From positions 806,001-870,000 of the forward strand of contig NZ_JAKRGA010000003.1 in NCBI RefSeq assembly GCF_022347785.1: a stretch of DNA of 64,000 bases, in the 5' to 3' direction. A model generated the notes under the pieces. The model was not told where the DNA came from and did no database searches. It saw nothing but the letters and a program-made list of their open reading frames with translations. Below are positions 1 to 64,000 of this stretch, piece by piece. Source of the DNA: Psychrobium sp. MM17-31. Its GTDB lineage: Bacteria; Pseudomonadota; Gammaproteobacteria; Enterobacterales; Psychrobiaceae. Positions within the stretch are counted from its first letter, which is position 1, and every line of letters begins with the position of its first letter. The position numbers and the translations under genes were made by a program.

Positions 1-1806
1 GATACCGGACTGCCAACTAAAGGATATCAATTACGCGGTAACATTCACAAAGAAACAGACAATGGCTTCTTTACTGTTTACGGCCAAATGATTAATGACA
101 ATGTCCAATTTTTCTTGCCACTGCCACTCGATGGCGCTAGTCGTAATCGTCTGAAAGGCAACGACGGTAACACTGTCTATGTAGGGCAATCTGTCGCCGC
201 TGCTGAGCTCTCATTCCCTACAGCTGACGGTCAATATCAATCACCAATTAGAGATGGTGTTTCAACAGTGGGTGGCTCAATCGCCATCGAGTTCTCAAAC
301 GAACTAACAGAAAATTGGACGCTTAGTGGCAAGGCAAAAGCCGCAGACTACGAACATCAATTTAATCTATTTTTAGATGGTGACGGCATTGCCAATTCAC
401 CTGAGCCTCAGCAAGGCTATGTCACCAATAGTGCGCGTAACATTAATGGCCAAAGTCTTACCGACACTTACGGCACGCCGTCATTTACATGGGCGGAAAC
501 AGGCAATGCATTACCTGACAATTACCTATTATTCGGTAACCGTTTGTTAGATCGTCAGCGCGATGGTGATTTTTTTAGCACTGAATTTAACTTAGCTGGT
601 GAAATCAGTACTGAATCATTTACCCATAACCTCAACATTGGCGTGTTCTTTATTAACGCCGAGCAGATGGATTACAACGTACTTTCAAGCTATCTCGCCG
701 ACTTTAGCAATGGTAAAGATGCCCGTTTAGTTAATTTATCTTTCACCGATGGCAATGGAAAGGTCACTCATTACTCACGCAATGGTGTCGTAGGTCCAGG
801 TACGAGTTACACTAACAAACAACTGACCTCTCGTCGCGCAGCCTTCTACATTACCGACCAAATGGAGAACGACCAATGGGCGTTTGATATTGGTATGCGT
901 ATTGAAAACGCCAAAGGCACCACCAAAAATGAAGGCCGTGAGACAGTCACACTGTCAGACGATGAGTCTTTAGCACACAATCTGCAAGTTAATTCGACTG
1001 GTAATGGTCAATTTACTTATGGTGAAGTAAGCACCACTGAAGCCGCCTTCTCTGCTGCCGCGCTGTATAAAATGGACGATCAAGACATCAACCTTTACGC
1101 CAATGCATCTAAAGGCTATTTCTTCCCGCAAATTCGCTCAATTCGCTTTAACGCCAACGGTGAGCCACAAAGTTACGAAGGGGAAGATATTACGCTTGCA
1201 ACCTTGGGTATCAAATACTTCCCAGAAGATCTCTACATCGATGCCTCATTGTTTATGGCTAATTTAGACAATCGTCGCTCAGTAGATTTTGAAAATGATG
1301 GCATCGGTGGGATCCGCGAAATCGTTAATACCGTATCGACTGAGACCGTGGGTCTAGAAGTTATTGGTCGTTATACTATTTCCGATGATTTAACTATCGA
1401 CGGTAACATTACCTATCAAGATGCCGAGTTCTCTGAAGGCGGCAACGTGGGTAAACAGCCACGCCGACAGCCAGAATTCTCAGGTAACCTAGGTATTGCC
1501 TACAATGATGGTGTGATCGACTCTCGCTTAGGTATTAGCTACTTTGGTGACAACTATGCAAACGACTCAAATAGCGTAGAGCTCGACGGCCATAACATCG
1601 CCACGTTTGATGTTGGCTACACATGGGAGCTAGCACGTGACCAAAAACTGCGTTTAGGTTTTGGTGTGTGGAACTTGTTTGATAGCGACGGTATTACCGA
1701 AGGCTCTCCTCGACAAGGTAACGCCCAGGTCTCTGGTGGCGAATTCTTCGTCGGCCGTCCAATCTTGCCTCGTAGAATGAGCATCACGGCTAGATACGAC
1801 TTCTAG
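1..1806 (+). CDS. TonB-dependent outer-membrane receptor, C-terminal part (cut by window edge)
   Basis: The reading frame is open from base 1, so the gene starts upstream of the window and about 601 C-terminal residues are visible. No plug domain is present here. The sequence is all beta-barrel in character: alternating polar and aromatic strands, acidic extracellular loops, many Asn and Gly, and a terminal strand ending in Asp-Phe, as outer-membrane barrels do. The family imports large substrates using TonB energy. It is followed by an SSS symporter, glycerate kinase and ROK regulator, which suggests uptake of a carbohydrate or glycerate conjugate. The substrate cannot be read from the sequence. 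Confidence 0.9.
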   Translation, partial: DTGLPTKGYQLRGNIHKETDNGFFTVYGQMINDNVQFFLPLPLDGASRNRLKGNDGNTVYVGQSVAAAELSFPTADGQYQSPIRDGVSTVGGSIAIEFSNELTENWTLSGKAKAADYEHQFNLFLDGDGIANSPEPQQGYVTNSARNINGQSLTDTYGTPSFTWAETGNALPDNYLLFGNRLLDRQRDGDFFSTEFNLAGEISTESFTHNLNIGVFFINAEQMDYNVLSSYLADFSNGKDARLVNLSFTDGNGKVTHYSRNGVVGPGTSYTNKQLTSRRAAFYITDQMENDQWAFDIGMRIENAKGTTKNEGRETVTLSDDESLAHNLQVNSTGNGQFTYGEVSTTEAAFSAAALYKMDDQDINLYANASKGYFFPQIRSIRFNANGEPQSYEGEDITLATLGIKYFPEDLYIDASLFMANLDNRRSVDFENDGIGGIREIVNTVSTETVGLEVIGRYTISDDLTIDGNITYQDAEFSEGGNVGKQPRRQPEFSGNLGIAYNDGVIDSRLGISYFGDNYANDSNSVELDGHNIATFDVGYTWELARDQKLRLGFGVWNLFDSDGITEGSPRQGNAQVSGGEFFVGRPILPRRMSITARYDF

Positions 1807-1816
1807 TGTGTTATAC

Positions 1817-1865
1817 AGTGAGAAACATTGGCTTGATGTCGATGTTTCTCACTTTGCTTTTTACC
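1817..1865 (+). terminator. Intrinsic terminator or attenuator after the TonB receptor
   Basis: A perfect 12-bp inverted repeat (1817-1828 with 1842-1853, 13-nt loop) is followed by a T-rich stretch. It lies between the receptor stop and the symporter start, so it may lower readthrough into the downstream genes. Confidence 0.65.
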
Positions 1866-1882
1866 TGTAAGGCATTTCTGTT

Positions 1883-3463
1883 ATGAATTATTTTGACTAC
1901 GCCATTATCGGCATCTATCTCTTTTTACTTATCTTCATGGGCTATAAACTGCGAGGGCAGTCGAGCAAAAACGACTATTTTCTCGGTGGCCGCAGTGTTG
2001 GGTGGAAACCTTTAACACTTTCAGTGATGGCAACTCAGCTCTCTGCCATTAGTTTTGTTTCGGCGCCTGCCTTTGTCGGCATGCGTGAAGGCGGTGGCAT
2101 GCAATGGTTATCTTACGAACTCGCCGTGCCACTAGCGATGATCCTCATTTTATCGACAGTACTGCCCGTACTTTATCGCTCAGGTGTTGTTAGCATCTAC
2201 GATTACTTAGAACAACGCTTTGGCCGCTCTTCGCGCTTAATCATTAGTGTTGTTTTTCAATTTAGCCGCGCCTTTGCTACTGGTATCATGATTTACGCAG
2301 TATCGCTTATTCTCATTGCAACCATGGGCATAACACTGTGGCAATCTATTGTTATAGTCGGCGTCATTACCGTACTTTACTCGCTGCAAGGTGGCATGAA
2401 AGCCGTGGTTTACGGCGATGCCATTCAAATGGTGATTATCGTCTTGGGCACAGTTGCTTGTGCGTATTTTGGACTAAGTTATCTCGGTGGGTTCAACGCG
2501 CTGGTTGAAAATGTCGATCATTCGCGCCTACAAGCAATTAACTTTAGCTCCTTTGGTATCGAAGGCGATGGTTTTGGGTTTTTACCAATGGTTTTCGGTG
2601 GTATCGTATTGTACGCCTCTTATTACGGCTGTGATCAAACACAGACCCAACGTGCTTTATCGGCCAAAGATACCACTCAGCTAAAGAAAATGATGATGGC
2701 CAATGGTTTATTGCGCTTTCCCATTACCCTACTCTATTGTTTCTCAGGCATAGTCATAGGAACATTTGCCTTAACTGACGCCAATTTCTCAGCGCTAATT
2801 CCCGACGGCAAGAGCGACATGATGATGCCGGTCTTTATTATCAATTATCTGCCACACGGTATTATCGGCATGCTTATCGTTGCCATATTATCGGCTGCAA
2901 TGTCGTCACTGAGTTCAACCATTAATTCACTAGCGGCGGTATCTGTAGAAGATTATTGTCGTATCACAGGCAAAGAGCCCGATGATCAAAAATATATGCA
3001 GTATGCCAAATACACCTCTGTATTTTGGGGCGCAGTAACGCTGACGTTATCCCTTTACGCTGGTGATATCGCAGCGACAGTTATTGAAGCCATTAACAAA
3101 GTCGGCTCCTTGTTCTATGGTCCTATCTTAGCTATTTTCCTATTAGCGGTTTTCGATAAACGCTTATCAGCCAAACAAATTAACATTGGCCTGCTAACTG
3201 GCGTAGCGATTAACTTTTACTTGTGGATTGGCGTTAAAGATCTATTTTGGTTCTGGTGGAATTTCATTGGTTTAGTCACCACTGTGATCACTGCCTATGC
3301 TGTGCTACTGGTAACTAAAGAGTCTCGCTTGCCTTATTCACCACCAACGGAACTCACCGATAGTGGCGAGGCAATATTAACCCGTAAAGACATTGCTATT
3401 TTAGTGGGTTATTTTGGACTCATGTTAGCAATCTGTCTCAGCATTCCGAGCCTATTTAATTAA
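1883..3463 (+). CDS. Sodium:solute symporter (SSS family)
   Basis: This 526-residue inner-membrane protein has about 13-14 hydrophobic segments and ends in one. The SSS signature is visible: GG near residues 170-171, then GD and Q at 178-182, and a QRALSAKD-type motif near residue 256. The family couples Na+ entry to uptake of sugars, organic acids or amino acids. It lies 76 bp after the TonB receptor and 54 bp before the glycerate kinase on the same strand, so it probably moves the receptor's product from periplasm to cytoplasm. The ATG at 1883 has a weak TAAGG about 9 bases upstream. The substrate is an inference from neighbours only. Confidence 0.9.
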   Translation: MNYFDYAIIGIYLFLLIFMGYKLRGQSSKNDYFLGGRSVGWKPLTLSVMATQLSAISFVSAPAFVGMREGGGMQWLSYELAVPLAMILILSTVLPVLYRSGVVSIYDYLEQRFGRSSRLIISVVFQFSRAFATGIMIYAVSLILIATMGITLWQSIVIVGVITVLYSLQGGMKAVVYGDAIQMVIIVLGTVACAYFGLSYLGGFNALVENVDHSRLQAINFSSFGIEGDGFGFLPMVFGGIVLYASYYGCDQTQTQRALSAKDTTQLKKMMMANGLLRFPITLLYCFSGIVIGTFALTDANFSALIPDGKSDMMMPVFIINYLPHGIIGMLIVAILSAAMSSLSSTINSLAAVSVEDYCRITGKEPDDQKYMQYAKYTSVFWGAVTLTLSLYAGDIAATVIEAINKVGSLFYGPILAIFLLAVFDKRLSAKQINIGLLTGVAINFYLWIGVKDLFWFWWNFIGLVTTVITAYAVLLVTKESRLPYSPPTELTDSGEAILTRKDIAILVGYFGLMLAICLSIPSLFN

Positions 3464-3473
3464 TCAACTTGAT

Positions 3474-3503
3474 CTACTGAGTGCTAAATTTGGCACTCAG
3501 TAG
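3474..3503. other. Perfect 11-bp hairpin just before the glycerate kinase start
   Basis: CTACTGAGTGC at 3474-3484 pairs perfectly with 3493-3503 across an 8-nt loop. No T-run follows on either strand, so this is not a standard terminator. It ends 14 bases before the ATG at 3518 and could stabilise mRNA, attenuate, or bind a regulator. Confidence 0.55.
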
Positions 3504-3517
3504 TAGATATATAAAAG

Positions 3518-4765
3518 ATGAATAACAAACAATTTCTTCAACAATTATTTCAAGTCGCCGTCGATGCAAGTATGCCAAGCAGTTGCATGCAAGAGTATCT
3601 AAAAGATATAGATAACGGTCAGCAAGTTTGTATCATTGGAGCTGGTAAAGCATCGTTTGAAATGGCTAAAGTTGCAGAGCAACATTTTGACAAGCGATGT
3701 TTCGGCGCCATTGTTTGTCGCCATGGTTACACCGAGCAAACATCCATTGGCCGTATTGATGTCTTATTTGGCGGCCACCCTATTCCCGATAGCGGCAGCC
3801 ATCACGCCGCATCTAAGATACTCGAATTAGTTCAGAGTGTTGACGCAAGTATTCCAGTCATAGTGCTAATTTCTGGCGGTGGCTCAGCATTACTATCGAG
3901 CCCTATTGACGGAGTGACCTTTGCTCAAAAAATGCAGCTCAATAAGTTTTTACTTGCAAGTGGCGCGTCAATCGATGAAATAAACTGCGTTCGTACTCAT
4001 TTATCGCGGATCAAGGGCGGTAAACTGGCACAAGCCATCAACGGACGCAGTCATACATTGATTATCTCTGATGTCGTTGGTGACGATCCGCAGGTTATTG
4101 CCTCAGGGCCAACAGTAAAAAATCACACCAGCGCGCAACAAGCGTTAGCCATTCTCGCGAAGTACCATTGGCAAGGCGACAGTGCGATTGTTAAAGCACT
4201 CGCTGACGCCCCTCAACAGCAAGATTGGGACGACACTCGTCATCAACTGTCAATTATCGCCAACGCTCAGCAGTCAATTGACAAAGCCATTGCAACAATC
4301 GACCAATCACAATGGCAAGTTGAAATACTTAATTACAATGAGACCGGGGATGCAACACAAGTCGCTCAGCAACACGCAAAGCTTGCTATTGCAGCGAAAG
4401 GACAAGGCAAGGCAACATTACTTCTATCTGGTGGGGAGTTAACAGTTACCTTGTGTGATGAACCAGGTCATGGCGGCCCAAATCAAGAGTATCTCCTTGC
4501 CTTGGCAATCGCCCTTAACGGCGAAAGCGGCATTAGCGCTCTGGCTTGTGACACCGACGGTGTCGACGGCTCTTTAGATGTTGCCGGAGCCTTTATCAAT
4601 GATACAACCTTGGTAAGGGCACAACAGCTGACACTAGATGCTAATCAAACGTTGGCCAGTAATAGTAGCCATCATTTTTTTCAACAGCTTAATGATCTCA
4701 TTATCACCGGCCCAACCCATACCAATGTCAATGATTTCAGGGTTATAATGATCGAGCCGCAATAA
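3518..4765 (+). CDS. Glycerate 2-kinase, MOFRL family (GckA/TtuD type)
   Basis: The 415-residue protein fits the type-2 glycerate kinase family, which phosphorylates D-glycerate to 2-phosphoglycerate and feeds lower glycolysis. Visible landmarks are GAGKAS at residues 41-46, GGHPIPD at 85-91, the Gly/Ser-rich ISGGGSALL segment at 118-126, SGPT, the LSGGE...GGPNQE segment and a DTDGVDG motif in the C-terminal MOFRL domain. Older annotations call this family hydroxypyruvate reductase. It is complete and sits between an SSS transporter and a ROK regulator, so the imported compound probably yields glycerate. The ATG at 3518 has only a modest AAAAG upstream. Confidence 0.9.
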   Translation: MNNKQFLQQLFQVAVDASMPSSCMQEYLKDIDNGQQVCIIGAGKASFEMAKVAEQHFDKRCFGAIVCRHGYTEQTSIGRIDVLFGGHPIPDSGSHHAASKILELVQSVDASIPVIVLISGGGSALLSSPIDGVTFAQKMQLNKFLLASGASIDEINCVRTHLSRIKGGKLAQAINGRSHTLIISDVVGDDPQVIASGPTVKNHTSAQQALAILAKYHWQGDSAIVKALADAPQQQDWDDTRHQLSIIANAQQSIDKAIATIDQSQWQVEILNYNETGDATQVAQQHAKLAIAAKGQGKATLLLSGGELTVTLCDEPGHGGPNQEYLLALAIALNGESGISALACDTDGVDGSLDVAGAFINDTTLVRAQQLTLDANQTLASNSSHHFFQQLNDLIITGPTHTNVNDFRVIMIEPQ

Positions 4766-4829
4766 TTCTGTTAAATATCAAACAGTATTTATAAAGCCAA
4801 CAGTCTTTTAATGAGTCAATAATATCACT

Positions 4830-5984
4830 ATGCGAACATCATACAGTTACAAGCTATTATCTCCTTATTTTGTTTTAGGCAAAGGAAACAAGCTATTTCA
4901 AGAGCAGGAACGACTCATTAATCGCGAGGCATTTTTTAGCGCCGCAAGCCAACGAGAAATTATTGCTAAAACCAAAATCCCTCAACAAACAATTTCCCGA
5001 TTAGTTAAATCGTTAATGGAGCGTAACGCGCTCTCGCAATCGAGTAAAAGTCCTTCCGGCTCTCGCGGTCAACCCGGCTTTCTGCTCACTGCAAATAGCG
5101 ATTTCGCATACAGTATCGGCATTGCAATATTAATGGACGGACTGGCTTTAGCGATTATGGATTACAGTGGCTCAGTCGTTTATAACAATCGCATAAATCT
5201 TAGTGATGTTACCGTCGAAAACATGATGAGTCATTTAACGACTATGATGGATAATGCCATCGACCATAGTGACATAAAGCGAGAAAAAATCTTAGGCATC
5301 GGCGTTGGTATCTCAGGATATTTCACCGATCAAGACTCGGGCATCAACACCCATAGCAACCTCAATGATTGGGCCTCTGTTAATATCGCCCAACTACTCA
5401 CCGAGCAATTTAAATTACCCGTGTGGGTTGAAAATGACGCCAAAGCTGCCGCCGCTGGCGAAGGTATTGATGGTGTTGGAAAAACCTTTTCCAATTTCGT
5501 TTATTTGTTTATCTCTACAGCCTTTGGCGGTGGGATTATTGCCAAAAACGACATCATGCACGGCACACATGGTAATGCAGGTGAAGTAGGCGACATTTTA
5601 CCACCTAAGCGCTATATCCATCCAAATCTTGAAAACCTTCGCCAAATTCTCATCGCAAACGACGTTGAAATTTCAACAATCGACGACATGTTAACCAACT
5701 TCGATATTCATTGGCCTGGGATAAATGAATGGGTGTATAGAGTTCAAGATGCGCTGAGTTTGGTGGCTACAGCATCAGCAGCCATTTTAGATACTCAAGC
5801 GATTGTCATTGGGGGCCATATTCCGCGAGAACTAGCCGAGTTACTCATCAAGAATACCGAAGTTTATACTCAGCACAGACGAGACAGCGCTCGTCTGGTA
5901 CCTAATTTGATTACTGCGCAATCTCAACATGAGCCAGTATCTATAGGTGCTGCAAGTATTCCAATTAGAGAGCTATGTCTGTAG
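4830..5984 (+). CDS. ROK-family transcriptional regulator
   Basis: This 384-residue protein has an N-terminal winged helix (about 35-75, with a TISRLVKSLMERN recognition helix) followed by a ROK sugar-kinase-like domain with the VEND and GGGI segments. ROK repressors sense sugars or phosphosugars and usually control the adjacent catabolic genes, here presumably the cluster from the TonB receptor to the glycerate kinase. Two points are odd. The usual GExGH motif reads GEVGD, losing the His, and the Cys-rich zinc-binding segment of Mlc/NagC types is absent. It may therefore bind a non-classical effector. Its 3' end overlaps the convergent HAD gene by 20 bp. Confidence 0.88.
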   Translation: MRTSYSYKLLSPYFVLGKGNKLFQEQERLINREAFFSAASQREIIAKTKIPQQTISRLVKSLMERNALSQSSKSPSGSRGQPGFLLTANSDFAYSIGIAILMDGLALAIMDYSGSVVYNNRINLSDVTVENMMSHLTTMMDNAIDHSDIKREKILGIGVGISGYFTDQDSGINTHSNLNDWASVNIAQLLTEQFKLPVWVENDAKAAAAGEGIDGVGKTFSNFVYLFISTAFGGGIIAKNDIMHGTHGNAGEVGDILPPKRYIHPNLENLRQILIANDVEISTIDDMLTNFDIHWPGINEWVYRVQDALSLVATASAAILDTQAIVIGGHIPRELAELLIKNTEVYTQHRRDSARLVPNLITAQSQHEPVSIGAASIPIRELCL

Positions 5985-6633
5985 TCAAATAATCTAACAA
6001 CGACTTAGCGTCATCGACTACCGCAACAGGGTTAACAGCTAATAAACGTGTTTTATCGTGCGCGCCATAACTAACACCTAGCGCCTTAACATTGGCGTTG
6101 TTGGCCATGGTTAAATCAAGGGTTGAGTCACCTACCATGAACACTTGCGACTTATCTACGCCTTGACGAGCAACGATATCTTCAATCATTTGTGGGTGCG
6201 GTTTAGACTCAGCTTCATCAGCCGTCATGCTATCGCAGAAGAAATGACCTAATCCCGTTTGCTCGATAAGGCGATTTAAGCCAACTCGTGATTTACCAGT
6301 AGCAACGGCAATTTTTATATGGCGTTTGGCGAGTGACTCAAACACGTCCGTAATGCCATTAAATAGCGGACTTGGCTTTTGATCGAGTTCTAAATAAGCC
6401 TCTTTATAAAACTGCGCCATGTCATCGATTTGCTGCTGATTGAGCTCACCAAATAACTGGCTTAGCGCTGGTAGCAAGCTTAGACCTATAATGTCTTTAA
6501 CTTGTGCATCACTCGGCACTGGCAGCCCTTCTCGCTTCGCTGCCATTTGCATAGCATCGACAATCTTGGCCACTGAATCCATCACAGTGCCGTCCCAGTC
6601 AAAAATGACCAACTTTAAATCACTACTACTCAT
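5965..6633 (-). CDS. HAD-superfamily hydrolase, phosphoglycolate phosphatase-like
   Basis: A 222-residue HAD phosphatase with all four motifs: FDWDGTVMDS near the N-terminus, a Thr in the ATGKS segment, the KPHP lysine and MVGDSTLDL. A cap domain lies between motifs I and II, as in the Gph/YjjG/PGMB group. It follows rluC by 15 bp in the same direction, an arrangement common in Alteromonadales and Vibrio, so the two are likely co-transcribed. I chose the ATG at 6633, with GAAG upstream, over the GTG two codons earlier. The substrate is not determined; phosphoglycolate or a housecleaning role is plausible. Confidence 0.85.
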   Translation of the reverse strand: MSSSDLKLVIFDWDGTVMDSVAKIVDAMQMAAKREGLPVPSDAQVKDIIGLSLLPALSQLFGELNQQQIDDMAQFYKEAYLELDQKPSPLFNGITDVFESLAKRHIKIAVATGKSRVGLNRLIEQTGLGHFFCDSMTADEAESKPHPQMIEDIVARQGVDKSQVFMVGDSTLDLTMANNANVKALGVSYGAHDKTRLLAVNPVAVVDDAKSLLDYLTTDIAL

Positions 6634-6648
6634 TGTCACTTCAACTAT

Positions 6649-7617
6649 TTATGTTTTACGCAAACCAGCGATAGTGTTTTTTAATGCATCGTCAAATGGC
6701 GCTTCAAAAAACATGGTTGTTTCTTCATTGGGATGGAAAAAACGCACGCTCGCAGAATGTAAGAACAAGCGATTTAGACCATGCCCTTTCATTGCTTTAT
6801 CAAAGGCTTTGTCACCGTATTTATCATCACCAGCAATTGGATGCCCCGCATGCAGTGTATGCACACGAATTTGGTGGGTACGACCAGTCACGGGACTTGC
6901 TTGCACTAGCGTACAATCTTCAAAGCGTTGCACGATTTTAAACTTGGTGTAGCTTTCCTTGCCTTCTGGATTAACACGTACAATACGCTCGCCTGATGCA
7001 AGTGTATTTTTCAGTAGCGGCGCGTTAACCGCCTTGTCTTCTTTACTCCACTGCCCTTTAACCAATGCGAGGTAGTTCTTCTCAACCGTTTTTTCACGCA
7101 ATTGTTCATGCAGCGAACGCAAGGTACTACGACGTTTAGCAATTAAAATACAGCCTGAGGTATCGCGATCAAGACGATGAACCAGCTCTAACGACTTAGC
7201 ATCAGGACGCAGTGCGCGCAGCCCTTCGATTAAACCAAACTTCAGGCCACTGCCACCGTGTACAGCAATGCCCGATGGTTTATTCATCACAATCAGGTAT
7301 TTATCTTCATAGATAATGTGCTGCTCTAACGATGCTACTTTTTCTAACTTAGCGTTCGGAAGCTCTTTTTCTTCTTCCATACGAATTGGCGGAATACGCA
7401 CAATATCGCCATCGTTTAAACGATAAACAGGCTTAATGCGTTTTTTGTTTACGCGCACTTCACCTTTACGCAAGATGCGATAAACGCGGCTTTTAGGCAC
7501 ACCTTTCAAAAAAGTGACCAAGAAATTGTCGATGCGCTGGCCAGCGTGATTGTCATCAATGGTGACAAATTGCACTTTCGCCGCGACTTGAGATTGTTTT
7601 TCATTCATGGTGCGCAT
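6649..7617 (-). CDS. rluC: 23S rRNA pseudouridine(955/2504/2580) synthase RluC
   Basis: The 322-residue protein has an N-terminal S4 RNA-binding domain (RIDNFL...GVPKSRVYRILRKGEVRVN, about 24-80) and a RluA-type catalytic domain with the HRLDRDTSG motif carrying the catalytic Asp. RHRLD-class enzymes convert uridines to pseudouridine in 23S rRNA. Its divergent position next to rne matches E. coli, which separates it from RluA or RluD. The start is uncertain: ATG codons lie at 7617 and 7608 with no clear ribosome-binding site. RluC homologues begin close to the VTIDD segment, so 7608 is equally possible. Confidence 0.93.
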   Translation of the reverse strand: MRTMNEKQSQVAAKVQFVTIDDNHAGQRIDNFLVTFLKGVPKSRVYRILRKGEVRVNKKRIKPVYRLNDGDIVRIPPIRMEEEKELPNAKLEKVASLEQHIIYEDKYLIVMNKPSGIAVHGGSGLKFGLIEGLRALRPDAKSLELVHRLDRDTSGCILIAKRRSTLRSLHEQLREKTVEKNYLALVKGQWSKEDKAVNAPLLKNTLASGERIVRVNPEGKESYTKFKIVQRFEDCTLVQASPVTGRTHQIRVHTLHAGHPIAGDDKYGDKAFDKAMKGHGLNRLFLHSASVRFFHPNEETTMFFEAPFDDALKNTIAGLRKT

Positions 7618-8435
7618 TGTACATCAATGCCTTAAAACTCGCCCCATCAAATTTGCCTTTTAGTGCCATTAATCACCTAAATATCTTTGGTCAATAAAAT
7701 TACTGGTGTTTTATTCCAAAGTATTGGTAGCGATTGGCACAAATTAGTGTGATAATTGGGTGTTCTTGTAGGTTTATTTTGAAAATTTCTCAATTAAAAC
7801 AGACGAACACTGCACACCAACACTAAGAATAGTGTTGAGAAACAAAGAGCTAAAAACCTTGTTTGCACAAATAACAAAGTTAAAAGCAGTGCAGTGTAAA
7901 CACCAACAAGAATACAAAAAGTATATTTTGCGATGACATCACCACTGTTGATGACTCGCCTTTAATAGTAAAACCGTTGCTTAAATAGTCAGCCCGTAGG
8001 TTTTTACCGGCAAATGTAATCAATCGTCGAGATGACGTGAGTATTATTTAAATAGACAAAGCTTGAGCCGAATAAACAACCGATGCTCAAGATCGTTAAT
8101 GGCCCAAATCGCGATTAACGGTATGTAAATAAAAAACGACGCTTCGCCGCTTGCCTGCACTAATGGCCAGCTGGAATTATTTAGCTCATCTAGTGACAAC
8201 ACTAGATTTTGAAGATAAAAGATGTGAAACACCGCTTTGTAAAAACACAAAGCCACTATCTTTTTATTAGCTAAATCAAGCACGTGATATCGATGGATAG
8301 CGTTTAACAAACCATTGATACAACAGATTAGTCTAACAATTTAATGTGCCTTATCCAGTCGAGAGACTGCATTACAATAGGCTCCGGACACCCACAATTT
8401 GATTATTTGGCAACTCACAATGGATGAGCTTCCAA
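7618..8435. other. 818-bp rluC/rne divergent region with the probable long rne leader
   Basis: No convincing gene lies here. Such a long untranslated stretch before rne fits the known biology: in E. coli the rne mRNA has a 361-nt leader that RNase E itself cleaves for autoregulation. A perfect 7-bp hairpin (AACACTA-AGAA-TAGTGTT) lies at 7819-7836 and several AU-rich stretches follow. A minus-strand open frame at 8044-8310 (88 codons) has no recognisable family. I could not fix the promoters. The leader role is inference. Confidence 0.5.
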
Positions 8436-11400
8436 ATGAGAAGAATGTTAATCAACGCAACTCAATCTGAAGAGTTGCGCGTCGCCTTGGTCGACGGACA
8501 AAACCTTTATGATCTAGACATTGAAAGTCCGGGTCATGAACAAACCAAAGCCAACATCTACAAGGGTAAAATTACCCGCGTAGAGCCAAGTTTAGAAGCA
8601 GCTTTCGTCGATTACGGCGTAGAGCGCCACGGCTTCTTGCCCCTCAAAGAAATCTCACGCGAATACTTCCCTGAAGGCTACTCGTTCAAAGGTCGTCCTA
8701 GTATTAAGGACGTTATCCAAGAAGGCCAAGAAGTTATCGTACAAATCGATAAAGAAGAGCGCGGCAACAAAGGTGCAGCATTAACAACCTTTATCAGCCT
8801 AGCTGGTGGTTACTTGGTATTAATGCCTAATAACCCACGCGCAGGCGGCATCTCTCGTCGTATTGAAGGCGAAGAGCGCAGCCAGTTAAAAGCGGCATTA
8901 TCGGCACTAACTATGCCAAAAGGCATGGGCGTTATTGTACGTACAGCGGGTGTTGGTAAAGCATCTGAAGAACTACAATACGATTTAGATATCCTAGAGA
9001 ATCACTGGCGCGCCATTAAAAACGCGGCAGAATCTCGCCCTGCTCCGTTTTTAATTCACCAAGAAAGTAACGTGATTGTACGTGCAATGCGCGACTACTT
9101 ACGCCGCGATATTGGTGAAATTCTAATCGATCACCCACGCGTATTTGAAAGCGCACGCGAGCACATCAGTGTTGTTCGTCCTGATTACATCAACCGCATC
9201 AAGCAATACACGGGTGAAGTACCATTATTTACTCACTATCAAATTGAAACGCAGATCGAATCAGCGTTCCAACGCGAAGTTCGCCTACCATCAGGTGGTT
9301 CAATTGTTATCGATCCAACTGAAGCGTTAACCTCTATCGATATTAACTCGGCACGTGCTACCAAAGGCGGCGACATCGAAGAAACAGCGTTTAACACCAA
9401 CTTAGAAGCATCGGTTGAAATAGCACGTCAGTTACGTTTACGCGACCTTGGTGGTCTGGTAGTTATCGATTACATCGACATGAACTCAACTAAGCACCAA
9501 CGCGATGTTGAGAACAAACTACGCGATGCATTAAAAGTAGATCGTGCAAAAATCCAGGTTGGTCGTATCTCGCGCTTTGGCTTGATGGAAATGTCGCGCC
9601 AGCGCATCCGTCCAAGCCTAGGTGAATCAAGCACCCACATCTGTCCACGCTGTACAGGTCAAGGTACTATCCGTGGCAATGAGTCACTAGCGCTATCAAT
9701 CTTGCGTTTGATGGAAGAAGAAGCCATCAAAGATTCAACGTCGCAAATCGAAGCACAGGTTCCGGTAAATGTTGCTGCGTACCTACTTAACGAGAAACGT
9801 AAAGCAATTCGCGTTATCGAAACTCGTCACAATGTAGACGTTGTTATCGTACCTAACGTTAACCTTGAAACGCCTCATTACGAAGTGATTCGTCATCGCA
9901 GCGACGACACAGTCACTGCTGCAACTTACGATCTTGTTAAAGAAGGCGATAACGACGAGCAATACGAGTCTCGTTTACTTAAGTCTTCAATCAGCAAGAA
10001 CGAGCCTGTATTAAAAGGTATTTCTGCACCAGCAACGCCTGCGCCTGAAGCTAAGGCCCCTGCAGCTGAAGAAAAACGTGCTCCACAACAAAACAAACCT
10101 AAGCCGCAACACCGCAAGAAAAAAGAAGAGAAACCTTCTTTATTTGCTCGTATGTTAAAAGCGATTAAAGGTTTATTTGTTGCTGAGGAAGAAGAGAAAG
10201 AGCAAACGAAAAAACCAAACAAGTCGCGTAATCGCAACCGCAATCGCAACCGCAATCGCAACCGCAATTCAAATCAGAACAAGCGTCATACTGATGAGAA
10301 TGACAACCGCGAAAATCGCGATAACCGCAATAAGCGCGATGACAACCGCAATGAATCTGGTGATAGCAAAGAGCGCAAAGATAACCGTCGCAACAAGCAA
10401 CGTAAACCGCGCAACAACAATGCTAAAAACCAAGAGCACAACAAGCAAAACGACGCACCAGCTGCTGAAGAAAAAGTGGCACAACGTCGTCAACGTCGCA
10501 ACAACATGCGTAAGAAAGTTCGCACTGGCGCGCCAGTAGAGCAAGAAGAGCAAGTAACAAGCGACGAAGCTATTGCGTCAACTGAGCAAGCCACTTCGAC
10601 TCAAGCTGTAGAAAGTAAGCCAGTTGAAAAGACAGTTGCTGAAAAAGTTGAAACAAAAGCTGGCGAAGATAAAACGGTTGATGCGAAAGAAACTACATCT
10701 GTAGAAGTACCAACTCAAGAAACTAGCACTGATGAAGCACCTGCGACGCAAGAAACGCCAGCAGCTGAAGAGTCTGGCGAGCGTCGTCGTAATCGTCGTT
10801 CTCCACGTCACCTGCGCTCATCAGGCCAACGTCGTAATCGCCAAGAGCGCAATACCGACGATGCAGTTGAAGCCCGTTACCCAATTAAGACTAATGAAGA
10901 ATTAGCGCAAGAATTGGAACAGGAAAAAGCACAAGCCGTTGCAGCCGTTGAAGCAACTATTGCGGAATCAAGTGAACCAGAAACACCTGCTATCGTTGTT
11001 GACGCCGCGGTTGAAAAAGTGGAAGAAGCACCAGTTGTTGAAACTGCTGTTGAAGAAACTCCAGTTGCTGAAACTGCCGCTGAAGAAGCACCAGTTGTTG
11101 AAGCTGCCGCTGAAGAAGCACCAGTAGTTGAAACTGCCGCTGAAGAAGCACCAGTAGTTGAAACTGCCGTTGAAGAAGCACCAGTAGTTGAAACTGCCGT
11201 TGAAGAAACACCAGTAGTTGAAACTGCCGCTGAAGAAACACCTGTTGTTGAAACTGCCGCTGAAGAAGCACCAGCAGTTGAAACTGCCGTTGAAGAAACT
11301 CCAGCAGTCGAAGCAGTTTCCGAAGAGAAGCCAGCAGCAGCCAAAGGCGGCCGTGCTAGTGCACCAATGACCAAGCCACCAGCGGCTGAAATCATTGTTA

Positions 11401-11528
11401 GCGGTATCGAAATTACCGCGATGCCAAACGAAGCTCGTGCAACTTTTGCTAAGAGCGATCGCAACATTAGCACAGTAGGCGCCACCAGCCGCGCCTCAAG
11501 TGAAGCAACACTAGCCAAAGCCGAATAA
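8436..11528 (+). CDS. rne: Ribonuclease E
   Basis: This is the essential endoribonuclease and scaffold of the RNA degradosome. The catalytic half carries an S1 domain (about 36-120), the DNase-I-like region with the Asp catalytic segment ([11 protein letters not shown]) and the zinc-link CPRCTGQG. The scaffold half has a membrane-targeting amphipathic helix ([14 protein letters not shown], about 570-583, matching E. coli segment A), an Arg/Asn-rich RNA-binding stretch, the [11 protein letters not shown] motif of AR2, and a C-terminal APMTKPP segment like the PNPase site. I start at 8436 ([10 protein letters not shown], as in E. coli) with GGATGAG upstream; an in-frame ATG at 8424 has no good ribosome-binding site. 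Length is about 1030 residues. Confidence 0.96.
10227..10267 (+). repeat. 12-bp tandem repeat (Asn-Arg dipeptide run) in rne
   Basis: About three and a half copies of an AATCGCAACCGC-type unit encode alternating Asn-Arg. They fall in the arginine-rich RNA-binding part of the RNase E scaffold. The run is in frame, so unit number could vary by slippage without breaking the gene. Confidence 0.85.
11022..11321 (+). repeat. Ten 30-bp tandem repeats coding an acidic decapeptide in RNase E
   Basis: Ten in-frame 30-bp units follow the pattern EE(A/T)P(V/A)VE(T/A)A(A/V). The unit starts at 11022 and repeats every 30 bases to 11321; the last unit is the most divergent ([10 protein letters not shown]). 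Neighbouring units differ by only a few bases, which suggests recent expansion. The segment separates the AR2-like region from the PNPase-like motif, so it probably acts as a flexible acidic linker. Confidence 0.93.
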
Positions 11529-11590
11529 GCTAAGTTAGTAAAGCTACTAAAACGAAAAAAGCAGTGGTGAAAGCCACTGCTTTTTTTATG
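11519..11590 (+). repeat. rne 3' end plus terminator, copy 1 of a 72-bp direct repeat
   Basis: This holds the last two rne codons, the stop, and an intrinsic terminator: stem 11561-11567 with 11574-11580, then seven Ts. The same 72 bases recur at 12483-12554, 964 bp downstream, with two mismatches. The stem here is perfect, so this is probably the working rne terminator and the original copy. Confidence 0.9.
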
Positions 11591-11767
11591 CCCATAGCAC
11601 TTATGGTTACCTGATTCCCACTATTCACAATACACAAATAAACTGCATAATAGACTAAGTATTCACTAACAAGACATACTTATTTTTAGCGATGTCGTGA
11701 AGGTGTCGTGGTGCTGTCATCAAAGTTTTGCAATTATCTTTTCGATTATGACAAGCAAAGGAACTAT

Positions 11768-12451
11768 ATGAAAATTTCATCTAAAAAAATCAAAATGCTA
11801 AGAGAAGAAAAAGGTTGGTCTCAAGAACATCTTAGTGAAGCTGCTGGACTTAGTTATCGAACAATACAGCGCATCGAAAAAAGTGGCCAATGCTCTTTAG
11901 AGTCTCAAATGGCTGTAGCCTCCGCCCTACTGGTATCACCAATTGAGTTAGCCGATGAATATAGCCAAACTATCGGCAGCGGCAAAATACAATGGGAAGG
12001 CATTACAGGCATAGTGATTTGCGCATTACTCGTGACACTGAATCTAGCACTTGGCGGCAGTGTTACTATGGCACTCGATGTACCATCATTAGTCATGGCG
12101 ATTATTCTGCCACTAGCGCTATCGTTGCTCTCTAATGGTGCAATGCTTACATGGCAGGCCACTAAAATAATAGGCTGGCTATTTTATGAATCTAAGGGAG
12201 AAAAAGATGTGCACCACACTATTCCTACATTCAGAAAACTCATCATCTACTCCTATGCTTCTGGCTTAATTGGCGCATTGCTCGCACTACTTAGCTCAGT
12301 CAACTTCTACACCGATATGACTCCAATTCAATTTAGCAACTCCATTCAAGTCGCATTACTACCTATTGTTTATAGTGTGTTACTTGCTGAAATTGTGTTT
12401 AGACCAATACAGCACAAGATAAGTCGGTTAGTAGTCGCGCAGGCGAGTTAA
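11768..12451 (+). CDS. XRE-type helix-turn-helix protein fused to a MotA-like four-helix membrane domain
   Basis: The 227-residue protein starts at 11768 with AAAGGA five bases upstream; an upstream in-frame GTG at 11708 lacks such a site. Residues 9-62 form an XRE HTH (LREEKGWSQEHLSEAAGLSYRT). Four membrane segments follow at about 80-97, 104-124, 158-178 and 190-212. The GGSVTMALDVPSL stretch and the final LPIVYSVLLAEIVFRPI resemble the start and end of MotA/ExbB-type channel proteins, but with a short cytoplasmic loop of about 30 residues. It could be a membrane-bound regulator sensing ion flow or membrane state. The gene stands alone between two copies of the rne terminator. MotA kinship is judged by eye. 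Confidence 0.75.
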   Translation: MKISSKKIKMLREEKGWSQEHLSEAAGLSYRTIQRIEKSGQCSLESQMAVASALLVSPIELADEYSQTIGSGKIQWEGITGIVICALLVTLNLALGGSVTMALDVPSLVMAIILPLALSLLSNGAMLTWQATKIIGWLFYESKGEKDVHHTIPTFRKLIIYSYASGLIGALLALLSSVNFYTDMTPIQFSNSIQVALLPIVYSVLLAEIVFRPIQHKISRLVVAQAS

Positions 12452-12482
12452 CAGTTGATCTATGGAAATATAAAATAGTGAT

Positions 12483-12554
12483 AGCCGAATAAGCTAAGTT
12501 AGTAAAGCTACTAAAACGAAAAAAGCAGTAGTGAGAGCCACTGCTTTTTTTATG
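12483..12554 (+). repeat. Duplicated rne tail and terminator, copy 2
   Basis: It matches 11519-11590 at 70 of 72 positions, including the Ala-Glu-stop codons of rne that have no meaning here. One mismatch (A at 12530) breaks a stem pair and the other is in the loop, but the seven-T tail is kept. It sits 31 bp after the XRE/MotA-like gene and probably still terminates it. With copy 1 it brackets that gene. Confidence 0.9.
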
Positions 12555-12618
12555 TAGGGTTGAATCGAAATATTAACGATTATTCAGCTGAGCTTGAACG
12601 CCGTAGCAAGTAATCAAA

Positions 12619-12951
12619 TCACTCTATATTTTTCGTTAATTTAACACCATCGACGACCATAACCCATTTTCCATCAACTTGGTGAGGTACTTCGCTAACA
12701 TCAAAAGTGGTTGTAAAGAAAGCTAATCCCACTACAAAATCTTCTCCCACAAACTCTGTAAGTGGTGCATCAATTGAAGTACGCACACCATCTTTCACTC
12801 GTTGGTACGACACCGTACCGTCAGGTAGTATCAATAAATACATTTCTTTGCTTTGCCACTCTCCAGCATAAGATAACTTGTCCTCTGGAATAGGCTTACT
12901 ACAAGAGCTAATAGATAATACGATAAAAAGTAATAGTGCTAGTTTTTTCAT
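12619..12951 (-). CDS. Small lipoprotein of unknown function
   Basis: A 110-residue protein with a type II signal peptide: KK, a hydrophobic core, then a SISSC lipobox with Cys near residue 17. The mature part is about 93 residues, mostly beta-type, with Gly and Trp spaced like a small lipid- or ligand-binding barrel (GEWQSKEMYLLILPDGTVSY). I do not recognise the family. The ATG follows a good GAGGGAT site. No operon partner is evident; the next minus-strand gene is over 100 bp away. Confidence 0.75.
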   Translation of the reverse strand: MKKLALLLFIVLSISSCSKPIPEDKLSYAGEWQSKEMYLLILPDGTVSYQRVKDGVRTSIDAPLTEFVGEDFVVGLAFFTTTFDVSEVPHQVDGKWVMVVDGVKLTKNIE

Positions 12952-13055
12952 AATCCCTCAAGATTCTGTTGCATACGGCATAGCCTTAATAAACGATTGG
13001 TTACATTAGCTGCAAAAGAAGGTTTATCAAATTTTTGTTATTCGGATTTTTCAGG

Positions 13056-13388
13056 TTATTCAAGTTTAAATTCGAGAGTGATGTCAAAACAACGTTCTGC
13101 GTGCTCAGACGTGTTCCATCGCCACCTTTTCACAGCGCGACGAGCTTCTTTGTCAAACAGCCTTTTGGGTGTTGCATCTGTCACCTTAACGTCTTTATAT
13201 ACGCCAAACTGATCAACATAGGCTCTAAGTTTTACAATTCCATTACGTCTACTACCATGGATAATAGGACAGCGTGGAGCAACGTATTTCACAAGCTCAA
13301 AGGGCTCACCAGTACATGACTTCACCAACTCATTTTCAGCTTCATCAACAATGGCTAGGTTTGTTGGGACAAGTAATTCAAGTAACAT
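13056..13388 (-). CDS. Orphan TonB C-terminal-like domain protein without visible membrane anchor
   Basis: The 110-residue product ends in a TonB C-terminal-like fold: a YVAPRCPIIHGSRRNGIVKLRAYVD segment (broken here: Y-V-A-P-R-C-P then G-I-V-K-L), then DVKVTDATP, the F-D-K-E-A helix and a WRWNT strand. Normal TonB proteins have an N-terminal membrane helix and a Pro-rich spacer; neither is present. The start at 13388 has AGGGAT upstream and lies only two bases after the LMW phosphatase stop, so the two are probably translated together. Three Cys residues are present. The function is unknown. Confidence 0.7.
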   Translation of the reverse strand: MLLELLVPTNLAIVDEAENELVKSCTGEPFELVKYVAPRCPIIHGSRRNGIVKLRAYVDQFGVYKDVKVTDATPKRLFDKEARRAVKRWRWNTSEHAERCFDITLEFKLE

Positions 13389-13390
13389 AG

Positions 13391-13855
13391 TTATCCCTGC
13401 TGTGTAATCCAATCCAACAAACCATCACAGCCCTGCTCTACTAGATCTAATACATCTTCAAATCCCTTATCGTGGGAATAATAAGGATCTGGCACTTCGT
13501 GGTTTTCGTTGTCTTTAAACGCGAAATTAAGCAGATAGTGAACTTTGTGGCGTAGATTGGGTGGACAGCGCATCATGACTTCTTCCCAATTATCGTCGTC
13601 CATCAACGCGATGATATCGAAGAATTCAAAGTCGTAATCGGCGATAGGACGTGAGGTGATACCGGAAAAGTCGTAACCACGTGCCTCGCCTGCGGCGATA
13701 GAGCGTGTATCGGGTGGATTGCCAGCGTGGAGTCCTAATGTGCCCGCTGAATCGATGTGTAAATCAATACCTCGTTCGTCTGCTTTTTTGCGCAGCACCG
13801 CCTCAGCGGTTGGCGAACGACATATGTTGCCCATGCATACCATTAAAACTTTCAT
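13391..13855 (-). CDS. Low-molecular-weight protein-tyrosine phosphatase
   Basis: The 154-residue protein opens with the LMW-PTP P-loop C-x5-R-S (Cys7 to Arg13, CMGNICRS) and has the general-acid loop DPYY near residue 121, so the catalytic residues are intact. The family dephosphorylates protein tyrosines, often on capsule tyrosine kinases (Wzb/Etp type) or on stress proteins. No kinase or polysaccharide genes are nearby, so the partner is unknown. It is followed two bases later by a small TonB-domain gene. Confidence 0.93.
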   Translation of the reverse strand: MKVLMVCMGNICRSPTAEAVLRKKADERGIDLHIDSAGTLGLHAGNPPDTRSIAAGEARGYDFSGITSRPIADYDFEFFDIIALMDDDNWEEVMMRCPPNLRHKVHYLLNFAFKDNENHEVPDPYYSHDKGFEDVLDLVEQGCDGLLDWITQQG

Positions 13856-13935
13856 CCCGACTCCCTAAGTGTTTAGCGTTATTAATCGCTTTAGCTAAAT
13901 AGAGAATATTCGAATCTTGTTTCGAGCACCAGCTT

Positions 13936-14550
13936 CTATTTATATTTAAATTCCAATTGTTTAATCTTATCTTTTAGCAAATCGATCTGCTGTGCTTGTT
14001 CGGCAACTAGCGATTCAATATCTTCTAAATCAACTTTTCTTGGAATGTGCTGCGGGCAATTAATATCAAAAGCCTTAAGAGAAAAAACTATCACTTGCTC
14101 AGCTCTTGCTCGATAAGGTTGTTCGAACTGCATTAGTTTTTGCGTAAGCTCGTCATCACCTTCAATGACTCTAGCTGTTCCCCACAGTTTCACGCGCGTT
14201 TGATTGGCATAGTCAATTAGAAATATAAAGGCTTTGTTGTTCTCACTCAGATTTCCTTGTGAAATAAACTGCTTATTACCTTTGTAATCTGCAAACGCTA
14301 AGGTCGTGCTATCTAAAACTTTTAGGAATCCCTTGGGACCACCGCGATGCTGAATGTAAGGTTGATTGTCACTATTACTTGTTCCAAAGAACATACTGTG
14401 CTGCTGACTAATATAGTTAACGATTTGCGGCGTAAACTTGGTGTCCCAACTGCCATTTTCTTCGACGCGTTGATACATTAGCCTTGAGCCTTTACGCGCT
14501 TGGATTGATTTAACAGCTTCGCTAAAAGCAATATCGCTAGAATATTTCAT
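13936..14550 (-). CDS. Pyridoxamine 5'-phosphate oxidase-like flavin-binding protein
   Basis: The 204-residue protein has a split-barrel PNPOx-like domain (about 30-150: FTPQIVNYISQQHSMFFGT, then VLDSTTLAFADYKGN and VKLWGTARVIEGD) and a C-terminal helix likely to form a coiled coil (LVAEQAQQIDLLKDKIKQLE). These proteins bind FMN or F420 and reduce or oxidise small molecules. I chose the ATG at 14550 because TAGGAG lies six bases upstream; an upstream start at 14589 lacks one. It lies just downstream of the AhpD-like gene on the same strand and may belong to the same LysR-controlled unit. Confidence 0.82.
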   Translation of the reverse strand: MKYSSDIAFSEAVKSIQARKGSRLMYQRVEENGSWDTKFTPQIVNYISQQHSMFFGTSNSDNQPYIQHRGGPKGFLKVLDSTTLAFADYKGNKQFISQGNLSENNKAFIFLIDYANQTRVKLWGTARVIEGDDELTQKLMQFEQPYRARAEQVIVFSLKAFDINCPQHIPRKVDLEDIESLVAEQAQQIDLLKDKIKQLEFKYK

Positions 14551-14610
14551 GCATACTCCTAACGTGCAGGCAGTAAACACCGCCTGCAATATTTGATGAA
14601 AAGTTATCGA

Positions 14611-15153
14611 CTAAAGCGCTTCAACTTGTGGAAAGTCGATTTGTGTTTCGAACACTTCGTTAACGTAATTAGTTAAGGTGTTTAGTGCTACGTGACCAAC
14701 AATTTCAAGCAGTTGAGCATCGGTAAAGCCAGCTTGACGTACTGCTAAACGATCTTCTGGCGATACTTGACCACGCTTTTTAACCACTTGCGTAGCAAAG
14801 GCAACAGCGGCTGCAATTTGTGGATCGTTTGAACTGCCACGGCGGTTAGCAGCTATTTCTGATTCACTCAGTTTTGCTAAGTTGGTGCCTAAAAAGTGAT
14901 GTGCTGCTAGACAGTAATTACAGCTATTAAGTTGTGCAACGGCCAAGGCAATGCTTTCACGTGTTTGCGGCGATAATGTGCCATTTGAAAGCGCGCCATT
15001 TAGGCCAAGGTAACCTTGTAGTGTTTGCGGGCTGTTACTGATCAAACGAAACATGTTTGGCACACTGCCAAGCATGCTATGAACAGCGCGTAATGATTCT
15101 TGTGATGGCTTTGGCGCATCGTTAATAGTGTCTGGTGTATTGATAAATGACAT
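14611..15153 (-). CDS. Carboxymuconolactone decarboxylase / AhpD-like alkylhydroperoxidase
   Basis: The 180-residue all-helical protein contains the AhpD-type motif LNSCNYCLAAHH, where the CxxC pair and the downstream His form the peroxidatic site. Such enzymes reduce organic peroxides or decarboxylate lactones. The ATG at 15153 has GGAGAAC upstream; a TTG four codons earlier overlaps that site and is unlikely. It is divergent from a LysR gene with a T-N11-A palindrome between them, so it is probably that regulator's target, together with the PNPOx-like gene behind it. Confidence 0.88.
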   Translation of the reverse strand: MSFINTPDTINDAPKPSQESLRAVHSMLGSVPNMFRLISNSPQTLQGYLGLNGALSNGTLSPQTRESIALAVAQLNSCNYCLAAHHFLGTNLAKLSESEIAANRRGSSNDPQIAAAVAFATQVVKKRGQVSPEDRLAVRQAGFTDAQLLEIVGHVALNTLTNYVNEVFETQIDFPQVEAL

Positions 15154-15226
15154 GAAGTTCTCCAACGTAATGATAATTAAAATTCAGTGTTTGTTACGCC
15201 ATTGACTATATCGATTACGATTAGGG

Positions 15227-15245
15227 AAATAATTAGCCATTATTT
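15227..15245. promoter_or_regulatory. LysR-type operator between the AhpD-like and LysR genes
   Basis: AAATAAT-TAGCC-ATTATTT is a perfect 7-bp inverted repeat with a 5-base spacer. It includes a T-N11-A pattern typical of LysR boxes and lies in the 137-bp gap between the divergent genes. Confidence 0.6.
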
Positions 15246-15290
15246 AAATTGTTTATTACAATATTTGAAATAATGAATTAAGGTGACCTG

Positions 15291-16184
15291 ATGGATAAAA
15301 TCGAGTCGATGCGGATTTTTGTAAAAAGTGCTGACACATTGAGCTTTGTTGAAGCTAGCCGCCAGTTAAATTTATCACCACCAGCCGTAACCCGAGCTAT
15401 CGCTTTGCTTGAGCATACACTAGGCGCAAAGCTTTTCATTCGCACCACTCGTCATGTGCGCCTAACCGATGTTGGTCGACGTTTTTATCACGATTCAAAA
15501 CGCATTATTGACGATATCGATCAAGCAGAAGCGCAAGCACGAGGTGTGCACCAAAGCCCGCAAGGCAAGCTATCTGTCACCGCTCCTGTGTTATTTGGTC
15601 AGCAGCACATTATGCCCATTGTGACCGACTATCTAACACAGTACCCACAAGTTGATGTTGATACCCATTTTTACGATAGAAATAGTCATTTACTCGAAGA
15701 AGGGCTAGATGTCGCAATTAGAATAGGTCATTTGCAAGATTCAAGCATGTACGCCGTCAATGTCGGTCATGTAAAGCGAATAACCTGTGCCTCTCACCAC
15801 TATTTGTCTCACAATGGCATACCGCAAGAACCGCAAGACTTAATCAATCATGAAATTATTCAAGCGAGCACAGTAGAGTCTAGCGCTACGTGGCATTACG
15901 GTGATAATCAACAGGTGAAAGTTACACCGCGCCTGCGATGCAATCAAAATAGCGCGGCATTATCGGCGACATTAGCAGGGTTTGGCATTACGCGTTTAAT
16001 GTCATATCAGGTCGGTGAACACATTGCGCATGATAGATTAGTTCCTGTATTAGAAGCTTTTGATAACGATGAATTACCAGTTAATGTGGTTTATTTAGAA
16101 GGGCGTCATAACAACAGCAAGGTGCGTAGTTTTGTCGAATTGGCGGTGGAGAAATTACGAGAAAACCCTTATATCCACGCATAA
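15291..16184 (+). CDS. LysR-family transcriptional regulator
   Basis: The 297-residue protein has an N-terminal winged HTH (residues 1-60, FVEASRQLNLSPPAVTRAIALLE) and a LysR substrate-binding domain from about 90. The CRG-type group (YafC/DmlR-like) starts with MDKIESMRIFV as here. It is divergent from an AhpD-like gene, 137 bp away, and probably controls it in response to an unknown effector, perhaps a peroxide or quinone. GGTGACCTG precedes the ATG. Confidence 0.93.
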   Translation: MDKIESMRIFVKSADTLSFVEASRQLNLSPPAVTRAIALLEHTLGAKLFIRTTRHVRLTDVGRRFYHDSKRIIDDIDQAEAQARGVHQSPQGKLSVTAPVLFGQQHIMPIVTDYLTQYPQVDVDTHFYDRNSHLLEEGLDVAIRIGHLQDSSMYAVNVGHVKRITCASHHYLSHNGIPQEPQDLINHEIIQASTVESSATWHYGDNQQVKVTPRLRCNQNSAALSATLAGFGITRLMSYQVGEHIAHDRLVPVLEAFDNDELPVNVVYLEGRHNNSKVRSFVELAVEKLRENPYIHA

Positions 16185-16207
16185 AAAAGGCCGCAAATGC
16201 GGCCTTA
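16183..16207 (-). terminator. Terminator of the peroxiredoxin gene, shared by the LysR gene
   Basis: AAGGCCGC-AAAT-GCGGCCTT at 16187-16206 has an A-run on its left, giving a U-tail on the minus strand. It lies between the convergent LysR and peroxiredoxin genes. Confidence 0.8.
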
Positions 16208-16233
16208 GACAATCAATTTAGTGAAATACTAAA

Positions 16234-16839
16234 TTATAGTTTGTCAGCGTTTTCTGAAAGGTAGCTAGCAACGCCTGCTGGAGATGCGTCCATACCTTTG
16301 TCACCTTGGTTCCAACCAGCTGGACATACTTCGCCAACTTCTTGGTGGAATTGTAGTGCGTCAACCATACGGATCATTTCGTCAACGTTACGGCCTAATG
16401 GTAGGTCGTTAACTACTTGGTGACGTACTAGACCGTCTTCGTCGATTAGGAAAGAACCACGGAAAGCAACGCCTGCTTCTGGATGCTCAACGTCGTAGTC
16501 TTGACAGATAGTGTGCTTAACGTCAGCAACTAGAGTGTAACGAACTGGGCCGATACCACCTTCGTTAACTGGCGTGTTACGCCATGCGTTGTGGCTGAAT
16601 TGTGAATCGATAGAAACACCGATTACTTCAACGCCGCGCTTTTGGAATTCTTCAAAGCGGTGGTCGAAAGCTAGAAGCTCAGAAGGACATACGAAAGTGA
16701 AGTCTAATGGGTAGAAAAATACTACTGCTTTTTTACCTTTGATTGCTTCGCTAAGCGTGAATGAATCAACGATTTCACCATTGCCTAATACTGCTGCTGC
16801 TGTGAAGTCCGGTGCAGGACGACCTACTAATACGCTCAT
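16234..16839 (-). CDS. Typical 2-Cys peroxiredoxin (AhpC/Prx1 group)
   Basis: The 201-residue protein reduces hydrogen peroxide and organic peroxides. The peroxidatic Cys51 is in FTFVCPSEL and the resolving Cys, about 172, in GEVCPAGW. The GGIG loop associated with overoxidation sensitivity is present, but the C-terminal YF motif is not (the end reads VASYLSENADKL), so it is likely robust to peroxide. No AhpF reductase is nearby, so thioredoxin may reduce it. A GGAGATAA site precedes the ATG. It lies downstream of grxD on the same strand, 87 bp apart, close to sodB. Confidence 0.95.
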   Translation of the reverse strand: MSVLVGRPAPDFTAAAVLGNGEIVDSFTLSEAIKGKKAVVFFYPLDFTFVCPSELLAFDHRFEEFQKRGVEVIGVSIDSQFSHNAWRNTPVNEGGIGPVRYTLVADVKHTICQDYDVEHPEAGVAFRGSFLIDEDGLVRHQVVNDLPLGRNVDEMIRMVDALQFHQEVGEVCPAGWNQGDKGMDASPAGVASYLSENADKL

Positions 16840-16926
16840 GTTTATCTCCGTTTTGTGATGCTCTAAATTGAGCTTTATATCAATTAATTATGACTTTTTT
16901 ATGGCTGAGAGCCAGCCGCAAAAAAA

Positions 16927-17262
16927 TTATTCTTCGTCTTGGGCAAATTTAGCCGCTGTTTCTTTAAGTAGCGGTTGTAGTTCACCTTGTTGGAACATCT
17001 CTAAAATAATGTCACAACCGCCTACTAGCTCGCCTTCAACCCACAGTTGTGGGAACGTTGGCCAGTTGGCATATTTTGGTAATTCAGAACGAATGTCTGG
17101 ATTTTGTAGAATGTCTACATACGCAAATTTTTCACCACAGCTCATTACCGCTTGTGATGCTTGCGCTGAGAAACCACAGTTTGGCAGCTTTGGTGAACCT
17201 TTCATGTATAAGATGATTGGGTTTTCAGAAATTTGCTGTTTAATTTGTTCGATAGTATCCAT
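16927..17262 (-). CDS. grxD: Monothiol glutaredoxin, Grx4 family
   Basis: The 111-residue protein carries the CGFS active site at residues 29-32 (KLPNCGFSAQA) and the WPTFPQLWVEGELVGG segment that binds glutathione. CGFS glutaredoxins hold a 2Fe-2S cluster with glutathione and take part in iron-sulfur delivery and iron sensing. It is divergent from sodB, an arrangement also seen in enterobacteria, which supports the name. The ATG at 17262 has AAGGAAAT upstream. Confidence 0.95.
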   Translation of the reverse strand: MDTIEQIKQQISENPIILYMKGSPKLPNCGFSAQASQAVMSCGEKFAYVDILQNPDIRSELPKYANWPTFPQLWVEGELVGGCDIILEMFQQGELQPLLKETAAKFAQDEE

Positions 17263-17411
17263 TGGATTTCCTTTGACGACAACGCTCTTTAAGGCGTAAT
17301 TTTCACTTGCTATTACAGCCGATTATACCTTGCCGTTAATTAACACTAAACCCCATATTTACTAGGTGTTTAATGGTGATGACACATTGTGAGCAAAGGG
17401 TACATTCATTT

Positions 17412-17441
17412 TTGACCCAAATCAATTTGTTGGGGTATTAT
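17412..17441 (+). promoter_or_regulatory. Candidate sigma-70 promoter of sodB
   Basis: TTGACC at 17412-17417 and TATTAT at 17436-17441 are 18 bases apart. A start near 17448 would give a leader of about 57 bases before sodB. An AT-rich region around the -10 could hold Fur or small-RNA control, but I see no certain site. Confidence 0.5.
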
Positions 17442-17504
17442 AGCGGCGAATAATAATTAAATGTGAGCCTATAATGGGCGTAAAATTATCTCAGGAGAAA
17501 AACC

Positions 17505-18089
17505 ATGGCGTTTGAACTACCAGCCTTACCATATGCGATCGACGCATTAGCACCACACATGTCTCAAGAAACTCTAGAGTTTCACCACGGTAAACACCAC
17601 GCTACTTACGTTACAAAACTAAATGGTTTAGTTGAAGGAACTGATCTAGCAGAAAAATCACTAGAAGAAATCATCAAGACTTCTGAAGGCGGCGTATTTA
17701 ACAACGCGGCGCAAATCTGGAACCACACGTTCTTCTGGAACAGCCTAAGCCCACAAGGTGGCGGCGAGCCAACTGGCGCAATCGCTGATGCTATCAATGC
17801 AAGCTTTGGTTCTTTCGAAGCTTTCCAAGCAGCATTCAACGACAAAGCTGTTAACAACTTCGGTTCAAGCTGGACTTGGTTAGTTAAGAAAGCTGATGGT
17901 AGCCTAGACATCGTTAACACTAGCAACGCTGCTACGCCATTAACTGATGACAGCCTAACACCAATCCTAACAGTTGATCTGTGGGAGCACGCTTACTACA
18001 TCGATTACCGCAACGTTCGTCCTAACTACCTTGGTGGTTTCTGGGCATTAGTTAACTGGGAATTTGCTAACGCTAACTTCGCTGGCTAA
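17505..18089 (+). CDS. sodB: Iron superoxide dismutase
   Basis: The 194-residue protein converts superoxide to peroxide and oxygen in the cytoplasm. Metal ligands are visible: His27 in LEFHHGKHH, the His of WNHTFFW, and Asp and His in DLWEHAYY. Length and the close match to the FeSOD pattern ([25 protein letters not shown]) point to the iron form rather than manganese. AGGAGAAAAACC precedes the ATG. Together with grxD and the peroxiredoxin it forms a small oxidative-stress neighbourhood. Confidence 0.97.
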
Positions 18090-18114
18090 TTTCTACTTAA
18101 CCGCATTATTAATG

Positions 18115-18142
18115 AAAGGTCACTTTTAAGTGGCCTTTTTTA
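18115..18142 (+). terminator. sodB intrinsic terminator
   Basis: AAAGGTCAC pairs with GTGGCCTTT (one G-U pair) around a six-base loop, followed by Ts. Confidence 0.8.
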
Positions 18143-18378
18143 TTTTTACAACTATTCTCCTGCCCATACCTTTCTCAATAACCCTTTCTATTTGTATTTT
18201 TTTGTTCTAAGTTATGAAATTAAAGCTGGATAGACACTGTCTAATGGATAAAGGTTGTTGCTCTATATTGCTTAAGAAAATCTTTGCCTTCCATCAGATG
18301 CTGTCCTAAGCTGAAAGCATGAATCAACTATTTTAATTTCTACATAAGTATTGCTGATATGAATTGTCTTTATCTGGG

Positions 18379-18437
18379 CTTTATTAATCAGTGACAAAAT
18401 GCCATTGGACACTGCAATGACAAACTGATTAATAAAG
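18379..18437 (+). promoter_or_regulatory. Long inverted repeat in the prkA leader
   Basis: A perfect 14-bp inverted repeat (18379-18392 with 18424-18437) encloses 31 bases that contain a second, smaller stem (CATTG 18403-18407 with CAATG 18415-18419). The outer repeat ends 15 bases before the strong TAGGAGGT site of prkA. It could be an RNA switch or thermometer-like leader, or a bipartite operator. The outer arms are AT-rich, so an operator is a real alternative. Confidence 0.65.
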
Positions 18438-18463
18438 AGACATCGCATTTTAGGAGGTGCCAT

Positions 18464-20386
18464 ATGTCGATTTTTAATCACTACAAAGCGCGTTTTGATG
18501 CAACCAAGGAAGAAGAGTTTACGTTAGACGAGTTTCTCTCACTGTGTAAGCAAGACAAATCTTGTTATGCATCGGCGGCTGAACGTTTGCTCATGGCCAT
18601 TGGCGAACCTGAAGTCATCGATACCGCGCAAGATCCTCGCCTGAGCCGCATATTCTCTAATCGCGTTATCAATCGCTACCCCGCTTTCAAAGATTTTCAC
18701 GGCATGGAAGAAGCCATTGATCAAATCGTTTCTTATCTCAAGCATTCTGCCCAAGGCCTCGAAGAGCGCAAGCAAATTATCTATCTACTAGGCCCCGTTG
18801 GCGGCGGTAAATCCTCGATTGCTGAAAAGCTCAAAAGCTTAATGCAGAACATTCCAATTTATCGCCTTAAAGGCTCACCGGTTAACGACCATCCATTGTG
18901 CTTATTTGATGCTACAGAAGATGGTGAAATCTTAGAGCGCGAATACGGCATTGCTAAACGTCATCTCAATACCATCATGTCGCCATGGGCGGTTAAACGC
19001 CTTCACGAATTCGGCGGTGATATTTCTCAGTTTAAAGTCGTTAAATCTTATCCATCAATTCTCGATCAACTGGCCATTGCTAAAACCGAGCCAGGCGATG
19101 AAAACAACCAAGACATTTCCGCTCTTGTGGGCAAAGTCGATATCAGACAATTAGAGCACTTCTCACAAGACGATCCCGATGCCTATTCCTACAGCGGCGC
19201 ACTGTGCCGTGCTAATCAAGGCTTAATGGAATTTGTCGAAATGTTTAAAGCGCCTATTAAAGTGCTACACCCATTATTAACAGCCACTCAAGAAGGCAAT
19301 TACAATGGCACTGAAGGCATTTCTGCTATTCCGTTTAACGGCATTATTCTCGCCCACTCCAACGAATCAGAATGGCAGGCATTTAAAGGCAATAAAAATA
19401 ACGAGGCGTTTTTAGATCGCGTATTCATTGTGCAAGTGCCTTATTGCCTGCGCGTTACCGAAGAAGTGAATATTTACAACAAGCTGCTGGAGCACTCTAA
19501 GCTATGCGATGCTCAGTGCGCGCCAGATACCTTAAAAATTCTCGCTCAATTTAGCATCCTCTCTCGTCTTACCAAGCCATCTAACTCGAGTGTGCAATCG
19601 AAGATGCGAGTGTATGACGGGGAAACCTTAAAAGACACCGATCCTAGCGCCAAGTCACTACAGGAATATAAAGATACCGCAGGCGTTACCGAAGGCATGA
19701 GCGGCCTATCCACCCGCTTTGCGTTTAAAATATTGTCTCGTGTATTTAATTTCGATGATACAGAAATTGCCGCCAACCCAGTCCATCTCTTTTATGTATT
19801 GGAGCAACAGATTGAGCGCGAACAATTTAATGACGATATTCGCGAGCAATATCTCGAGCACCTCAAGGGCTATCTCATTCCCAATTACATCGAGTTTATT
19901 GGCAAAGAAATCCAAACCGCCTACTTAGAGTCTTATTCTGAATACGGCCAAAACATTTTCGACCGCTATGTCACTTACGCTGATTTCTGGATCCAAGATC
20001 AAGAATATCGCGATCCTGAAACAGGTCAGCTATTTGATCGCAACGCCCTTAACGACGAACTAGAAAAAATAGAGAAGCCCGCAGGCATTAGCAACCCGAA
20101 AGATTTTAGAAATGAAATCGTCAATTTCGTATTGCGCGCTAAAGCCAATAATTCTGGTAATAATCCGCAATGGACCAGTTATGAAAAACTGCGCGTAGTT
20201 ATCGAGAAGAAAATGTTCTCTAACACTGAAGACCTACTGCCAGTGATTTCATTTAACAATAAAACCAACGCAGACGATCAGAAGAAGCACGCCGATTTTG
20301 TTGAGCGTATGACGCAAAAAGGTTACACCCAAAAACAAGTTCGCTTGCTCACCGAATGGTATTTACGCGTTCGTAAAGCGTCGTAA
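18464..20386 (+). CDS. yeaG: PrkA-family serine protein kinase (YeaG)
   Basis: The 640-residue protein has an AAA+ core with the Walker A LLGPVGGGKSS at about 108-118 and a C-terminal PrkA kinase-like domain. Length matches E. coli YeaG (644). In enterobacteria YeaG is a stress- and nitrogen-starvation-induced kinase acting with YeaH; in Bacillus PrkA affects sporulation. A very good TAGGAGGT site precedes the ATG, and the next gene, yeaH, starts 12 bp after the stop behind another strong site. This is the first gene of a three-gene operon ending in spoVR. Confidence 0.95.
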   Translation: MSIFNHYKARFDATKEEEFTLDEFLSLCKQDKSCYASAAERLLMAIGEPEVIDTAQDPRLSRIFSNRVINRYPAFKDFHGMEEAIDQIVSYLKHSAQGLEERKQIIYLLGPVGGGKSSIAEKLKSLMQNIPIYRLKGSPVNDHPLCLFDATEDGEILEREYGIAKRHLNTIMSPWAVKRLHEFGGDISQFKVVKSYPSILDQLAIAKTEPGDENNQDISALVGKVDIRQLEHFSQDDPDAYSYSGALCRANQGLMEFVEMFKAPIKVLHPLLTATQEGNYNGTEGISAIPFNGIILAHSNESEWQAFKGNKNNEAFLDRVFIVQVPYCLRVTEEVNIYNKLLEHSKLCDAQCAPDTLKILAQFSILSRLTKPSNSSVQSKMRVYDGETLKDTDPSAKSLQEYKDTAGVTEGMSGLSTRFAFKILSRVFNFDDTEIAANPVHLFYVLEQQIEREQFNDDIREQYLEHLKGYLIPNYIEFIGKEIQTAYLESYSEYGQNIFDRYVTYADFWIQDQEYRDPETGQLFDRNALNDELEKIEKPAGISNPKDFRNEIVNFVLRAKANNSGNNPQWTSYEKLRVVIEKKMFSNTEDLLPVISFNNKTNADDQKKHADFVERMTQKGYTQKQVRLLTEWYLRVRKAS

Positions 20387-20398
20387 AAGGAGGCGCCT

Positions 20399-21661
20399 AT
20401 GTCTCATTTTATCGACAGACGATTAAACGCTAAGAATAAAAGTTCGGTTAACCGTCAGCGCTTTTTAAATCGCCACAAAGAGCAGATAAAGCGTTCGCTA
20501 GACACTGTGATTACCGATCGCAGTGTTACGGACGTTAGCTCAGGGGAAAACATTACCATTCCCAAGCGCGATTTAAGCGAACCAATTTTTCATCACGCCA
20601 ATGATGGCGAGCGTCAACGCGTGCATCCGGGTAACGACCAATTTCAACAGGGGGATAAAATTGAGCGCCCAAAACAACAAGGCGGTCAAGGCAGTGGTGA
20701 TGGCGATGCAAGTAACGAAGGTGTTGGTGAAGACGAATTTACCTTCGAAATTTCCCACGACGAGTATTTGGATTTACTATTTGAAGATTTAGCACTTCCT
20801 AACCTTGAAGCGAAGCACAACAGCGATGCTCAAGAGTATAAAATCTCTCGTCACGGTTTTTCTGAAGTAGGACTTCCCAACAATATCAATATTGTTCGTT
20901 CACTCAAGAAATCAATTGCCCGTCGAATCGCCCTCACCTCATCGAGTAAACGCGAGCTCAAAGTACTTGAAGAGCAGTTAACTGAGTTAGAAGCTGCACC
21001 GGGAGAACATTTTAAAGATAAGCAATTGCTATTGGCGCAAATTAGCCAGCTGCGAGAGCGCATCAACCGCGTGCCTTTTATTGATGATTTTGACATTCAG
21101 TACAATCATTTTGCCCGCACGCCAGTGCCTAGCTCTAAAGCGGTGATGTTTTGTATTATGGATGTTTCAGGCTCAATGGATCAGGCGACAAAGGATATAG
21201 CAAAGCGTTTTTATATTTTGCTCTACTTGTTTTTATCCCGCACCTATCAAACCACAGAGGTGGTTTACATTAGGCACCACACACAGGCCAAAGAAGTCGA
21301 CGAACACGAGTTTTTCTACTCTCAAGAAACGGGTGGCACAGTGGTATCAAGTGCGCTGCGCTTAATGCATAAAATTCAGCAAGAGCGCTATCCCACATCA
21401 CAATGGAATGTCTACGGCGCGCAAGCATCTGATGGCGATAATTGGAATGATGACACGCCGCTGTGCAAAGAGATCCTCGAGCGCGATTTACTGCCCAACA
21501 CGCGTTATTTTAGCTATATCGAAATCACCCAAGGCAATCATCAATCCATGTGGCACGCTTATCAAAAAATTAGCGAGCAATTTCCCGAGTTTGCCCTCAA
21601 ACATATTAAGGAGCGCGCAGATATCTACCCAGTATTTAGAGAGCTATTTGCCGCATCATAG
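20399..21661 (+). CDS. yeaH: YeaH/YhbH family VWA protein (DUF444)
   Basis: The 420-residue protein has a basic, charged N-terminus ([22 protein letters not shown]), a Gly-rich linker near 85-110 and a von Willebrand A-like domain whose metal site DVSGS is at 255-259. It always accompanies PrkA and SpoVR and is thought to act with them in a stress-signalling complex. GGAGG precedes the ATG and the downstream spoVR begins eight bases after its stop. Length equals the family's (427 in E. coli). Confidence 0.95.
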
Positions 21662-21669
21662 GTGACATT

Positions 21670-23193
21670 ATGACGAGTGAAACCACTGCAGCGTTAAAAG
21701 ACTGCGAATGGACTTTTGAGAAACTCGAATACTTCGACGGCATCATCAGCGATGTCGCAGATTCTTTTGGTTTAACGACCTATCCTAATCAAATCGAAAT
21801 TATTTCTTCCGAACAAATGATGGATGCCTACTCTAGTGTCGGCATGCCCATCGGCTATAACCATTGGAGTTATGGAAAAAAGTTTATTCAAACCCAACAA
21901 AACTATCATCGCGGTCAAATGGGCCTTGCCTATGAAATCGTCATTAATTCCAATCCCTGCATTAGCTATTTAATGGAAGAAAATTCCCTCACCATGCAAG
22001 CATTAGTAATTGCCCACGCTTGTTATGGTCACAATTCATTTTTCAAAAACAATTACCTATTCACCACATGGACAGATGCCGATTCCATTATTGATTATTT
22101 AGTATTCGCGAAAAAGTTCGTCAGTGACTGTGAGGAAAAATATGGTGTAAAGGCAGTGGAAGATACGTTGGATTCTTGTCACGCGTTAATGAATCTTGGT
22201 GTCGATCGCTACAAGCGTCCTGCCAAGATATCACTCCACGAAGAGCGCAATCGTCAAGATGAGCGGGAAGCGTTTTTGCAAGCACAGGTCAATGACTTGT
22301 GGCGTACCATACCCAAAACTAAAGAAGTCGATGAGCAAAAATCGAAAAAGCGCTTTCCTGAGCAGCCACAAGAAAATCTTTTGTACTTTATTGAAAAAAA
22401 TGCCCCACTGTTAAAATCGTGGCAACGAGAGCTGGTGCGTATCGTCAGAAAGATTGCCCAATATTTCTACCCGCAACGCCAAACACAGGTAATGAACGAA
22501 GGATGGGCGACGTTTTGGCATTACACCATTATTAATACCCTGTTCGACCAAGGTAAAGTCGACGACAGCTTTATGATGGAGTTTTTCCACCACCACACCA
22601 ATGTCGTATTTCAGCCGCCGTATAACAGCCCATACTATTCAGGCATTAACCCTTATACGCTTGGCTTTTCGATGTTTTGCGACATTAAACGAATTTGCGA
22701 AAATCCCACCGACGAAGACAAAGCGTGGTTTCCAGAAATGGCAGGCAGCAATTGGCTAGAAACACTCCATTTTGCTTGTAAAAACTTTAAAGACGAGAGT
22801 TTTATTAGTCAGTATTTATCGCCGCATTTAATTCGCGAGCTCAAACTCTTTAATACCCTTGACGATGATAAGAGCAATTACATTGAAATCGACGCTATTC
22901 ACAACGAACAAGGCTACTTAAAGATTAGAGAAGCATTGTCCCAACAATATAATCTCAGTCACTTAGAGCCGAATGTTCAAGTTTATAAGGTCGATATAAC
23001 CGGAGATCGCTCAATTACCTTACGTCATTACGCCCATCACAACATTTCTTTAGGGAAAAGCGTTGATGAAATGCTTAAGCATTTATATCGATTATGGGGC
23101 TTTGAAGTCATTCTCGAACGAGAAAGTGAAGACGGTGAAGTTAGAGAAATAGCTCGATGCCCTAAGGCACCGAGCGAAGATAAGACGGATTAA
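21670..23193 (+). CDS. ycgB: SpoVR family protein (YcgB)
   Basis: The 507-residue protein is close in length to E. coli YcgB (510). Family features include the WSYGKKF segment near 58, the conserved HACYGHNSFFKNN, MNEGWATFWHY and the PYNSPYYSGINPYTLGFSMF region. The biochemical role is not known; it is needed for spore cortex formation in Bacillus and is under stress sigma factor in enterobacteria. It is the last gene of the yeaG-yeaH-ycgB operon, and its stop codon overlaps the convergent fadR stop by 4 bp. Confidence 0.95.
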   Translation: MTSETTAALKDCEWTFEKLEYFDGIISDVADSFGLTTYPNQIEIISSEQMMDAYSSVGMPIGYNHWSYGKKFIQTQQNYHRGQMGLAYEIVINSNPCISYLMEENSLTMQALVIAHACYGHNSFFKNNYLFTTWTDADSIIDYLVFAKKFVSDCEEKYGVKAVEDTLDSCHALMNLGVDRYKRPAKISLHEERNRQDEREAFLQAQVNDLWRTIPKTKEVDEQKSKKRFPEQPQENLLYFIEKNAPLLKSWQRELVRIVRKIAQYFYPQRQTQVMNEGWATFWHYTIINTLFDQGKVDDSFMMEFFHHHTNVVFQPPYNSPYYSGINPYTLGFSMFCDIKRICENPTDEDKAWFPEMAGSNWLETLHFACKNFKDESFISQYLSPHLIRELKLFNTLDDDKSNYIEIDAIHNEQGYLKIREALSQQYNLSHLEPNVQVYKVDITGDRSITLRHYAHHNISLGKSVDEMLKHLYRLWGFEVILERESEDGEVREIARCPKAPSEDKTD

Positions 23194-23909
23194 CGAATTG
23201 GCACTACGATGTCAGTAGGCATGCGATCGCGCAGTGACATCCAAAGCTTGGCAGTCTTTAAACCGTAGCGTCGCATTGCGATAACAACTTGATCGTGATC
23301 ACCAGATTTGGCAATTTTCAAAAGCTCTTCATAGTGATTGTCGGCAAGGCGGCGCGCTTCTTCGAGTTCGAAATACAACTTACCTAAGCGGCTATACATG
23401 TCTTTAAATCCATTTAGAATTAGTACGTAAATTGGATTTCCTGAGGCAAACGCCAATTGGTGATGTAGCGAGTAATCGAAATCAGAGTAGGCTTCGGCGT
23501 TATCTTCGATATTGCGGTACTGCTCTAAGATCTCAATGCTCTTTTCTTGGGCCGCTTTCATTGCTGCACGAATGTAGATGATCGAAACGTTAGTGCGCGC
23601 TGATAAAAGTTGGTCGACTAATTCTGGAATGCCCTCTTGATTTAAGCGAGCCATTGTAACTAAAACGCTTAAACCTGCAGTTTCCCAGTAGTTATTAACC
23701 TTGGTTGGTTTGCCGTGTTGAATTTGCAACCAGCCATCGCGAGATAAACGCTGTAGTACTTCACGTAGTGTTGTTCTTGTTACACCAATTAACTCTGAAA
23801 GTTCGCGTTCTGCTGGCAAATACGAACCCGGTGGAAAACGTCCAGTCCAAATAGAATCAACTAAATACTCTTCAGCGAATCCGGCTGGGCTTTGCGCCTT
23901 ATATATCAT
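23190..23909 (-). CDS. fadR: Fatty acid metabolism regulator FadR
   Basis: The 239-residue GntR-family protein equals E. coli FadR in length. It has a winged HTH (about 1-75: SPAGFAEEYLVDSIW, ERELSELIGVTRTTLREVLQRLSRDGW) and the FadR C-terminal acyl-CoA-binding helical domain. It represses fad genes and activates fab genes, with long-chain acyl-CoA releasing it from DNA. The position between spoVR and nhaB is the same as in E. coli. A likely target, fadD, lies in this window at 55005-56684. Confidence 0.96.
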   Translation of the reverse strand: MIYKAQSPAGFAEEYLVDSIWTGRFPPGSYLPAERELSELIGVTRTTLREVLQRLSRDGWLQIQHGKPTKVNNYWETAGLSVLVTMARLNQEGIPELVDQLLSARTNVSIIYIRAAMKAAQEKSIEILEQYRNIEDNAEAYSDFDYSLHHQLAFASGNPIYVLILNGFKDMYSRLGKLYFELEEARRLADNHYEELLKIAKSGDHDQVVIAMRRYGLKTAKLWMSLRDRMPTDIVVPIR

Positions 23910-24349
23910 TTAACACTCAAACCAATTTCAATAAAATTCAAAGAATAATAACAGAGCCATTGTAAATTGATATAGATTTATGTCAGTGAATTGATCTTAG
24001 TAGTCCTTTTTCTCGAGATTGCTGGCAATTCAACCAACAGCTTAAGTTTACAAACAGGCCAAGTTAGTGGGCTCTTTATTTTTAGCACAAAAATCTTACC
24101 TTTATTTATAGCAAGGTTGCTGTTTTAAACAGTACCTCATCGCTATTGCCCAATTAACAGGCAATCAGTAATAAAAACAACATAAATCTTGTGGATAATT
24201 AAGCAGATCACTTGCAAATTGATGCAATGCCTGTAATTAATAGGCGCCATCTTTAGTAATTCTTAGAAACATCTAATATTTAGTCGAATTTTAAAGCGGC
24301 TAAATTTCGTCCACAATAATTGCGTTTACACTTCCTATGTGAGGAACTA
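23910..24349. other. 440-bp fadR/nhaB divergent region
   Basis: No gene or RNA is supported. The region must hold the fadR and nhaB promoters. A weak candidate for nhaB is TTGCAA at 24212-24217 and TAATTA at 24234-24239, 16 bases apart. I saw no clear FadR operator. Otherwise the stretch is AT-rich and unstructured to my eye. Confidence 0.4.
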
Positions 24350-25948
24350 ATGCCAACAATGTCACTTAATCAAGCGTTTATGCGTAACTTTTTGGGGAAT
24401 TCTCCAAAGTGGTACAAATTAGCAATAATCGCCTTCTTAGTTATTAATCCATTCGTGTTCTTTTTAATCGACCCATTTGTTGCTGGTTGGTTATTGGTCG
24501 CTGAATTTATATTCACTTTAGCCATGGCGTTGAAATGTTATCCATTGCAACCCGGCGGACTACTGGCAATTGAAGCCGTAGCCATAGGAATGACCTCGCC
24601 CTATAAAGTGTTACACGAACTATCAGTCAATATGGAAGTTATCCTGCTCTTAGTCTTTATGGTAGCTGGCATTTACTTCATGAAAGACTTGCTGCTATTT
24701 GTGTTTACCAAGCTAATTACTAAGTTGCGCTCGAAAGTCGTCTTATCGCTATCTTTCTGTGCGGCAGGCGCTATTTTATCGGCATTCTTAGATGCACTAA
24801 CGGTTATTGCGGTTGTAATCAGTGTTGTTATTGGCTTCTACAGCGTGTACCACAAAGTATCTTCAGGTAAGAAATTTGACCACGATGACCACGACCACAC
24901 TCATGAAAAAGAATTCCATGAACAGCACCGCGCCGATTTAAAACAATTCCGTGGCTTCTTGCGTAACCTACTAATGCACGCTGGTGTCGGTACTGCGCTT
25001 GGTGGTGTAATGACCAAAGTTGGTGAGCCGCAAAACTTAATCATTGCCGACAAAGCCGGTTGGGAATTCGTCGAATTCGCTATTCGCATGTCACCTGTGA
25101 CTATTCCTGTATTTATCTTCGGTCTTATCACTTGTTTCGTTATCGAGAAAATGGGTTGGTTTAGCTATGGTGTTAAGCTGCCTGAGAATGTACATAAAGT
25201 ACTATCTGATTTCGCTAAAGATCAAGATGCGCGTCGTACTACTCGCGATAGAGCTAAACTCATTGTCCAAGGTGCAATTGCCGTTTGGTTAGTAGCTGGT
25301 CTAGCATTCCACTTAGCTGCTGTAGGCTTAATCGGCCTATCGGTTATCGTTCTAGCCACCGCATTTAACGGTATTACCGAAGAGCACGCCCTAGGTAAAG
25401 CCTTCGAAGAAGCATTACCCTTTACTTCGCTATTGGCGGTATTTTTCGCCGTAGTAGCGGTTATTATCGACCAAAACTTATTCTCGCCAGTAATCACTTG
25501 GGTACTGAGTTACGATGGTAATATTCAGATGGTGATGTTCTATATCGCCAATGGCCTATTATCTATGGTTAGTGATAACGTATTCGTAGGTACGGTATAC
25601 ATTGAGCAAATAGCCCAAGCGCTAGCCGATGGCCGCATTACTCGCGATCAATTCGATATGTTAGCCGTTGCGATTAACACTGGTACTAACCTACCAAGTG
25701 TTGCAACACCAAATGGTCAAGCAGCCTTCTTATTCTTACTAACAAGTGCCCTAGCACCACTAGTACGTTTGAGTTATGGCCGCATGGTATACATGGCGTT
25801 ACCTTACACCATCGTATTATCAATTGTTGGTTGGATTTGTATTCAGTCTGGTTTCTTAACAGACAGCACTGAAAAGCTCTATGAAAAAGGTTTAATCAAC
25901 CACCATGAAGCGGTAGTGGCACCTAAAGACGACAAGGGCCATCACTAA
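24350..25948 (+). CDS. nhaB: Na+/H+ antiporter NhaB
   Basis: The 532-residue inner-membrane protein exports sodium in exchange for protons. It matches NhaB by length (E. coli 513) and by its N-terminal pattern ([15 protein letters not shown]), about 12 membrane segments and the [20 protein letters not shown] and MSLN segments. A His/Asp-rich loop ([12 protein letters not shown], near 180-195) is exposed between helices and is more acidic and His-rich than I expect. I chose the ATG at 24350, with GTGAGGA upstream, over a TTG ten codons earlier. It is in the conserved fadR-nhaB-dsbB order. Confidence 0.95.
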
Positions 25949-25981
25949 TAAATTTAGTTCTAGTTAACTAATCCCTTGATT

Positions 25982-26013
25982 AAAAGCGCATCTTAGATAA
26001 GATGCGCTTTTTT
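25982..26013 (+). terminator. nhaB intrinsic terminator
   Basis: A perfect 14-bp stem (25982-25995 with 25998-26011) ends in a T-run. It separates nhaB from dsbB, so dsbB has either readthrough or its own promoter. Confidence 0.85.
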
Positions 26014-26038
26014 ATTATCAATAATGAACGAGCTTTTT

Positions 26039-26563
26039 ATGCTGTCTTTCCTTAATTCACTCCCCACTAATCGCAAAGCGTGGTTAGCCCTCGCTGGCGT
26101 TGCCACAGTGTTTGAATTAATTGCGATGTACTTTCAACATGTCATGGGGTTAGGTCCATGTGTAATGTGTATTTATCAACGTACAGCGATGCTTGGGCTG
26201 GTATTTGCAGGACTGATTGGCGCTATTGCTCCGCAAAACTTTGTTGTGCGATTAGCGGGTTATGGTCTATGGGGCTACAGCGCCATCAAAGGCCTGTTGT
26301 TAGCGCTAGAGCACGTAGAAATACAAACGTCTAACTCACCGTTTTTTAGCTGTGATTTTCGCCCTAATTTCGCTCATACGCTGCCACTCGATGAATGGCT
26401 ACCATTCTTCTTTAAAGTCGGTGGTGATTGTGTCGCTATTACCTGGAGCTTCTTGGGATATTCAATGTCGCAATGGATGATTGTGATTTTTGCGGCGTTC
26501 ACTGCTAGTTTTGCAGTAGTGGTGTTAAACCGCTTGCGCCCGAGTAATCAATTTAAAATTTAG
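26039..26563 (+). CDS. dsbB: Disulfide bond formation protein DsbB
   Basis: The 174-residue inner-membrane protein reoxidises DsbA and passes electrons to quinones. Four membrane segments are visible. The first Cys pair is GPCVMC in loop one and the second is split between FFSCDFRP and GGDCVA, as in E. coli. The start at 26039 (MLSFLNSLPTNRKAW) lines up with E. coli MLRFLN; an in-frame ATG at 26024 is only 11 bases after the terminator of nhaB. Confidence 0.95.
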   Translation: MLSFLNSLPTNRKAWLALAGVATVFELIAMYFQHVMGLGPCVMCIYQRTAMLGLVFAGLIGAIAPQNFVVRLAGYGLWGYSAIKGLLLALEHVEIQTSNSPFFSCDFRPNFAHTLPLDEWLPFFFKVGGDCVAITWSFLGYSMSQWMIVIFAAFTASFAVVVLNRLRPSNQFKI

Positions 26564-26616
26564 TAGGTACTTTACTTTATAAGGTTGTTAGAAAGGCTTT
26601 GTTAAATTAGGTCTCC

Positions 26617-26653
26617 AAAAAAATAAGGGAAGCTTACGCTTCCCTTATTTTTT
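26617..26653. terminator. Bidirectional terminator between dsbB and the D-aminoacylase gene
   Basis: AAATAAGGGAAGC-TTAC-GCTTCCCTTATTT (26621-26650) has As on the left and Ts on the right, so it can serve both convergent genes. Confidence 0.9.
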
Positions 26654-26657
26654 ATTG

Positions 26658-28235
26658 TTAACTCTTAGTTAGCACCTTACCCGGCAATTGGCCGATGTAC
26701 TGACCTTGCTCAATAACTTGCACGCCATTAACAAACACTGTTTCGACACCGGTGGACAACTTATTCCAATTTGAGAAAGTCGCCTTGTCGCGATAGTTTT
26801 CGATATCGAGTCCGATAATATCTGCGGCGTAGCCAACTTTGATTAAACCGCGCTTAGGCAATTTCAATAGTTTTGCCGTTTGAAAACTACTTTGTTTAAC
26901 AAACTGCGCCAGGGTCATTAGCTGCTCTTGCTTGACGTATTGGCGATATTTCTTGGGAAAACTTGCATATTTACGCGGATGGCCGTCAGTGCCGTCGGAT
27001 GAGGTAACTACCCAAGGTTTCACCATAAAGCCGCGAATATCATCTGGCGACATATTAAACGACGCCACGCGAATAGGATTACCTTGCACCAATTCAACGA
27101 CAAGCTCGTTCGCACTTTTTCCGCGCTCTTTCGCGACATCCTCAAGCGTTTTACCAACCAGAGACTGATCATCAGCTACCGTAAATAACAGCGCATTCGG
27201 CCCGCCGCGACGACGGATATTTTCTTTGATTTCCGATAATATCCTGTCTTTAAGCTCAGGATTATTTAGCCGCTCAACGAAAGCTTGGCTTGAATCTGCC
27301 ATGACCCATTTCGGCACGACGGCACTGTGCAGGTGAGTTCCTGATGCGCGCCATGGGTATTGATCAGCCGAAATGCTCACTCCTTGTGCCTGAGCTTGTT
27401 CTACTTTCTCAATTACCGGACCACTTTGCCCCCAAACATCGACGCCCAGAGCCTTGATATGAGCAAGGTGTAAGTGAATATTCGCCGCCTTCGCAATATT
27501 AATAGCTTCGGTGACAGCTTGAGTAAATCCCACATTAAAGGTGCTTTCATCGCGTAAGTGAGTGTCATAGATGCCATCGTATTTAGCGGCTACTTTAGCC
27601 AGCGCTATGACTTCTTCGGTTGCCGCATAACTGCCTGGAACATAATACAGTCCGGTGGAAAGCCCAATAGCACCGTCGCGCATCGCTTGCTCAACCAATG
27701 ACTTCATTGCATTAACTTCAGCGTCAGTGGCATGGCGCTCAGCACGTCCCATCACTTTTTCACGCACACTGCCATGACCCACTAACAACGCGGTATTGGT
27801 TCCTATACCCTGCTCTGTAAGCTGCTGTTTTAAGCCTGCGACATCGACGATAGCTGCGCCGTCATTACCATTGACTACCGTTGTCACGCCTTGGGTTAAG
27901 TAATTTAGATTAGCAGCAGTATTAATATTTTTAAGTTCGCTTAAGCTATGGGTATGGGGATCGATAAAGCCCGGGGCAACCAACTGTCCGCCGAGCTCGA
28001 TGCGCTTTTTCGCGTTGTATTGCACACTACCTTTTGCCGATACAGCGCAAATAGCTTCGCCACAAATACCGATATCGAGCGCTGTCGCAGCACCGCCATC
28101 GCCAATCATTACAGTATTTGAGCTAAGTAAAATATCAACTTGCGTTAAAGGCGTATCGGCTTGCTTTTGACAAGCGGTCAACAAAAGTCCACCGACAGCA
28201 AATAGTGATAAACGTTTAATGCTATTTTGCTTCAT
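26658..28235 (-). CDS. Exported N-acyl-D-amino-acid deacylase (lipoprotein)
   Basis: The 525-residue protein starts at 28235, with GGAG seven bases upstream, and has a lipobox (LLTAC). The amidohydrolase fold is evident: metal ligands HTHS near the N-terminus, a DTHLRDES segment, HLAHIKA, and SSDGTDGHPRKYASFPKKYRQYV-type C-terminal segment (shown in part), which are typical of D-aminoacylase. These enzymes hydrolyse N-acyl-D-amino acids to free D-amino acids. As a lipoprotein it would act in the periplasm. It overlaps the M14 gene by 14 bp, so it is the third gene after the TonB receptor. In a D-Glu context it may act on N-acyl-D-Glu or a D-Glu peptide. Confidence 0.88.
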   Translation of the reverse strand: MKQNSIKRLSLFAVGGLLLTACQKQADTPLTQVDILLSSNTVMIGDGGAATALDIGICGEAICAVSAKGSVQYNAKKRIELGGQLVAPGFIDPHTHSLSELKNINTAANLNYLTQGVTTVVNGNDGAAIVDVAGLKQQLTEQGIGTNTALLVGHGSVREKVMGRAERHATDAEVNAMKSLVEQAMRDGAIGLSTGLYYVPGSYAATEEVIALAKVAAKYDGIYDTHLRDESTFNVGFTQAVTEAINIAKAANIHLHLAHIKALGVDVWGQSGPVIEKVEQAQAQGVSISADQYPWRASGTHLHSAVVPKWVMADSSQAFVERLNNPELKDRILSEIKENIRRRGGPNALLFTVADDQSLVGKTLEDVAKERGKSANELVVELVQGNPIRVASFNMSPDDIRGFMVKPWVVTSSDGTDGHPRKYASFPKKYRQYVKQEQLMTLAQFVKQSSFQTAKLLKLPKRGLIKVGYAADIIGLDIENYRDKATFSNWNKLSTGVETVFVNGVQVIEQGQYIGQLPGKVLTKS

Positions 28236-29433
28236 TGTTAACTCCATAAGCACTTGCTGGAGTCGCTAACATCTTGGCCATCAAGGTATCGCTAGCGTCT
28301 TTTGCCACCGTATCAATCATCACTCGATCAGTATTGTCGCCCATTTCGTAAGTGATAGCGTGAACGCCAAACGTATCTGCAATATACTGCTTGAAAACCC
28401 CTTTGTTTGGATTAGAGCCGGGCTTACCGAATACGGTAAATCCTTGTGGGGTCACTTTGGCAAGACGCTCAAGCCACTTTTCAACAAAATGAGGTGGTTT
28501 TAATCCGTAATCAGACGGCATGGTGTAAAACACATCTTTATACGTCGAGTGAAAGTCAGCGGCGAAACGAATTTTTCCTCCCGCGTTAACGATGGCTTGC
28601 AGTTTATCTCGCACTAGTCGAGATTCTACTTGGGCAAATTTTTTCCAATCTCGATTCAAATCTACGCCATTAGCATTATGACGCCAATTGCCATGTGCAA
28701 CGCCGTCCGGATTGAGATTGGGCACCACCAAGATGTTATAGCGTTTTCGAAATTCAACCCCACGCTCACCGACTAAATTATCCACAAAAGGAAATAACGC
28801 CAAAGCACCAGTAACTTCAGGTGGGTGCATACGACCTAAAATAACTAACCATTCATCATTGCCCTTTGAAGAGGCTTCCAACATCGAGATATTGCGACCT
28901 TGAGTTGATTTCCCCAATACCGAAACCTTACCTTTGCCGTCTGACTGCAATTGCTTAAGCCATTTATCATAAGCAGCATTAGTAACAATTTCTTGAGCAG
29001 CAATATAAGTTTCACGCGCAGTGGCATCTATTTTAAAACGTAACTGCTTGGCTGACGCTTTGTGCGCTACAACTTGCCAAGTCTTACCGTCGATACTCAT
29101 TTTCGGACTGTAACGGTGTTTGCCGTGAATATAATTTATAACCACTTCTAGTTGTTGCGGCTGCTTTGCATAGTATTTAAACGCATACCAAGGGCTGGGA
29201 TTAATCGGCTTATTTTCAGGTGAAATTGCAATAGTCACTCGCTTTTCGTTAATGTCACAACCATTAACTCTGGCCGTATCAAAGTTGTAATCAATAACGA
29301 CATTACCGTTGGTACATTGATTGACACCAGAGGCAATATTTGCCGAATCACTTATCGTAGATTGTGCAGGCGTTGTGGTATTGCACCCCGCAATAACACC
29401 GAATACTAAAATTGAAGCGATATAATTTTTCAT
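28222..29433 (-). CDS. M14 zinc carboxypeptidase lipoprotein, cytosolic-carboxypeptidase-like (paralogue 1)
   Basis: The 403-residue lipoprotein has a lipobox (GVIAGC) and an N-terminal beta-sandwich region of about 110 residues (PWYAFKYYA...INYIHGKHRYSPKMS) that resembles the domain preceding the catalytic part of CCP/Nna1-type M14 enzymes. Zinc ligands are His203 and Glu206 in HPPE and His295 in DFHST; the catalytic Glu363 is in TYEMG; NPDG and NRDWK carry the substrate-binding Asn/Arg. CCP enzymes are best known for removing glutamates, which fits the D-Glu genes nearby. The ATG at 29433 is preferred to a TTG four codons earlier. A terminator-like hairpin precedes it. Confidence 0.88.
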   Translation of the reverse strand: MKNYIASILVFGVIAGCNTTTPAQSTISDSANIASGVNQCTNGNVVIDYNFDTARVNGCDINEKRVTIAISPENKPINPSPWYAFKYYAKQPQQLEVVINYIHGKHRYSPKMSIDGKTWQVVAHKASAKQLRFKIDATARETYIAAQEIVTNAAYDKWLKQLQSDGKGKVSVLGKSTQGRNISMLEASSKGNDEWLVILGRMHPPEVTGALALFPFVDNLVGERGVEFRKRYNILVVPNLNPDGVAHGNWRHNANGVDLNRDWKKFAQVESRLVRDKLQAIVNAGGKIRFAADFHSTYKDVFYTMPSDYGLKPPHFVEKWLERLAKVTPQGFTVFGKPGSNPNKGVFKQYIADTFGVHAITYEMGDNTDRVMIDTVAKDASDTLMAKMLATPASAYGVNNEAK

Positions 29434-29443
29434 AACAAAATCC

Positions 29444-29484
29444 AAAAAAATATGGCTCGATTACCGTGTTGTCAATCGAGCCAT
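29444..29484 (-). terminator. Intrinsic terminator/attenuator between TonB receptor and M14 gene
   Basis: ATGGCTCGATT (29452-29462) pairs perfectly with 29474-29484; on the minus strand a run of seven Us follows. It would end most receptor transcripts and let only part continue into the M14 and deacylase genes. Confidence 0.8.
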
Positions 29485-29508
29485 TTACTTTACGAGAGAG
29501 AAGAATTC

Positions 29509-32475
29509 TTAGAATTTTTTATTCAAGTTGACGTAAACATAACGCCCCATGCTTGAATAAACACTTGAGTTGTAGCCAAATGTTTCATCAGCAATTGGTG
29601 GTTTTTCATCGGTGATGTTACGCACGCCAAGTGTCACTTTGGTTTTGGCCATGACATCTTCTGGTAAACGATAGTTAACATAGGCGTCGAACTTAGACCA
29701 ACTCTCGGTCTTGTAGTTAATTGACTCACCATCTTCAGTTAACTTGTAGTCTAGACTTGTATCCGTAATAGCGCCGATGTAGCGGTATTTAAAACCCGCT
29801 CCCCAGGCATCTTTACGCCAGCTAATTGACGAGGTTGCACGCCATTCTGGGCGACCGTTTTGCTCGATTAAACTACCAGTACCCGATACATCAACCGGAT
29901 CGTCGCGATATAACAATGCTTGTTTTAACGCTTCATCGCTTGAGTTTTGCGCGGCGATAACTTGCGCACTGATGTCATCAGCAATTTGATCGAATTTAGT
30001 CAATTTTGCAGCGTTCACTTTAAATTTAAAATCACCGTACTGTGTGTCTAAATCGTATTGAATACTAAAGTCAATTCCCGATGCTTCACGATCTGAAAGG
30101 TTGATGTAGTTATTCGTAATCGCAACAACTTCATTGTCTTCGCCACCGCGTTGAATATTTGGATTGCCATTGCCGTCAGGATCTTGATGGCGCAATAGTG
30201 CATCGTAAGCCAACTGAGTCTGCGAATGAATTAGGCCAACGGTATCTTTTTGCTCAAGGTTCCACCAATCTAACGCGATAGTCAGACTATCTAGCGGTTG
30301 GAACACAATACCATAGCTGACACTAGTGCTTTCTTCTGGTTTAAGATTCTCGCTGCCGTTACGCACTTCTAGCACGCCATAGCGACTTTGGGTCAATAGA
30401 TCGTTACGGGTATTAACACGCGATACATCTTTTGCCACAACCTGAGGTAAACCCGGTGCTTTAAAGCCCTCTGCATAAGCGGCGCGAACCTGTACTTTCT
30501 CGTTAATTTCCCATGCTAACGCTAGCTTAGGTTTCAATACATCGCCAACATCTGAAAAACGCTCGTAACGAGCAGCTACCTGCATGTCTATGCGATTTGC
30601 AAACGCCGTATCAACAGCTAACGGTACAGCAAGTTCAGCATATGCAGAGAAAACGTTTCGGCTACCAGCTGAATCAGGTGTTGGACTAGAGCCTAAAACC
30701 TGACTTGCGTAGATATCATTAGCTTTTGCGCCGCCGACAATATCTTGGAAATTTAGTGAAGTATTAAGAATATCTGAGCGTTTATCAGAAAAACTCTCAT
30801 AACGATATTCAACACCAGCAGCGAAGCCAACATCGCCAGCAGGCGCTTCAAACAAGTCACCACGTGATACTTTAAAGTCAATTTGTGCTAACTCAGTTGC
30901 GCTATCACGAACAACATCAACCATGAAGTTATCAATCACCGATTGGCTGTTACCAGTTGGATCTCCAACAGTCACATTGTTTACGTCAGCACCATTAAAA
31001 ACATCGTAGGCCGTCGCTTCATCAGTACTGTTAATCGCCTGTTGAAAACGTTGAGTATGCACGCGATTGGCTTTATCTTCAGTGGTCGCTTTTGAGTAAA
31101 GTACTGCGCTATCCCAGTCCCAATCGTTGTAGAAACCACGTAAACCGGTTAACACACGATAACTCTTATCTGTTACTTCAATATTACGCGGTCCAGTATC
31201 AATTGGACGATAACGGCGCAGTTGAACCTCTTCGCCAAACGGGTTGTAAAACGCGTCAGCGGCAATTGTGAAACGCTGTGAAGTTAGGTTAGATGTTTGT
31301 TCACGCACCCGGTCAGCAGTTGCGTAATAATACAATGCTTCGGCGTAAAGCTCTGTATCATCGCTAAGTTGGTGATTTAATAAACCGTAGAAGTTTCCAC
31401 GTTCAACACCAGAACTCAATGAGCGATGAGCGTTGCGATCATAACGTTCATCGGCACCAACACCACCGCGATCCACACACACTCCCTCAACATTTAGTGC
31501 AGTTGTTGGATTACCTTGACTATCAGAGTTTTCACATCCAGCGAGAGTATCTGGTTGCAAATGGAAAGTACTTAACGTACTGGTTCTAAATTCGCCCCAA
31601 GGCGTCGACGAGTTAAGGTTGCGTAGATCGGTATTATAGATTGGCGTGCCGTCATCATTGGTTCCTGTTATACCAACGTAATCAGGGAAGCGAGAATTTC
31701 CGCGTAGATCCGCGCTTGCAGCATAATCCTTATCACTCGCCATCATTAACGAGCGTTTGTAATAACCCGCTGACAATGAAATATGGGTAGCTTCATCATT
31801 TAAATAGAAACCAGTTGCACCAGTAATGTTTAGAGCATCGCGTGAAGTATCTAGCTCATCGCCATACTGGATATTAATTTCAGAGCCTTCGTAATCATCT
31901 TTTAAAATGTAATTAACAACACCAGCTACCGCATCTGAGCCATAAATTGCTGCTGCGCCATCGCGCAGGACATCAACACTCTTTAAACCGCGCACTGGTA
32001 AGGTATTTGAGTTGGATGTGGTGACGGGAACAAAGTTCTCTGATTGCGTACCAGGGTGAAGTACCATGCGTCGACCGTTGAGTAGCACCAAGGTGTTTCC
32101 AGTGCCTAAACCACGTAAGTTATAAGAAGAAACATCACCACGGGCATCATTGACACCACCAACCGCACGACTGCTATTAAAAGCAACATCGCCTTGTTGT
32201 GGCAGGTCTGCAAGCAGCTCTGCACCTGTTAAGGCACCGCTGTTTTCAATATCTTCACTTGAAATCACGGTCATCGGCAGTGCACCATTGTCGTGATTTA
32301 CCTTGATATGAGAACCCGTTACCGTTACTCGTTCAACTTCCTTCTCTTTCTGCGCTTTTTTCTTGTCATCAGCAGCCAAAGCGGTGTTTGACGCTAACGC
32401 TGCAGCAACACAGAAAGTTAAGTGCTTTAAGCGTAATGCTTTATTTTGGCTACTGCTTATATCTTTAGTAGTCAT
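29509..32475 (-). CDS. TonB-dependent outer-membrane receptor of the D-Glu locus
   Basis: The 988-residue protein has a signal peptide ending ALAAD, a plug domain (ERVTVTGSHIK..., LRGLGTGNTLVLLNGRRM, DVLRDGAAAIYGSDAVAGVVNYIL, each shorter than twenty) and a long barrel ending in KKF. It resembles the large receptors used by marine bacteria for peptides or oligosaccharides. The ATG at 32475 with GAGGTAGG upstream is clearly better than the earlier in-frame start at 32571. It is the first gene of a minus-strand unit with an M14 carboxypeptidase and a D-aminoacylase, and diverges from an NhaC-family transporter. The shared 261-bp gap holds a LysR-type palindrome. Confidence 0.94.
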   Translation of the reverse strand: MTTKDISSSQNKALRLKHLTFCVAAALASNTALAADDKKKAQKEKEVERVTVTGSHIKVNHDNGALPMTVISSEDIENSGALTGAELLADLPQQGDVAFNSSRAVGGVNDARGDVSSYNLRGLGTGNTLVLLNGRRMVLHPGTQSENFVPVTTSNSNTLPVRGLKSVDVLRDGAAAIYGSDAVAGVVNYILKDDYEGSEINIQYGDELDTSRDALNITGATGFYLNDEATHISLSAGYYKRSLMMASDKDYAASADLRGNSRFPDYVGITGTNDDGTPIYNTDLRNLNSSTPWGEFRTSTLSTFHLQPDTLAGCENSDSQGNPTTALNVEGVCVDRGGVGADERYDRNAHRSLSSGVERGNFYGLLNHQLSDDTELYAEALYYYATADRVREQTSNLTSQRFTIAADAFYNPFGEEVQLRRYRPIDTGPRNIEVTDKSYRVLTGLRGFYNDWDWDSAVLYSKATTEDKANRVHTQRFQQAINSTDEATAYDVFNGADVNNVTVGDPTGNSQSVIDNFMVDVVRDSATELAQIDFKVSRGDLFEAPAGDVGFAAGVEYRYESFSDKRSDILNTSLNFQDIVGGAKANDIYASQVLGSSPTPDSAGSRNVFSAYAELAVPLAVDTAFANRIDMQVAARYERFSDVGDVLKPKLALAWEINEKVQVRAAYAEGFKAPGLPQVVAKDVSRVNTRNDLLTQSRYGVLEVRNGSENLKPEESTSVSYGIVFQPLDSLTIALDWWNLEQKDTVGLIHSQTQLAYDALLRHQDPDGNGNPNIQRGGEDNEVVAITNNYINLSDREASGIDFSIQYDLDTQYGDFKFKVNAAKLTKFDQIADDISAQVIAAQNSSDEALKQALLYRDDPVDVSGTGSLIEQNGRPEWRATSSISWRKDAWGAGFKYRYIGAITDTSLDYKLTEDGESINYKTESWSKFDAYVNYRLPEDVMAKTKVTLGVRNITDEKPPIADETFGYNSSVYSSMGRYVYVNLNKKF

Positions 32476-32627
32476 ACCTACCTCTATTATTATTTTTGAT
32501 ACAAATGGTGCTAGTTCAATGATTAACCCAGTAACAGTGTTTGAAACTTTTGCCAATGGATAACAATTCATTAACCCTAGTAAACACCTAGTAACAGGTA
32601 ATTCACAATAATCAGTTTGTACTAATG

Positions 32628-32646
32628 GTATAACCTTTGGTTATAC
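32628..32646. promoter_or_regulatory. LysR-type operator, site 1 (receptor/NhaC divergent promoter)
   Basis: GTATAACC-TTT-GGTTATAC is a perfect 8-bp inverted repeat with a 3-base spacer and contains T-N11-A. It lies about 150 bases from the receptor start and 90 from the NhaC start. Related sites are at 35384 and 39962. Confidence 0.75.
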
Positions 32647-32736
32647 TCTGAAAAACACAAGGTTGATTACTCAATATAAAGAACGTGATAGCGTTAACAT
32701 ATACCCACATAACTAAAAGAAATACGGGGCCATTTA

Positions 32737-34476
32737 ATGTCTGACAAATTTGCCATTTCAAAGCAATCGCTATTAAGTCTAGTCTTAGTAATAGGGGCGT
32801 TGCTGACCGCTGTTTATATCAGCTTGTATTCTTCGCCGGTTTATAAAGAGCAGCAATTTACCTATGACATCTTTACCAATGACGCAGGCGAGCAAGTTTA
32901 TTTGTACAAAGGAAAACAAACACTCGTTGGAGAAACAATTCCTTATTCTTCGTCGCCACTGCGCCAAGCAGCATTAGATACCGCTCCGCCCCCCAACATC
33001 AGCCAACAATGGGTATCGATGCCTAATGGCGATATCAAGCTGTTAAAGCCTGCGCAACACTTTGGGATCTTCTCACTAATGCCAGCGATTATTGCGGTGG
33101 CTTTGTGTTTATTACTTCGCGAGCCGCTTATCGCCCTATTAGCAGGTGTTGTCTGTGGCAGCTTTATTCTCGGTAAATACGATATTTTAAATGGTGTGTT
33201 AGTCCCCTCTTTGGCCACCAGCAGCACCGCAGCAATTTTATTACTCTATCTTTGGCTCCTTGGTGGTTTAATGGGGCTGTGGGCTAAAACTGGCGCGGCG
33301 CAAGCTTTTGCAGAAACCATGACCAAGCACTTTGTTAAAGGACCGCGTTCGGCAAAGTTCATTGCATGGTTAACCGGCATTATCTTCTTTCAAGGTGGCA
33401 CCATGAGCACCGTTATTGTCGGTACTACCGTAAAACCGCTAGCTGACAAAGCCAACATCAGTCATGAAGAAATGGCTTATATTGTTGATTCTACGGCCTC
33501 GCCTATTGCCTGTATTCTAGCGTTCAATGCGTGGCCAGCTTATGTGCAGGCGCTAATTTTTGTTCCTGGGGTTGCTTTCCTTGCTACCGAAGCAGATCGC
33601 ATAAATTTCTTTTTCTCGAGTATTGCGTTTAGCTTTTACGCTATTTTAGCTGTATTTGGGACTTTACTACTCAGTCTCAACTTTCTTAAGTTTTCTGGTA
33701 AGCCTTTGCGACAAGCTCACCAGCGCGCGCTAACAACAGGACAACTCGATGCGCCCGGTGCTAAACCAATGAGTGCTAAAGAGTTGACTCAAACACCTGT
33801 GCCAAGCAACTACCGCGCAAGCGCATATGACTTTATCGTGCCGCTAATTATTTTGATTGTTACCTCCATTGCCACCTTCGTGTTTCTAGGCAGCCCAAAG
33901 GTCAACTGGGCGTTTGGACTCGCGCTACTAAGCTGTGCACTGATGGCGATGGCTAAAGGACTAAAGATCACAGACTTGGTAGATGGTATTAACCAAGGAC
34001 TCAAAGGCGTGGTATTAGCCAGTGTCATTTTAATGCTAGCTGTCACCATAGGCAGTATTAGTAAAGAGATTGGCGCTGGATTGTATATGGTTGATGTATT
34101 GGCTGGTGAATTACCATTTTGGGCCTTACCAGTGTTACTGCAGCTAATTACCATGGTTATTGCTTTTTCAACCGGCAGTAGTTGGGGGACTTATGCGATA
34201 ACCTTTCCGCTGGCAATGCCTCTTGCGTGGGCGTTAGGTCAATCTTATGAATTAGCAAATCCCGAAATTTACTTAATGATTTGTTTTGCGGCAGTGCTAA
34301 ACGGCAGTGTTTATGGCGATCAATGCTCGCCAATCTCAGATACTACGATTTTAAGCTCAATGACCACAGGCTGTGATTTGACCGACCACGTTAAAACCCA
34401 AATCATTCCCGCAACTTTTGCAGCACTCACAGCAGGCCTGCTGTGGACCGCTTCGACCTTTGTATTTGCAGCTTAG
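32737..34476 (+). CDS. NhaC-family transporter (Na+/H+ antiporter family, probably amino-acid uptake)
   Basis: The 579-residue inner-membrane protein has a first membrane segment near 10-28, a periplasmic stretch of about 80 residues rich in charged and aromatic residues, then about 11 membrane segments of the NhaC type ([49 protein letters not shown]). The NhaC family also contains amino-acid and organic-acid exchangers, and the D-Glu genes next to it suggest glutamate or dipeptide import. The periplasmic insert is unusual. It is followed nine bases later by a LysR gene on the same strand. Confidence 0.85.
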
Positions 34477-34485
34477 GAGTCATTC

Positions 34486-35379
34486 ATGAGATTACGTCAT
34501 ATCGAAGTTTTTCACGCTATTTATGTCACGGGCTCTATAACCAACGCAGCCAATTTTCTACATGTATCGCAGCCGTCGGTGAGTAAAGTTTTAGCGCATG
34601 CAGAAATGCAATTGGGGTTCGCTCTTTTCCAGCGCATTAAGGGCCGTTTGGTACCAACCGCTGAAGCGCAAATGCTATTTAGTGAAATAGATAAAGTGTA
34701 CAAACAAATCCGCTCGGTGCGCAATTCAGCCATTAACCTCAAGAAGGTGAAAACCGGCAATATAAACATCGGTCTGACGCCCGCGCTAGGATTTGATCTG
34801 ATACCGAATGCGGTGGCGCAATACAAAGCCGCTAATCCGCAAGTAAATATCAACTTGCAAACCATGCATAACGACGAAGTTCACCAAGCATTATTGGAGC
34901 ACAAAATTGACTTTGCGCTGATGTTCTCACCACCGCCATTGTCTGGCGTAACGGCGCAGAGTATTTGTCAGTCGGAACTTGTGATGATGTATCCGCAATC
35001 GTTTTATCCCCATCAACCCGCCAGCATTAATCTCAGTGAAATTGCCGGCCATCAAGTGATTGGCATTTGGGATAGTGGTCCGCTTGGTGATTTATTATGG
35101 AATCGCTTATCCGAAGATGATATCGAGGTTAATGCGGATATTAAGGTACAGACTTACTTTATTGCCGCGAGATTAGCTGCTCAAGGAATGGGCGTGTGTA
35201 TTATCGATGAGTTTACGGCGCAAGGTAATTTGTGTCATGACGTCGCTATCGCAAAAATAGAACCCGCATTAAAATTTAATCTCAAGGCCTTGCACCTAGA
35301 AAACAAAACACTGTCTCATGTTGCTAATGATTTCTTAAACTTAATCAACGAATTAGCTAACGTTCCCAAATCAATTTAA
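34486..35379 (+). CDS. LysR-family regulator, proposed controller of the D-Glu locus
   Basis: The 297-residue protein has an N-terminal HTH (RLRHIEVFHAIYVTGS, ANFLHVSQPSVSKVL) and a type 2 periplasmic-binding-like effector domain from about 90. It starts nine bases after the NhaC gene behind AGGAG and precedes dgcN by 125 bp. Three palindromes with T-N11-A pattern lie at the promoters of the receptor/NhaC, dgcN and capA-like genes, so this LysR is the natural candidate to bind them, probably with a D-Glu-derived effector. The link is inferred from position and motif only. Confidence 0.9.
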   Translation: MRLRHIEVFHAIYVTGSITNAANFLHVSQPSVSKVLAHAEMQLGFALFQRIKGRLVPTAEAQMLFSEIDKVYKQIRSVRNSAINLKKVKTGNINIGLTPALGFDLIPNAVAQYKAANPQVNINLQTMHNDEVHQALLEHKIDFALMFSPPPLSGVTAQSICQSELVMMYPQSFYPHQPASINLSEIAGHQVIGIWDSGPLGDLLWNRLSEDDIEVNADIKVQTYFIAARLAAQGMGVCIIDEFTAQGNLCHDVAIAKIEPALKFNLKALHLENKTLSHVANDFLNLINELANVPKSI

Positions 35380-35383
35380 CAGC

Positions 35384-35400
35384 CATAACCTAGGGTTATG
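35384..35400. promoter_or_regulatory. LysR-type operator, site 2 (upstream of dgcN)
   Basis: CATAACC-TAG-GGTTATG is a perfect 7-bp inverted repeat with T-N11-A. It begins five bases after the LysR stop and lies about 105 bases upstream of dgcN. The core ATAACC-N3-GGTTAT is identical to site 1. Confidence 0.75.
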
Positions 35401-35504
35401 AGGTGCTAATAAAGGGGTATTTTCAATATAGGGTAAGAATCATTAGTTTAATTATTAGCAGGCACAGATGATGCCCCGAATAATAATTAGACTAGGATTT
35501 ACCC

Positions 35505-36503
35505 ATGAAAATACAAGCGCCTTATTTACTATTTCTAGGTGATGCTACCGATGAACTTTCAATTAAAATGGCCAAAGGTGTTGCCGATTGGCGACCAGAG
35601 TTGTGTACTGGAGAGTACCGCTTAGACAACTGTCAAGTGACTACAGGACTACCAGCAATGGATATTGCAGCAGCAAAAGCCGCTGGTGCAAAAACCTTTG
35701 TGCTAAGTTTTGCCAACTCCGGCGGCACTATTGATCCAGCATGGGTTCCTTATATTATCGAAGCGCTAAATCACGACATGCATATTGTTAGTGGCTTACA
35801 TCAAAAACTTATCGATATTCCTGAAGTTTTTTCACTAGCGCAAGAGCGCGGCTTAGATCTTATTGATATTCGCCACCCAACCCAATCGTTTAAAACAGGT
35901 AAAGGTTATAAACGTCAAGGCAAACGCCTACTTACAGTCGGAACAGATTGCTCTGTTGGCAAGATGTACACATCATTAAGCCTTGAAAAAGAAATGAAGC
36001 AGCAAGGCTTTGATGTTGACTTTCGAGCTTCGGGTCAATGCGGTATCTTAATTGCGGGAGATGGCGTTGCTATCGACTGTGTTGTCGCAGACTTTATTGC
36101 AGGTGCTAGTGAAACCTTATCACCAGACAATACCGAAGATCACTGGGATATCGTAGAAGGTCAAGGTGCTCTCTCTCATCCTGCTTTCGCTGGTGTAAGC
36201 CTTGGCTTAATGCACGGTGCTCAACCTGATGCGCTAGTGATTTGTCACGCACTTAACCGCACCTCAATGCGCGGTATTGACAACCGACCACTGCCAACCA
36301 TTGCCCAAACTATTGAGCAAAACCTCGCCGCTGCTCGTATCACGAACCCAGATGTAAAAGTCGCTGGTATCTCAGTAAACACCTCAAGTGTATCTGAAGA
36401 AGAAGCCAAAGAAATCTGCGCGCAAATCAGCCAAGAATTCAACTTGCCATGTGTTGACCCTGTTCGTCATGGCATAGGCGCTATTGTGGGTAATTTGTCA
36501 TGA
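35505..36503 (+). CDS. dgcN: D-glutamate N-acetyltransferase DgcN (DUF1611 family)
   Basis: The 332-residue protein matches the DUF1611 family. A P-loop-like motif GTDCSVGKM lies at 146-154. In marine bacteria the family member DgcN has been described as acetylating D-glutamate, followed by racemisation by DgcA; I recall this from the literature and cannot check it here. TAGGATTT precedes the ATG. The dgcA start overlaps its stop (ATGA), so the two are translationally coupled, which strongly supports the pairing. Confidence 0.88.
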   Translation: MKIQAPYLLFLGDATDELSIKMAKGVADWRPELCTGEYRLDNCQVTTGLPAMDIAAAKAAGAKTFVLSFANSGGTIDPAWVPYIIEALNHDMHIVSGLHQKLIDIPEVFSLAQERGLDLIDIRHPTQSFKTGKGYKRQGKRLLTVGTDCSVGKMYTSLSLEKEMKQQGFDVDFRASGQCGILIAGDGVAIDCVVADFIAGASETLSPDNTEDHWDIVEGQGALSHPAFAGVSLGLMHGAQPDALVICHALNRTSMRGIDNRPLPTIAQTIEQNLAAARITNPDVKVAGISVNTSSVSEEEAKEICAQISQEFNLPCVDPVRHGIGAIVGNLS

Positions 36504-37546
36504 GGCCATTACATTGCATAATCAAGCATCAAAAATGGCCACTAGCCCGCGAATTTCGCATCTCGCGCGGCGCGAAAACCCAAGCTGATGTACTTACAGT
36601 ATTACTAAGTGATGGCTATCACGTGGGCTGGGCTGAAGCGGTGCCATACAATAGATATGGTGAAACCATCGACAGCGTAAAAAAGGAGATTTACGCCTGC
36701 GTTAGACAATTAACAACACAGTCTACCCCTGCTGACCTGTTAGAATTGTTACCCGCAAGCGCGGCGCGAAACGCACTTGACTGTGCCTTGTGGGATCTGA
36801 TTGCCAAGCGAGAAAACAAAGCTGTTCACGAGCTAATCGGCGAGCCTAAGCCAAACACTTGTACTACGGCGCAGACTCTCAGCATTGGTTCTATTGACGA
36901 CATGAGCGAAGCTGCCAAAGAAATCGCCCATCAGCCGTTAATAAAAATCAAGCTCGATAACCAGTTAGTACTCGAACGCATGCACGCTATTCACAGTGCT
37001 GCGCCACAGTCTAAGTTCATTATTGACGCCAATGAAGCATGGAGTTTTGACGAATTAAAAGCTTGGCTCCCACAGCTAGCGAAGATGAATGTCGCCCTTA
37101 TCGAGCAGCCTCTCCCTGCCGCTGAAGACGATGCACTTATCGATTTGTCGCCAGAAATTCCATTGTGTGCCGACGAATCCTGTCATACTAGCGATGATTT
37201 AACCCGCCTTAAAGGGCGTTATCAAGCGGTTAACATTAAGCTAGATAAGACAGGTGGTCTGACTGAAGCATTAGCCTTATTAGAAGCCGCAAAAAAAGAA
37301 GGATTCATCATAATGACTGGTTGCATGGTTGGTTCCTCACTAGCAATGGCACCAGCGTTTTTAATCGCCCAGCACGCTGCATTCGTTGATTTAGATGGTC
37401 CACTTTTACTAGCAAAAGATCGTTTATTTGCATTCCCTTTCGACAACGCAGAGATGCATCCGATGCCAATGCAACTATGGGGTGGCAATGCTAACTATCT
37501 CAATCGAGAGCTACTGAGTTTACTACCCAAGAAATACCTGATGTAA
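36500..37546 (+). CDS. dgcA: N-acetyl-D-glutamate racemase DgcA (enolase superfamily)
   Basis: The 348-residue protein belongs to the muconate-lactonising/dipeptide-epimerase group of the enolase superfamily. Acid/base lysines are K149 and K151 in a KxK motif, metal ligands D176 (IIDAN), E202 (IEQPL) and D225 (CADES), and the opposite-face lysine is K247 (NIKLDK). It is fused by an ATGA overlap to dgcN and would convert N-acetyl-D-Glu to N-acetyl-L-Glu, which enters glutamate or arginine metabolism (ArgE deacylase, elsewhere). L-Ala-D/L-Glu epimerase is the older name for close relatives, and would also fit a peptide-scavenging role. Confidence 0.88.
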   Translation: MRPLHCIIKHQKWPLAREFRISRGAKTQADVLTVLLSDGYHVGWAEAVPYNRYGETIDSVKKEIYACVRQLTTQSTPADLLELLPASAARNALDCALWDLIAKRENKAVHELIGEPKPNTCTTAQTLSIGSIDDMSEAAKEIAHQPLIKIKLDNQLVLERMHAIHSAAPQSKFIIDANEAWSFDELKAWLPQLAKMNVALIEQPLPAAEDDALIDLSPEIPLCADESCHTSDDLTRLKGRYQAVNIKLDKTGGLTEALALLEAAKKEGFIIMTGCMVGSSLAMAPAFLIAQHAAFVDLDGPLLLAKDRLFAFPFDNAEMHPMPMQLWGGNANYLNRELLSLLPKKYLM

Positions 37547-37606
37547 CCTGAGGTAACATTACTTCTCTTGCATTTATCGTCTGCAAATTTTCAACGTTTT
37601 GTTGAG

Positions 37607-37640
37607 CCGCCATTAGACTAGTACTAATGGCGGTTTTTTT
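37607..37640 (+). terminator. dgcNA operon terminator
   Basis: CCGCCATTAG pairs perfectly with CTAATGGCGG (37607-37616 with 37624-37633), followed by seven Ts. Confidence 0.9.
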
Positions 37641-37736
37641 ATGGCTATTCTTCAAATACGCTGAAACTATAACTATTAAAATAAGTAACCTGTAAACGTT
37701 GAATCCACTTGTATCTTCAGAGCGATTTCAAACCAT

Positions 37737-37769
37737 AAAAAAGGGGCTGCTACCCTAGGTAACAACCCC
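37737..37769 (-). terminator. Terminator of the CapA-like gene
   Basis: On the minus strand a 12-bp stem (37743-37754 with 37758-37769, two G-U pairs) is followed by at least six Us. It faces the dgcNA terminator. Confidence 0.85.
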
Positions 37770-37786
37770 ACTATCAATATTTAAAC

Positions 37787-39868
37787 TTAGCGTTGCTGAC
37801 GATAATTCAGCACTACCCTATCCTTTTTATTCAGCGAACGGTTAAACTCAATAACTGATGCTTGCGAGGTTAACTCATTGCTAATCGGCGCTGAATTAAC
37901 GGCGGTAAACGCACTATTCCATTGAATGAAGGATAAATCATCGACATAAATCGCGTTGCTTTTGGCCGACTTGTTTTCAAACTCAACAATAAAGCGCAAT
38001 CCGCGATAACCACCACGTGGTGAGTTGAAATGCGCAGACAGCTGTTGCCATTTCCCCTTGTCACTATCGATATCAAAAGATTGAATTAAATGCTTTTTAC
38101 CATTGTTTAACGCATCATTAAGCTTGTCTTTTCTCTTGCGACCTTGCCAATAAACCTTAACGTTAGTGGCTTGTTCAACGTTCACCGTCAAATCAACAGT
38201 CATTGGATTACCACTATTAAAGACACGTGCAAAATTAGTCATCGCTAACGCTTCTTGCGCTTTGCCAGCAATGCTTGTCGTTAATGAATATTGACCGCTG
38301 TAGGCTTTGTTGTTTGATAGCTCGAAATCACTCGAGTCAGTATTCCAACCGCGCTCAGGACTATCAAAAGCGCTAAATGACTCTAAGGTACGTGCGTTAC
38401 TCAATTCCGTGCCTAAGCGATAGCGCAGTGAACTATCACTAGCATCAACTTGAGTGAGTAGTCCTTGCCAATTATTGGCTGGGATAGATACGACTTTTTG
38501 TCCCGCCACAACTGGTAATGAACGCTTTACATAGCTGCTTTGTTGCGCCGAGCCTTGCGGCAGAATAACCGCATGGCCGCCAGAGAAACTAACCGCCGTA
38601 TTGCGCTTGTTAGATAATGTTTGCATACGTTTGAGTAACTTGGCGCGCTGCGGTCCTGTCGCTGGTGTCGGCTGGTAACCTTTTAAATAGATCGGCACAA
38701 TTTCAGCACGGTGGAATTGTTCACCATCCATCCAAACATTCAGTACAAAGGTATGTGGCGTGGCATAGAAATATTGGTCGAAAATAAAGTTACCCAACGA
38801 ATAGGCAAGTAACTTACCTTTGTATATTTCAAAACCTTGGGTGACATGAGAGTGATGAGCAATCGCGATATCAGCGCCATTATCAACAGCAAGCTTTAGG
38901 CGTTGCTCAGTCATCACCGTCGGTTCACTAGCGTATTCTAAACTACCGTGATATTGCACAACGACAGTGCGATCTTTTGCACTCTCCGCTGCAACGCTAC
39001 GCTTAATATTAGCTTCATCACCATAAGCAGCGCCGCCTTTAGTTGCCGTCGCCGTTTGGGTTGGCGAAAAACTTCCTGTCCAACCAACGTAACCTAACAT
39101 CGAATAATCGACGCCATTGATGGTGGTATGCTGCGGCGCCAGTGCTTCTTTTTCAGTAAAACCTGCACCAGAAAAGCCTAAACCACTTTCTTTCAGCGCA
39201 TTTAGTGTCGACAGCAATCCTTCATCCATAAAATCGTAGGTGTGATTATTTCCCAAGGTAACGTAGTCAACACCAGCCCAAGTTAATGCTGCAAGTGATT
39301 CTGGCCTGGTGTAGAAAACGATAGATTTCGGCGCTTTTTGTTTAGGGCGCTCGCTAGCAATTTGCGTTTCTAAATTGATTGAGGCGTAATCAGCAACCGA
39401 CATATAAGGTTTAATTTGCTTTGTAATACGCTTGCTATCTTGCTCGATAGAGCCTTCATTAATGAGCACAGGATTACTAAATTTTGGCTGATAGAAACGA
39501 CGTCCCATCATGACATCGCCACCAAATGACAACATGGCGCGCCCTTGCTTCTTTTCGACTAATGAAATCGGTGCAATTGATTTCGTGTCCTTGGTTTGCA
39601 GTGATAATTCATAATCACTAAAGGTTTGAACACTCTGATAGTAGTTTCCCTTAGAAATTGCTAATTGATAGATAGCACGTTGCGGCGTTGTTATCGCAAA
39701 TTGCCCTTTTTGGTTGGTATAAAAGTCTTGGCCTGCGATGGTAATTTTAGCATTAGCTAGTGGCTTGTTCGCTTCATCGGTAATACTGCCCGATAGCGAA
39801 ATATCAGCTGCGTTTACGACGCTAGCAGACGTTAAAAGTAGTGTGGAGATTATTGCCGAGTATTTCAT
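37787..39868 (-). CDS. Secreted CapA/PgsA-like protein with N-terminal beta-sandwich domain
   Basis: The 693-residue exported protein has a signal peptide ending NAADIS, a carboxypeptidase-regulatory (CnaB-like) domain (about 22-100: GSITDEANKPLANAKITI), a CapA metallophosphatase-like domain (about 110-400: LSFGGDVMMGRRF, TLGNNHTYDF, VQYHGS, IAHHSHVTQGFEI, YSLGNFIFDQ) and a C-terminal jelly-roll-like segment (about 530-670). CapA/PgsA proteins belong to poly-gamma-glutamate synthesis and export in Bacillus, but no CapB/CapC synthesis genes are here, so a role in binding or breaking polyglutamate is more likely. A LysR-type site is 94 bases upstream of the start. Confidence 0.85.
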   Translation of the reverse strand: MKYSAIISTLLLTSASVVNAADISLSGSITDEANKPLANAKITIAGQDFYTNQKGQFAITTPQRAIYQLAISKGNYYQSVQTFSDYELSLQTKDTKSIAPISLVEKKQGRAMLSFGGDVMMGRRFYQPKFSNPVLINEGSIEQDSKRITKQIKPYMSVADYASINLETQIASERPKQKAPKSIVFYTRPESLAALTWAGVDYVTLGNNHTYDFMDEGLLSTLNALKESGLGFSGAGFTEKEALAPQHTTINGVDYSMLGYVGWTGSFSPTQTATATKGGAAYGDEANIKRSVAAESAKDRTVVVQYHGSLEYASEPTVMTEQRLKLAVDNGADIAIAHHSHVTQGFEIYKGKLLAYSLGNFIFDQYFYATPHTFVLNVWMDGEQFHRAEIVPIYLKGYQPTPATGPQRAKLLKRMQTLSNKRNTAVSFSGGHAVILPQGSAQQSSYVKRSLPVVAGQKVVSIPANNWQGLLTQVDASDSSLRYRLGTELSNARTLESFSAFDSPERGWNTDSSDFELSNNKAYSGQYSLTTSIAGKAQEALAMTNFARVFNSGNPMTVDLTVNVEQATNVKVYWQGRKRKDKLNDALNNGKKHLIQSFDIDSDKGKWQQLSAHFNSPRGGYRGLRFIVEFENKSAKSNAIYVDDLSFIQWNSAFTAVNSAPISNELTSQASVIEFNRSLNKKDRVVLNYRQQR

Positions 39869-39961
39869 GAATACACTCTCTTCTCATTAACTTGATAGAC
39901 GGGAAATGATTGACACTAACAAGCCATAAGATCAATAACCAATAGCAGAATGTACTATTTC

Positions 39962-39978
39962 TATAACGTTAGGTTATG
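39962..39978. promoter_or_regulatory. LysR-type operator, site 3 (upstream of the CapA-like gene)
   Basis: TATAACG-TTA-GGTTATG keeps ATAAC and GGTTAT with the same 3-base spacing and T-N11-A as sites 1 and 2, but one half-site is imperfect. It lies in the 155-bp gap between the second M14 gene and the CapA-like gene. Confidence 0.6.
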
Positions 39979-40023
39979 TGCTGCGTTTTAAGAAATACGC
40001 CAAAGTTGGGCGTCACTCATAGG

Positions 40024-41205
40024 TCATTTTTGAATCTTTAACAGGTTATCCATCAAAGTTTTACTCGCAGCCTTTGCAACGTCCTCAATAACTTGTCGAT
40101 TGGTATTATCACCCATTTCATAAGTGATCGCGTGAACCTTATAAGTGTCAGCAATAAATTGTTTAAACACACCAACGTTACTGGTGCCGGGTTTGTTATT
40201 GACGGTAAACTGCGGCACTTCTTGTGCTAACTGAGCTAGCCATTGCTCAACCAGCAATGGTGGCTTAATACCATAGTCAGATGGCAAGGTATAAAACACA
40301 TCGCGGTGAGTGGAGTGAAAGTCGACAGCAAACGCTATTTTGTCACCGCGATTAGTAATTTGATTAAGCTTATTGCGCACTAGGCGGGTTTCTACTTGTT
40401 TAAAGGATTTCCAATCGCGATTGAGATCAACACCATCGGCATTGTGACGCCAGTGTCCATTAGCAACACCATCAGGATTAAGGTTTGGCACTACCAAGAT
40501 ATTAAAGCGCTCTCTAAACGCCTGTCCTTGCTCGCTTAACAACACATCAACAAAAGGAAATAACGCCAGCGCACCGGTGACCTCTGGCGGATGCATTCTC
40601 CCAAGCACAATCAACCACTCTTTATCATTGGCATTGGCGATTTCCAGCGCAGTAATATCGCGCCCTTGAATTGATTTACCTAAGCTCGCGACAACAATGT
40701 CCCCGCGATGGCGATATTGTTCAATCCATTGCTTATAAGCATGGTTATCGACAATCTCTTGCCCTGCTATATAACGTGCTTGTTGTGATGTTTCAACGGT
40801 AAATGTTAACTGCGATTTAGTCGAAGTGTATTCTAGTTCACGCCAACTTTTGAGGTTATCACTAACTTTTGGTGCGTAACGATGACTACCAGCTTGATAA
40901 TTGATTTCAATCTCAGTGTCCTGCACTCGCGCCGAGCTTATTTTAAACGCATACCACGCACTATCGTTAATCGGCGTGTTTTCAGGAGTTATGGTCAAAG
41001 AAACCTTATTGGCCGTGATTTCACAACCGTTAACTCGTGCATTGTCAAAACTATATTCAACGAATATGCCTAATGAAGAGCAGCTTGTTTGCCCCGAAAT
41101 TGATTTTAGCGCTGCGATTGAGCCATCGATATTGGCAGGTAAAGCGCGCTGCTGACAGGCAGATAGTGAGAATAAGACAACTAGCCCCATGGCTACTTTA
41201 AACAT
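40024..41205 (-). CDS. M14 zinc carboxypeptidase lipoprotein, paralogue 2
   Basis: The 393-residue lipoprotein (lipobox LSAC) shares its whole architecture with the M14 protein at 28222-29433: the same N-terminal beta-sandwich (SAWYAFKISSA, INYQAGSHRYAPKVS), HPPE zinc motif with His205 and Glu208, NLNPDG, DFHSTH and TYEMG. The two are clear paralogues at opposite ends of the locus. Two copies may differ in linkage or chain-length preference. The ATG at 41205 is preferred over a TTG three codons upstream, though the ribosome-binding site is poor. It begins 24 bp after the ycgN stop and has no operator of its own. Confidence 0.85.
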   Translation of the reverse strand: MFKVAMGLVVLFSLSACQQRALPANIDGSIAALKSISGQTSCSSLGIFVEYSFDNARVNGCEITANKVSLTITPENTPINDSAWYAFKISSARVQDTEIEINYQAGSHRYAPKVSDNLKSWRELEYTSTKSQLTFTVETSQQARYIAGQEIVDNHAYKQWIEQYRHRGDIVVASLGKSIQGRDITALEIANANDKEWLIVLGRMHPPEVTGALALFPFVDVLLSEQGQAFRERFNILVVPNLNPDGVANGHWRHNADGVDLNRDWKSFKQVETRLVRNKLNQITNRGDKIAFAVDFHSTHRDVFYTLPSDYGIKPPLLVEQWLAQLAQEVPQFTVNNKPGTSNVGVFKQFIADTYKVHAITYEMGDNTNRQVIEDVAKAASKTLMDNLLKIQK

Positions 41206-41229
41206 AATGTTCAATATTTTATATACCTA

Positions 41230-41679
41230 TTATGATTCAAATTTTAGCGGCCAATAAACCACGTGATCTTCTAAATCACCCGCTTGAGATTCTTTGATGA
41301 CTTTATTGCGCACCGACTGCCCTCTGCGATGCATGTCTTTACTACTGCCAACAAGCAAAGGATGCCAACTTGGCAGCTCTTTTCCTTCATCGAGCAAACG
41401 ATAAGCGCAACTTGCTGGTAACCATCCGAAACTATCGCGATTCTCCAGTGTCACCTTAAAACAATCAGGTACTTTCTTAAAGCGATTAGGATAATCGCTA
41501 CACTGACAAGATTTAGTGTTTAATAACTGGCAAGCAACGTTGGTGAAATACAGCTCATCAGTTTCATCGTCGATGACTTTATTGAGGCAGCATTTACCAC
41601 AACCATCGCACAATAGCTCCCACTCTTGTTCGGTCATTTGCGATAGTGATTTTTCTTTCCAAAACTGATTGTCGGTCAT
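41230..41679 (-). CDS. ycgN: YcgN family cysteine-cluster protein (UPF0260)
   Basis: The 149-residue protein has the YkgJ-like zinc/iron cysteine pattern: CDGCGKCCLNK near residues 25-36, then C...CQCSDYPNR and a CFKV segment. E. coli YcgN is the same length (153). The function is unknown; a metal-cluster chelating role is assumed from the family. It keeps its E. coli neighbourhood with ycgL and the min genes. It marks the backbone edge of the D-Glu island. Confidence 0.92.
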   Translation of the reverse strand: MTDNQFWKEKSLSQMTEQEWELLCDGCGKCCLNKVIDDETDELYFTNVACQLLNTKSCQCSDYPNRFKKVPDCFKVTLENRDSFGWLPASCAYRLLDEGKELPSWHPLLVGSSKDMHRRGQSVRNKVIKESQAGDLEDHVVYWPLKFES

Positions 41680-41774
41680 AATGCGATTAATACGATAGTG
41701 CTAATGTGGCGTAGTATATACCCAAGCCATCTTAATAGGCAGATTTAATCACGTATGAGATCGCAAATTTTCAG

Positions 41775-42752
41775 CTATTGAATAGGTGGGAATTTAATTC
41801 GGTTCGACAGATATCCCACCGCAATCGCGTTATATAATGAATCTGTTAACGTCAATAAATGTTCAAAATTATGATAAGTCAGATAGATACGACCTTTAAT
41901 GCCGTCAGGTGCTACCAATTTTGCGGTGAGTTTTGCACTAGGTAATGGGCGGTTGTCGAATCGGGTAATACCAAAAGACTTCCATTCAGACAACGGCTTG
42001 TAATCGCCAGTGGTAAGTAGGCTTTGATCAAAATCTTTTGGAAGCTTTACCTGACGTCCCCAAGTGTACGCTTGCTCCCAACCACTGTCTTCCATCAATT
42101 TTGCCGTAGTGGCAAAGCTATCGCCTAATGAATGCCAAATGTCACTGCGGCCATCGTTGTTATAATCTTGAAAGCTATTTAAATATTGAGTGGACTCAAG
42201 ATTAAACAAACCAAGCTTGCCTGCCCAGTTACTCTTAACCTCGTTCATACCAATATCAGACGCCGCCAATAATGCCAGCGTCGCCTTTATTTGCTTTTGG
42301 TAGTGTGAATCTTGTTGATTTGAGTAGGCCAGTGAGCTCAACACACTGAGTGCATTGTAACCATCAACACCATCAGAGAAGTCATTAGCAACTCCCCATA
42401 ACGCCACGATAAAACGCGGCTGTATGTGGTATTTCTTTTCAATTTCTTTCAGCAGCGGCAGGTGCTGTTTATAAAGTGCTCTAGCCTTTTTAACGCGCTG
42501 CTCATTAACTAAACGCGGTAAAAAGGTATCGAGTGTTTTAACCTTCTTGCGTTCACGCTGCTGCACGACAACAGCTTTTTTAAATAATTTAACACCGCTA
42601 AAAGCTGCTTTGGTTTGCGAGGCATCGGCGCCATCTTTTACCATTTGCGCTTCAAGCTGTTTTACATATTGATAGAAAGATAATCCCGATTGGGCGCTAG
42701 CATTAAAAGCTATTAGACTCATCGCGGTGAATGCCAGTAATCGAGCAATCAT
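41775..42752 (-). CDS. MltB-family lytic transglycosylase homologue lacking the catalytic Glu
   Basis: The 325-residue exported protein (signal peptide ending FNASAQ) has the MltB fold: YVKQLEAQMVKDG start, the R-F-I-V-A-L-W-G-V segment, NALSVLSSLAYSN and the DYNNDGRSDIWHSLGDSFATTAKLM segment (in parts). In active MltB enzymes the segment reads WGVE with the catalytic Glu; here the codon is GCT, giving WGVAND. The usual GxxQFMPS motif is also changed (GLFNLESTQYLN). The protein probably binds peptidoglycan without cutting it. AGGAAG precedes the ATG. It lies between ycgL and ycgN. Confidence 0.82.
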   Translation of the reverse strand: MIARLLAFTAMSLIAFNASAQSGLSFYQYVKQLEAQMVKDGADASQTKAAFSGVKLFKKAVVVQQRERKKVKTLDTFLPRLVNEQRVKKARALYKQHLPLLKEIEKKYHIQPRFIVALWGVANDFSDGVDGYNALSVLSSLAYSNQQDSHYQKQIKATLALLAASDIGMNEVKSNWAGKLGLFNLESTQYLNSFQDYNNDGRSDIWHSLGDSFATTAKLMEDSGWEQAYTWGRQVKLPKDFDQSLLTTGDYKPLSEWKSFGITRFDNRPLPSAKLTAKLVAPDGIKGRIYLTYHNFEHLLTLTDSLYNAIAVGYLSNRIKFPPIQ

Positions 42753-42770
42753 AATTATCTTCCTAAGTTA

Positions 42771-43043
42771 TTATTTTTTCGCTTGATTCTGTTTAAATTC
42801 TTTCAATAAGTCAACTTCTGGCGGCGGCAGTTGTAAATAGAAGCCTTTTTGACGAATTTCTGCCATTACCTTTTCTTTATCCGCTATAGCGAGATCGCGC
42901 TTTGTTAGCGGTACTAACATCACAAACTTCGCTTTTCCGAACGTTTCGAGTAATGACTTAGGCACAGGTGAAAAATCATCTCTTTTTTCAATATACAGAT
43001 AGGTATCTGCTTTTTTCGAACTTTTATAAACGGCAACAATCAT
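42771..43043 (-). CDS. ycgL: YcgL domain-containing protein
   Basis: The 90-residue protein has the YcgL fold: VYKSSKKADTYLYI at the N-terminus, DFSPVPKSLLETFGKAKFVMLVPL in two parts, and the GFYLQLPPPEVDLLKEF end. The function is unknown. In E. coli it neighbours minC, as here, where it diverges from minC with a 105-bp gap, so ycgL, the transglycosylase homologue and ycgN form a minus-strand unit. Confidence 0.95.
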   Translation of the reverse strand: MIVAVYKSSKKADTYLYIEKRDDFSPVPKSLLETFGKAKFVMLVPLTKRDLAIADKEKVMAEIRQKGFYLQLPPPEVDLLKEFKQNQAKK

Positions 43044-43148
43044 GGGACTTTAAAAACCTGTACGGACAACTTGATAACTAATAAGCGAGAATATACCATG
43101 AGCCTTTGCAAAACATAACACGTTTATAACTTTTTGGGATTTCTATCA

Positions 43149-43898
43149 ATGCCGACAACTAGCGCCGAATTAAAAGGCAGCCTATTCCCATTGTCCATTC
43201 TGATGCTTGAAGACAACAATTTAGATAAACTAGCCCAGCAGCTAGACAATAAACTCAAGCAAGCACCGGCTTTCTTTTTCCGCGCTCCATTAGTCGTTAA
43301 CATTGAACAAGTTACTGAAGAAAATATCGATTTTTCAGCCCTAAAGCAGGCAATTGAAGCGAAAGACTTTATTTGCGTTGGAATTTGCAACGGTACAACG
43401 GAGCAAAAAAAACTAGCCCGCTTAGCAGGGTTAGCAACGCTGCAGCCACCTAAAGCGAATGACAATAAACCTAAACCACTTGTCAAAGAAACCGTTAAAG
43501 AAGTGGTAAAAGAGGTCATCAAAGAAGTCCCGCAAGCTGCACCTGTAAGCGAACCAATTAAAGCGCCAGATATGATAGTGCGCCAGAATGTTCGTTCTGG
43601 TCAGCAAATTTACGCCAAAAACGCCGACCTTATTATTGTCGGTTCAGTGGGCAATGGCGCGGAAGTCATCGCCGATGGCTCCATTCATATTTACGGCAAA
43701 TTGCGTGGCCGCGCGCTAGCAGGTGCTAGCGGTAATAAAGGTAGCGCGATTTTCTGCCAATCATTAGAAGCCGAATTAGTCTCTGTCGCTGGCAATTATT
43801 GGGTTAGCGACGCCATCGAAAAGTCGTTATGGCAACAATCCGGCATCGTGACATTAGATCAAGAGCAGCTCACCGTTGAGCCGCTGTTGGACGCATAA
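43149..43898 (+). CDS. minC: Septum site-determining protein MinC
   Basis: The 249-residue inhibitor blocks FtsZ ring formation away from mid-cell. The N-terminal domain (about 1-105) is followed by a Lys/Val/Glu-rich linker (KPLVKETVKEVVKEVIKEV) and the C-terminal beta-helix domain that binds MinD (RSGQQIYAKNADLIIVGSVGNGAEVIADG, in part). The ATG at 43149 with GGGA upstream is preferred to a TTG five codons earlier. It leads a minC-minD-minE operon. Confidence 0.95.
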   Translation: MPTTSAELKGSLFPLSILMLEDNNLDKLAQQLDNKLKQAPAFFFRAPLVVNIEQVTEENIDFSALKQAIEAKDFICVGICNGTTEQKKLARLAGLATLQPPKANDNKPKPLVKETVKEVVKEVIKEVPQAAPVSEPIKAPDMIVRQNVRSGQQIYAKNADLIIVGSVGNGAEVIADGSIHIYGKLRGRALAGASGNKGSAIFCQSLEAELVSVAGNYWVSDAIEKSLWQQSGIVTLDQEQLTVEPLLDA

Positions 43899-43917
43899 TC
43901 TTTAAAAGGAAGAGAAC

Positions 43918-44730
43918 ATGTCTCAAGTAATCGTTGTTACATCGGGTAAAGGCGGTGTAGGTAAAACAACTTCAAGTGCTGCTATCGGCACGGGCCTTGC
44001 GCTGAAAGGACACAAAACCGTGATTATCGATTTCGATATCGGTTTGCGTAATTTAGATTTGATCATGGGCTGTGAGCGCCGCGTAGTTTATGACTTTGTT
44101 AATTTGATCAATGGCGAAGCAAACCTCAACCAAACGCTGATCAAAGACAAGCGCGTCGACAACCTTTTCATTTTGCCAGCTTCGCAAACACGCGATAAAG
44201 ATGCGTTAACTAAAGAAGGCGTTGGTAAAGTCATTGAAGAACTGAAAGAGTCTTTCGATTTCATCGTTTGTGATTCTCCAGCAGGTATCGAAGCCGGCGC
44301 TATGATGGCGCTTTACTACGCCGACCAAGCGGTTATTACGACTAACCCAGAAGTTTCTTCTGTACGCGATTCAGATCGTATCTTAGGCATCTTACAATCT
44401 AAGTCACTACGTGCTGAACAAGGTTTAGAGCCGATTAAAGAGCATCTATTAGTAACGCGTTACAATCCAACACGCGTTGACGAAGGCGAAATGCTAAGCG
44501 TTGAAGATATTGTAGATATTCTAGCGATTAAACTTGTGGGCGTTATTCCAGAGTCACAAGCAGTGCTAAAAGCCTCTAACTCAGGTGAGCCAGTGATTTT
44601 AGATGGTGAAAGCGACGCAGGCCAAGCATACAACGACACCATCGACCGTCTGTTAGGACAAGAAGTTGAATTTAGGTTCCTAACCAAAGAGAAAAAAGGC
44701 TTCTTAAAGCGTATTTTTGGAGGTAAGTAA
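43918..44730 (+). CDS. minD: Septum site-determining ATPase MinD
   Basis: The 270-residue ATPase has the deviant Walker [16 protein letters not shown] at residues 10-24 and a C-terminal amphipathic membrane-targeting helix ([12 protein letters not shown]), both typical. It carries MinC to the membrane and oscillates under MinE. AGGAAGAGAAC precedes the ATG 19 bp after minC. Its stop overlaps the minE start by one base (TAATGG). Confidence 0.98.
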
Positions 44731-44984
44731 TGGCCCTACTCGATTATTTCCGCAGTAATAAAAAGACCACGGCATCATTAGCCAAAGAGCGCTTGCAAAT
44801 TATCGTTGCCCACGAACGCAACGATCGCAAAAGCCCAGATTACTTGCCGCAGCTAAAACGCGATATCTTAGAAGTGATTTCTAAGTACGTACAAATTTCA
44901 GAAGACAAAGTCAGCGTGGAAGTTGATCAGTCAGACGATTTAGCGGTATTAGAACTTAACGTGACACTGCCTGATAAGCAGTAA
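44730..44984 (+). CDS. minE: Cell division topological specificity factor MinE
   Basis: The 84-residue protein drives the MinD oscillation. The N-terminal amphipathic helix ([20 protein letters not shown]) and the anti-MinCD segment ([10 protein letters not shown]) are conserved, followed by the dimerisation domain. Its ATG overlaps the minD stop, so the two are translationally coupled, and GGAGG is inside the end of minD. Confidence 0.97.
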
Positions 44985-45002
44985 TCACAGCTTTAAATAA
45001 CG

Positions 45003-45031
45003 AAAAATGCCAACTTAGTGTTGGCATTTTT
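45003..45031. terminator. Terminator of the min operon, bidirectional
   Basis: A perfect 12-bp stem, AAAAATGCCAAC with 45020-45031, around TTAGT. T-runs on both strands also serve the convergent TIMP-like gene. Confidence 0.9.
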
Positions 45032-45045
45032 CTAGGATAACTCGA

Positions 45046-45468
45046 CTATTCTTTCGCAGCTTCTTTCCTTAGACTATCAATCAGTTGATTTTGAACCTCG
45101 ATATAAGAGTGAATCTGGCTAGTTCCGCCGCAATATCCGGTTGTCCAATCATCAGAATAGAGAAAAACAATGTGCTCTCGTCCGATACTAAAAGAATTTC
45201 CTGAGCACGAAGAACCATTAAGGTAAGCATTAAACACATTTGGCAGTGATCCCTTTATTACCTCACTATTCGATAATGTGACTTCTTGGTATTCTACGCC
45301 ACGTTCATCTGTAAATAATTGCAACTTAACTACTTTACCAATCACTATTTTATCAGATTGACTATACAGTTTCTTCGCATCAACATTTCGACTACAAGAG
45401 CAACCAAAAGCGTCAAAGCTAAATACCAAAAGAGACAATACTGCTACTGGCAAGAAAGATAACTTCAT
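45046..45468 (-). CDS. Secreted TIMP/netrin-like (NTR) domain protein
   Basis: The 140-residue exported protein has a signal peptide ending DAFG and a mature N-terminus of CSCSRN, the C-x-C start seen in tissue inhibitors of metalloproteinases. The SDKIVIGKVVKL...EVTLSNSEVIKGSLP pattern is typical of bacterial NTR-like proteins, and further Cys at SSCSG and GYCGG likely form disulfides. The role of bacterial members is unknown. AAGGAAAAAGG precedes the ATG. It lies between minE and rnd, downstream of rnd on the same strand. Confidence 0.75.
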   Translation of the reverse strand: MKLSFLPVAVLSLLVFSFDAFGCSCSRNVDAKKLYSQSDKIVIGKVVKLQLFTDERGVEYQEVTLSNSEVIKGSLPNVFNAYLNGSSCSGNSFSIGREHIVFLYSDDWTTGYCGGTSQIHSYIEVQNQLIDSLRKEAAKE

Positions 45469-45496
45469 CCTTTTTCCTTATACTTAATACCACTAA

Positions 45497-46612
45497 CTAA
45501 ATTAACTTTAGAAGTTCTAGCTCGACAAGCACCTTACGCCAACCTGTTCTTAACACAGGTTGATTACCAGATTTCTCACCTTCTGCCTTCCACACATCCG
45601 ATAGCACTTCGTGAATCAGCTTTTTAGACGCTAGCATCTCTGGCGGAATATTGTGTTGTTGGGCAATCTCACCGACTAAAGATTTAATTGCTTTAAACTT
45701 CTGTTTGTACTGTGGGTAATCAATTAAGCGTGTTAACGGACTTGGCGGCGTCGGGTTGTCTTTCCCCTTTTTAACTGCGTCTAAGATTTGCTTGTGATAG
45801 CGTTTAACCACCATCGGATGCAGCGCTTCGATAGTAAAGAGTTGATTCTTAGATTGCGGCATTAACTTAGCAATATTAAACAGCTCAGCGTCCTTAACCA
45901 CAAAACCCAACGCAAGGTTTTTCTCAACCGCTGTCGCAAAGCGCCATTCACACAGTTGCTGTAGCACACTCAGTTGCACGGTGTTTAATTGCCATGCGTT
46001 GCCAATATCGAGATACTTTTTCATCGGCGGACGAATCACTGTGCGATTAGCCAAGCGCATCGATTCCTCGACACAAATATCTAAACGATTAGAATCTTTA
46101 ACTCGCGCCATTAAGGGTTGATACAACTGATACAGATAAATAACATCATTCGCCGCATAACTAAGCTGGGCATCGCTTAGTGGACGCTTAAGCCAATTAG
46201 TACGCGACTCACCTTTATCTAGCTCAATATCGCAAAACTCTTGCACTAGTTTGGCATAGCCCAAACTCGAACCCAAACCAATAAGTGCCGCCGCTACCTG
46301 TGTATCAACAACAGGCTCTGGCACGCACTTACCATAGTGTTTAAATACCTCGTAATCTTCGCTACCAGCGTGTAGCACTTTAACTATCGCCTTGTTGGTT
46401 AGCAATGGCCAAAATGGCGATAGGTCTTCAACTGCGACAGGGTCTATCAACGCCAATCGCTCGCCGTCATAAACTTGAATCAACCCTAATGCCGCATGAA
46501 AGGTTCGCTCACGCACAAACTCAGTATCTATTGCTAATATTGTGGCTGATTGGTAATGGTTACATAAGTCTACTAACGCCGAATGCGTATCGATATATTG
46601 TGGAGTGATCAC
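45497..46612 (-). CDS. rnd: Ribonuclease D
   Basis: The 371-residue 3'-5' exonuclease matures tRNA 3' ends. DEDDy motifs are present: IDTEF in Exo I (DTEFVRERTFH), LHAGSEDYEVF in Exo II and the YAANDVIYLYQLY in Exo III with the Tyr. An HRDC domain follows (about 215-290). I chose the GTG at 46612, which has AAGGAAAC upstream and puts Exo I at the usual distance, over a TTG at 46657. Length is close to E. coli (375). Confidence 0.93.
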   Translation of the reverse strand: MITPQYIDTHSALVDLCNHYQSATILAIDTEFVRERTFHAALGLIQVYDGERLALIDPVAVEDLSPFWPLLTNKAIVKVLHAGSEDYEVFKHYGKCVPEPVVDTQVAAALIGLGSSLGYAKLVQEFCDIELDKGESRTNWLKRPLSDAQLSYAANDVIYLYQLYQPLMARVKDSNRLDICVEESMRLANRTVIRPPMKKYLDIGNAWQLNTVQLSVLQQLCEWRFATAVEKNLALGFVVKDAELFNIAKLMPQSKNQLFTIEALHPMVVKRYHKQILDAVKKGKDNPTPPSPLTRLIDYPQYKQKFKAIKSLVGEIAQQHNIPPEMLASKKLIHEVLSDVWKAEGEKSGNQPVLRTGWRKVLVELELLKLI

Positions 46613-46719
46613 GAAGTTTCCTTGAACTGTCTCGCCAACGAGCTTGCGATGGCGCAACGACTAAATAGTTGTCGCGTATTATAGCTAACTTGGCAGTGAA
46701 ATAGCTATCAACCAGTGAC

Positions 46720-48816
46720 TTACTCGATATTTAATCGGTAGATATTACCGACGGTGCGATCCTTCGACGTAAAATAGATAATTTGCTTATTGTGATTAAC
46801 ACTAATATTCGCGTTCTTCGACAAAGCACTCTTAGCTAGGGTCACCAGTGAGTTAGTGTTTTTAGTGGCTAAATCATATTGCTTTATCGCGTAATGAGAC
46901 GGCTTAGACTGTTGATAATAAACATGTTCACCGTCGAGGGACCACGCATAGCGACTATTTAACTCTGTGCGATTTAAAATTTCCGTCGCCGCTTCTTCAC
47001 CATACAGCGACTTTCTCCATAATCCTCGCCCACTGCGGCTGTAAATGAGCTCCCCCTGTGCTGACATTTCAGCTAAATAACCGCGATCAAAAGTAAGACG
47101 GGTTTGTTGATCGCGTTCAATATCCAATTCATAAATATCTGTATTGTTGCCTTGTGAAATAGCACTCAAGATTGATTGGTCGTCTAGGTGCCATCTTGGT
47201 CTGCCGTGATCGTCGAATTGAGATGGCACTTCTTTTATTTGGCCATTCGCCATTTCGTAAATATGGATGCTGTTATTTCCCAGCTCCGGTTCACTAAGGA
47301 CAAATACGATTTTATCTTGTTTGTGAGACCACTTGGGATATGACACTTTCTTTTTAAAGTCGGTTAATTGTTGATGATTTGTACCGTCTGAATTCATTGT
47401 CCAAAGTTCATAATGCCCCGAGGTATTTGATACATAAGCAATTTGATCGTTTGTAGAAGCGTAATCAGGGGTTTTATAACTAAACATGGAGCTAACAAGT
47501 GGCTCATTAAATGTCGGGAAAGGTTTGTCGAAAGCGATTTTTGAAATACCTTGAAACGCCACTCTACTTTCAAAATATAATGTTGCATCAGCATGAGAAA
47601 AAGCAGGAAAGCGGATACCTTCAATCGGTAATTTGACAGTTTCCAGTGTTTTAGTATTTACGATAAAGCCTTGTCTAACACCTGCCTGTCGCGTTGCGTA
47701 TACTAGTCGCTGTCCATCGGGGTGCCAATCTAAGCCACTAATATCTTGCACTCCATAGGTGAGTTGAGTTTGCTCATTAGTTCGCATATTTACTAAAAAT
47801 ACATCTTCACTAAGTAGACTTTGTCGCTTAGTTACTGCCAAATGGATACCATCTGGCGAAAACGCAATGTCTCTATCGCGATATTTACATTCTGAAAAAC
47901 AAGACCATCTAACAGGCACTGATGCTGGTTCGTTTAAATCAAGAAAATAAATACCACTATCACTAAATTCATTCTGTGGTCCCTGAAACGCTAACGTTGA
48001 ACCATCAGACGACACATCCATATAAACAAAGTCATTACCAGGAATGCAATCAGCAAGATATTTACTTAAACGAGTTGCAATATTAAAGCTAACGATGGCG
48101 CAATTATCGCTACCTTGTTTTTTAGAAAAGTAGATTGTTTTTCCATCTGGCGCCCATCGAATAATGCCTTCTCGCGCACTATCATCTGTCAGTATGATTT
48201 CATCATTTGCATCGAGATCTTTTAACACCAAGTAGGTATTTCGATTGCTTGCACGCTGTCGATAAACGAGCTGAGAGCCGTCAGGAGAAGGAGCAACATA
48301 GGATTCAGTGCCAGGAGCTCGTGTAACCAATTCTGGCGCATAAAATGTTTGTTTAGCAGAGTTTTTAAAGTAGTTAATGCCCGACATTCCTGCTAATACA
48401 GCAACTATTAACATTGCTGCCACCATCAATTTAACTCGGCTTAAGGTTGGTGCAGAAGATTTTACAATGCGCTCTGGGACAATCTCTTCAATGAATATCG
48501 GCGAATCAACCAACCGATAACCAATACCGCGAATGGTTTCCACGACTTGCGATGATTCGCCATTTGTCTTGAAGGTATTGCGAAGTTGCCAAATTGCATT
48601 AGTTAGCGCCTTTTCACCAACATACACATTGCCATTCCAAACTTCGTCGATTAATTCTTCTCGAGAAACAACTTTAGTGTGATTTGCCGCTAGGTGAGCC
48701 AATACATGAATCGATTTACCTTGTAACTTAACACTGTTTTGGTCGCTAAATTCGATAATGTATTGATTGGGAATCACTTTTACGTTGCCCAATTCAAATA
48801 CCTGATTGTATTTCAT
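46720..48816 (-). CDS. CadC/ToxR-like membrane-bound winged-helix regulator with TolB-like beta-propeller
   Basis: The 698-residue one-component sensor has an OmpR/PhoB-type winged helix (about 1-105: LIDEVWNGNVYVGEKALTN, VETIRGIGYRL), a membrane segment near 131-150 and a periplasmic beta-propeller of about 540 residues with WD40/PD40-type repeats (APDGKTIYFSK, SPDGIHLAV, HPDGQRLVYA, SHKQDKIVFV). The propeller probably senses a periplasmic ligand or protein. It diverges from the phosphatase at 49186 and lies near a TonB receptor, which are plausible targets. GAGGAATAAG lies upstream of both a GTG and the chosen ATG. Confidence 0.9.
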   Translation of the reverse strand: MKYNQVFELGNVKVIPNQYIIEFSDQNSVKLQGKSIHVLAHLAANHTKVVSREELIDEVWNGNVYVGEKALTNAIWQLRNTFKTNGESSQVVETIRGIGYRLVDSPIFIEEIVPERIVKSSAPTLSRVKLMVAAMLIVAVLAGMSGINYFKNSAKQTFYAPELVTRAPGTESYVAPSPDGSQLVYRQRASNRNTYLVLKDLDANDEIILTDDSAREGIIRWAPDGKTIYFSKKQGSDNCAIVSFNIATRLSKYLADCIPGNDFVYMDVSSDGSTLAFQGPQNEFSDSGIYFLDLNEPASVPVRWSCFSECKYRDRDIAFSPDGIHLAVTKRQSLLSEDVFLVNMRTNEQTQLTYGVQDISGLDWHPDGQRLVYATRQAGVRQGFIVNTKTLETVKLPIEGIRFPAFSHADATLYFESRVAFQGISKIAFDKPFPTFNEPLVSSMFSYKTPDYASTNDQIAYVSNTSGHYELWTMNSDGTNHQQLTDFKKKVSYPKWSHKQDKIVFVLSEPELGNNSIHIYEMANGQIKEVPSQFDDHGRPRWHLDDQSILSAISQGNNTDIYELDIERDQQTRLTFDRGYLAEMSAQGELIYSRSGRGLWRKSLYGEEAATEILNRTELNSRYAWSLDGEHVYYQQSKPSHYAIKQYDLATKNTNSLVTLAKSALSKNANISVNHNKQIIYFTSKDRTVGNIYRLNIE

Positions 48817-49185
48817 CACTACTTATTCCTCGAAATTAACCGACTCACTATTGATTCATTGACGAGTAAACTGCTTATTTAAACGACTAATTATATGCCC
48901 TAACATTAGGCAACAACTGTATACCTGTGACAAGGAAACAATTCAAGAATTTACACCTGCAAACGCCATCTGTTTTTATCTCGAATTATCGATTCTATCT
49001 CTATCAATTTTTAAATGGCTGTTTATAAAGGGTTAAATAAGGCTTCAACTTTCAATCTCTATCGCTCTTCTTTTGCCCACAAAATAAAATAGATACACAA
49101 CTGACACCAAGAGGATACACCTTGAACGCAAAGCTCCTATGATGTTTTCACTAAAATTATTATCAATTACCTTGGAATATACGTT
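48817..49185. other. Divergent region between the CadC-like gene and the phosphatase
   Basis: About 370 bp without a supported gene. It should hold both promoters. I see only AT-rich sequence and a weak imperfect palindrome near 48897-48912 (GCCCTAACATTAGGC). Confidence 0.35.
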
Positions 49186-50337
49186 ATGACAACCTCACTA
49201 CTCTCCCGTTTACAGCCCTCTTGCCTGCTCAGCAGACATTGGTTTAGTCGACTGCTTTTTATCACATCAATTTCAACAATACTGGTTTTTACCCAACTCG
49301 CTCATAGCGGTCAACGACAACATAGTGCGTTTGATGGTCCTTATATTTCTTTTGCCAAAGATCTCACTCAGACGCAGTGGATTTGCAATGGCAAACCATT
49401 TAAACACGTTGAGAATCAAATCGCCTTTCCCATCGAGTTTGACGAATGTAGACAGTCATTAAAACTATTTAACAATTTAGCGACAGCCCCTAAAGCAGTA
49501 GAGTTTTCAGGAGACTATAAGATTGCGGCACTAAGTGATGTTCACGGTCAATTCGATGTGTTTAAACAAGTACTACTCAACGGTAAAATTATCGACAAAG
49601 ATGGAAATTGGCGCTTTGGCAATGGGCATTTGGTTATCACAGGCGACATTCTCGATCGCGGTGATAAAGTCAATGAAGCTCTGTGGTTTGTTTATCAACT
49701 TGAACATCAAGCGCGACTCGCTGGCGGTGATGTACATTTCTTACTCGGTAATCACGAAGTTATGGTTCTCAACGGAAAATTAAAATACGTTAACGAGAAA
49801 TACTTCCAAACCGCAAGACTACTCGATACCAATGTGCGCGCACTCTATGGACGAAATACCCTATTGGGTCTATGGATGCGCAGCAAGCCTGCAGTCATCA
49901 AGATCAATGGTAACTTATTCATGCATGGTGGCATCTCCCCTATGATGAGTAAAGCTAAGCTGCCACTAACTAAAATCAATGACATCTTTAGAGAGAACTT
50001 AGTCATTGGTGAAATTAAACGAAAACGCAATCGACAAGCGAAGCTCATTCACGGTAAAAACGGCGTGTTATGGTATCGCGGTTATTTCAAATCAAGTGGC
50101 GCAACGATGAAGGATATTGACGAAATCCTTGCGCAATATAACGCAAATCGCATCATTGTCGGCCACACCTCGCAAGATCTCATTTTATCCAAGTTCGATA
50201 ACAAAGTTATCGCGATTGATTCAAGCATCAAGCGCGGCAAGCAAGGAGAAATCTTATTAATTGACGATGGCGTTTACAGCCGTATTTCTTTTGATGGCCA
50301 CCGTCATACACTTTTTAATACACGCCAAGCTCACTAG
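49186..50337 (+). CDS. Shewanella-like (SLP) metallophosphoesterase, exported
   Basis: The 383-residue protein has an N-terminal hydrophobic signal/anchor (about 22-42) and a PPP-type phosphatase core: DVHGQFD, GDILDRGD, LLGNHEV, MHGGISP and VGHTSQD supply the metal-binding and catalytic residues. This pattern matches the bacterial group that includes Shewanella-like protein phosphatases, known to remove phosphate from Ser/Thr/Tyr or act on nucleotides. It would act in the periplasm. TTGGAA precedes the ATG. It diverges from a CadC-like regulator and precedes a TonB receptor by 306 bp. Confidence 0.88.
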   Translation: MTTSLLSRLQPSCLLSRHWFSRLLFITSISTILVFTQLAHSGQRQHSAFDGPYISFAKDLTQTQWICNGKPFKHVENQIAFPIEFDECRQSLKLFNNLATAPKAVEFSGDYKIAALSDVHGQFDVFKQVLLNGKIIDKDGNWRFGNGHLVITGDILDRGDKVNEALWFVYQLEHQARLAGGDVHFLLGNHEVMVLNGKLKYVNEKYFQTARLLDTNVRALYGRNTLLGLWMRSKPAVIKINGNLFMHGGISPMMSKAKLPLTKINDIFRENLVIGEIKRKRNRQAKLIHGKNGVLWYRGYFKSSGATMKDIDEILAQYNANRIIVGHTSQDLILSKFDNKVIAIDSSIKRGKQGEILLIDDGVYSRISFDGHRHTLFNTRQAH

Positions 50338-50643
50338 TGATGTTGCCATGCCGCACAATCATATTTTTGGCAACAACACAAAGATGTTTAAACGGTATGG
50401 CGACGTTCATCACATTATCAATCATTCGATAAATTACTTAATAAACAACAACCTAAATTAAATAGATATTAAAAAGACATCAAATCGACGGATAATGGAG
50501 TTAGGTGTCATAGTTCCCTCTCAACTTGTTTTATATAAAGAAGACGCAGTATTCACAGCATTGAGAGTTTGATTGGGTTTCAATAAAATCAACAACGCCC
50601 AACCACAATTTTCTTTGTTTTGTAAAAACAAGAGGAAAATTTA
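50338..50643. other. Gap between phosphatase and TonB receptor
   Basis: About 306 bp with no supported gene. A 7-bp inverted repeat (TGTTGCC 50341-50347 with 50369-50375) follows the phosphatase stop but lacks a T-tail. The rest is AT-rich and presumably holds the receptor promoter. Confidence 0.4.
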
Positions 50644-53600
50644 ATGAGAAAAACAACAATAGCAATTGCGATAAGTGCCGCCACAATGTCGCTATCGTCA
50701 TTCGACGCGCTTGCCAATGATTCAGTCGAAAAAACTGACGCAAAAAACAAAAATATAGAGCGTCAGCAGCAAGTTAATAAAACATCGGCAGCCAAGAAGG
50801 CTAAAACTAAAGACATTGAAAAAATTAGCGTCACGGGCTCTCGTATTCAATTAAGCGACGCATTTTCATCTTCAACCCCGATGATGGCACTTGATAGCGA
50901 AGCAATTTCAACGTCGGGCATAGGATCACTATCAGATGTGCTTATCGATGAAATACCAGCATTGGCAGAAGGGGTTTCAAATTTAAATTCTGGCTCTAGC
51001 GTGCAAAATTCTGGTCTATCAACAATTGATCTACGCCGCTTAGGTACCGACCGCACCCTCACCTTAATTGACGGCCGACGAGCGGTATCCAATAGCTATA
51101 GTGGCAACTACATCAGTACCAGTACTATTCCATCGGGTATGGTAGAGCGCACTGAAATTATTAGTGGCGGTGCATCTGCAGTGTATGGCTCTGACGCTAT
51201 CGCTGGTGTGGTCAACATCATTACTCGTCAAGATAAAGAAGGGTTAGAGTTTAAAGTTCGCGGCGGAACCACAACCGAAGGTGGCGGTGATGAGCTATCG
51301 CTAAGCCTTAACTACGGCACTGACTTTGCTGACAGCCGCGGCTATCTCTACATAGCAACCGACTATGAGCGTGAGTATGGCATTAAGTGGCAAGACCGAA
51401 AACGCGCGCAAATCGAAGCAGATTACGATTACAACTACAGTCTCATGTGTAATGAAATGGCAACTGTTACTGGCGACCAGTGTATGCGAGATATCACTCA
51501 AGCGGACTGGCGTTCGCGTAGTGATGGCATTCGCGGCGGCGTGTTCGAAGAAGAATCAGGCGGTGTCGGCGGTTATTGGTATGACGAGAATGGCCTACGC
51601 GATGACTGGCGTGAAGAAGAGCACGGCGTCAACACCGCCCAATACAATATGCTAAAAACGCCAGATGAAGCTTTAGTTTCAGCATTAAAGCTTACTTACG
51701 ATGTCAATGACGATGTTGAATTTACCTTTCAAGTACAATACAGTGGCAACAATGCTGATAACGTTAAAAGCCCTGAAGATGAATACGAACGTGCAAGCGC
51801 GCTTTATCTAGATCCCGAAACTGGTGAAGTAAGTCAAGTGCGACCAGGGTATATCGATCCCGACAATCCGTTTGCGCCAGCAGAAATCGCAGAAAATGCA
51901 GGAAGCCGCATTTCGTGGGATCGCCGCTTCTACGAAGTTGGCCCAGTGACAACATCAAACAAACGTACCACCATTCGTTCGTGGACTGGCCTAAACGGCA
52001 CTATGTTTGACGGTGAATGGGATTGGGATGTATCGCTGGGTTACGGACAGTTTAAGCAACGCCAAACTCGTCTAAATGAACTCAATACCATTCGTGTTGC
52101 ACAAGCGTTAGATGCACAATATGCAGAAGACGGCGTTACCATTCAATGTGCTGACGAATCGGCGCGCGAACAAGGCTGTCTCCCCCTCAATATTTTTGGT
52201 GTTAACTCAATTACGCCTGATGCTGCTGATTGGATCCGCGCCAACCCTAAAATTTCTACGGATATTGAGCAGATAAACTTCGTTGGCTTTATCACCGGTG
52301 ACTTATTCACACTGCCAGCAGGAAACGTATCTAGTGCATTTGGCTATGAATATCGCAAAGATACTCAGACCCTTAAAACCAATAAAGAGCAGCAGTTCGG
52401 CGGCGTTACTTTTAACGTTGTCCCCTCATTTAAAGGCAGCATCGAAGTTAACGAAGTCTTTGGTGAGGTTCATGTTCCCCTCTTAAGAAATGAAGCGCTA
52501 GCTAAATCACTTGATATCGACGCTTCACTACGTCTTGCAGATTATGATATCGATGCCATAGATCTAATGTCTAGCTATCGCTTCGGATTCTCATGGCAAC
52601 CGATTGACGGCTATGTCATTCGTGCGAATTACGCCCGAGCACAACGCGCGCCAAATATTACTGAGCTAATGTCGCCACCGCGCGGAGATTTTGATAGCTA
52701 TGACGATATTTGTGATGAAGTGACGGCAACTTCTACTGCAGATGGTCATGATAATTGTCGATTAGAGCCAAGCATTGCCGCATTGATCGCCGATGATCCA
52801 GATTTTGAGTTTGAAGATGACAATAATGGTTACTCGCCAAACGCTGGTAACAGTAATTTAAAAGAAGAAACGGCTGATACATATACCTTTGGCATAGTAA
52901 TGTCGCCAGAGTTTATCGATAATTTTAAACTAGCGGTTGATTATTACGATATTAAAATCGATGACGCTATTGCTGAAATTGGTAATGAAGAGAACATTCG
53001 TCAGTGTTACAACTCAACTTTGAGCATCGACAACAACCAATTTTGTGACTCAATCACCCGAGACGACGACGGTCAGATCACTGAAATCCTTCAACGACAA
53101 TTCAACCTCGCAGAAGTGGCCACCCGCGGTGTCGATGTCGTGGCGCAGTATCGCTATAGAACAGATAATTACGGGCGCTTCAAATTTAGTCTATCTTACA
53201 ATCACGTAATTGAGCACTTTGAAAAGTACCAAGGTAACGACGGCATTGAAAAGCTTCGTTTTGATGGTGAATTAGATAGCGGTATTTTCAAAGACAAAGC
53301 AGCAGCCTCAATTTCATGGAAGAAAGATGATTGGAGCATTCGTTGGAGCACTAGTTGGCGTGGAAAAATGGTCGACAGCTTTGAACGGGAAAAAGAATGG
53401 TTTGAGGCAAGAGATGAAAATCAAGCGCTTATCGACGCTGGTGACGAAGATGCTGTACTTGATCCTGAAACGCCCAAATACCTCTATTTTGGCTCTTACA
53501 TCAAACATAACTTATCAGTTTCAAAGAGCATTGATGTAGGCGATACCGATATAAAAATCACTGGTGGTATTCGTAACTTATTTGATAATACGGGACCATT

Positions 53601-53709
53601 CATTCCGAGTGTCGGCGATGTCGTTTCTTCATCAAAAGGCAATACGAGCAGTAAATATGGCGGTAACGTTGGTCGTTACGCCTATCTTGGTGCAACATTT
53701 AAGTTCTAA
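50644..53709 (+). CDS. TonB-dependent outer-membrane receptor of the second accessory block
   Basis: The 1021-residue protein has a signal peptide ending DALAND, a Lys-rich linker, the KISVTGSRIQ segment that opens the plug, LRRLGTDRTLTLIDGRR, GGASAVYGSDAIAGVVNIIT, and a barrel ending in ATFKF. It belongs to the large receptor type of marine bacteria. GAGGAAAA precedes the ATG. It is convergent with an isoaspartyl peptidase, with a shared terminator, and follows the SLP phosphatase. The transported compound is unknown; the peptidase hints at an isoaspartyl peptide. Confidence 0.95.
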   Translation: MRKTTIAIAISAATMSLSSFDALANDSVEKTDAKNKNIERQQQVNKTSAAKKAKTKDIEKISVTGSRIQLSDAFSSSTPMMALDSEAISTSGIGSLSDVLIDEIPALAEGVSNLNSGSSVQNSGLSTIDLRRLGTDRTLTLIDGRRAVSNSYSGNYISTSTIPSGMVERTEIISGGASAVYGSDAIAGVVNIITRQDKEGLEFKVRGGTTTEGGGDELSLSLNYGTDFADSRGYLYIATDYEREYGIKWQDRKRAQIEADYDYNYSLMCNEMATVTGDQCMRDITQADWRSRSDGIRGGVFEEESGGVGGYWYDENGLRDDWREEEHGVNTAQYNMLKTPDEALVSALKLTYDVNDDVEFTFQVQYSGNNADNVKSPEDEYERASALYLDPETGEVSQVRPGYIDPDNPFAPAEIAENAGSRISWDRRFYEVGPVTTSNKRTTIRSWTGLNGTMFDGEWDWDVSLGYGQFKQRQTRLNELNTIRVAQALDAQYAEDGVTIQCADESAREQGCLPLNIFGVNSITPDAADWIRANPKISTDIEQINFVGFITGDLFTLPAGNVSSAFGYEYRKDTQTLKTNKEQQFGGVTFNVVPSFKGSIEVNEVFGEVHVPLLRNEALAKSLDIDASLRLADYDIDAIDLMSSYRFGFSWQPIDGYVIRANYARAQRAPNITELMSPPRGDFDSYDDICDEVTATSTADGHDNCRLEPSIAALIADDPDFEFEDDNNGYSPNAGNSNLKEETADTYTFGIVMSPEFIDNFKLAVDYYDIKIDDAIAEIGNEENIRQCYNSTLSIDNNQFCDSITRDDDGQITEILQRQFNLAEVATRGVDVVAQYRYRTDNYGRFKFSLSYNHVIEHFEKYQGNDGIEKLRFDGELDSGIFKDKAAASISWKKDDWSIRWSTSWRGKMVDSFEREKEWFEARDENQALIDAGDEDAVLDPETPKYLYFGSYIKHNLSVSKSIDVGDTDIKITGGIRNLFDNTGPFIPSVGDVVSSSKGNTSSKYGGNVGRYAYLGATFKF

Positions 53710-53730
53710 TTAAACAACTATCAACATAGT

Positions 53731-53766
53731 AAAAAGCCTCGATAACACTGTTATCGAGGCTTTTTT
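53731..53766. terminator. Bidirectional terminator between TonB receptor and isoaspartyl peptidase
   Basis: A 15-16-bp perfect stem (53731-53746 with 53750-53765), A-rich on the left and T-rich on the right, serves both convergent genes. Confidence 0.9.
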
Positions 53767-53785
53767 AAATGGAACTTATTACTCG

Positions 53786-54838
53786 TCACTTGTCTGATTT
53801 AAAAATTGCGATAAACCTACCCTTGTTAGCAGTTTGATAGCCGCGATACATCCCCGAGGTGTTATACGGCATCGCGATATTTCCCACACTATCCATGCTA
53901 ATGACGCCACCACTGCCTCCATTTTTATCCAATACGTTGAAGATAACATGCTGTGCAGCCTGCTCTAGTGGCTCTTGCAAGTAAGTAAATCGTTTACAGA
54001 TATCCGTTGTGACTTGATAGCGAATAAAATATTCTCCGTGACCAGTAGCAGAAACCGCGCATTGTTTGTCGGCGTAGGTGCCAGCACCGATGATTGGTGA
54101 ATCGCCAATTCTGCCAAAACGTTTAGCAGTCATTCCTCCAGTTGACGTACCCGCTGCTAAATTCCCATTTTTATCCAGCGCTACAGCGCCAACGGTGCCC
54201 ATTTTAAAGGCATCTTCAAGCGCTCTATGATTGGCCTGATATTGTGAGATAGTTTTTGACTTGGCCAACTTCTCTTTCACCCGCTTTAACGCTTCAAATC
54301 GTGATTTGGTATCAAAATAGTCATTATCCACTAGTGCAATGCCCTGCTGTTGAGCAAAGTCTTGCGCACCTTCGCCCGACAACATCACATGAACAGAGTT
54401 GTTTTTTATTTGTTGAGCCAGCTCGATAGGGTTTTTCACAGTTTTCACGCCACTAACGGCCCCCGCTTGACGGTCGTGCCCAGTGGCAAGCGACGCATCT
54501 AGTTCGTGGACTTCATCAAATGTATAGACAGCTCCTTTCCCCGCATTAAACAGTGGCGAATCTTCTAACACCCTAACCGCTGCGACAACTGCATCTTCAC
54601 TGGTACCGCCGCTCTCAAGAATTGCGTAACCAGATGTTAGTGCATGCGAGAGTGTTTTTTCGATCATTTGACGCTTAATCGGTGTGATTTTTTCTGGCGA
54701 AATTGTTCCTGCACCGCCATGGATAACAAGACCAAATTCTGGATTATTCATTGGAAAAGGCGTAGCAGCTAAATTTCCACAAGCAAAACTTCCATAAGCC
54801 GTTAATGCGATTGCTAAAGGTACTTTTTTTATTTTCAC
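53786..54838 (-). CDS. Isoaspartyl peptidase / L-asparaginase (Ntn-hydrolase), exported
   Basis: The 350-residue protein has a signal peptide (KIKKVPLAIALTAYGSFACG), the HGGAGTI motif near the mature N-terminus and the autocleavage/nucleophile site FKMGTVGAVALD, where the Thr after Gly becomes the N-terminal nucleophile. TSTGGMTAKRFGRIGDSPIIGAGTYA (in parts) is the classic family signature. Such enzymes hydrolyse beta-aspartyl dipeptides and asparagine; those with a signal peptide act in the periplasm. I chose the GTG at 54838 because it starts directly at the basic part of the signal peptide; another GTG at 54850 is possible. It is convergent with the TonB receptor. Confidence 0.9.
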   Translation of the reverse strand: MKIKKVPLAIALTAYGSFACGNLAATPFPMNNPEFGLVIHGGAGTISPEKITPIKRQMIEKTLSHALTSGYAILESGGTSEDAVVAAVRVLEDSPLFNAGKGAVYTFDEVHELDASLATGHDRQAGAVSGVKTVKNPIELAQQIKNNSVHVMLSGEGAQDFAQQQGIALVDNDYFDTKSRFEALKRVKEKLAKSKTISQYQANHRALEDAFKMGTVGAVALDKNGNLAAGTSTGGMTAKRFGRIGDSPIIGAGTYADKQCAVSATGHGEYFIRYQVTTDICKRFTYLQEPLEQAAQHVIFNVLDKNGGSGGVISMDSVGNIAMPYNTSGMYRGYQTANKGRFIAIFKSDK

Positions 54839-54928
54839 TTCTGAGCTCACTTTAAAAAGTTAAAACTCAGTTATAAATGATTCAAAAAATTAGAAACTCT
54901 ATTGCGAATCTATTTTATCTCCAGATAC

Positions 54929-54959
54929 AAAAAAACCGCTAGTCATTAACTAACGGTTT
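54929..54959 (-). terminator. fadD terminator
   Basis: On the minus strand the stem 54933-54943 with 54949-54959 (one G-U pair) is followed by a run of Us. Confidence 0.75.
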
Positions 54960-55004
54960 ATTCAAACTGTAGTTTTGGCAATTAATGCAGCCAAATTCCA
55001 GCAA

Positions 55005-56684
55005 TTAACTCACTTTGTTAATTTCTTCTTCACGCAACTCACGGCGTAAGATTTTACCAACATTGGTCTTTGGTAGCTCATCTCTAAATTCAATCAGCTT
55101 TGGTACTTTATAAGCGGTAAGCTGCTCACGACAATGTGCTTTCAGTGATTTTTCATCAAGCGATGACTCTTTCTTCACTACGAAGATTTTCACCACTTCC
55201 CCCGACACTTCATGTGGAATACCAATGGCAGCTACTTCTAACACGCCATCGTGCATCGCACAAACATCTTCAATTTCGTTCGGGAATACGTTAAAACCAG
55301 AAACAATAATCATATCTTTTTGACGATCGACAATCTTACAAAAGCCTGCTTCGTCGATTGTTGCAATATCGCCAGTGCCAAACCACTCACCGTCCATCAC
55401 TTTAGCCGTTTCTTCCGGTTTGTTGTAATAACCTTGCATCACTTGTGGGCCACGAACCTGCAATTCGCCCGGCTCGCCAAATCCACATTCAACGCCATTA
55501 TCTCCCATAATGCGCACATCAGTAGAAGAACAAGGTAAACCGATAGTACCACTAAAACCTTGGCTGTTATGTGGTGATACAGTAACTAATGGACAACACT
55601 CAGTTAAACCGTAGCCTTCGAGTAAATGCACGCCTGTGATGTCTTTCCATTGCTCAGCGACAGCGCGCTGTACCGCCATACCGCCACCCAAAGCAATTTT
55701 CAAGGTACTGAAATCTAGCTCTTTAAATGCTTGATTATTTAATAAAGCATTAAATAACGTATTAACACCAGTCAGCGCTGTAAATTTATAGCTTGCTAAA
55801 TCTTTAATAAAAGCGGGAATATCGCGCGGATTGGTAATCAATAAGTTTTGAGCACCGAACTTCATGAACAGCAGACAGTTCGCTGTCAGTGCAAAGATAT
55901 GATAAAGCGGCAGCGCGGTAACAATAATCTCTTTACCGTCTTCAAGTTGCGTGCCGTAAGCGGCCGATGCTTGCTCTAAATTAGCCACCATATTGCGATG
56001 GCTCAGCATCGCGCCTTTGGCTAGGCCTGTAGTACCGCCAGTGTATTGAAGGTAGGCTAAATCATCACCGCTAACTTGCGGTTTCTGATAGCTTTGGCCT
56101 GCACCTTTATCCAACGCATCGCGATAGCTAATTGCCTGTGGCAGGTTAAAACTTGGCACCATCTTTTTAAGGTATTTAACAGCGAAATTTACGATGGTGC
56201 GTTTAAGCATTGGGAAGTGATCGCCAAGATTGGTAACAATCACGTGTTGCAACTCTTTAGTGTTGTTAACGACTTTCTCTACGGTATCGGCAAAGTTACT
56301 CAATACAACTAGCGCTTTAGCCCCTGAATCGTTCAATTGATGCTCTAATTCACGAGCGGTGTAAAGCGGATTAACATTAACAACCACCAGTCCTGCGCGC
56401 AGTGCACCAAACATCACAACAGGGTATTGCAATAAGTTAGGCATCATGATTGCAAGGCGATCACCGCGTTCTAGTTTCAGTTCGTTTTGGCAATAAGCAG
56501 CGAAATCTTTACTTTGCTTATCGAGCTCTGCATAAGTCATGTCATGAGACATATTGGTGAAGGCAACGTTTTGTGGGAAGCGTTCAATACTCTCTTCAAA
56601 TACTTCAACCAGCGATTGATAACGCTCTGGATTAATCTCCGCTACCACGTCATCTGGATAGCTTTTTAGCCAAACTTTTTCCAC
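55005..56684 (-). CDS. fadD: Long-chain-fatty-acid-CoA ligase FadD
   Basis: The 559-residue AMP-forming ligase activates fatty acids to acyl-CoA. Motifs include the P-loop [13 protein letters not shown], the GYGLTECCP segment, the GDIATIDE hinge and the catalytic Lys in [11 protein letters not shown]. Length equals E. coli FadD (561). It is a likely FadR target. It lies downstream of an alpha/beta hydrolase (191-bp gap) on the same strand and upstream of the accessory block. Confidence 0.95.
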
Positions 56685-56874
56685 AATTTCTCCTCATAGA
56701 AATCACGCATTATTTATAAATTGTTCGATCGCGTGATTTAGTATCTTTTAAACAGTTGTTTAATGCTCCCACAACTGGCGCAATTTTTAAAGTAAAAAGT
56801 AGAGCGATTGCACTAGATATTAAATAGCTCACCTTTCGGTATTATTATTTTATCCGGACTTGGGTTATTTGCCG

Positions 56875-57735
56875 CTAGCAAGCTAAATGCTGCGCTATGA
56901 GTTGCCAAGTGGCTTGAGGATTTTCCATATGCACATGATGACCACCAGCTATGGTGTGATGTTTGAGATTAGCGAGATGGGATTGACGAGCCTTAAGGGC
57001 ATCACGCATTGAATGGTAACCGCGCTCTCCCAGAATTAACAGCGTATCGTGCTCGATGTTAGATAGAATATCCACCGCCTGCTCTTCTACCATCCGCATC
57101 GGTGATAACTGCTTTAAGCGTGAATCACTGCGCCATATAAACCCCTCACCGTCTTGTTTTATAGCGCGCTCGACTAATAGGCGTGCAATATCGCTATCAA
57201 AATCACTGGCCATAGTACGGGCTAATACCGCTTTTTCGATTGAGCTGTATTGTTTGTTTGATGGTAACTTAATTTGCGATTGGTATTTATTAATGATGGA
57301 TTTTCTAAGTAGCTCTGTGGTGTCTTGCGGTTTAGCCGTAATCGGTCCTAACGCTTCAATAAGCACGAGTTTATTAACTAATTCTGGAAAGGTGCCGGCA
57401 AAAATTGAAGCGACGATAGCGCCTAACGAGTGACCGATAATATTGATCTGTTGCCACTGATTTTTTTGAATTAGCGCGTATAGGTCATATACATAATCGA
57501 GTAAATGATAGGAAGCATTTTCACCGCGATGCGCCGAAAAGCCATGTCCAGGCCAGTCAATGGCAATGACATGATGTGTGTGATTGTACTCCATCATCGG
57601 GAGGAAACTATTGGCGTTATCTAACCAGCCATGCAGTGCAATTGTCACGACATCACTTGAATTTTCTAAGCAAAACTCAAGTGCAGCCAAGTCTATGTGG
57701 CCTGTTTCAAATCGTCTATCCATACGTCTTTCCAT
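56875..57735 (-). CDS. Alpha/beta hydrolase
   Basis: The 286-residue protein has an alpha/beta-hydrolase fold: HGWLDNANSF oxyanion region, the nucleophile elbow GHSLGA, an acid residue near the LLILGERGY strand and the catalytic His in AGGHHVHMENP. The substrate is unknown; the closest general class is esterase/epoxide-hydrolase-like. An alternative ATG at 57723 has a good GGAAAG site and would shorten the N-terminus by four residues. It follows the M50-like protease gene by three bases, so the two are coupled. Confidence 0.87.
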   Translation of the reverse strand: MERRMDRRFETGHIDLAALEFCLENSSDVVTIALHGWLDNANSFLPMMEYNHTHHVIAIDWPGHGFSAHRGENASYHLLDYVYDLYALIQKNQWQQINIIGHSLGAIVASIFAGTFPELVNKLVLIEALGPITAKPQDTTELLRKSIINKYQSQIKLPSNKQYSSIEKAVLARTMASDFDSDIARLLVERAIKQDGEGFIWRSDSRLKQLSPMRMVEEQAVDILSNIEHDTLLILGERGYHSMRDALKARQSHLANLKHHTIAGGHHVHMENPQATWQLIAQHLAC

Positions 57736-57738
57736 GCT

Positions 57739-58386
57739 CTAGTGTCTCTGAGGCTTGCCAAGCGATTGATACAACCAATACAAAACCGCAAGGCCAGCAG
57801 CACACCATAAAACAACCCACACAATTTCAGGGACAAAAGTCATCTTCGCTAAAATAGCGCCATCGCCAGCCGCGCGCCCATCAATAAGGTAAAGCGGACT
57901 CTTAATAGCATTAAACAGTACAATAATCGCTACAAAACGCGAAAGGTGAGTTATATATACCGCACTTGTTTTGGCAAGCATTAACACTAATAAACCGATA
58001 ACCGCACCTAAAATAAGCGCCGTCATTAGATTGTTAACCCATAGAATGAGAGTTACTGAGAACAGCACGATTAATGAGCCTATGGTGAAACGGGCTAAGT
58101 TATTACGGGTCCCCGCTTGAAATAATAACGCCGCCCAAATCGATACCCCGAGATAGCCACTAATTGCGATTAAAAAGCTGCTACCACCGCGTGATAACAC
58201 ATGCCCACTGCCATCAACCGCTAAGGCAAACTCAACAACTTGCGCACCAGTCACCACAGCCACCAGAGCATGAGAAATTTCATGGAAAATAGTCGCGAGA
58301 TAAATAAAAGGTAAACCGATAAAAGGAATGTAACTAATAACGATGGCGAACAAACAGTAGCCAAAGAATAAGATGCGTTGATTCAT
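57739..58386 (-). CDS. M50-like membrane zinc protease
   Basis: The 215-residue protein has six or so membrane segments and a HEISH zinc motif (residues about 35-39, ATIFHEISHALVAVVTG) in an early helix, as in M50-type site-2 proteases. A second metal ligand such as NxxPxxxxDG is not obvious, which is usual for the small M50B-like group, so activity is likely but not certain. The downstream hydrolase starts three bases after its stop, and the small gene upstream ends about 30 bases before it. Confidence 0.85.
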   Translation of the reverse strand: MNQRILFFGYCLFAIVISYIPFIGLPFIYLATIFHEISHALVAVVTGAQVVEFALAVDGSGHVLSRGGSSFLIAISGYLGVSIWAALLFQAGTRNNLARFTIGSLIVLFSVTLILWVNNLMTALILGAVIGLLVLMLAKTSAVYITHLSRFVAIIVLFNAIKSPLYLIDGRAAGDGAILAKMTFVPEIVWVVLWCAAGLAVLYWLYQSLGKPQRH

Positions 58387-58416
58387 GGCTCTCTCTAAGA
58401 AGAATAAAAAGGAAGG

Positions 58417-58782
58417 CTAAGCGAAAGTATCGATGCCAACGAGACGTTGGATTTCTTCGCGTTTGGGTGCGTGCTGAACGCTTTGGTATTCACTGATCGC
58501 AAGGCGTTGAGCACCTTGCGGCTTATCGTAAATGGTTTGTTGATGCGCAGCGGCGACTTTTTCGTACTGTGCTTGAGTAAGCGTACTACTCTGGCGCTGC
58601 TCTTGCTGCTGCTCGTCACCGATAACAGCACGGCGATTTTGATTAGAATTACTTGTTGAATCAACACCATCAACAACCCTGCCACGGAGAATGGCATTAG
58701 GCTCAGACGTGCCAGCAACTAAACGCTCACTCGGCGCAGCTGTTGTTGGATTTGATGGTGTATAAGTCGTATTTAAAATCAT
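58417..58782 (-). CDS. Small hypothetical protein, Gln/Ser-rich
   Basis: The 121-residue protein has no membrane segment or signal peptide. It has a Ser/Thr-rich N-terminal part, a Gln/Glu-rich middle (IGDEQQQEQRQSSTLTQ) and a C-terminal conserved-looking part (RLAISEYQSVQHAPKREEIQRLVGIDTFA, in part). I do not recognise the family. The spacing (about 30 bp after tsaB and before the M50 gene) and strand suggest a co-transcribed gene in the yoaA-tsaB unit. An overlapping frame at 58395-58718 is a shadow. Confidence 0.65.
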   Translation of the reverse strand: MILNTTYTPSNPTTAAPSERLVAGTSEPNAILRGRVVDGVDSTSNSNQNRRAVIGDEQQQEQRQSSTLTQAQYEKVAAAHQQTIYDKPQGAQRLAISEYQSVQHAPKREEIQRLVGIDTFA

Positions 58783-58818
58783 AGCCAAAGTAGTTTAGCA
58801 CAAGCGATTTAAGATCGT

Positions 58819-59511
58819 CTAATTTCTACCCGGTAATTTTTGCCATGTCACTGTATCTCTTACGTATACTGGGCTGGCTTGATCAACATCCACCGCTTCA
58901 TTGTTATCAAACGCCGCTTTGACTAGTGGTGCCATTGCATGACTCGATGGGTAAAGAATGTCGTTATTGACGGTAATATCCGCAAGTTCACTTAGTGCTG
59001 GATATGCATCCCATGCCGTACCAACAGCCACATATTGCGCTTGATTTAATACTGAATCATCGATTAGTTCAGGCTTGATAACGATCTCTTCGCCAACCAA
59101 GGTCGCAATGCCATCAACGTTGTTAAAGACGCCCCAATATACTTCACCCATTCGCGCATCTATCGCCGCAATAACCTGTTGTGCATCAGCTTCGTCCATT
59201 GCTTGTTGTGCCATAGTTGCCAAGGTTGAAATACCAATTACCGGTTTATCTGCACCAAGCGCAAGTCCTTGCATAATACCTGTACCGATACGCACGCCCG
59301 TAAAACTACCTGGCCCACGGCCCCACGCAATCGCATCTAAGTCGGCTAAGGTTAATTTGGCTTCATTAAGCATATTATCCACCATCGGCAATACCATTTT
59401 GGTATGGCTACGCGGCGTAACATCTTGCTGGTGAATAACCTCATCACCATTAACAACGGCCACTGAACAAGCTTCGGTAGAGGTATCTATGATTAGAAAT
59501 TTATGTGACAT
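58819..59511 (-). CDS. tsaB: tRNA threonylcarbamoyladenosine biosynthesis protein TsaB
   Basis: The 230-residue protein is the partner of TsaD in making t6A at position 37 of ANN-decoding tRNAs. The ASKHA-type start FLIIDTSTEACSVAVV, the GRGPGSFTGVRIGTG segment and the IDARMGEVYWG segment are conserved. Family homologues begin at MSHKFLII, so I chose the ATG at 59511 rather than 59529. It follows yoaA by about 30 bp, as in E. coli. Confidence 0.93.
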   Translation of the reverse strand: MSHKFLIIDTSTEACSVAVVNGDEVIHQQDVTPRSHTKMVLPMVDNMLNEAKLTLADLDAIAWGRGPGSFTGVRIGTGIMQGLALGADKPVIGISTLATMAQQAMDEADAQQVIAAIDARMGEVYWGVFNNVDGIATLVGEEIVIKPELIDDSVLNQAQYVAVGTAWDAYPALSELADITVNNDILYPSSHAMAPLVKAAFDNNEAVDVDQASPVYVRDTVTWQKLPGRN

Positions 59512-59539
59512 AGTGTGTATTCGTTTCATCTAATAGTGG

Positions 59540-61462
59540 TTATAGCTGCTCAAGATAATCGATGACCTGCTTGAGATCTCGCGTTCGTTTCATGTCTGGC
59601 AAGCTTTGTAAAAATATTCGTCCATAAGGACGGGTTATCATGCGTGTATCGCATAATACGAGGGCGCCGCGATCGTTAACATCGCGAATTAAACGCCCTG
59701 CTCCCTGTTTAAGTGCGATAACTGCTTGTGGCACCTGCACAGCGTCAAACCCTTCAACGCCTTGTTTTTTCTTATCATCTAGGCGCGCTTTTAACAGCGG
59801 ATCATCAGGTGATGCAAAAGGTAATTTATCGATAATAACACAGCGCAGCGCATCACCGCGGATATCTACTCCTTCCCAGAACGATGATGTGGCGAGCAAT
59901 ACCGCATCGCCATCTTGAACAAACTGATTAAGCAATGCTTGTTTGCTGTCATCACCTTGCACCAATAGCGTTTGGTCAATTTGTCCCGCGAGTTTAGCTT
60001 GCAGTCGATTTAAGGTTGAAAAGCTGGTCACCAAAATCAATACACCGCCGTTGCTGGCTTCAATCAGCACCTGCGTCGTTTGCGCCAATTGGTCTAAATA
60101 ATTTGGACTGGCTGGCTCTGCGAAATAACGCGGCACACAAAACAGCGATTGCAGCTGATAGTCAAATGGGCTATCGAGTGACAGCGTTTGCGGATCTTTT
60201 ATCCCTAGCTGCGCTGTAAAATGGTCAAACTTATCGTCAACTTTAAGTGTTGCCGATGTAAACAACCACGCGCTATCAAGTGATTTTGTGTGCTCGCTAA
60301 ATTTATCAGCAATCGACAACGGGCTAATATTGAGCTGTAGATGGTTGCGAGATGCTTCATACCAAAAGCTAAATCCGATTTTATCGCCGGTTTTAAATTT
60401 TTCTAATCGCGATTTAACATCCAGTAATCGCTCAAAACAATTATCGAGATTTTCACTGCGCCCCAAGGAAATTTTAATCACCTGATACATAAAATCGAGG
60501 TTAGTGAGCAGCTGTTCAAAGGCGCCATTGACATCGCCGCGCTTTAACGCTTGTCCCCAATCGCCGCGTTCACCATTATGGGCGAATACTAAACGCAATT
60601 GGTCGCTACAACGCTGAACAATTTCGGCGGCTTTTAATAACTGCTTTGTGTCTTTAAGCTCGGTGTAATAAACATGTGAAATATCAACAGCTAACTCTTT
60701 AATAGTTTTAGTCGATAAACTCTCACCAAAGTAGCCACAAGCAATATCAGGAATTTGATGTGCTTCATCGAAAATCACCATCTCGCTTGATGGGATCAAT
60801 TCACCAAAACCGGTATCTTTAAGGGCCATGTCGGCAAAGAACAAATGATGATTAACGACGATTAGATCTGCATCCATCGCTAAACGACGGGCGCGTAATA
60901 AATAGCAATCATCAAAATGTTCACATTTACGGCCACTACAATTATCGGCGCTTGAAGTTACTAATGAAAAAGCAATTGACGATTCGTTAACGCCCGGCAC
61001 ATCACCAAGATCACCTGACAGCGTATGCCCTGACCAGCGTTTAATTTGAATTAAATCGTGCTCTACCTGCTCGCTTTGACTCGCCCCTTGCTGCTGTAAT
61101 TTATTAAAACGGTCGATGCACAGATAATTGGCTCGCCCCTTGAGCAAGGCGGTTTTAATGGGAATATTAAGGGCTTTTTTAACCAGTGGTAAATCTTTGT
61201 AGTACAGCTGATCTTGAAGAGCTTTAGTTCCGGTAGAAACTATGGTTTTTGCCCCGCTAAGCATGGCACTAATTAGATAGGCAAAGGTTTTTCCGGTCCC
61301 CGTTTGCGCTTCAACCACCAGCTGCTGTTTTTGCTCGATGGCATTGCCAACCGCCAACGCCATTTGAGTTTGCACATCGCGCTCGTCATAACCATCGATA
61401 CATTGGGCTAACGCCCCATCTTTGGCAAAGGCATGCCTTATTTTGGTCTCAAGCGCTGTCAT
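59540..61462 (-). CDS. yoaA: ATP-dependent DNA helicase, YoaA (DinG family)
   Basis: The 640-residue XPD/DinG-like helicase has Walker A AQTGTGKTFAYL, a DEAH box in VIFDEAHQ, and an iron-sulfur cluster region with Cys residues in DNCSGRKCEHFDDCYLL and the preceding YLC. Length (E. coli YoaA 636) and adjacency to tsaB favour YoaA rather than DinG. YoaA acts with HolC in repair of stalled replication. It is the first gene of a unit with tsaB. Confidence 0.93.
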   Translation of the reverse strand: MTALETKIRHAFAKDGALAQCIDGYDERDVQTQMALAVGNAIEQKQQLVVEAQTGTGKTFAYLISAMLSGAKTIVSTGTKALQDQLYYKDLPLVKKALNIPIKTALLKGRANYLCIDRFNKLQQQGASQSEQVEHDLIQIKRWSGHTLSGDLGDVPGVNESSIAFSLVTSSADNCSGRKCEHFDDCYLLRARRLAMDADLIVVNHHLFFADMALKDTGFGELIPSSEMVIFDEAHQIPDIACGYFGESLSTKTIKELAVDISHVYYTELKDTKQLLKAAEIVQRCSDQLRLVFAHNGERGDWGQALKRGDVNGAFEQLLTNLDFMYQVIKISLGRSENLDNCFERLLDVKSRLEKFKTGDKIGFSFWYEASRNHLQLNISPLSIADKFSEHTKSLDSAWLFTSATLKVDDKFDHFTAQLGIKDPQTLSLDSPFDYQLQSLFCVPRYFAEPASPNYLDQLAQTTQVLIEASNGGVLILVTSFSTLNRLQAKLAGQIDQTLLVQGDDSKQALLNQFVQDGDAVLLATSSFWEGVDIRGDALRCVIIDKLPFASPDDPLLKARLDDKKKQGVEGFDAVQVPQAVIALKQGAGRLIRDVNDRGALVLCDTRMITRPYGRIFLQSLPDMKRTRDLKQVIDYLEQL

Positions 61463-61480
61463 TGCAATCTAATTTCCAAT

Positions 61481-61510
61481 AAAAAACAGGCAATGAAATC
61501 ATTGCCTGTT
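61481..61510 (-). terminator. glnS terminator
   Basis: AACAGGCAATGA pairs perfectly with 61499-61510 around an AA loop; on the minus strand a U-run follows. Confidence 0.88.
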
Positions 61511-61534
61511 ATCATTTATCAACTTTTCAAAAGC

Positions 61535-63202
61535 TTAGGCGTTGTTTGCCCAAGTATCACGTAAGCCAACAGTGCGGTTAAACACTAACGCGTCTCTGGT
61601 TGAATCTTTGTTATCAGCACAGAAGTAACCTTCACGCTCAAACTGATAAGCTTGCTCAGCTTTTGCGTCAACCAGTGACGGCTCAACAATCGCAGTTGTC
61701 ACAGTAACTAGTGACTCAGGGTTGATAACTGAGGCAAAGTCTTCTGCAGCTGCAGGGTTTGGTACAGTGAACAAACGATCATATAGACGAACGGTTGCTG
61801 GTACACCATGTGATGCGCACACCCAGTGAATAACGCCTTTTACTTTACGGCCGTCACTTGGATTCTTACCAAGTGTTTCAGGATCGTAGCTACAGTAAAC
61901 CGTTGTCACGTTGCCTTCTGCATCTTTGTCACAACGCAATGCTTTAACGACGTAACCGTTACGCAGGCGCACTTCTTTGTCTAACACAAGACGCTTGTAC
62001 TTCTTGTTCGCTTCTTCTTTAAAGTCAGCGCGGTCAATAAAGATTTCGCGGGTAAATGGCAACTGGCGCGTCCCCATCGCTTCATCATTTGGATGATTCG
62101 GTGCGTTTAATTGCTCAACTTGCCCTTCTGGGTAATTTTCAATAACCAGTTTGATCGGATCTAATACCGCCATCGCACGCGGTGCTGTCACATTTAAATC
62201 TTCGCGAATACAGCTTTCCAGCGCACTCATTTCAATCATGTTTTCTTGCTTAGTAACACCAATGCGCTTACAAAACTCAACCAGTGATGCAGGCGTGTAA
62301 CCACGGCGGCGCATACCAGCGATAGTCGGCATACGCGGATCGTTCCAACCATCAACTAAGTTATCTTCGACTAACGCAGCGAGCTTACGCTTAGACATCA
62401 CAGTGTATTCAAGGTTTAAGCGCGAAAACTCGATTTGCTGTGGATGTGTCTTAATAGAAATATTGTCGATAACCCAGTCGTATAGCGGACGGTGATCTTC
62501 AAACTCTAGCGTACACAACGAGTGTGTAATGCCTTCGATAGCATCGGAAATACAGTGAGTGAAATCGTACATCGGGTAGATACACCACTTGTCGCCAGTT
62601 TGATGATGCTCAATAAAACGAATGCGGTAAATAATAGGATCGCGCATCTTAATGTTTGGCGAGGCCATATCGATTTTCGCACGTAAGCTGTGAGAACCTT
62701 CTTCGAACTCACCTTCGCGCATGCGCTCGAATAAATCGAGGTTTTCTTCAACACTGCGATCGCGCCATGGGCTTGGCTTACCTGGCTCTTTTAAGGTGCC
62801 GCGGTATTCACGCATTTCGTCTGCTGATAACTGACAAACAAAAGCTTTGCCATTTTTAATCAGCTCAACGGCGTAGTTATATAAATCTTCAAAGTAGTTT
62901 GAGCTGTAACGAACTTCTCCAGCCCATTCAAAACCTAACCAGCTTACGTCTTCTTTAATAGAATTAACAAAATCGATGTCTTCTTTGGCTGGGTTAGTGT
63001 CATCAAAGCGTAAGTTTGTCTGTCCTTGATAATCCTGTCCGATACCAAAATTTAAACAAATCGATTTCGCATGACCAATGTGTAAATACCCATTTGGCTC
63101 AGGAGGAAAACGAGTAACAACACCAGTGTGTTTACCTGAAGCTAAATCTTCATCGATGATGTTGCGAATGAAATTGGTTGGACGCGCAGACTCTTGGCTC
63201 AT
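61535..63202 (-). CDS. glnS: Glutaminyl-tRNA synthetase
   Basis: The 555-residue class I synthetase attaches glutamine to tRNA-Gln. [14 protein letters not shown] carries the HIGH motif and VMSKRKL is the KMSKS equivalent. Length equals E. coli GlnS (554). GAGGAT precedes the ATG. It is a stand-alone gene with its own terminator. Confidence 0.98.
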
Positions 63203-63312
63203 CAGATCCTCAAAATTACTAAAACACTTATAAAAAATTGCCCGTATGATCGCTTAAATCAACAAGATTCTCAATACTTGTTCGCATTAATATGTGTTTG
63301 AGATCTAAAAAC

Positions 63313-63341
63313 AAAAAAACCCGCTAAATTAGCGGGTTTTT
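63313..63341 (-). terminator. Terminator of the ompA-like gene
   Basis: An AACCCGCTAA/TTAGCGGGTT stem (63318-63338); on the minus strand Us follow. It lies 33 bases past the stop of the ompA-like gene. Confidence 0.8.
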
Positions 63342-63373
63342 AGTGGTTAAAAAGTAACTTCTAAACAGTGTTT

Positions 63374-64000
63374 TTATTGCTGTTTAGCAAATTGTACACG
63401 TACTGTTACTTTACGATCTTTACCATTGTTTTCGCCTTGAGCGTCTTTTTCACCATTTGCTGAAACAGAGATCTTAGCGCGTTCGATTGACCAAGTGTTT
63501 TTGATGTACTCAGTCACTTTCTTAGCACGCTTGTCAGATAGCATTTGGTTGTATTTAGCGTTACCTAGTGCTGATGCAAAACCTGCTACAGTCACGTTAT
63601 CTACATTACCGTCAGCTAGCTTCCTACCAACGTTGTCTAATGTTGCTTTTGTTTCAGCGCTTAACATGCTTGAGTTATTAGCAAAGTAAACATTCACTTT
63701 TAATGGCTTGATTTCAACCACTGGCGACGGCTTAGGTGCAGGCGCTGGTGCAGGAACAGGCTCTGGCTTAACCACTGGCGCAGGTGGTGGAACCGGCACA
63801 GGTGCAGGAGCCGCTTTTTTCTGCTCAACGTCACCAAAGGTGTAACGTAAACCAGCGGTTAGTAAATCAACTTTATGTTCGAACTCGTAACGTTCCCAAT
63901 CAAACATTAGTGACATATTTTCAGTTAGGTCGAATGACATACCAGCACCCCAAACCCAATCTTTGTTATCGCCAGCTGTAATACCGCGTCCCATAGTCGT
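63374..64000 (-). CDS. ompA: OmpA-family outer-membrane protein, C-terminal part (cut by window edge)
   Basis: The frame is open to base 64000, so the N-terminal part of the barrel and the signal peptide are outside the window. The visible part has the last barrel strands (FDWERYEFEHKVDLLTAGLRYTF, in part), a long Pro/Ala-rich linker (about residues 60-95 of this piece) and an OmpA-like peptidoglycan-binding domain with VYFANNSS, GFASALGNAKYNQMLSDKRA and NGEKDAQGENNGKDRKVTV (in part). The barrel anchors in the outer membrane and the C-terminal domain holds peptidoglycan. Confidence 0.93.
   Translation of the reverse strand, partial: TTMGRGITAGDNKDWVWGAGMSFDLTENMSLMFDWERYEFEHKVDLLTAGLRYTFGDVEQKKAAPAPVPVPPPAPVVKPEPVPAPAPAPKPSPVVEIKPLKVNVYFANNSSMLSAETKATLDNVGRKLADGNVDNVTVAGFASALGNAKYNQMLSDKRAKKVTEYIKNTWSIERAKISVSANGEKDAQGENNGKDRKVTVRVQFAKQQ

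Follow-up and report, generated by a model that had tools for sequence, protein, structure and literature searches.

We analysed a window of 64,000 bases from the genome of Psychrobium sp. MM17-31, in which an intact gene for ribonuclease E (rne) is followed by two copies of a 72-base direct repeat, here called A and B, that bracket one regulator gene (Table 1). Copy B sits between the regulator gene and a convergent lipoprotein-like gene, which gave no match in Pfam, NCBIfam or PHROGs and is followed on the same strand by a TonB_C-domain gene and a gene for a low-molecular-weight phosphatase (LMWP). Other repeats in the window include in-frame 30-base repeats in the C-terminal region of rne (11022-11312; 9.7 copies, 90% matches) and two segments about 11.8 kb apart (28267-28917 and 40039-40683) that are 67% identical over 660 bases.

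Table 1. Features of the rne locus, in coordinates of the 64,000-base window.
Feature	Position	Strand	Basis
rne, ribonuclease E, 1034 aa, intact to the stop codon	8424..11528	+	NCBIfam PRK10811, 1134.7 bits (cut-off 908); ORF list
Copy A: final 10 coding bases of rne, with predicted terminator-like hairpin (11555-11586)	11519..11590	+	Repeat comparison, folding
Segment between the copies, 892 bases	11591..12482	.	39.9% G+C vs 43.2% in the window
XRE-type regulator gene, 227 aa	11768..12451	+	Pfam HTH_3, 32.5 bits
Copy B: rne-tail relic and predicted terminator-like hairpin (12519-12550)	12483..12554	+	Repeat comparison, folding
Small lipoprotein-like gene adjoining copy B	12619..12951	-	N-terminus read by eye
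TonB_C-domain gene, start taken as the ATG at 13386-13388	13056..13388	-	Domain match
Low-molecular-weight phosphatase (LMWP) gene	13391..13855	-	Domain match

The two copies align over 72 bases without gaps, with 70 identical positions (97.2%) and a start-to-start distance of 964 bases (E 7e-28 in a self-comparison of the window). Together with a whole-genome search, this bears out the duplication as it was given in a preliminary description of the locus. Seven further bases to the left of the copies, of which four match, extend the repeat to the 79-base family D4. In the whole-genome search, an 81-base query gave meaningful scores at copies A and B only (E 6e-29); the next-best match (E 0.08) was the inverted image of the query's own hairpin, and no third copy of the rne tail and terminator was found in the 4.17 Mb of the genome. 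The edges of the repeat are sharp, with the flanking sequences on either side matching at chance level only: the right-hand flanks are unlike each other, with 214 of 300 shuffles scoring as well, while to the left just TAG and scattered bases match, and no clear microhomology was found at the junctions.

The repeat consists of a coding part of 10 nt and a 3' part of 62 nt, and copy A reads, in order, 10 coding bases of rne, 26 further bases and the terminator-like hairpin. Copy B does contain the duplicated Ala-Glu-stop that had been described earlier, but the coding remnant is fuller than this and starts with the last base of the preceding Lys codon. An orphaned 3' relic of rne, made up of these 10 coding bases and the terminator, is thus present behind the gained gene.

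Both hairpins are predictions, and they may act as terminators. On the + strand, the 72-nt sequences of A and B were predicted to fold with -24.9 and -18.3 kcal/mol, respectively, and on the - strand with -22.3 and -20.0 kcal/mol. Copy B folds worse on the + strand and nearly equally well on the - strand because one of the two differences between the copies falls in the stem, where it unpairs a single position on the + strand while the - strand retains a G-U pair. Since the hairpin is preceded by an A tract and followed by a T tract, copy A could act on both strands.

The regulator gene is the sole substantial gene in the segment between the copies, the rest being small overlapping frames. We classified its product as XRE-type because its Cro/C1-type helix-turn-helix scores above the Pfam cut-off of 23 bits for HTH_3. 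This domain is N-terminal and a hydrophobic region is C-terminal, and the protein may be a membrane-bound regulator; a structure model of the protein alone was poor, with a mean pLDDT of 46.7. The C-terminal part scored 27.7 bits against the NCBIfam PomA model, far under its cut-off of 341, and a profile comparison with five sequences from the genus, found as matches to this part of the regulator and putatively named motor-protein-like, gave a probability of 73%. No stator family was among the best 25 of the 27 Pfam families returned for an alignment of the regulator and nine relatives (10 members). Membership of the MotA/PomA stator subunits was not supported, given a score below the curated cut-off and a similarity that is confined to remote profile matches. 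Nothing was found in the open-licence literature on helix-turn-helix, MotA, ExbB and XRE family together.

We also examined the region downstream of rne in eight other genomes of the genus. The junction was readable in four of these, G001, G002, G007 and G008, with the tail and the start of rne on different contigs in G007. In the other four, the reading frame leaves the contig (G006), the match lies 968 bases from the downstream contig end (G005, a limit judged from coordinates), just a fragment is present at a contig end (G004), or the search gave a 37% relative only (G003). All four readable junctions, which are from other species, have a single terminator, no such regulator and no second copy of the tail, the latter as judged from self-comparisons of the available stretches at E 1e-6; nor was any other cargo seen between 72-base copies in these four of the eight relatives. 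An arrangement shared by all close relatives, with both copies diverged, had been named beforehand as what would count against the proposed insertion or duplication, and the opposite was observed in the four readable genus relatives, albeit of other species.

The gene content beyond rne differs among the genomes. The next gene is LysR-like in G001 and G007, and the next recognisable gene encodes the LMWP in G002 (56% identity) and G008 (matched over residues 70-153 only). The lipoprotein-like protein has 81-82% identity in G001 and G007. In G001, about 4.4 kb separate rne from the lipoprotein-like gene, which comes before the LMWP gene, and about 9.6 kb separate it from the TonB_C gene, which adjoins the LMWP gene; the lipoprotein-like and TonB_C genes were therefore probably in the interval before the regulator was. 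An 893-base query for the insert found no convincing DNA match among the eight relatives, the best one spanning 28 bases (E 0.009). At the protein level, the matches to the regulator in these genomes were all partial and mostly confined to the motor-like part or the helix-turn-helix; a match in G002 extends over residues 47-220 at 25% identity, with two stops inside. The compared sequences support the view that gene content varies at the site just beyond the rne terminator and that the gain is lineage-specific. Of the reading put forward in the preliminary description, the gain between the copies in this lineage thus stands, with the regulator absent from all four readable relatives, and its two routes, insertion and duplication with loss, are both possible.

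A search of 393 other genomes of the order (394 including our own, E limit 1e-8) identified near-full-length relatives of the regulator in nine, the best matches being 29-38% identical. The alignment comprised the window protein and these nine relatives, one of which (in G136) was counted with an internal stop; three further long matches of lower score occur in these nine genomes. An invariant Glu and an invariant Arg near the end (E208 and R212 in the window protein) are seen in the whole family (window protein and L082-L090). The nine loci have several different surroundings, with L086, L087 and L089 having common neighbours that we read as histidine-utilisation-like genes. A look for the same regulator elsewhere between terminator copies had been suggested earlier, and none of the nine loci has flanking repeats (E 0.01, about 1.5 kb on each side). 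A scan of genome contigs gave 13 loci that match the helix-turn-helix part only. Likewise, three loci in viral contigs matched in the helix-turn-helix only, and no full-length relatives were found there by a pattern scan that reaches close relatives. A plasmid search returned 73 records with helix-turn-helix matches, none covering 80% of the query among the matches listed (best 15 of 73), and a phage search with the regulator protein gave no match. With viral and plasmid matches restricted to the helix-turn-helix and none in phages, the regulator was rejected as mobile cargo.

The frequency of gene-tail copies was estimated from the window and 39 further 20-kb stretches of the same genome, in total 844,000 bases with 639 reading frames of at least 100 aa after an overlap filter. 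We counted gene ends (at least 8 coding and at least 20 downstream bases) with a second occurrence at E 1e-4 that is no more than 5 kb away and on the same strand. Five of the 639 frames qualified, namely rne, rplS, one frame in stretch L136 and two in stretch L146, and among these five only rne has an unrelated gene between the tail copies. The rplS gene (ribosomal protein L19, a name read from the sequence) is followed by two further tail copies in our genome, and 3 of the 8 relatives have one each. The copies begin about 56 bases before the gene end in our genome (84% and 82%), G001 (88%) and G008 (98.5%), and the single degenerate copy in G007 begins 39 bases before the gene end (79%). For the remaining five of the nine genomes, a search of up to 1,300 bases downstream revealed no tail copy, and repeats in G004 occur only further downstream. 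The array (L113:9746-10594, corresponding to G000:C3:609746-610594; see also L155, L156 and L157) is possibly an old one that has been kept alike by slippage or conversion.

Of the other qualifying frames, the one in L136 is a 777-aa gene, probably of the GGDEF/EAL kind from its sequence, the tail and downstream region of which are tandemly duplicated (L136:7403-7706, 82% over 149 bases). The two in L146 (L146:6229-11213) are copies of one transposase-like gene of 326 aa, possibly REP-associated, whose downstream parts are repeated. Stretch L112 contains a 43-base terminator-like pair (17321-17363 and 19584-19626, 88%) without copied codons that brackets two genes, hydrolase-like and sigma-factor-like as judged from their sequences, and bracketing by like terminators is hence not unique to rne. 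Because tail duplication recurs in this group, the rne case needs no special machinery.

Our preferred explanation, held tentatively and with somewhat less than even confidence, is that the regulator arrived through a single event of homology-facilitated illegitimate recombination, a process reportedly known from a study of conjugation in E. coli. Incoming DNA from a related strain would have contained the rne end, the terminator and then the regulator as the next gene. The donor rne would have paired with the resident rne, with a crossover somewhere upstream, and the other end of the donor DNA, sharing hardly any or no homology with the resident DNA, would have been joined to it a few bases short of the rne stop codon. 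The outcome would be an intact rne with the tail and terminator of the donor (copy A), followed by the regulator, the resident tail and terminator orphaned behind it (copy B), and then the old downstream genes. Copy B would serve as a shared terminator for the regulator and the convergent lipoprotein-like gene, and the 72-base repeats would allow RecA to excise the regulator again with rne left whole. The donor, the order of events, the action of the hairpins as terminators and the excision are what we infer.

A single event of this type would account for an undamaged rne, for the relic of its tail, for sharp edges to the left and right, and for the change of neighbour. A donor with a different neighbour is to be expected, since the downstream content varies by lineage (LysR-like, LMWP, regulator). 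The 2 differences in 72 positions are compatible with the alleles of two strains, and equally with later mutation. The genome encodes a ComEC-type Competence protein, but because such matches are common in controls (10 of 14 control genomes, including E. coli), the support for DNA uptake is weak; it permits the event and does not prove it. Other points count against the single event. According to PMC5361080, plain homologous recombination is more frequent by orders of magnitude than homology-facilitated illegitimate events, the tandem tail duplications at rplS and the L136 gene make duplication-based alternatives credible, and the junctions show no conspicuous microhomology.

The first of these, which we consider possible though unlikely, is that a 964-base unit consisting of the rne tail, the terminator and the regulator was tandemly duplicated, and that the second regulator was then lost from just beyond terminator B. 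The repeat itself needs no donor in such a scheme and its endpoints can be arbitrary, which fits with the occurrence of tandem tail duplications at rplS and the L136 gene, but two events are needed and recombination between long tandem copies would normally delete copy B too. Furthermore, no remnant of a second regulator was detected in the 64 bases from copy B to the lipoprotein-like gene (score 19 against a shuffle mean of 17.65, with 78 of 300 shuffles as good).

Alternatively, the rne tail and terminator could have been tandemly duplicated first, as at rplS, and the regulator inserted later between the copies. Tandem rplS tails are present in our own genome (two) and in G001, G007 (degenerate) and G008 (one each), and arrays of this kind offer repeated homology for later insertions. 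However, the unlike right flanks of A and B imply that the copies abutted almost exactly and that the insertion struck that very boundary, and a bare duplication of the rne tail was seen in none of the four readable relatives. We judge this order of events to be unlikely, slightly more so than the first alternative. It is improbable that the pattern is more general, such that slippage at strong terminators keeps copying the tails of housekeeping genes (rne, rplS and others) and the copies serve as RecA homology ports for accessory genes. The essential gene would then always be restored and the newcomer given its own terminator, giving cassettes without a recombinase.

Site-specific integration of a tiny element, or of the remnant of a larger one, could also leave the observed arrangement if the 72 bases were an attachment core that restores the rne end and the recombinase acted in trans. 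The hallmark of integrative elements is a gene end that is both restored and directly repeated, and helix-turn-helix genes are common among their cargo. Those that rebuild a gene 3' end leave the host gene intact and the added DNA flanked by direct repeats of that end, and the same is seen at rne, where the flanking repeat matches at 70 of 72 bases. Unlike such elements, the rne locus has no integrase between the copies and no element-sized cargo, and no other cargo was seen at this repeat in the four readable relatives. The two genes of the Phage_integrase family in the genome, probably XerC and XerD, are located on contigs C2 and C4. The statement that no recombinase is present holds near the locus for the Phage_integrase family, which was the one searched for, and a hotspot for a tyrosine integrase was rejected on this basis. 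The segment has no terminal inverted repeats, the nine relatives of the regulator are without flanking repeats, and the searches of viral contigs, phages and plasmids gave no full-length relative. The suggested likeness to integrating elements thus found no support, and we regard an element of this kind as very improbable. A transposon or insertion sequence was rejected on the basis that no transposase is encoded between the copies and that an end-to-end inverted comparison (80 bases each) was at chance level (152 of 300 shuffles). Finally, an assembly artefact or a chance likeness is scarcely credible: hairpins of terminators with A/T tracts often resemble each other, as in the L112 pair that brackets two genes, but the rne match is far beyond chance in the whole genome (E 6e-29) and spans the 10 coding bases and the 26 bases before the hairpin, and the short repeat lies inside an 884-kb contig.

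The single event that we favour would share three features with known cases of homology-facilitated illegitimate recombination: homology that anchors one side, a putative illegitimate join at the opposite side, and a resident 3' end orphaned downstream. The same logic has been proposed for the immunity-gene arrays of the type VI secretion system (T6SS) in Vibrio cholerae, where the old effector 3' end is displaced behind the newcomer (PMC5361080). At our locus, in contrast to these arrays, a housekeeping gene, rne, provides the anchor, its relic consists of a short tail plus a terminator, and the event is inferred rather than observed. PMC2884548 gives 10-18% of the small variable segments in its data sets as flanked by direct repeats, with 66-94% of these repeats shorter than 30 bases, and recombination between flanking repeats as explaining part of the segment variability. 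The rne segment is similar to these in that it is short, lies between direct repeats and would be removable by recombination, and differs from them in that the 72-base repeat is a gene tail with a terminator and in being known from one strain. The tandem rplS tails of the genus are likewise copies of last codons and a terminator downstream of an intact housekeeping gene, but they are adjacent without a gene, whereas those at rne flank one. In the open-licence literature, nothing apparently relevant to terminator or gene-tail duplication was found among the matches listed; we do not claim that it is absent in print.

Most likely, the locus is a lineage-specific and readable scar of gene gain, produced by an ordinary kind of rearrangement and not by a new mobile element, and the rne case alone alters no accepted view. 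The scar illustrates how a bacterium can gain a regulator behind an essential gene that is left unharmed, with the terminator relic marking the event. Together with the rplS copies, it suggests that gene-tail duplications are frequent enough in this genus to merit a genome-wide count.
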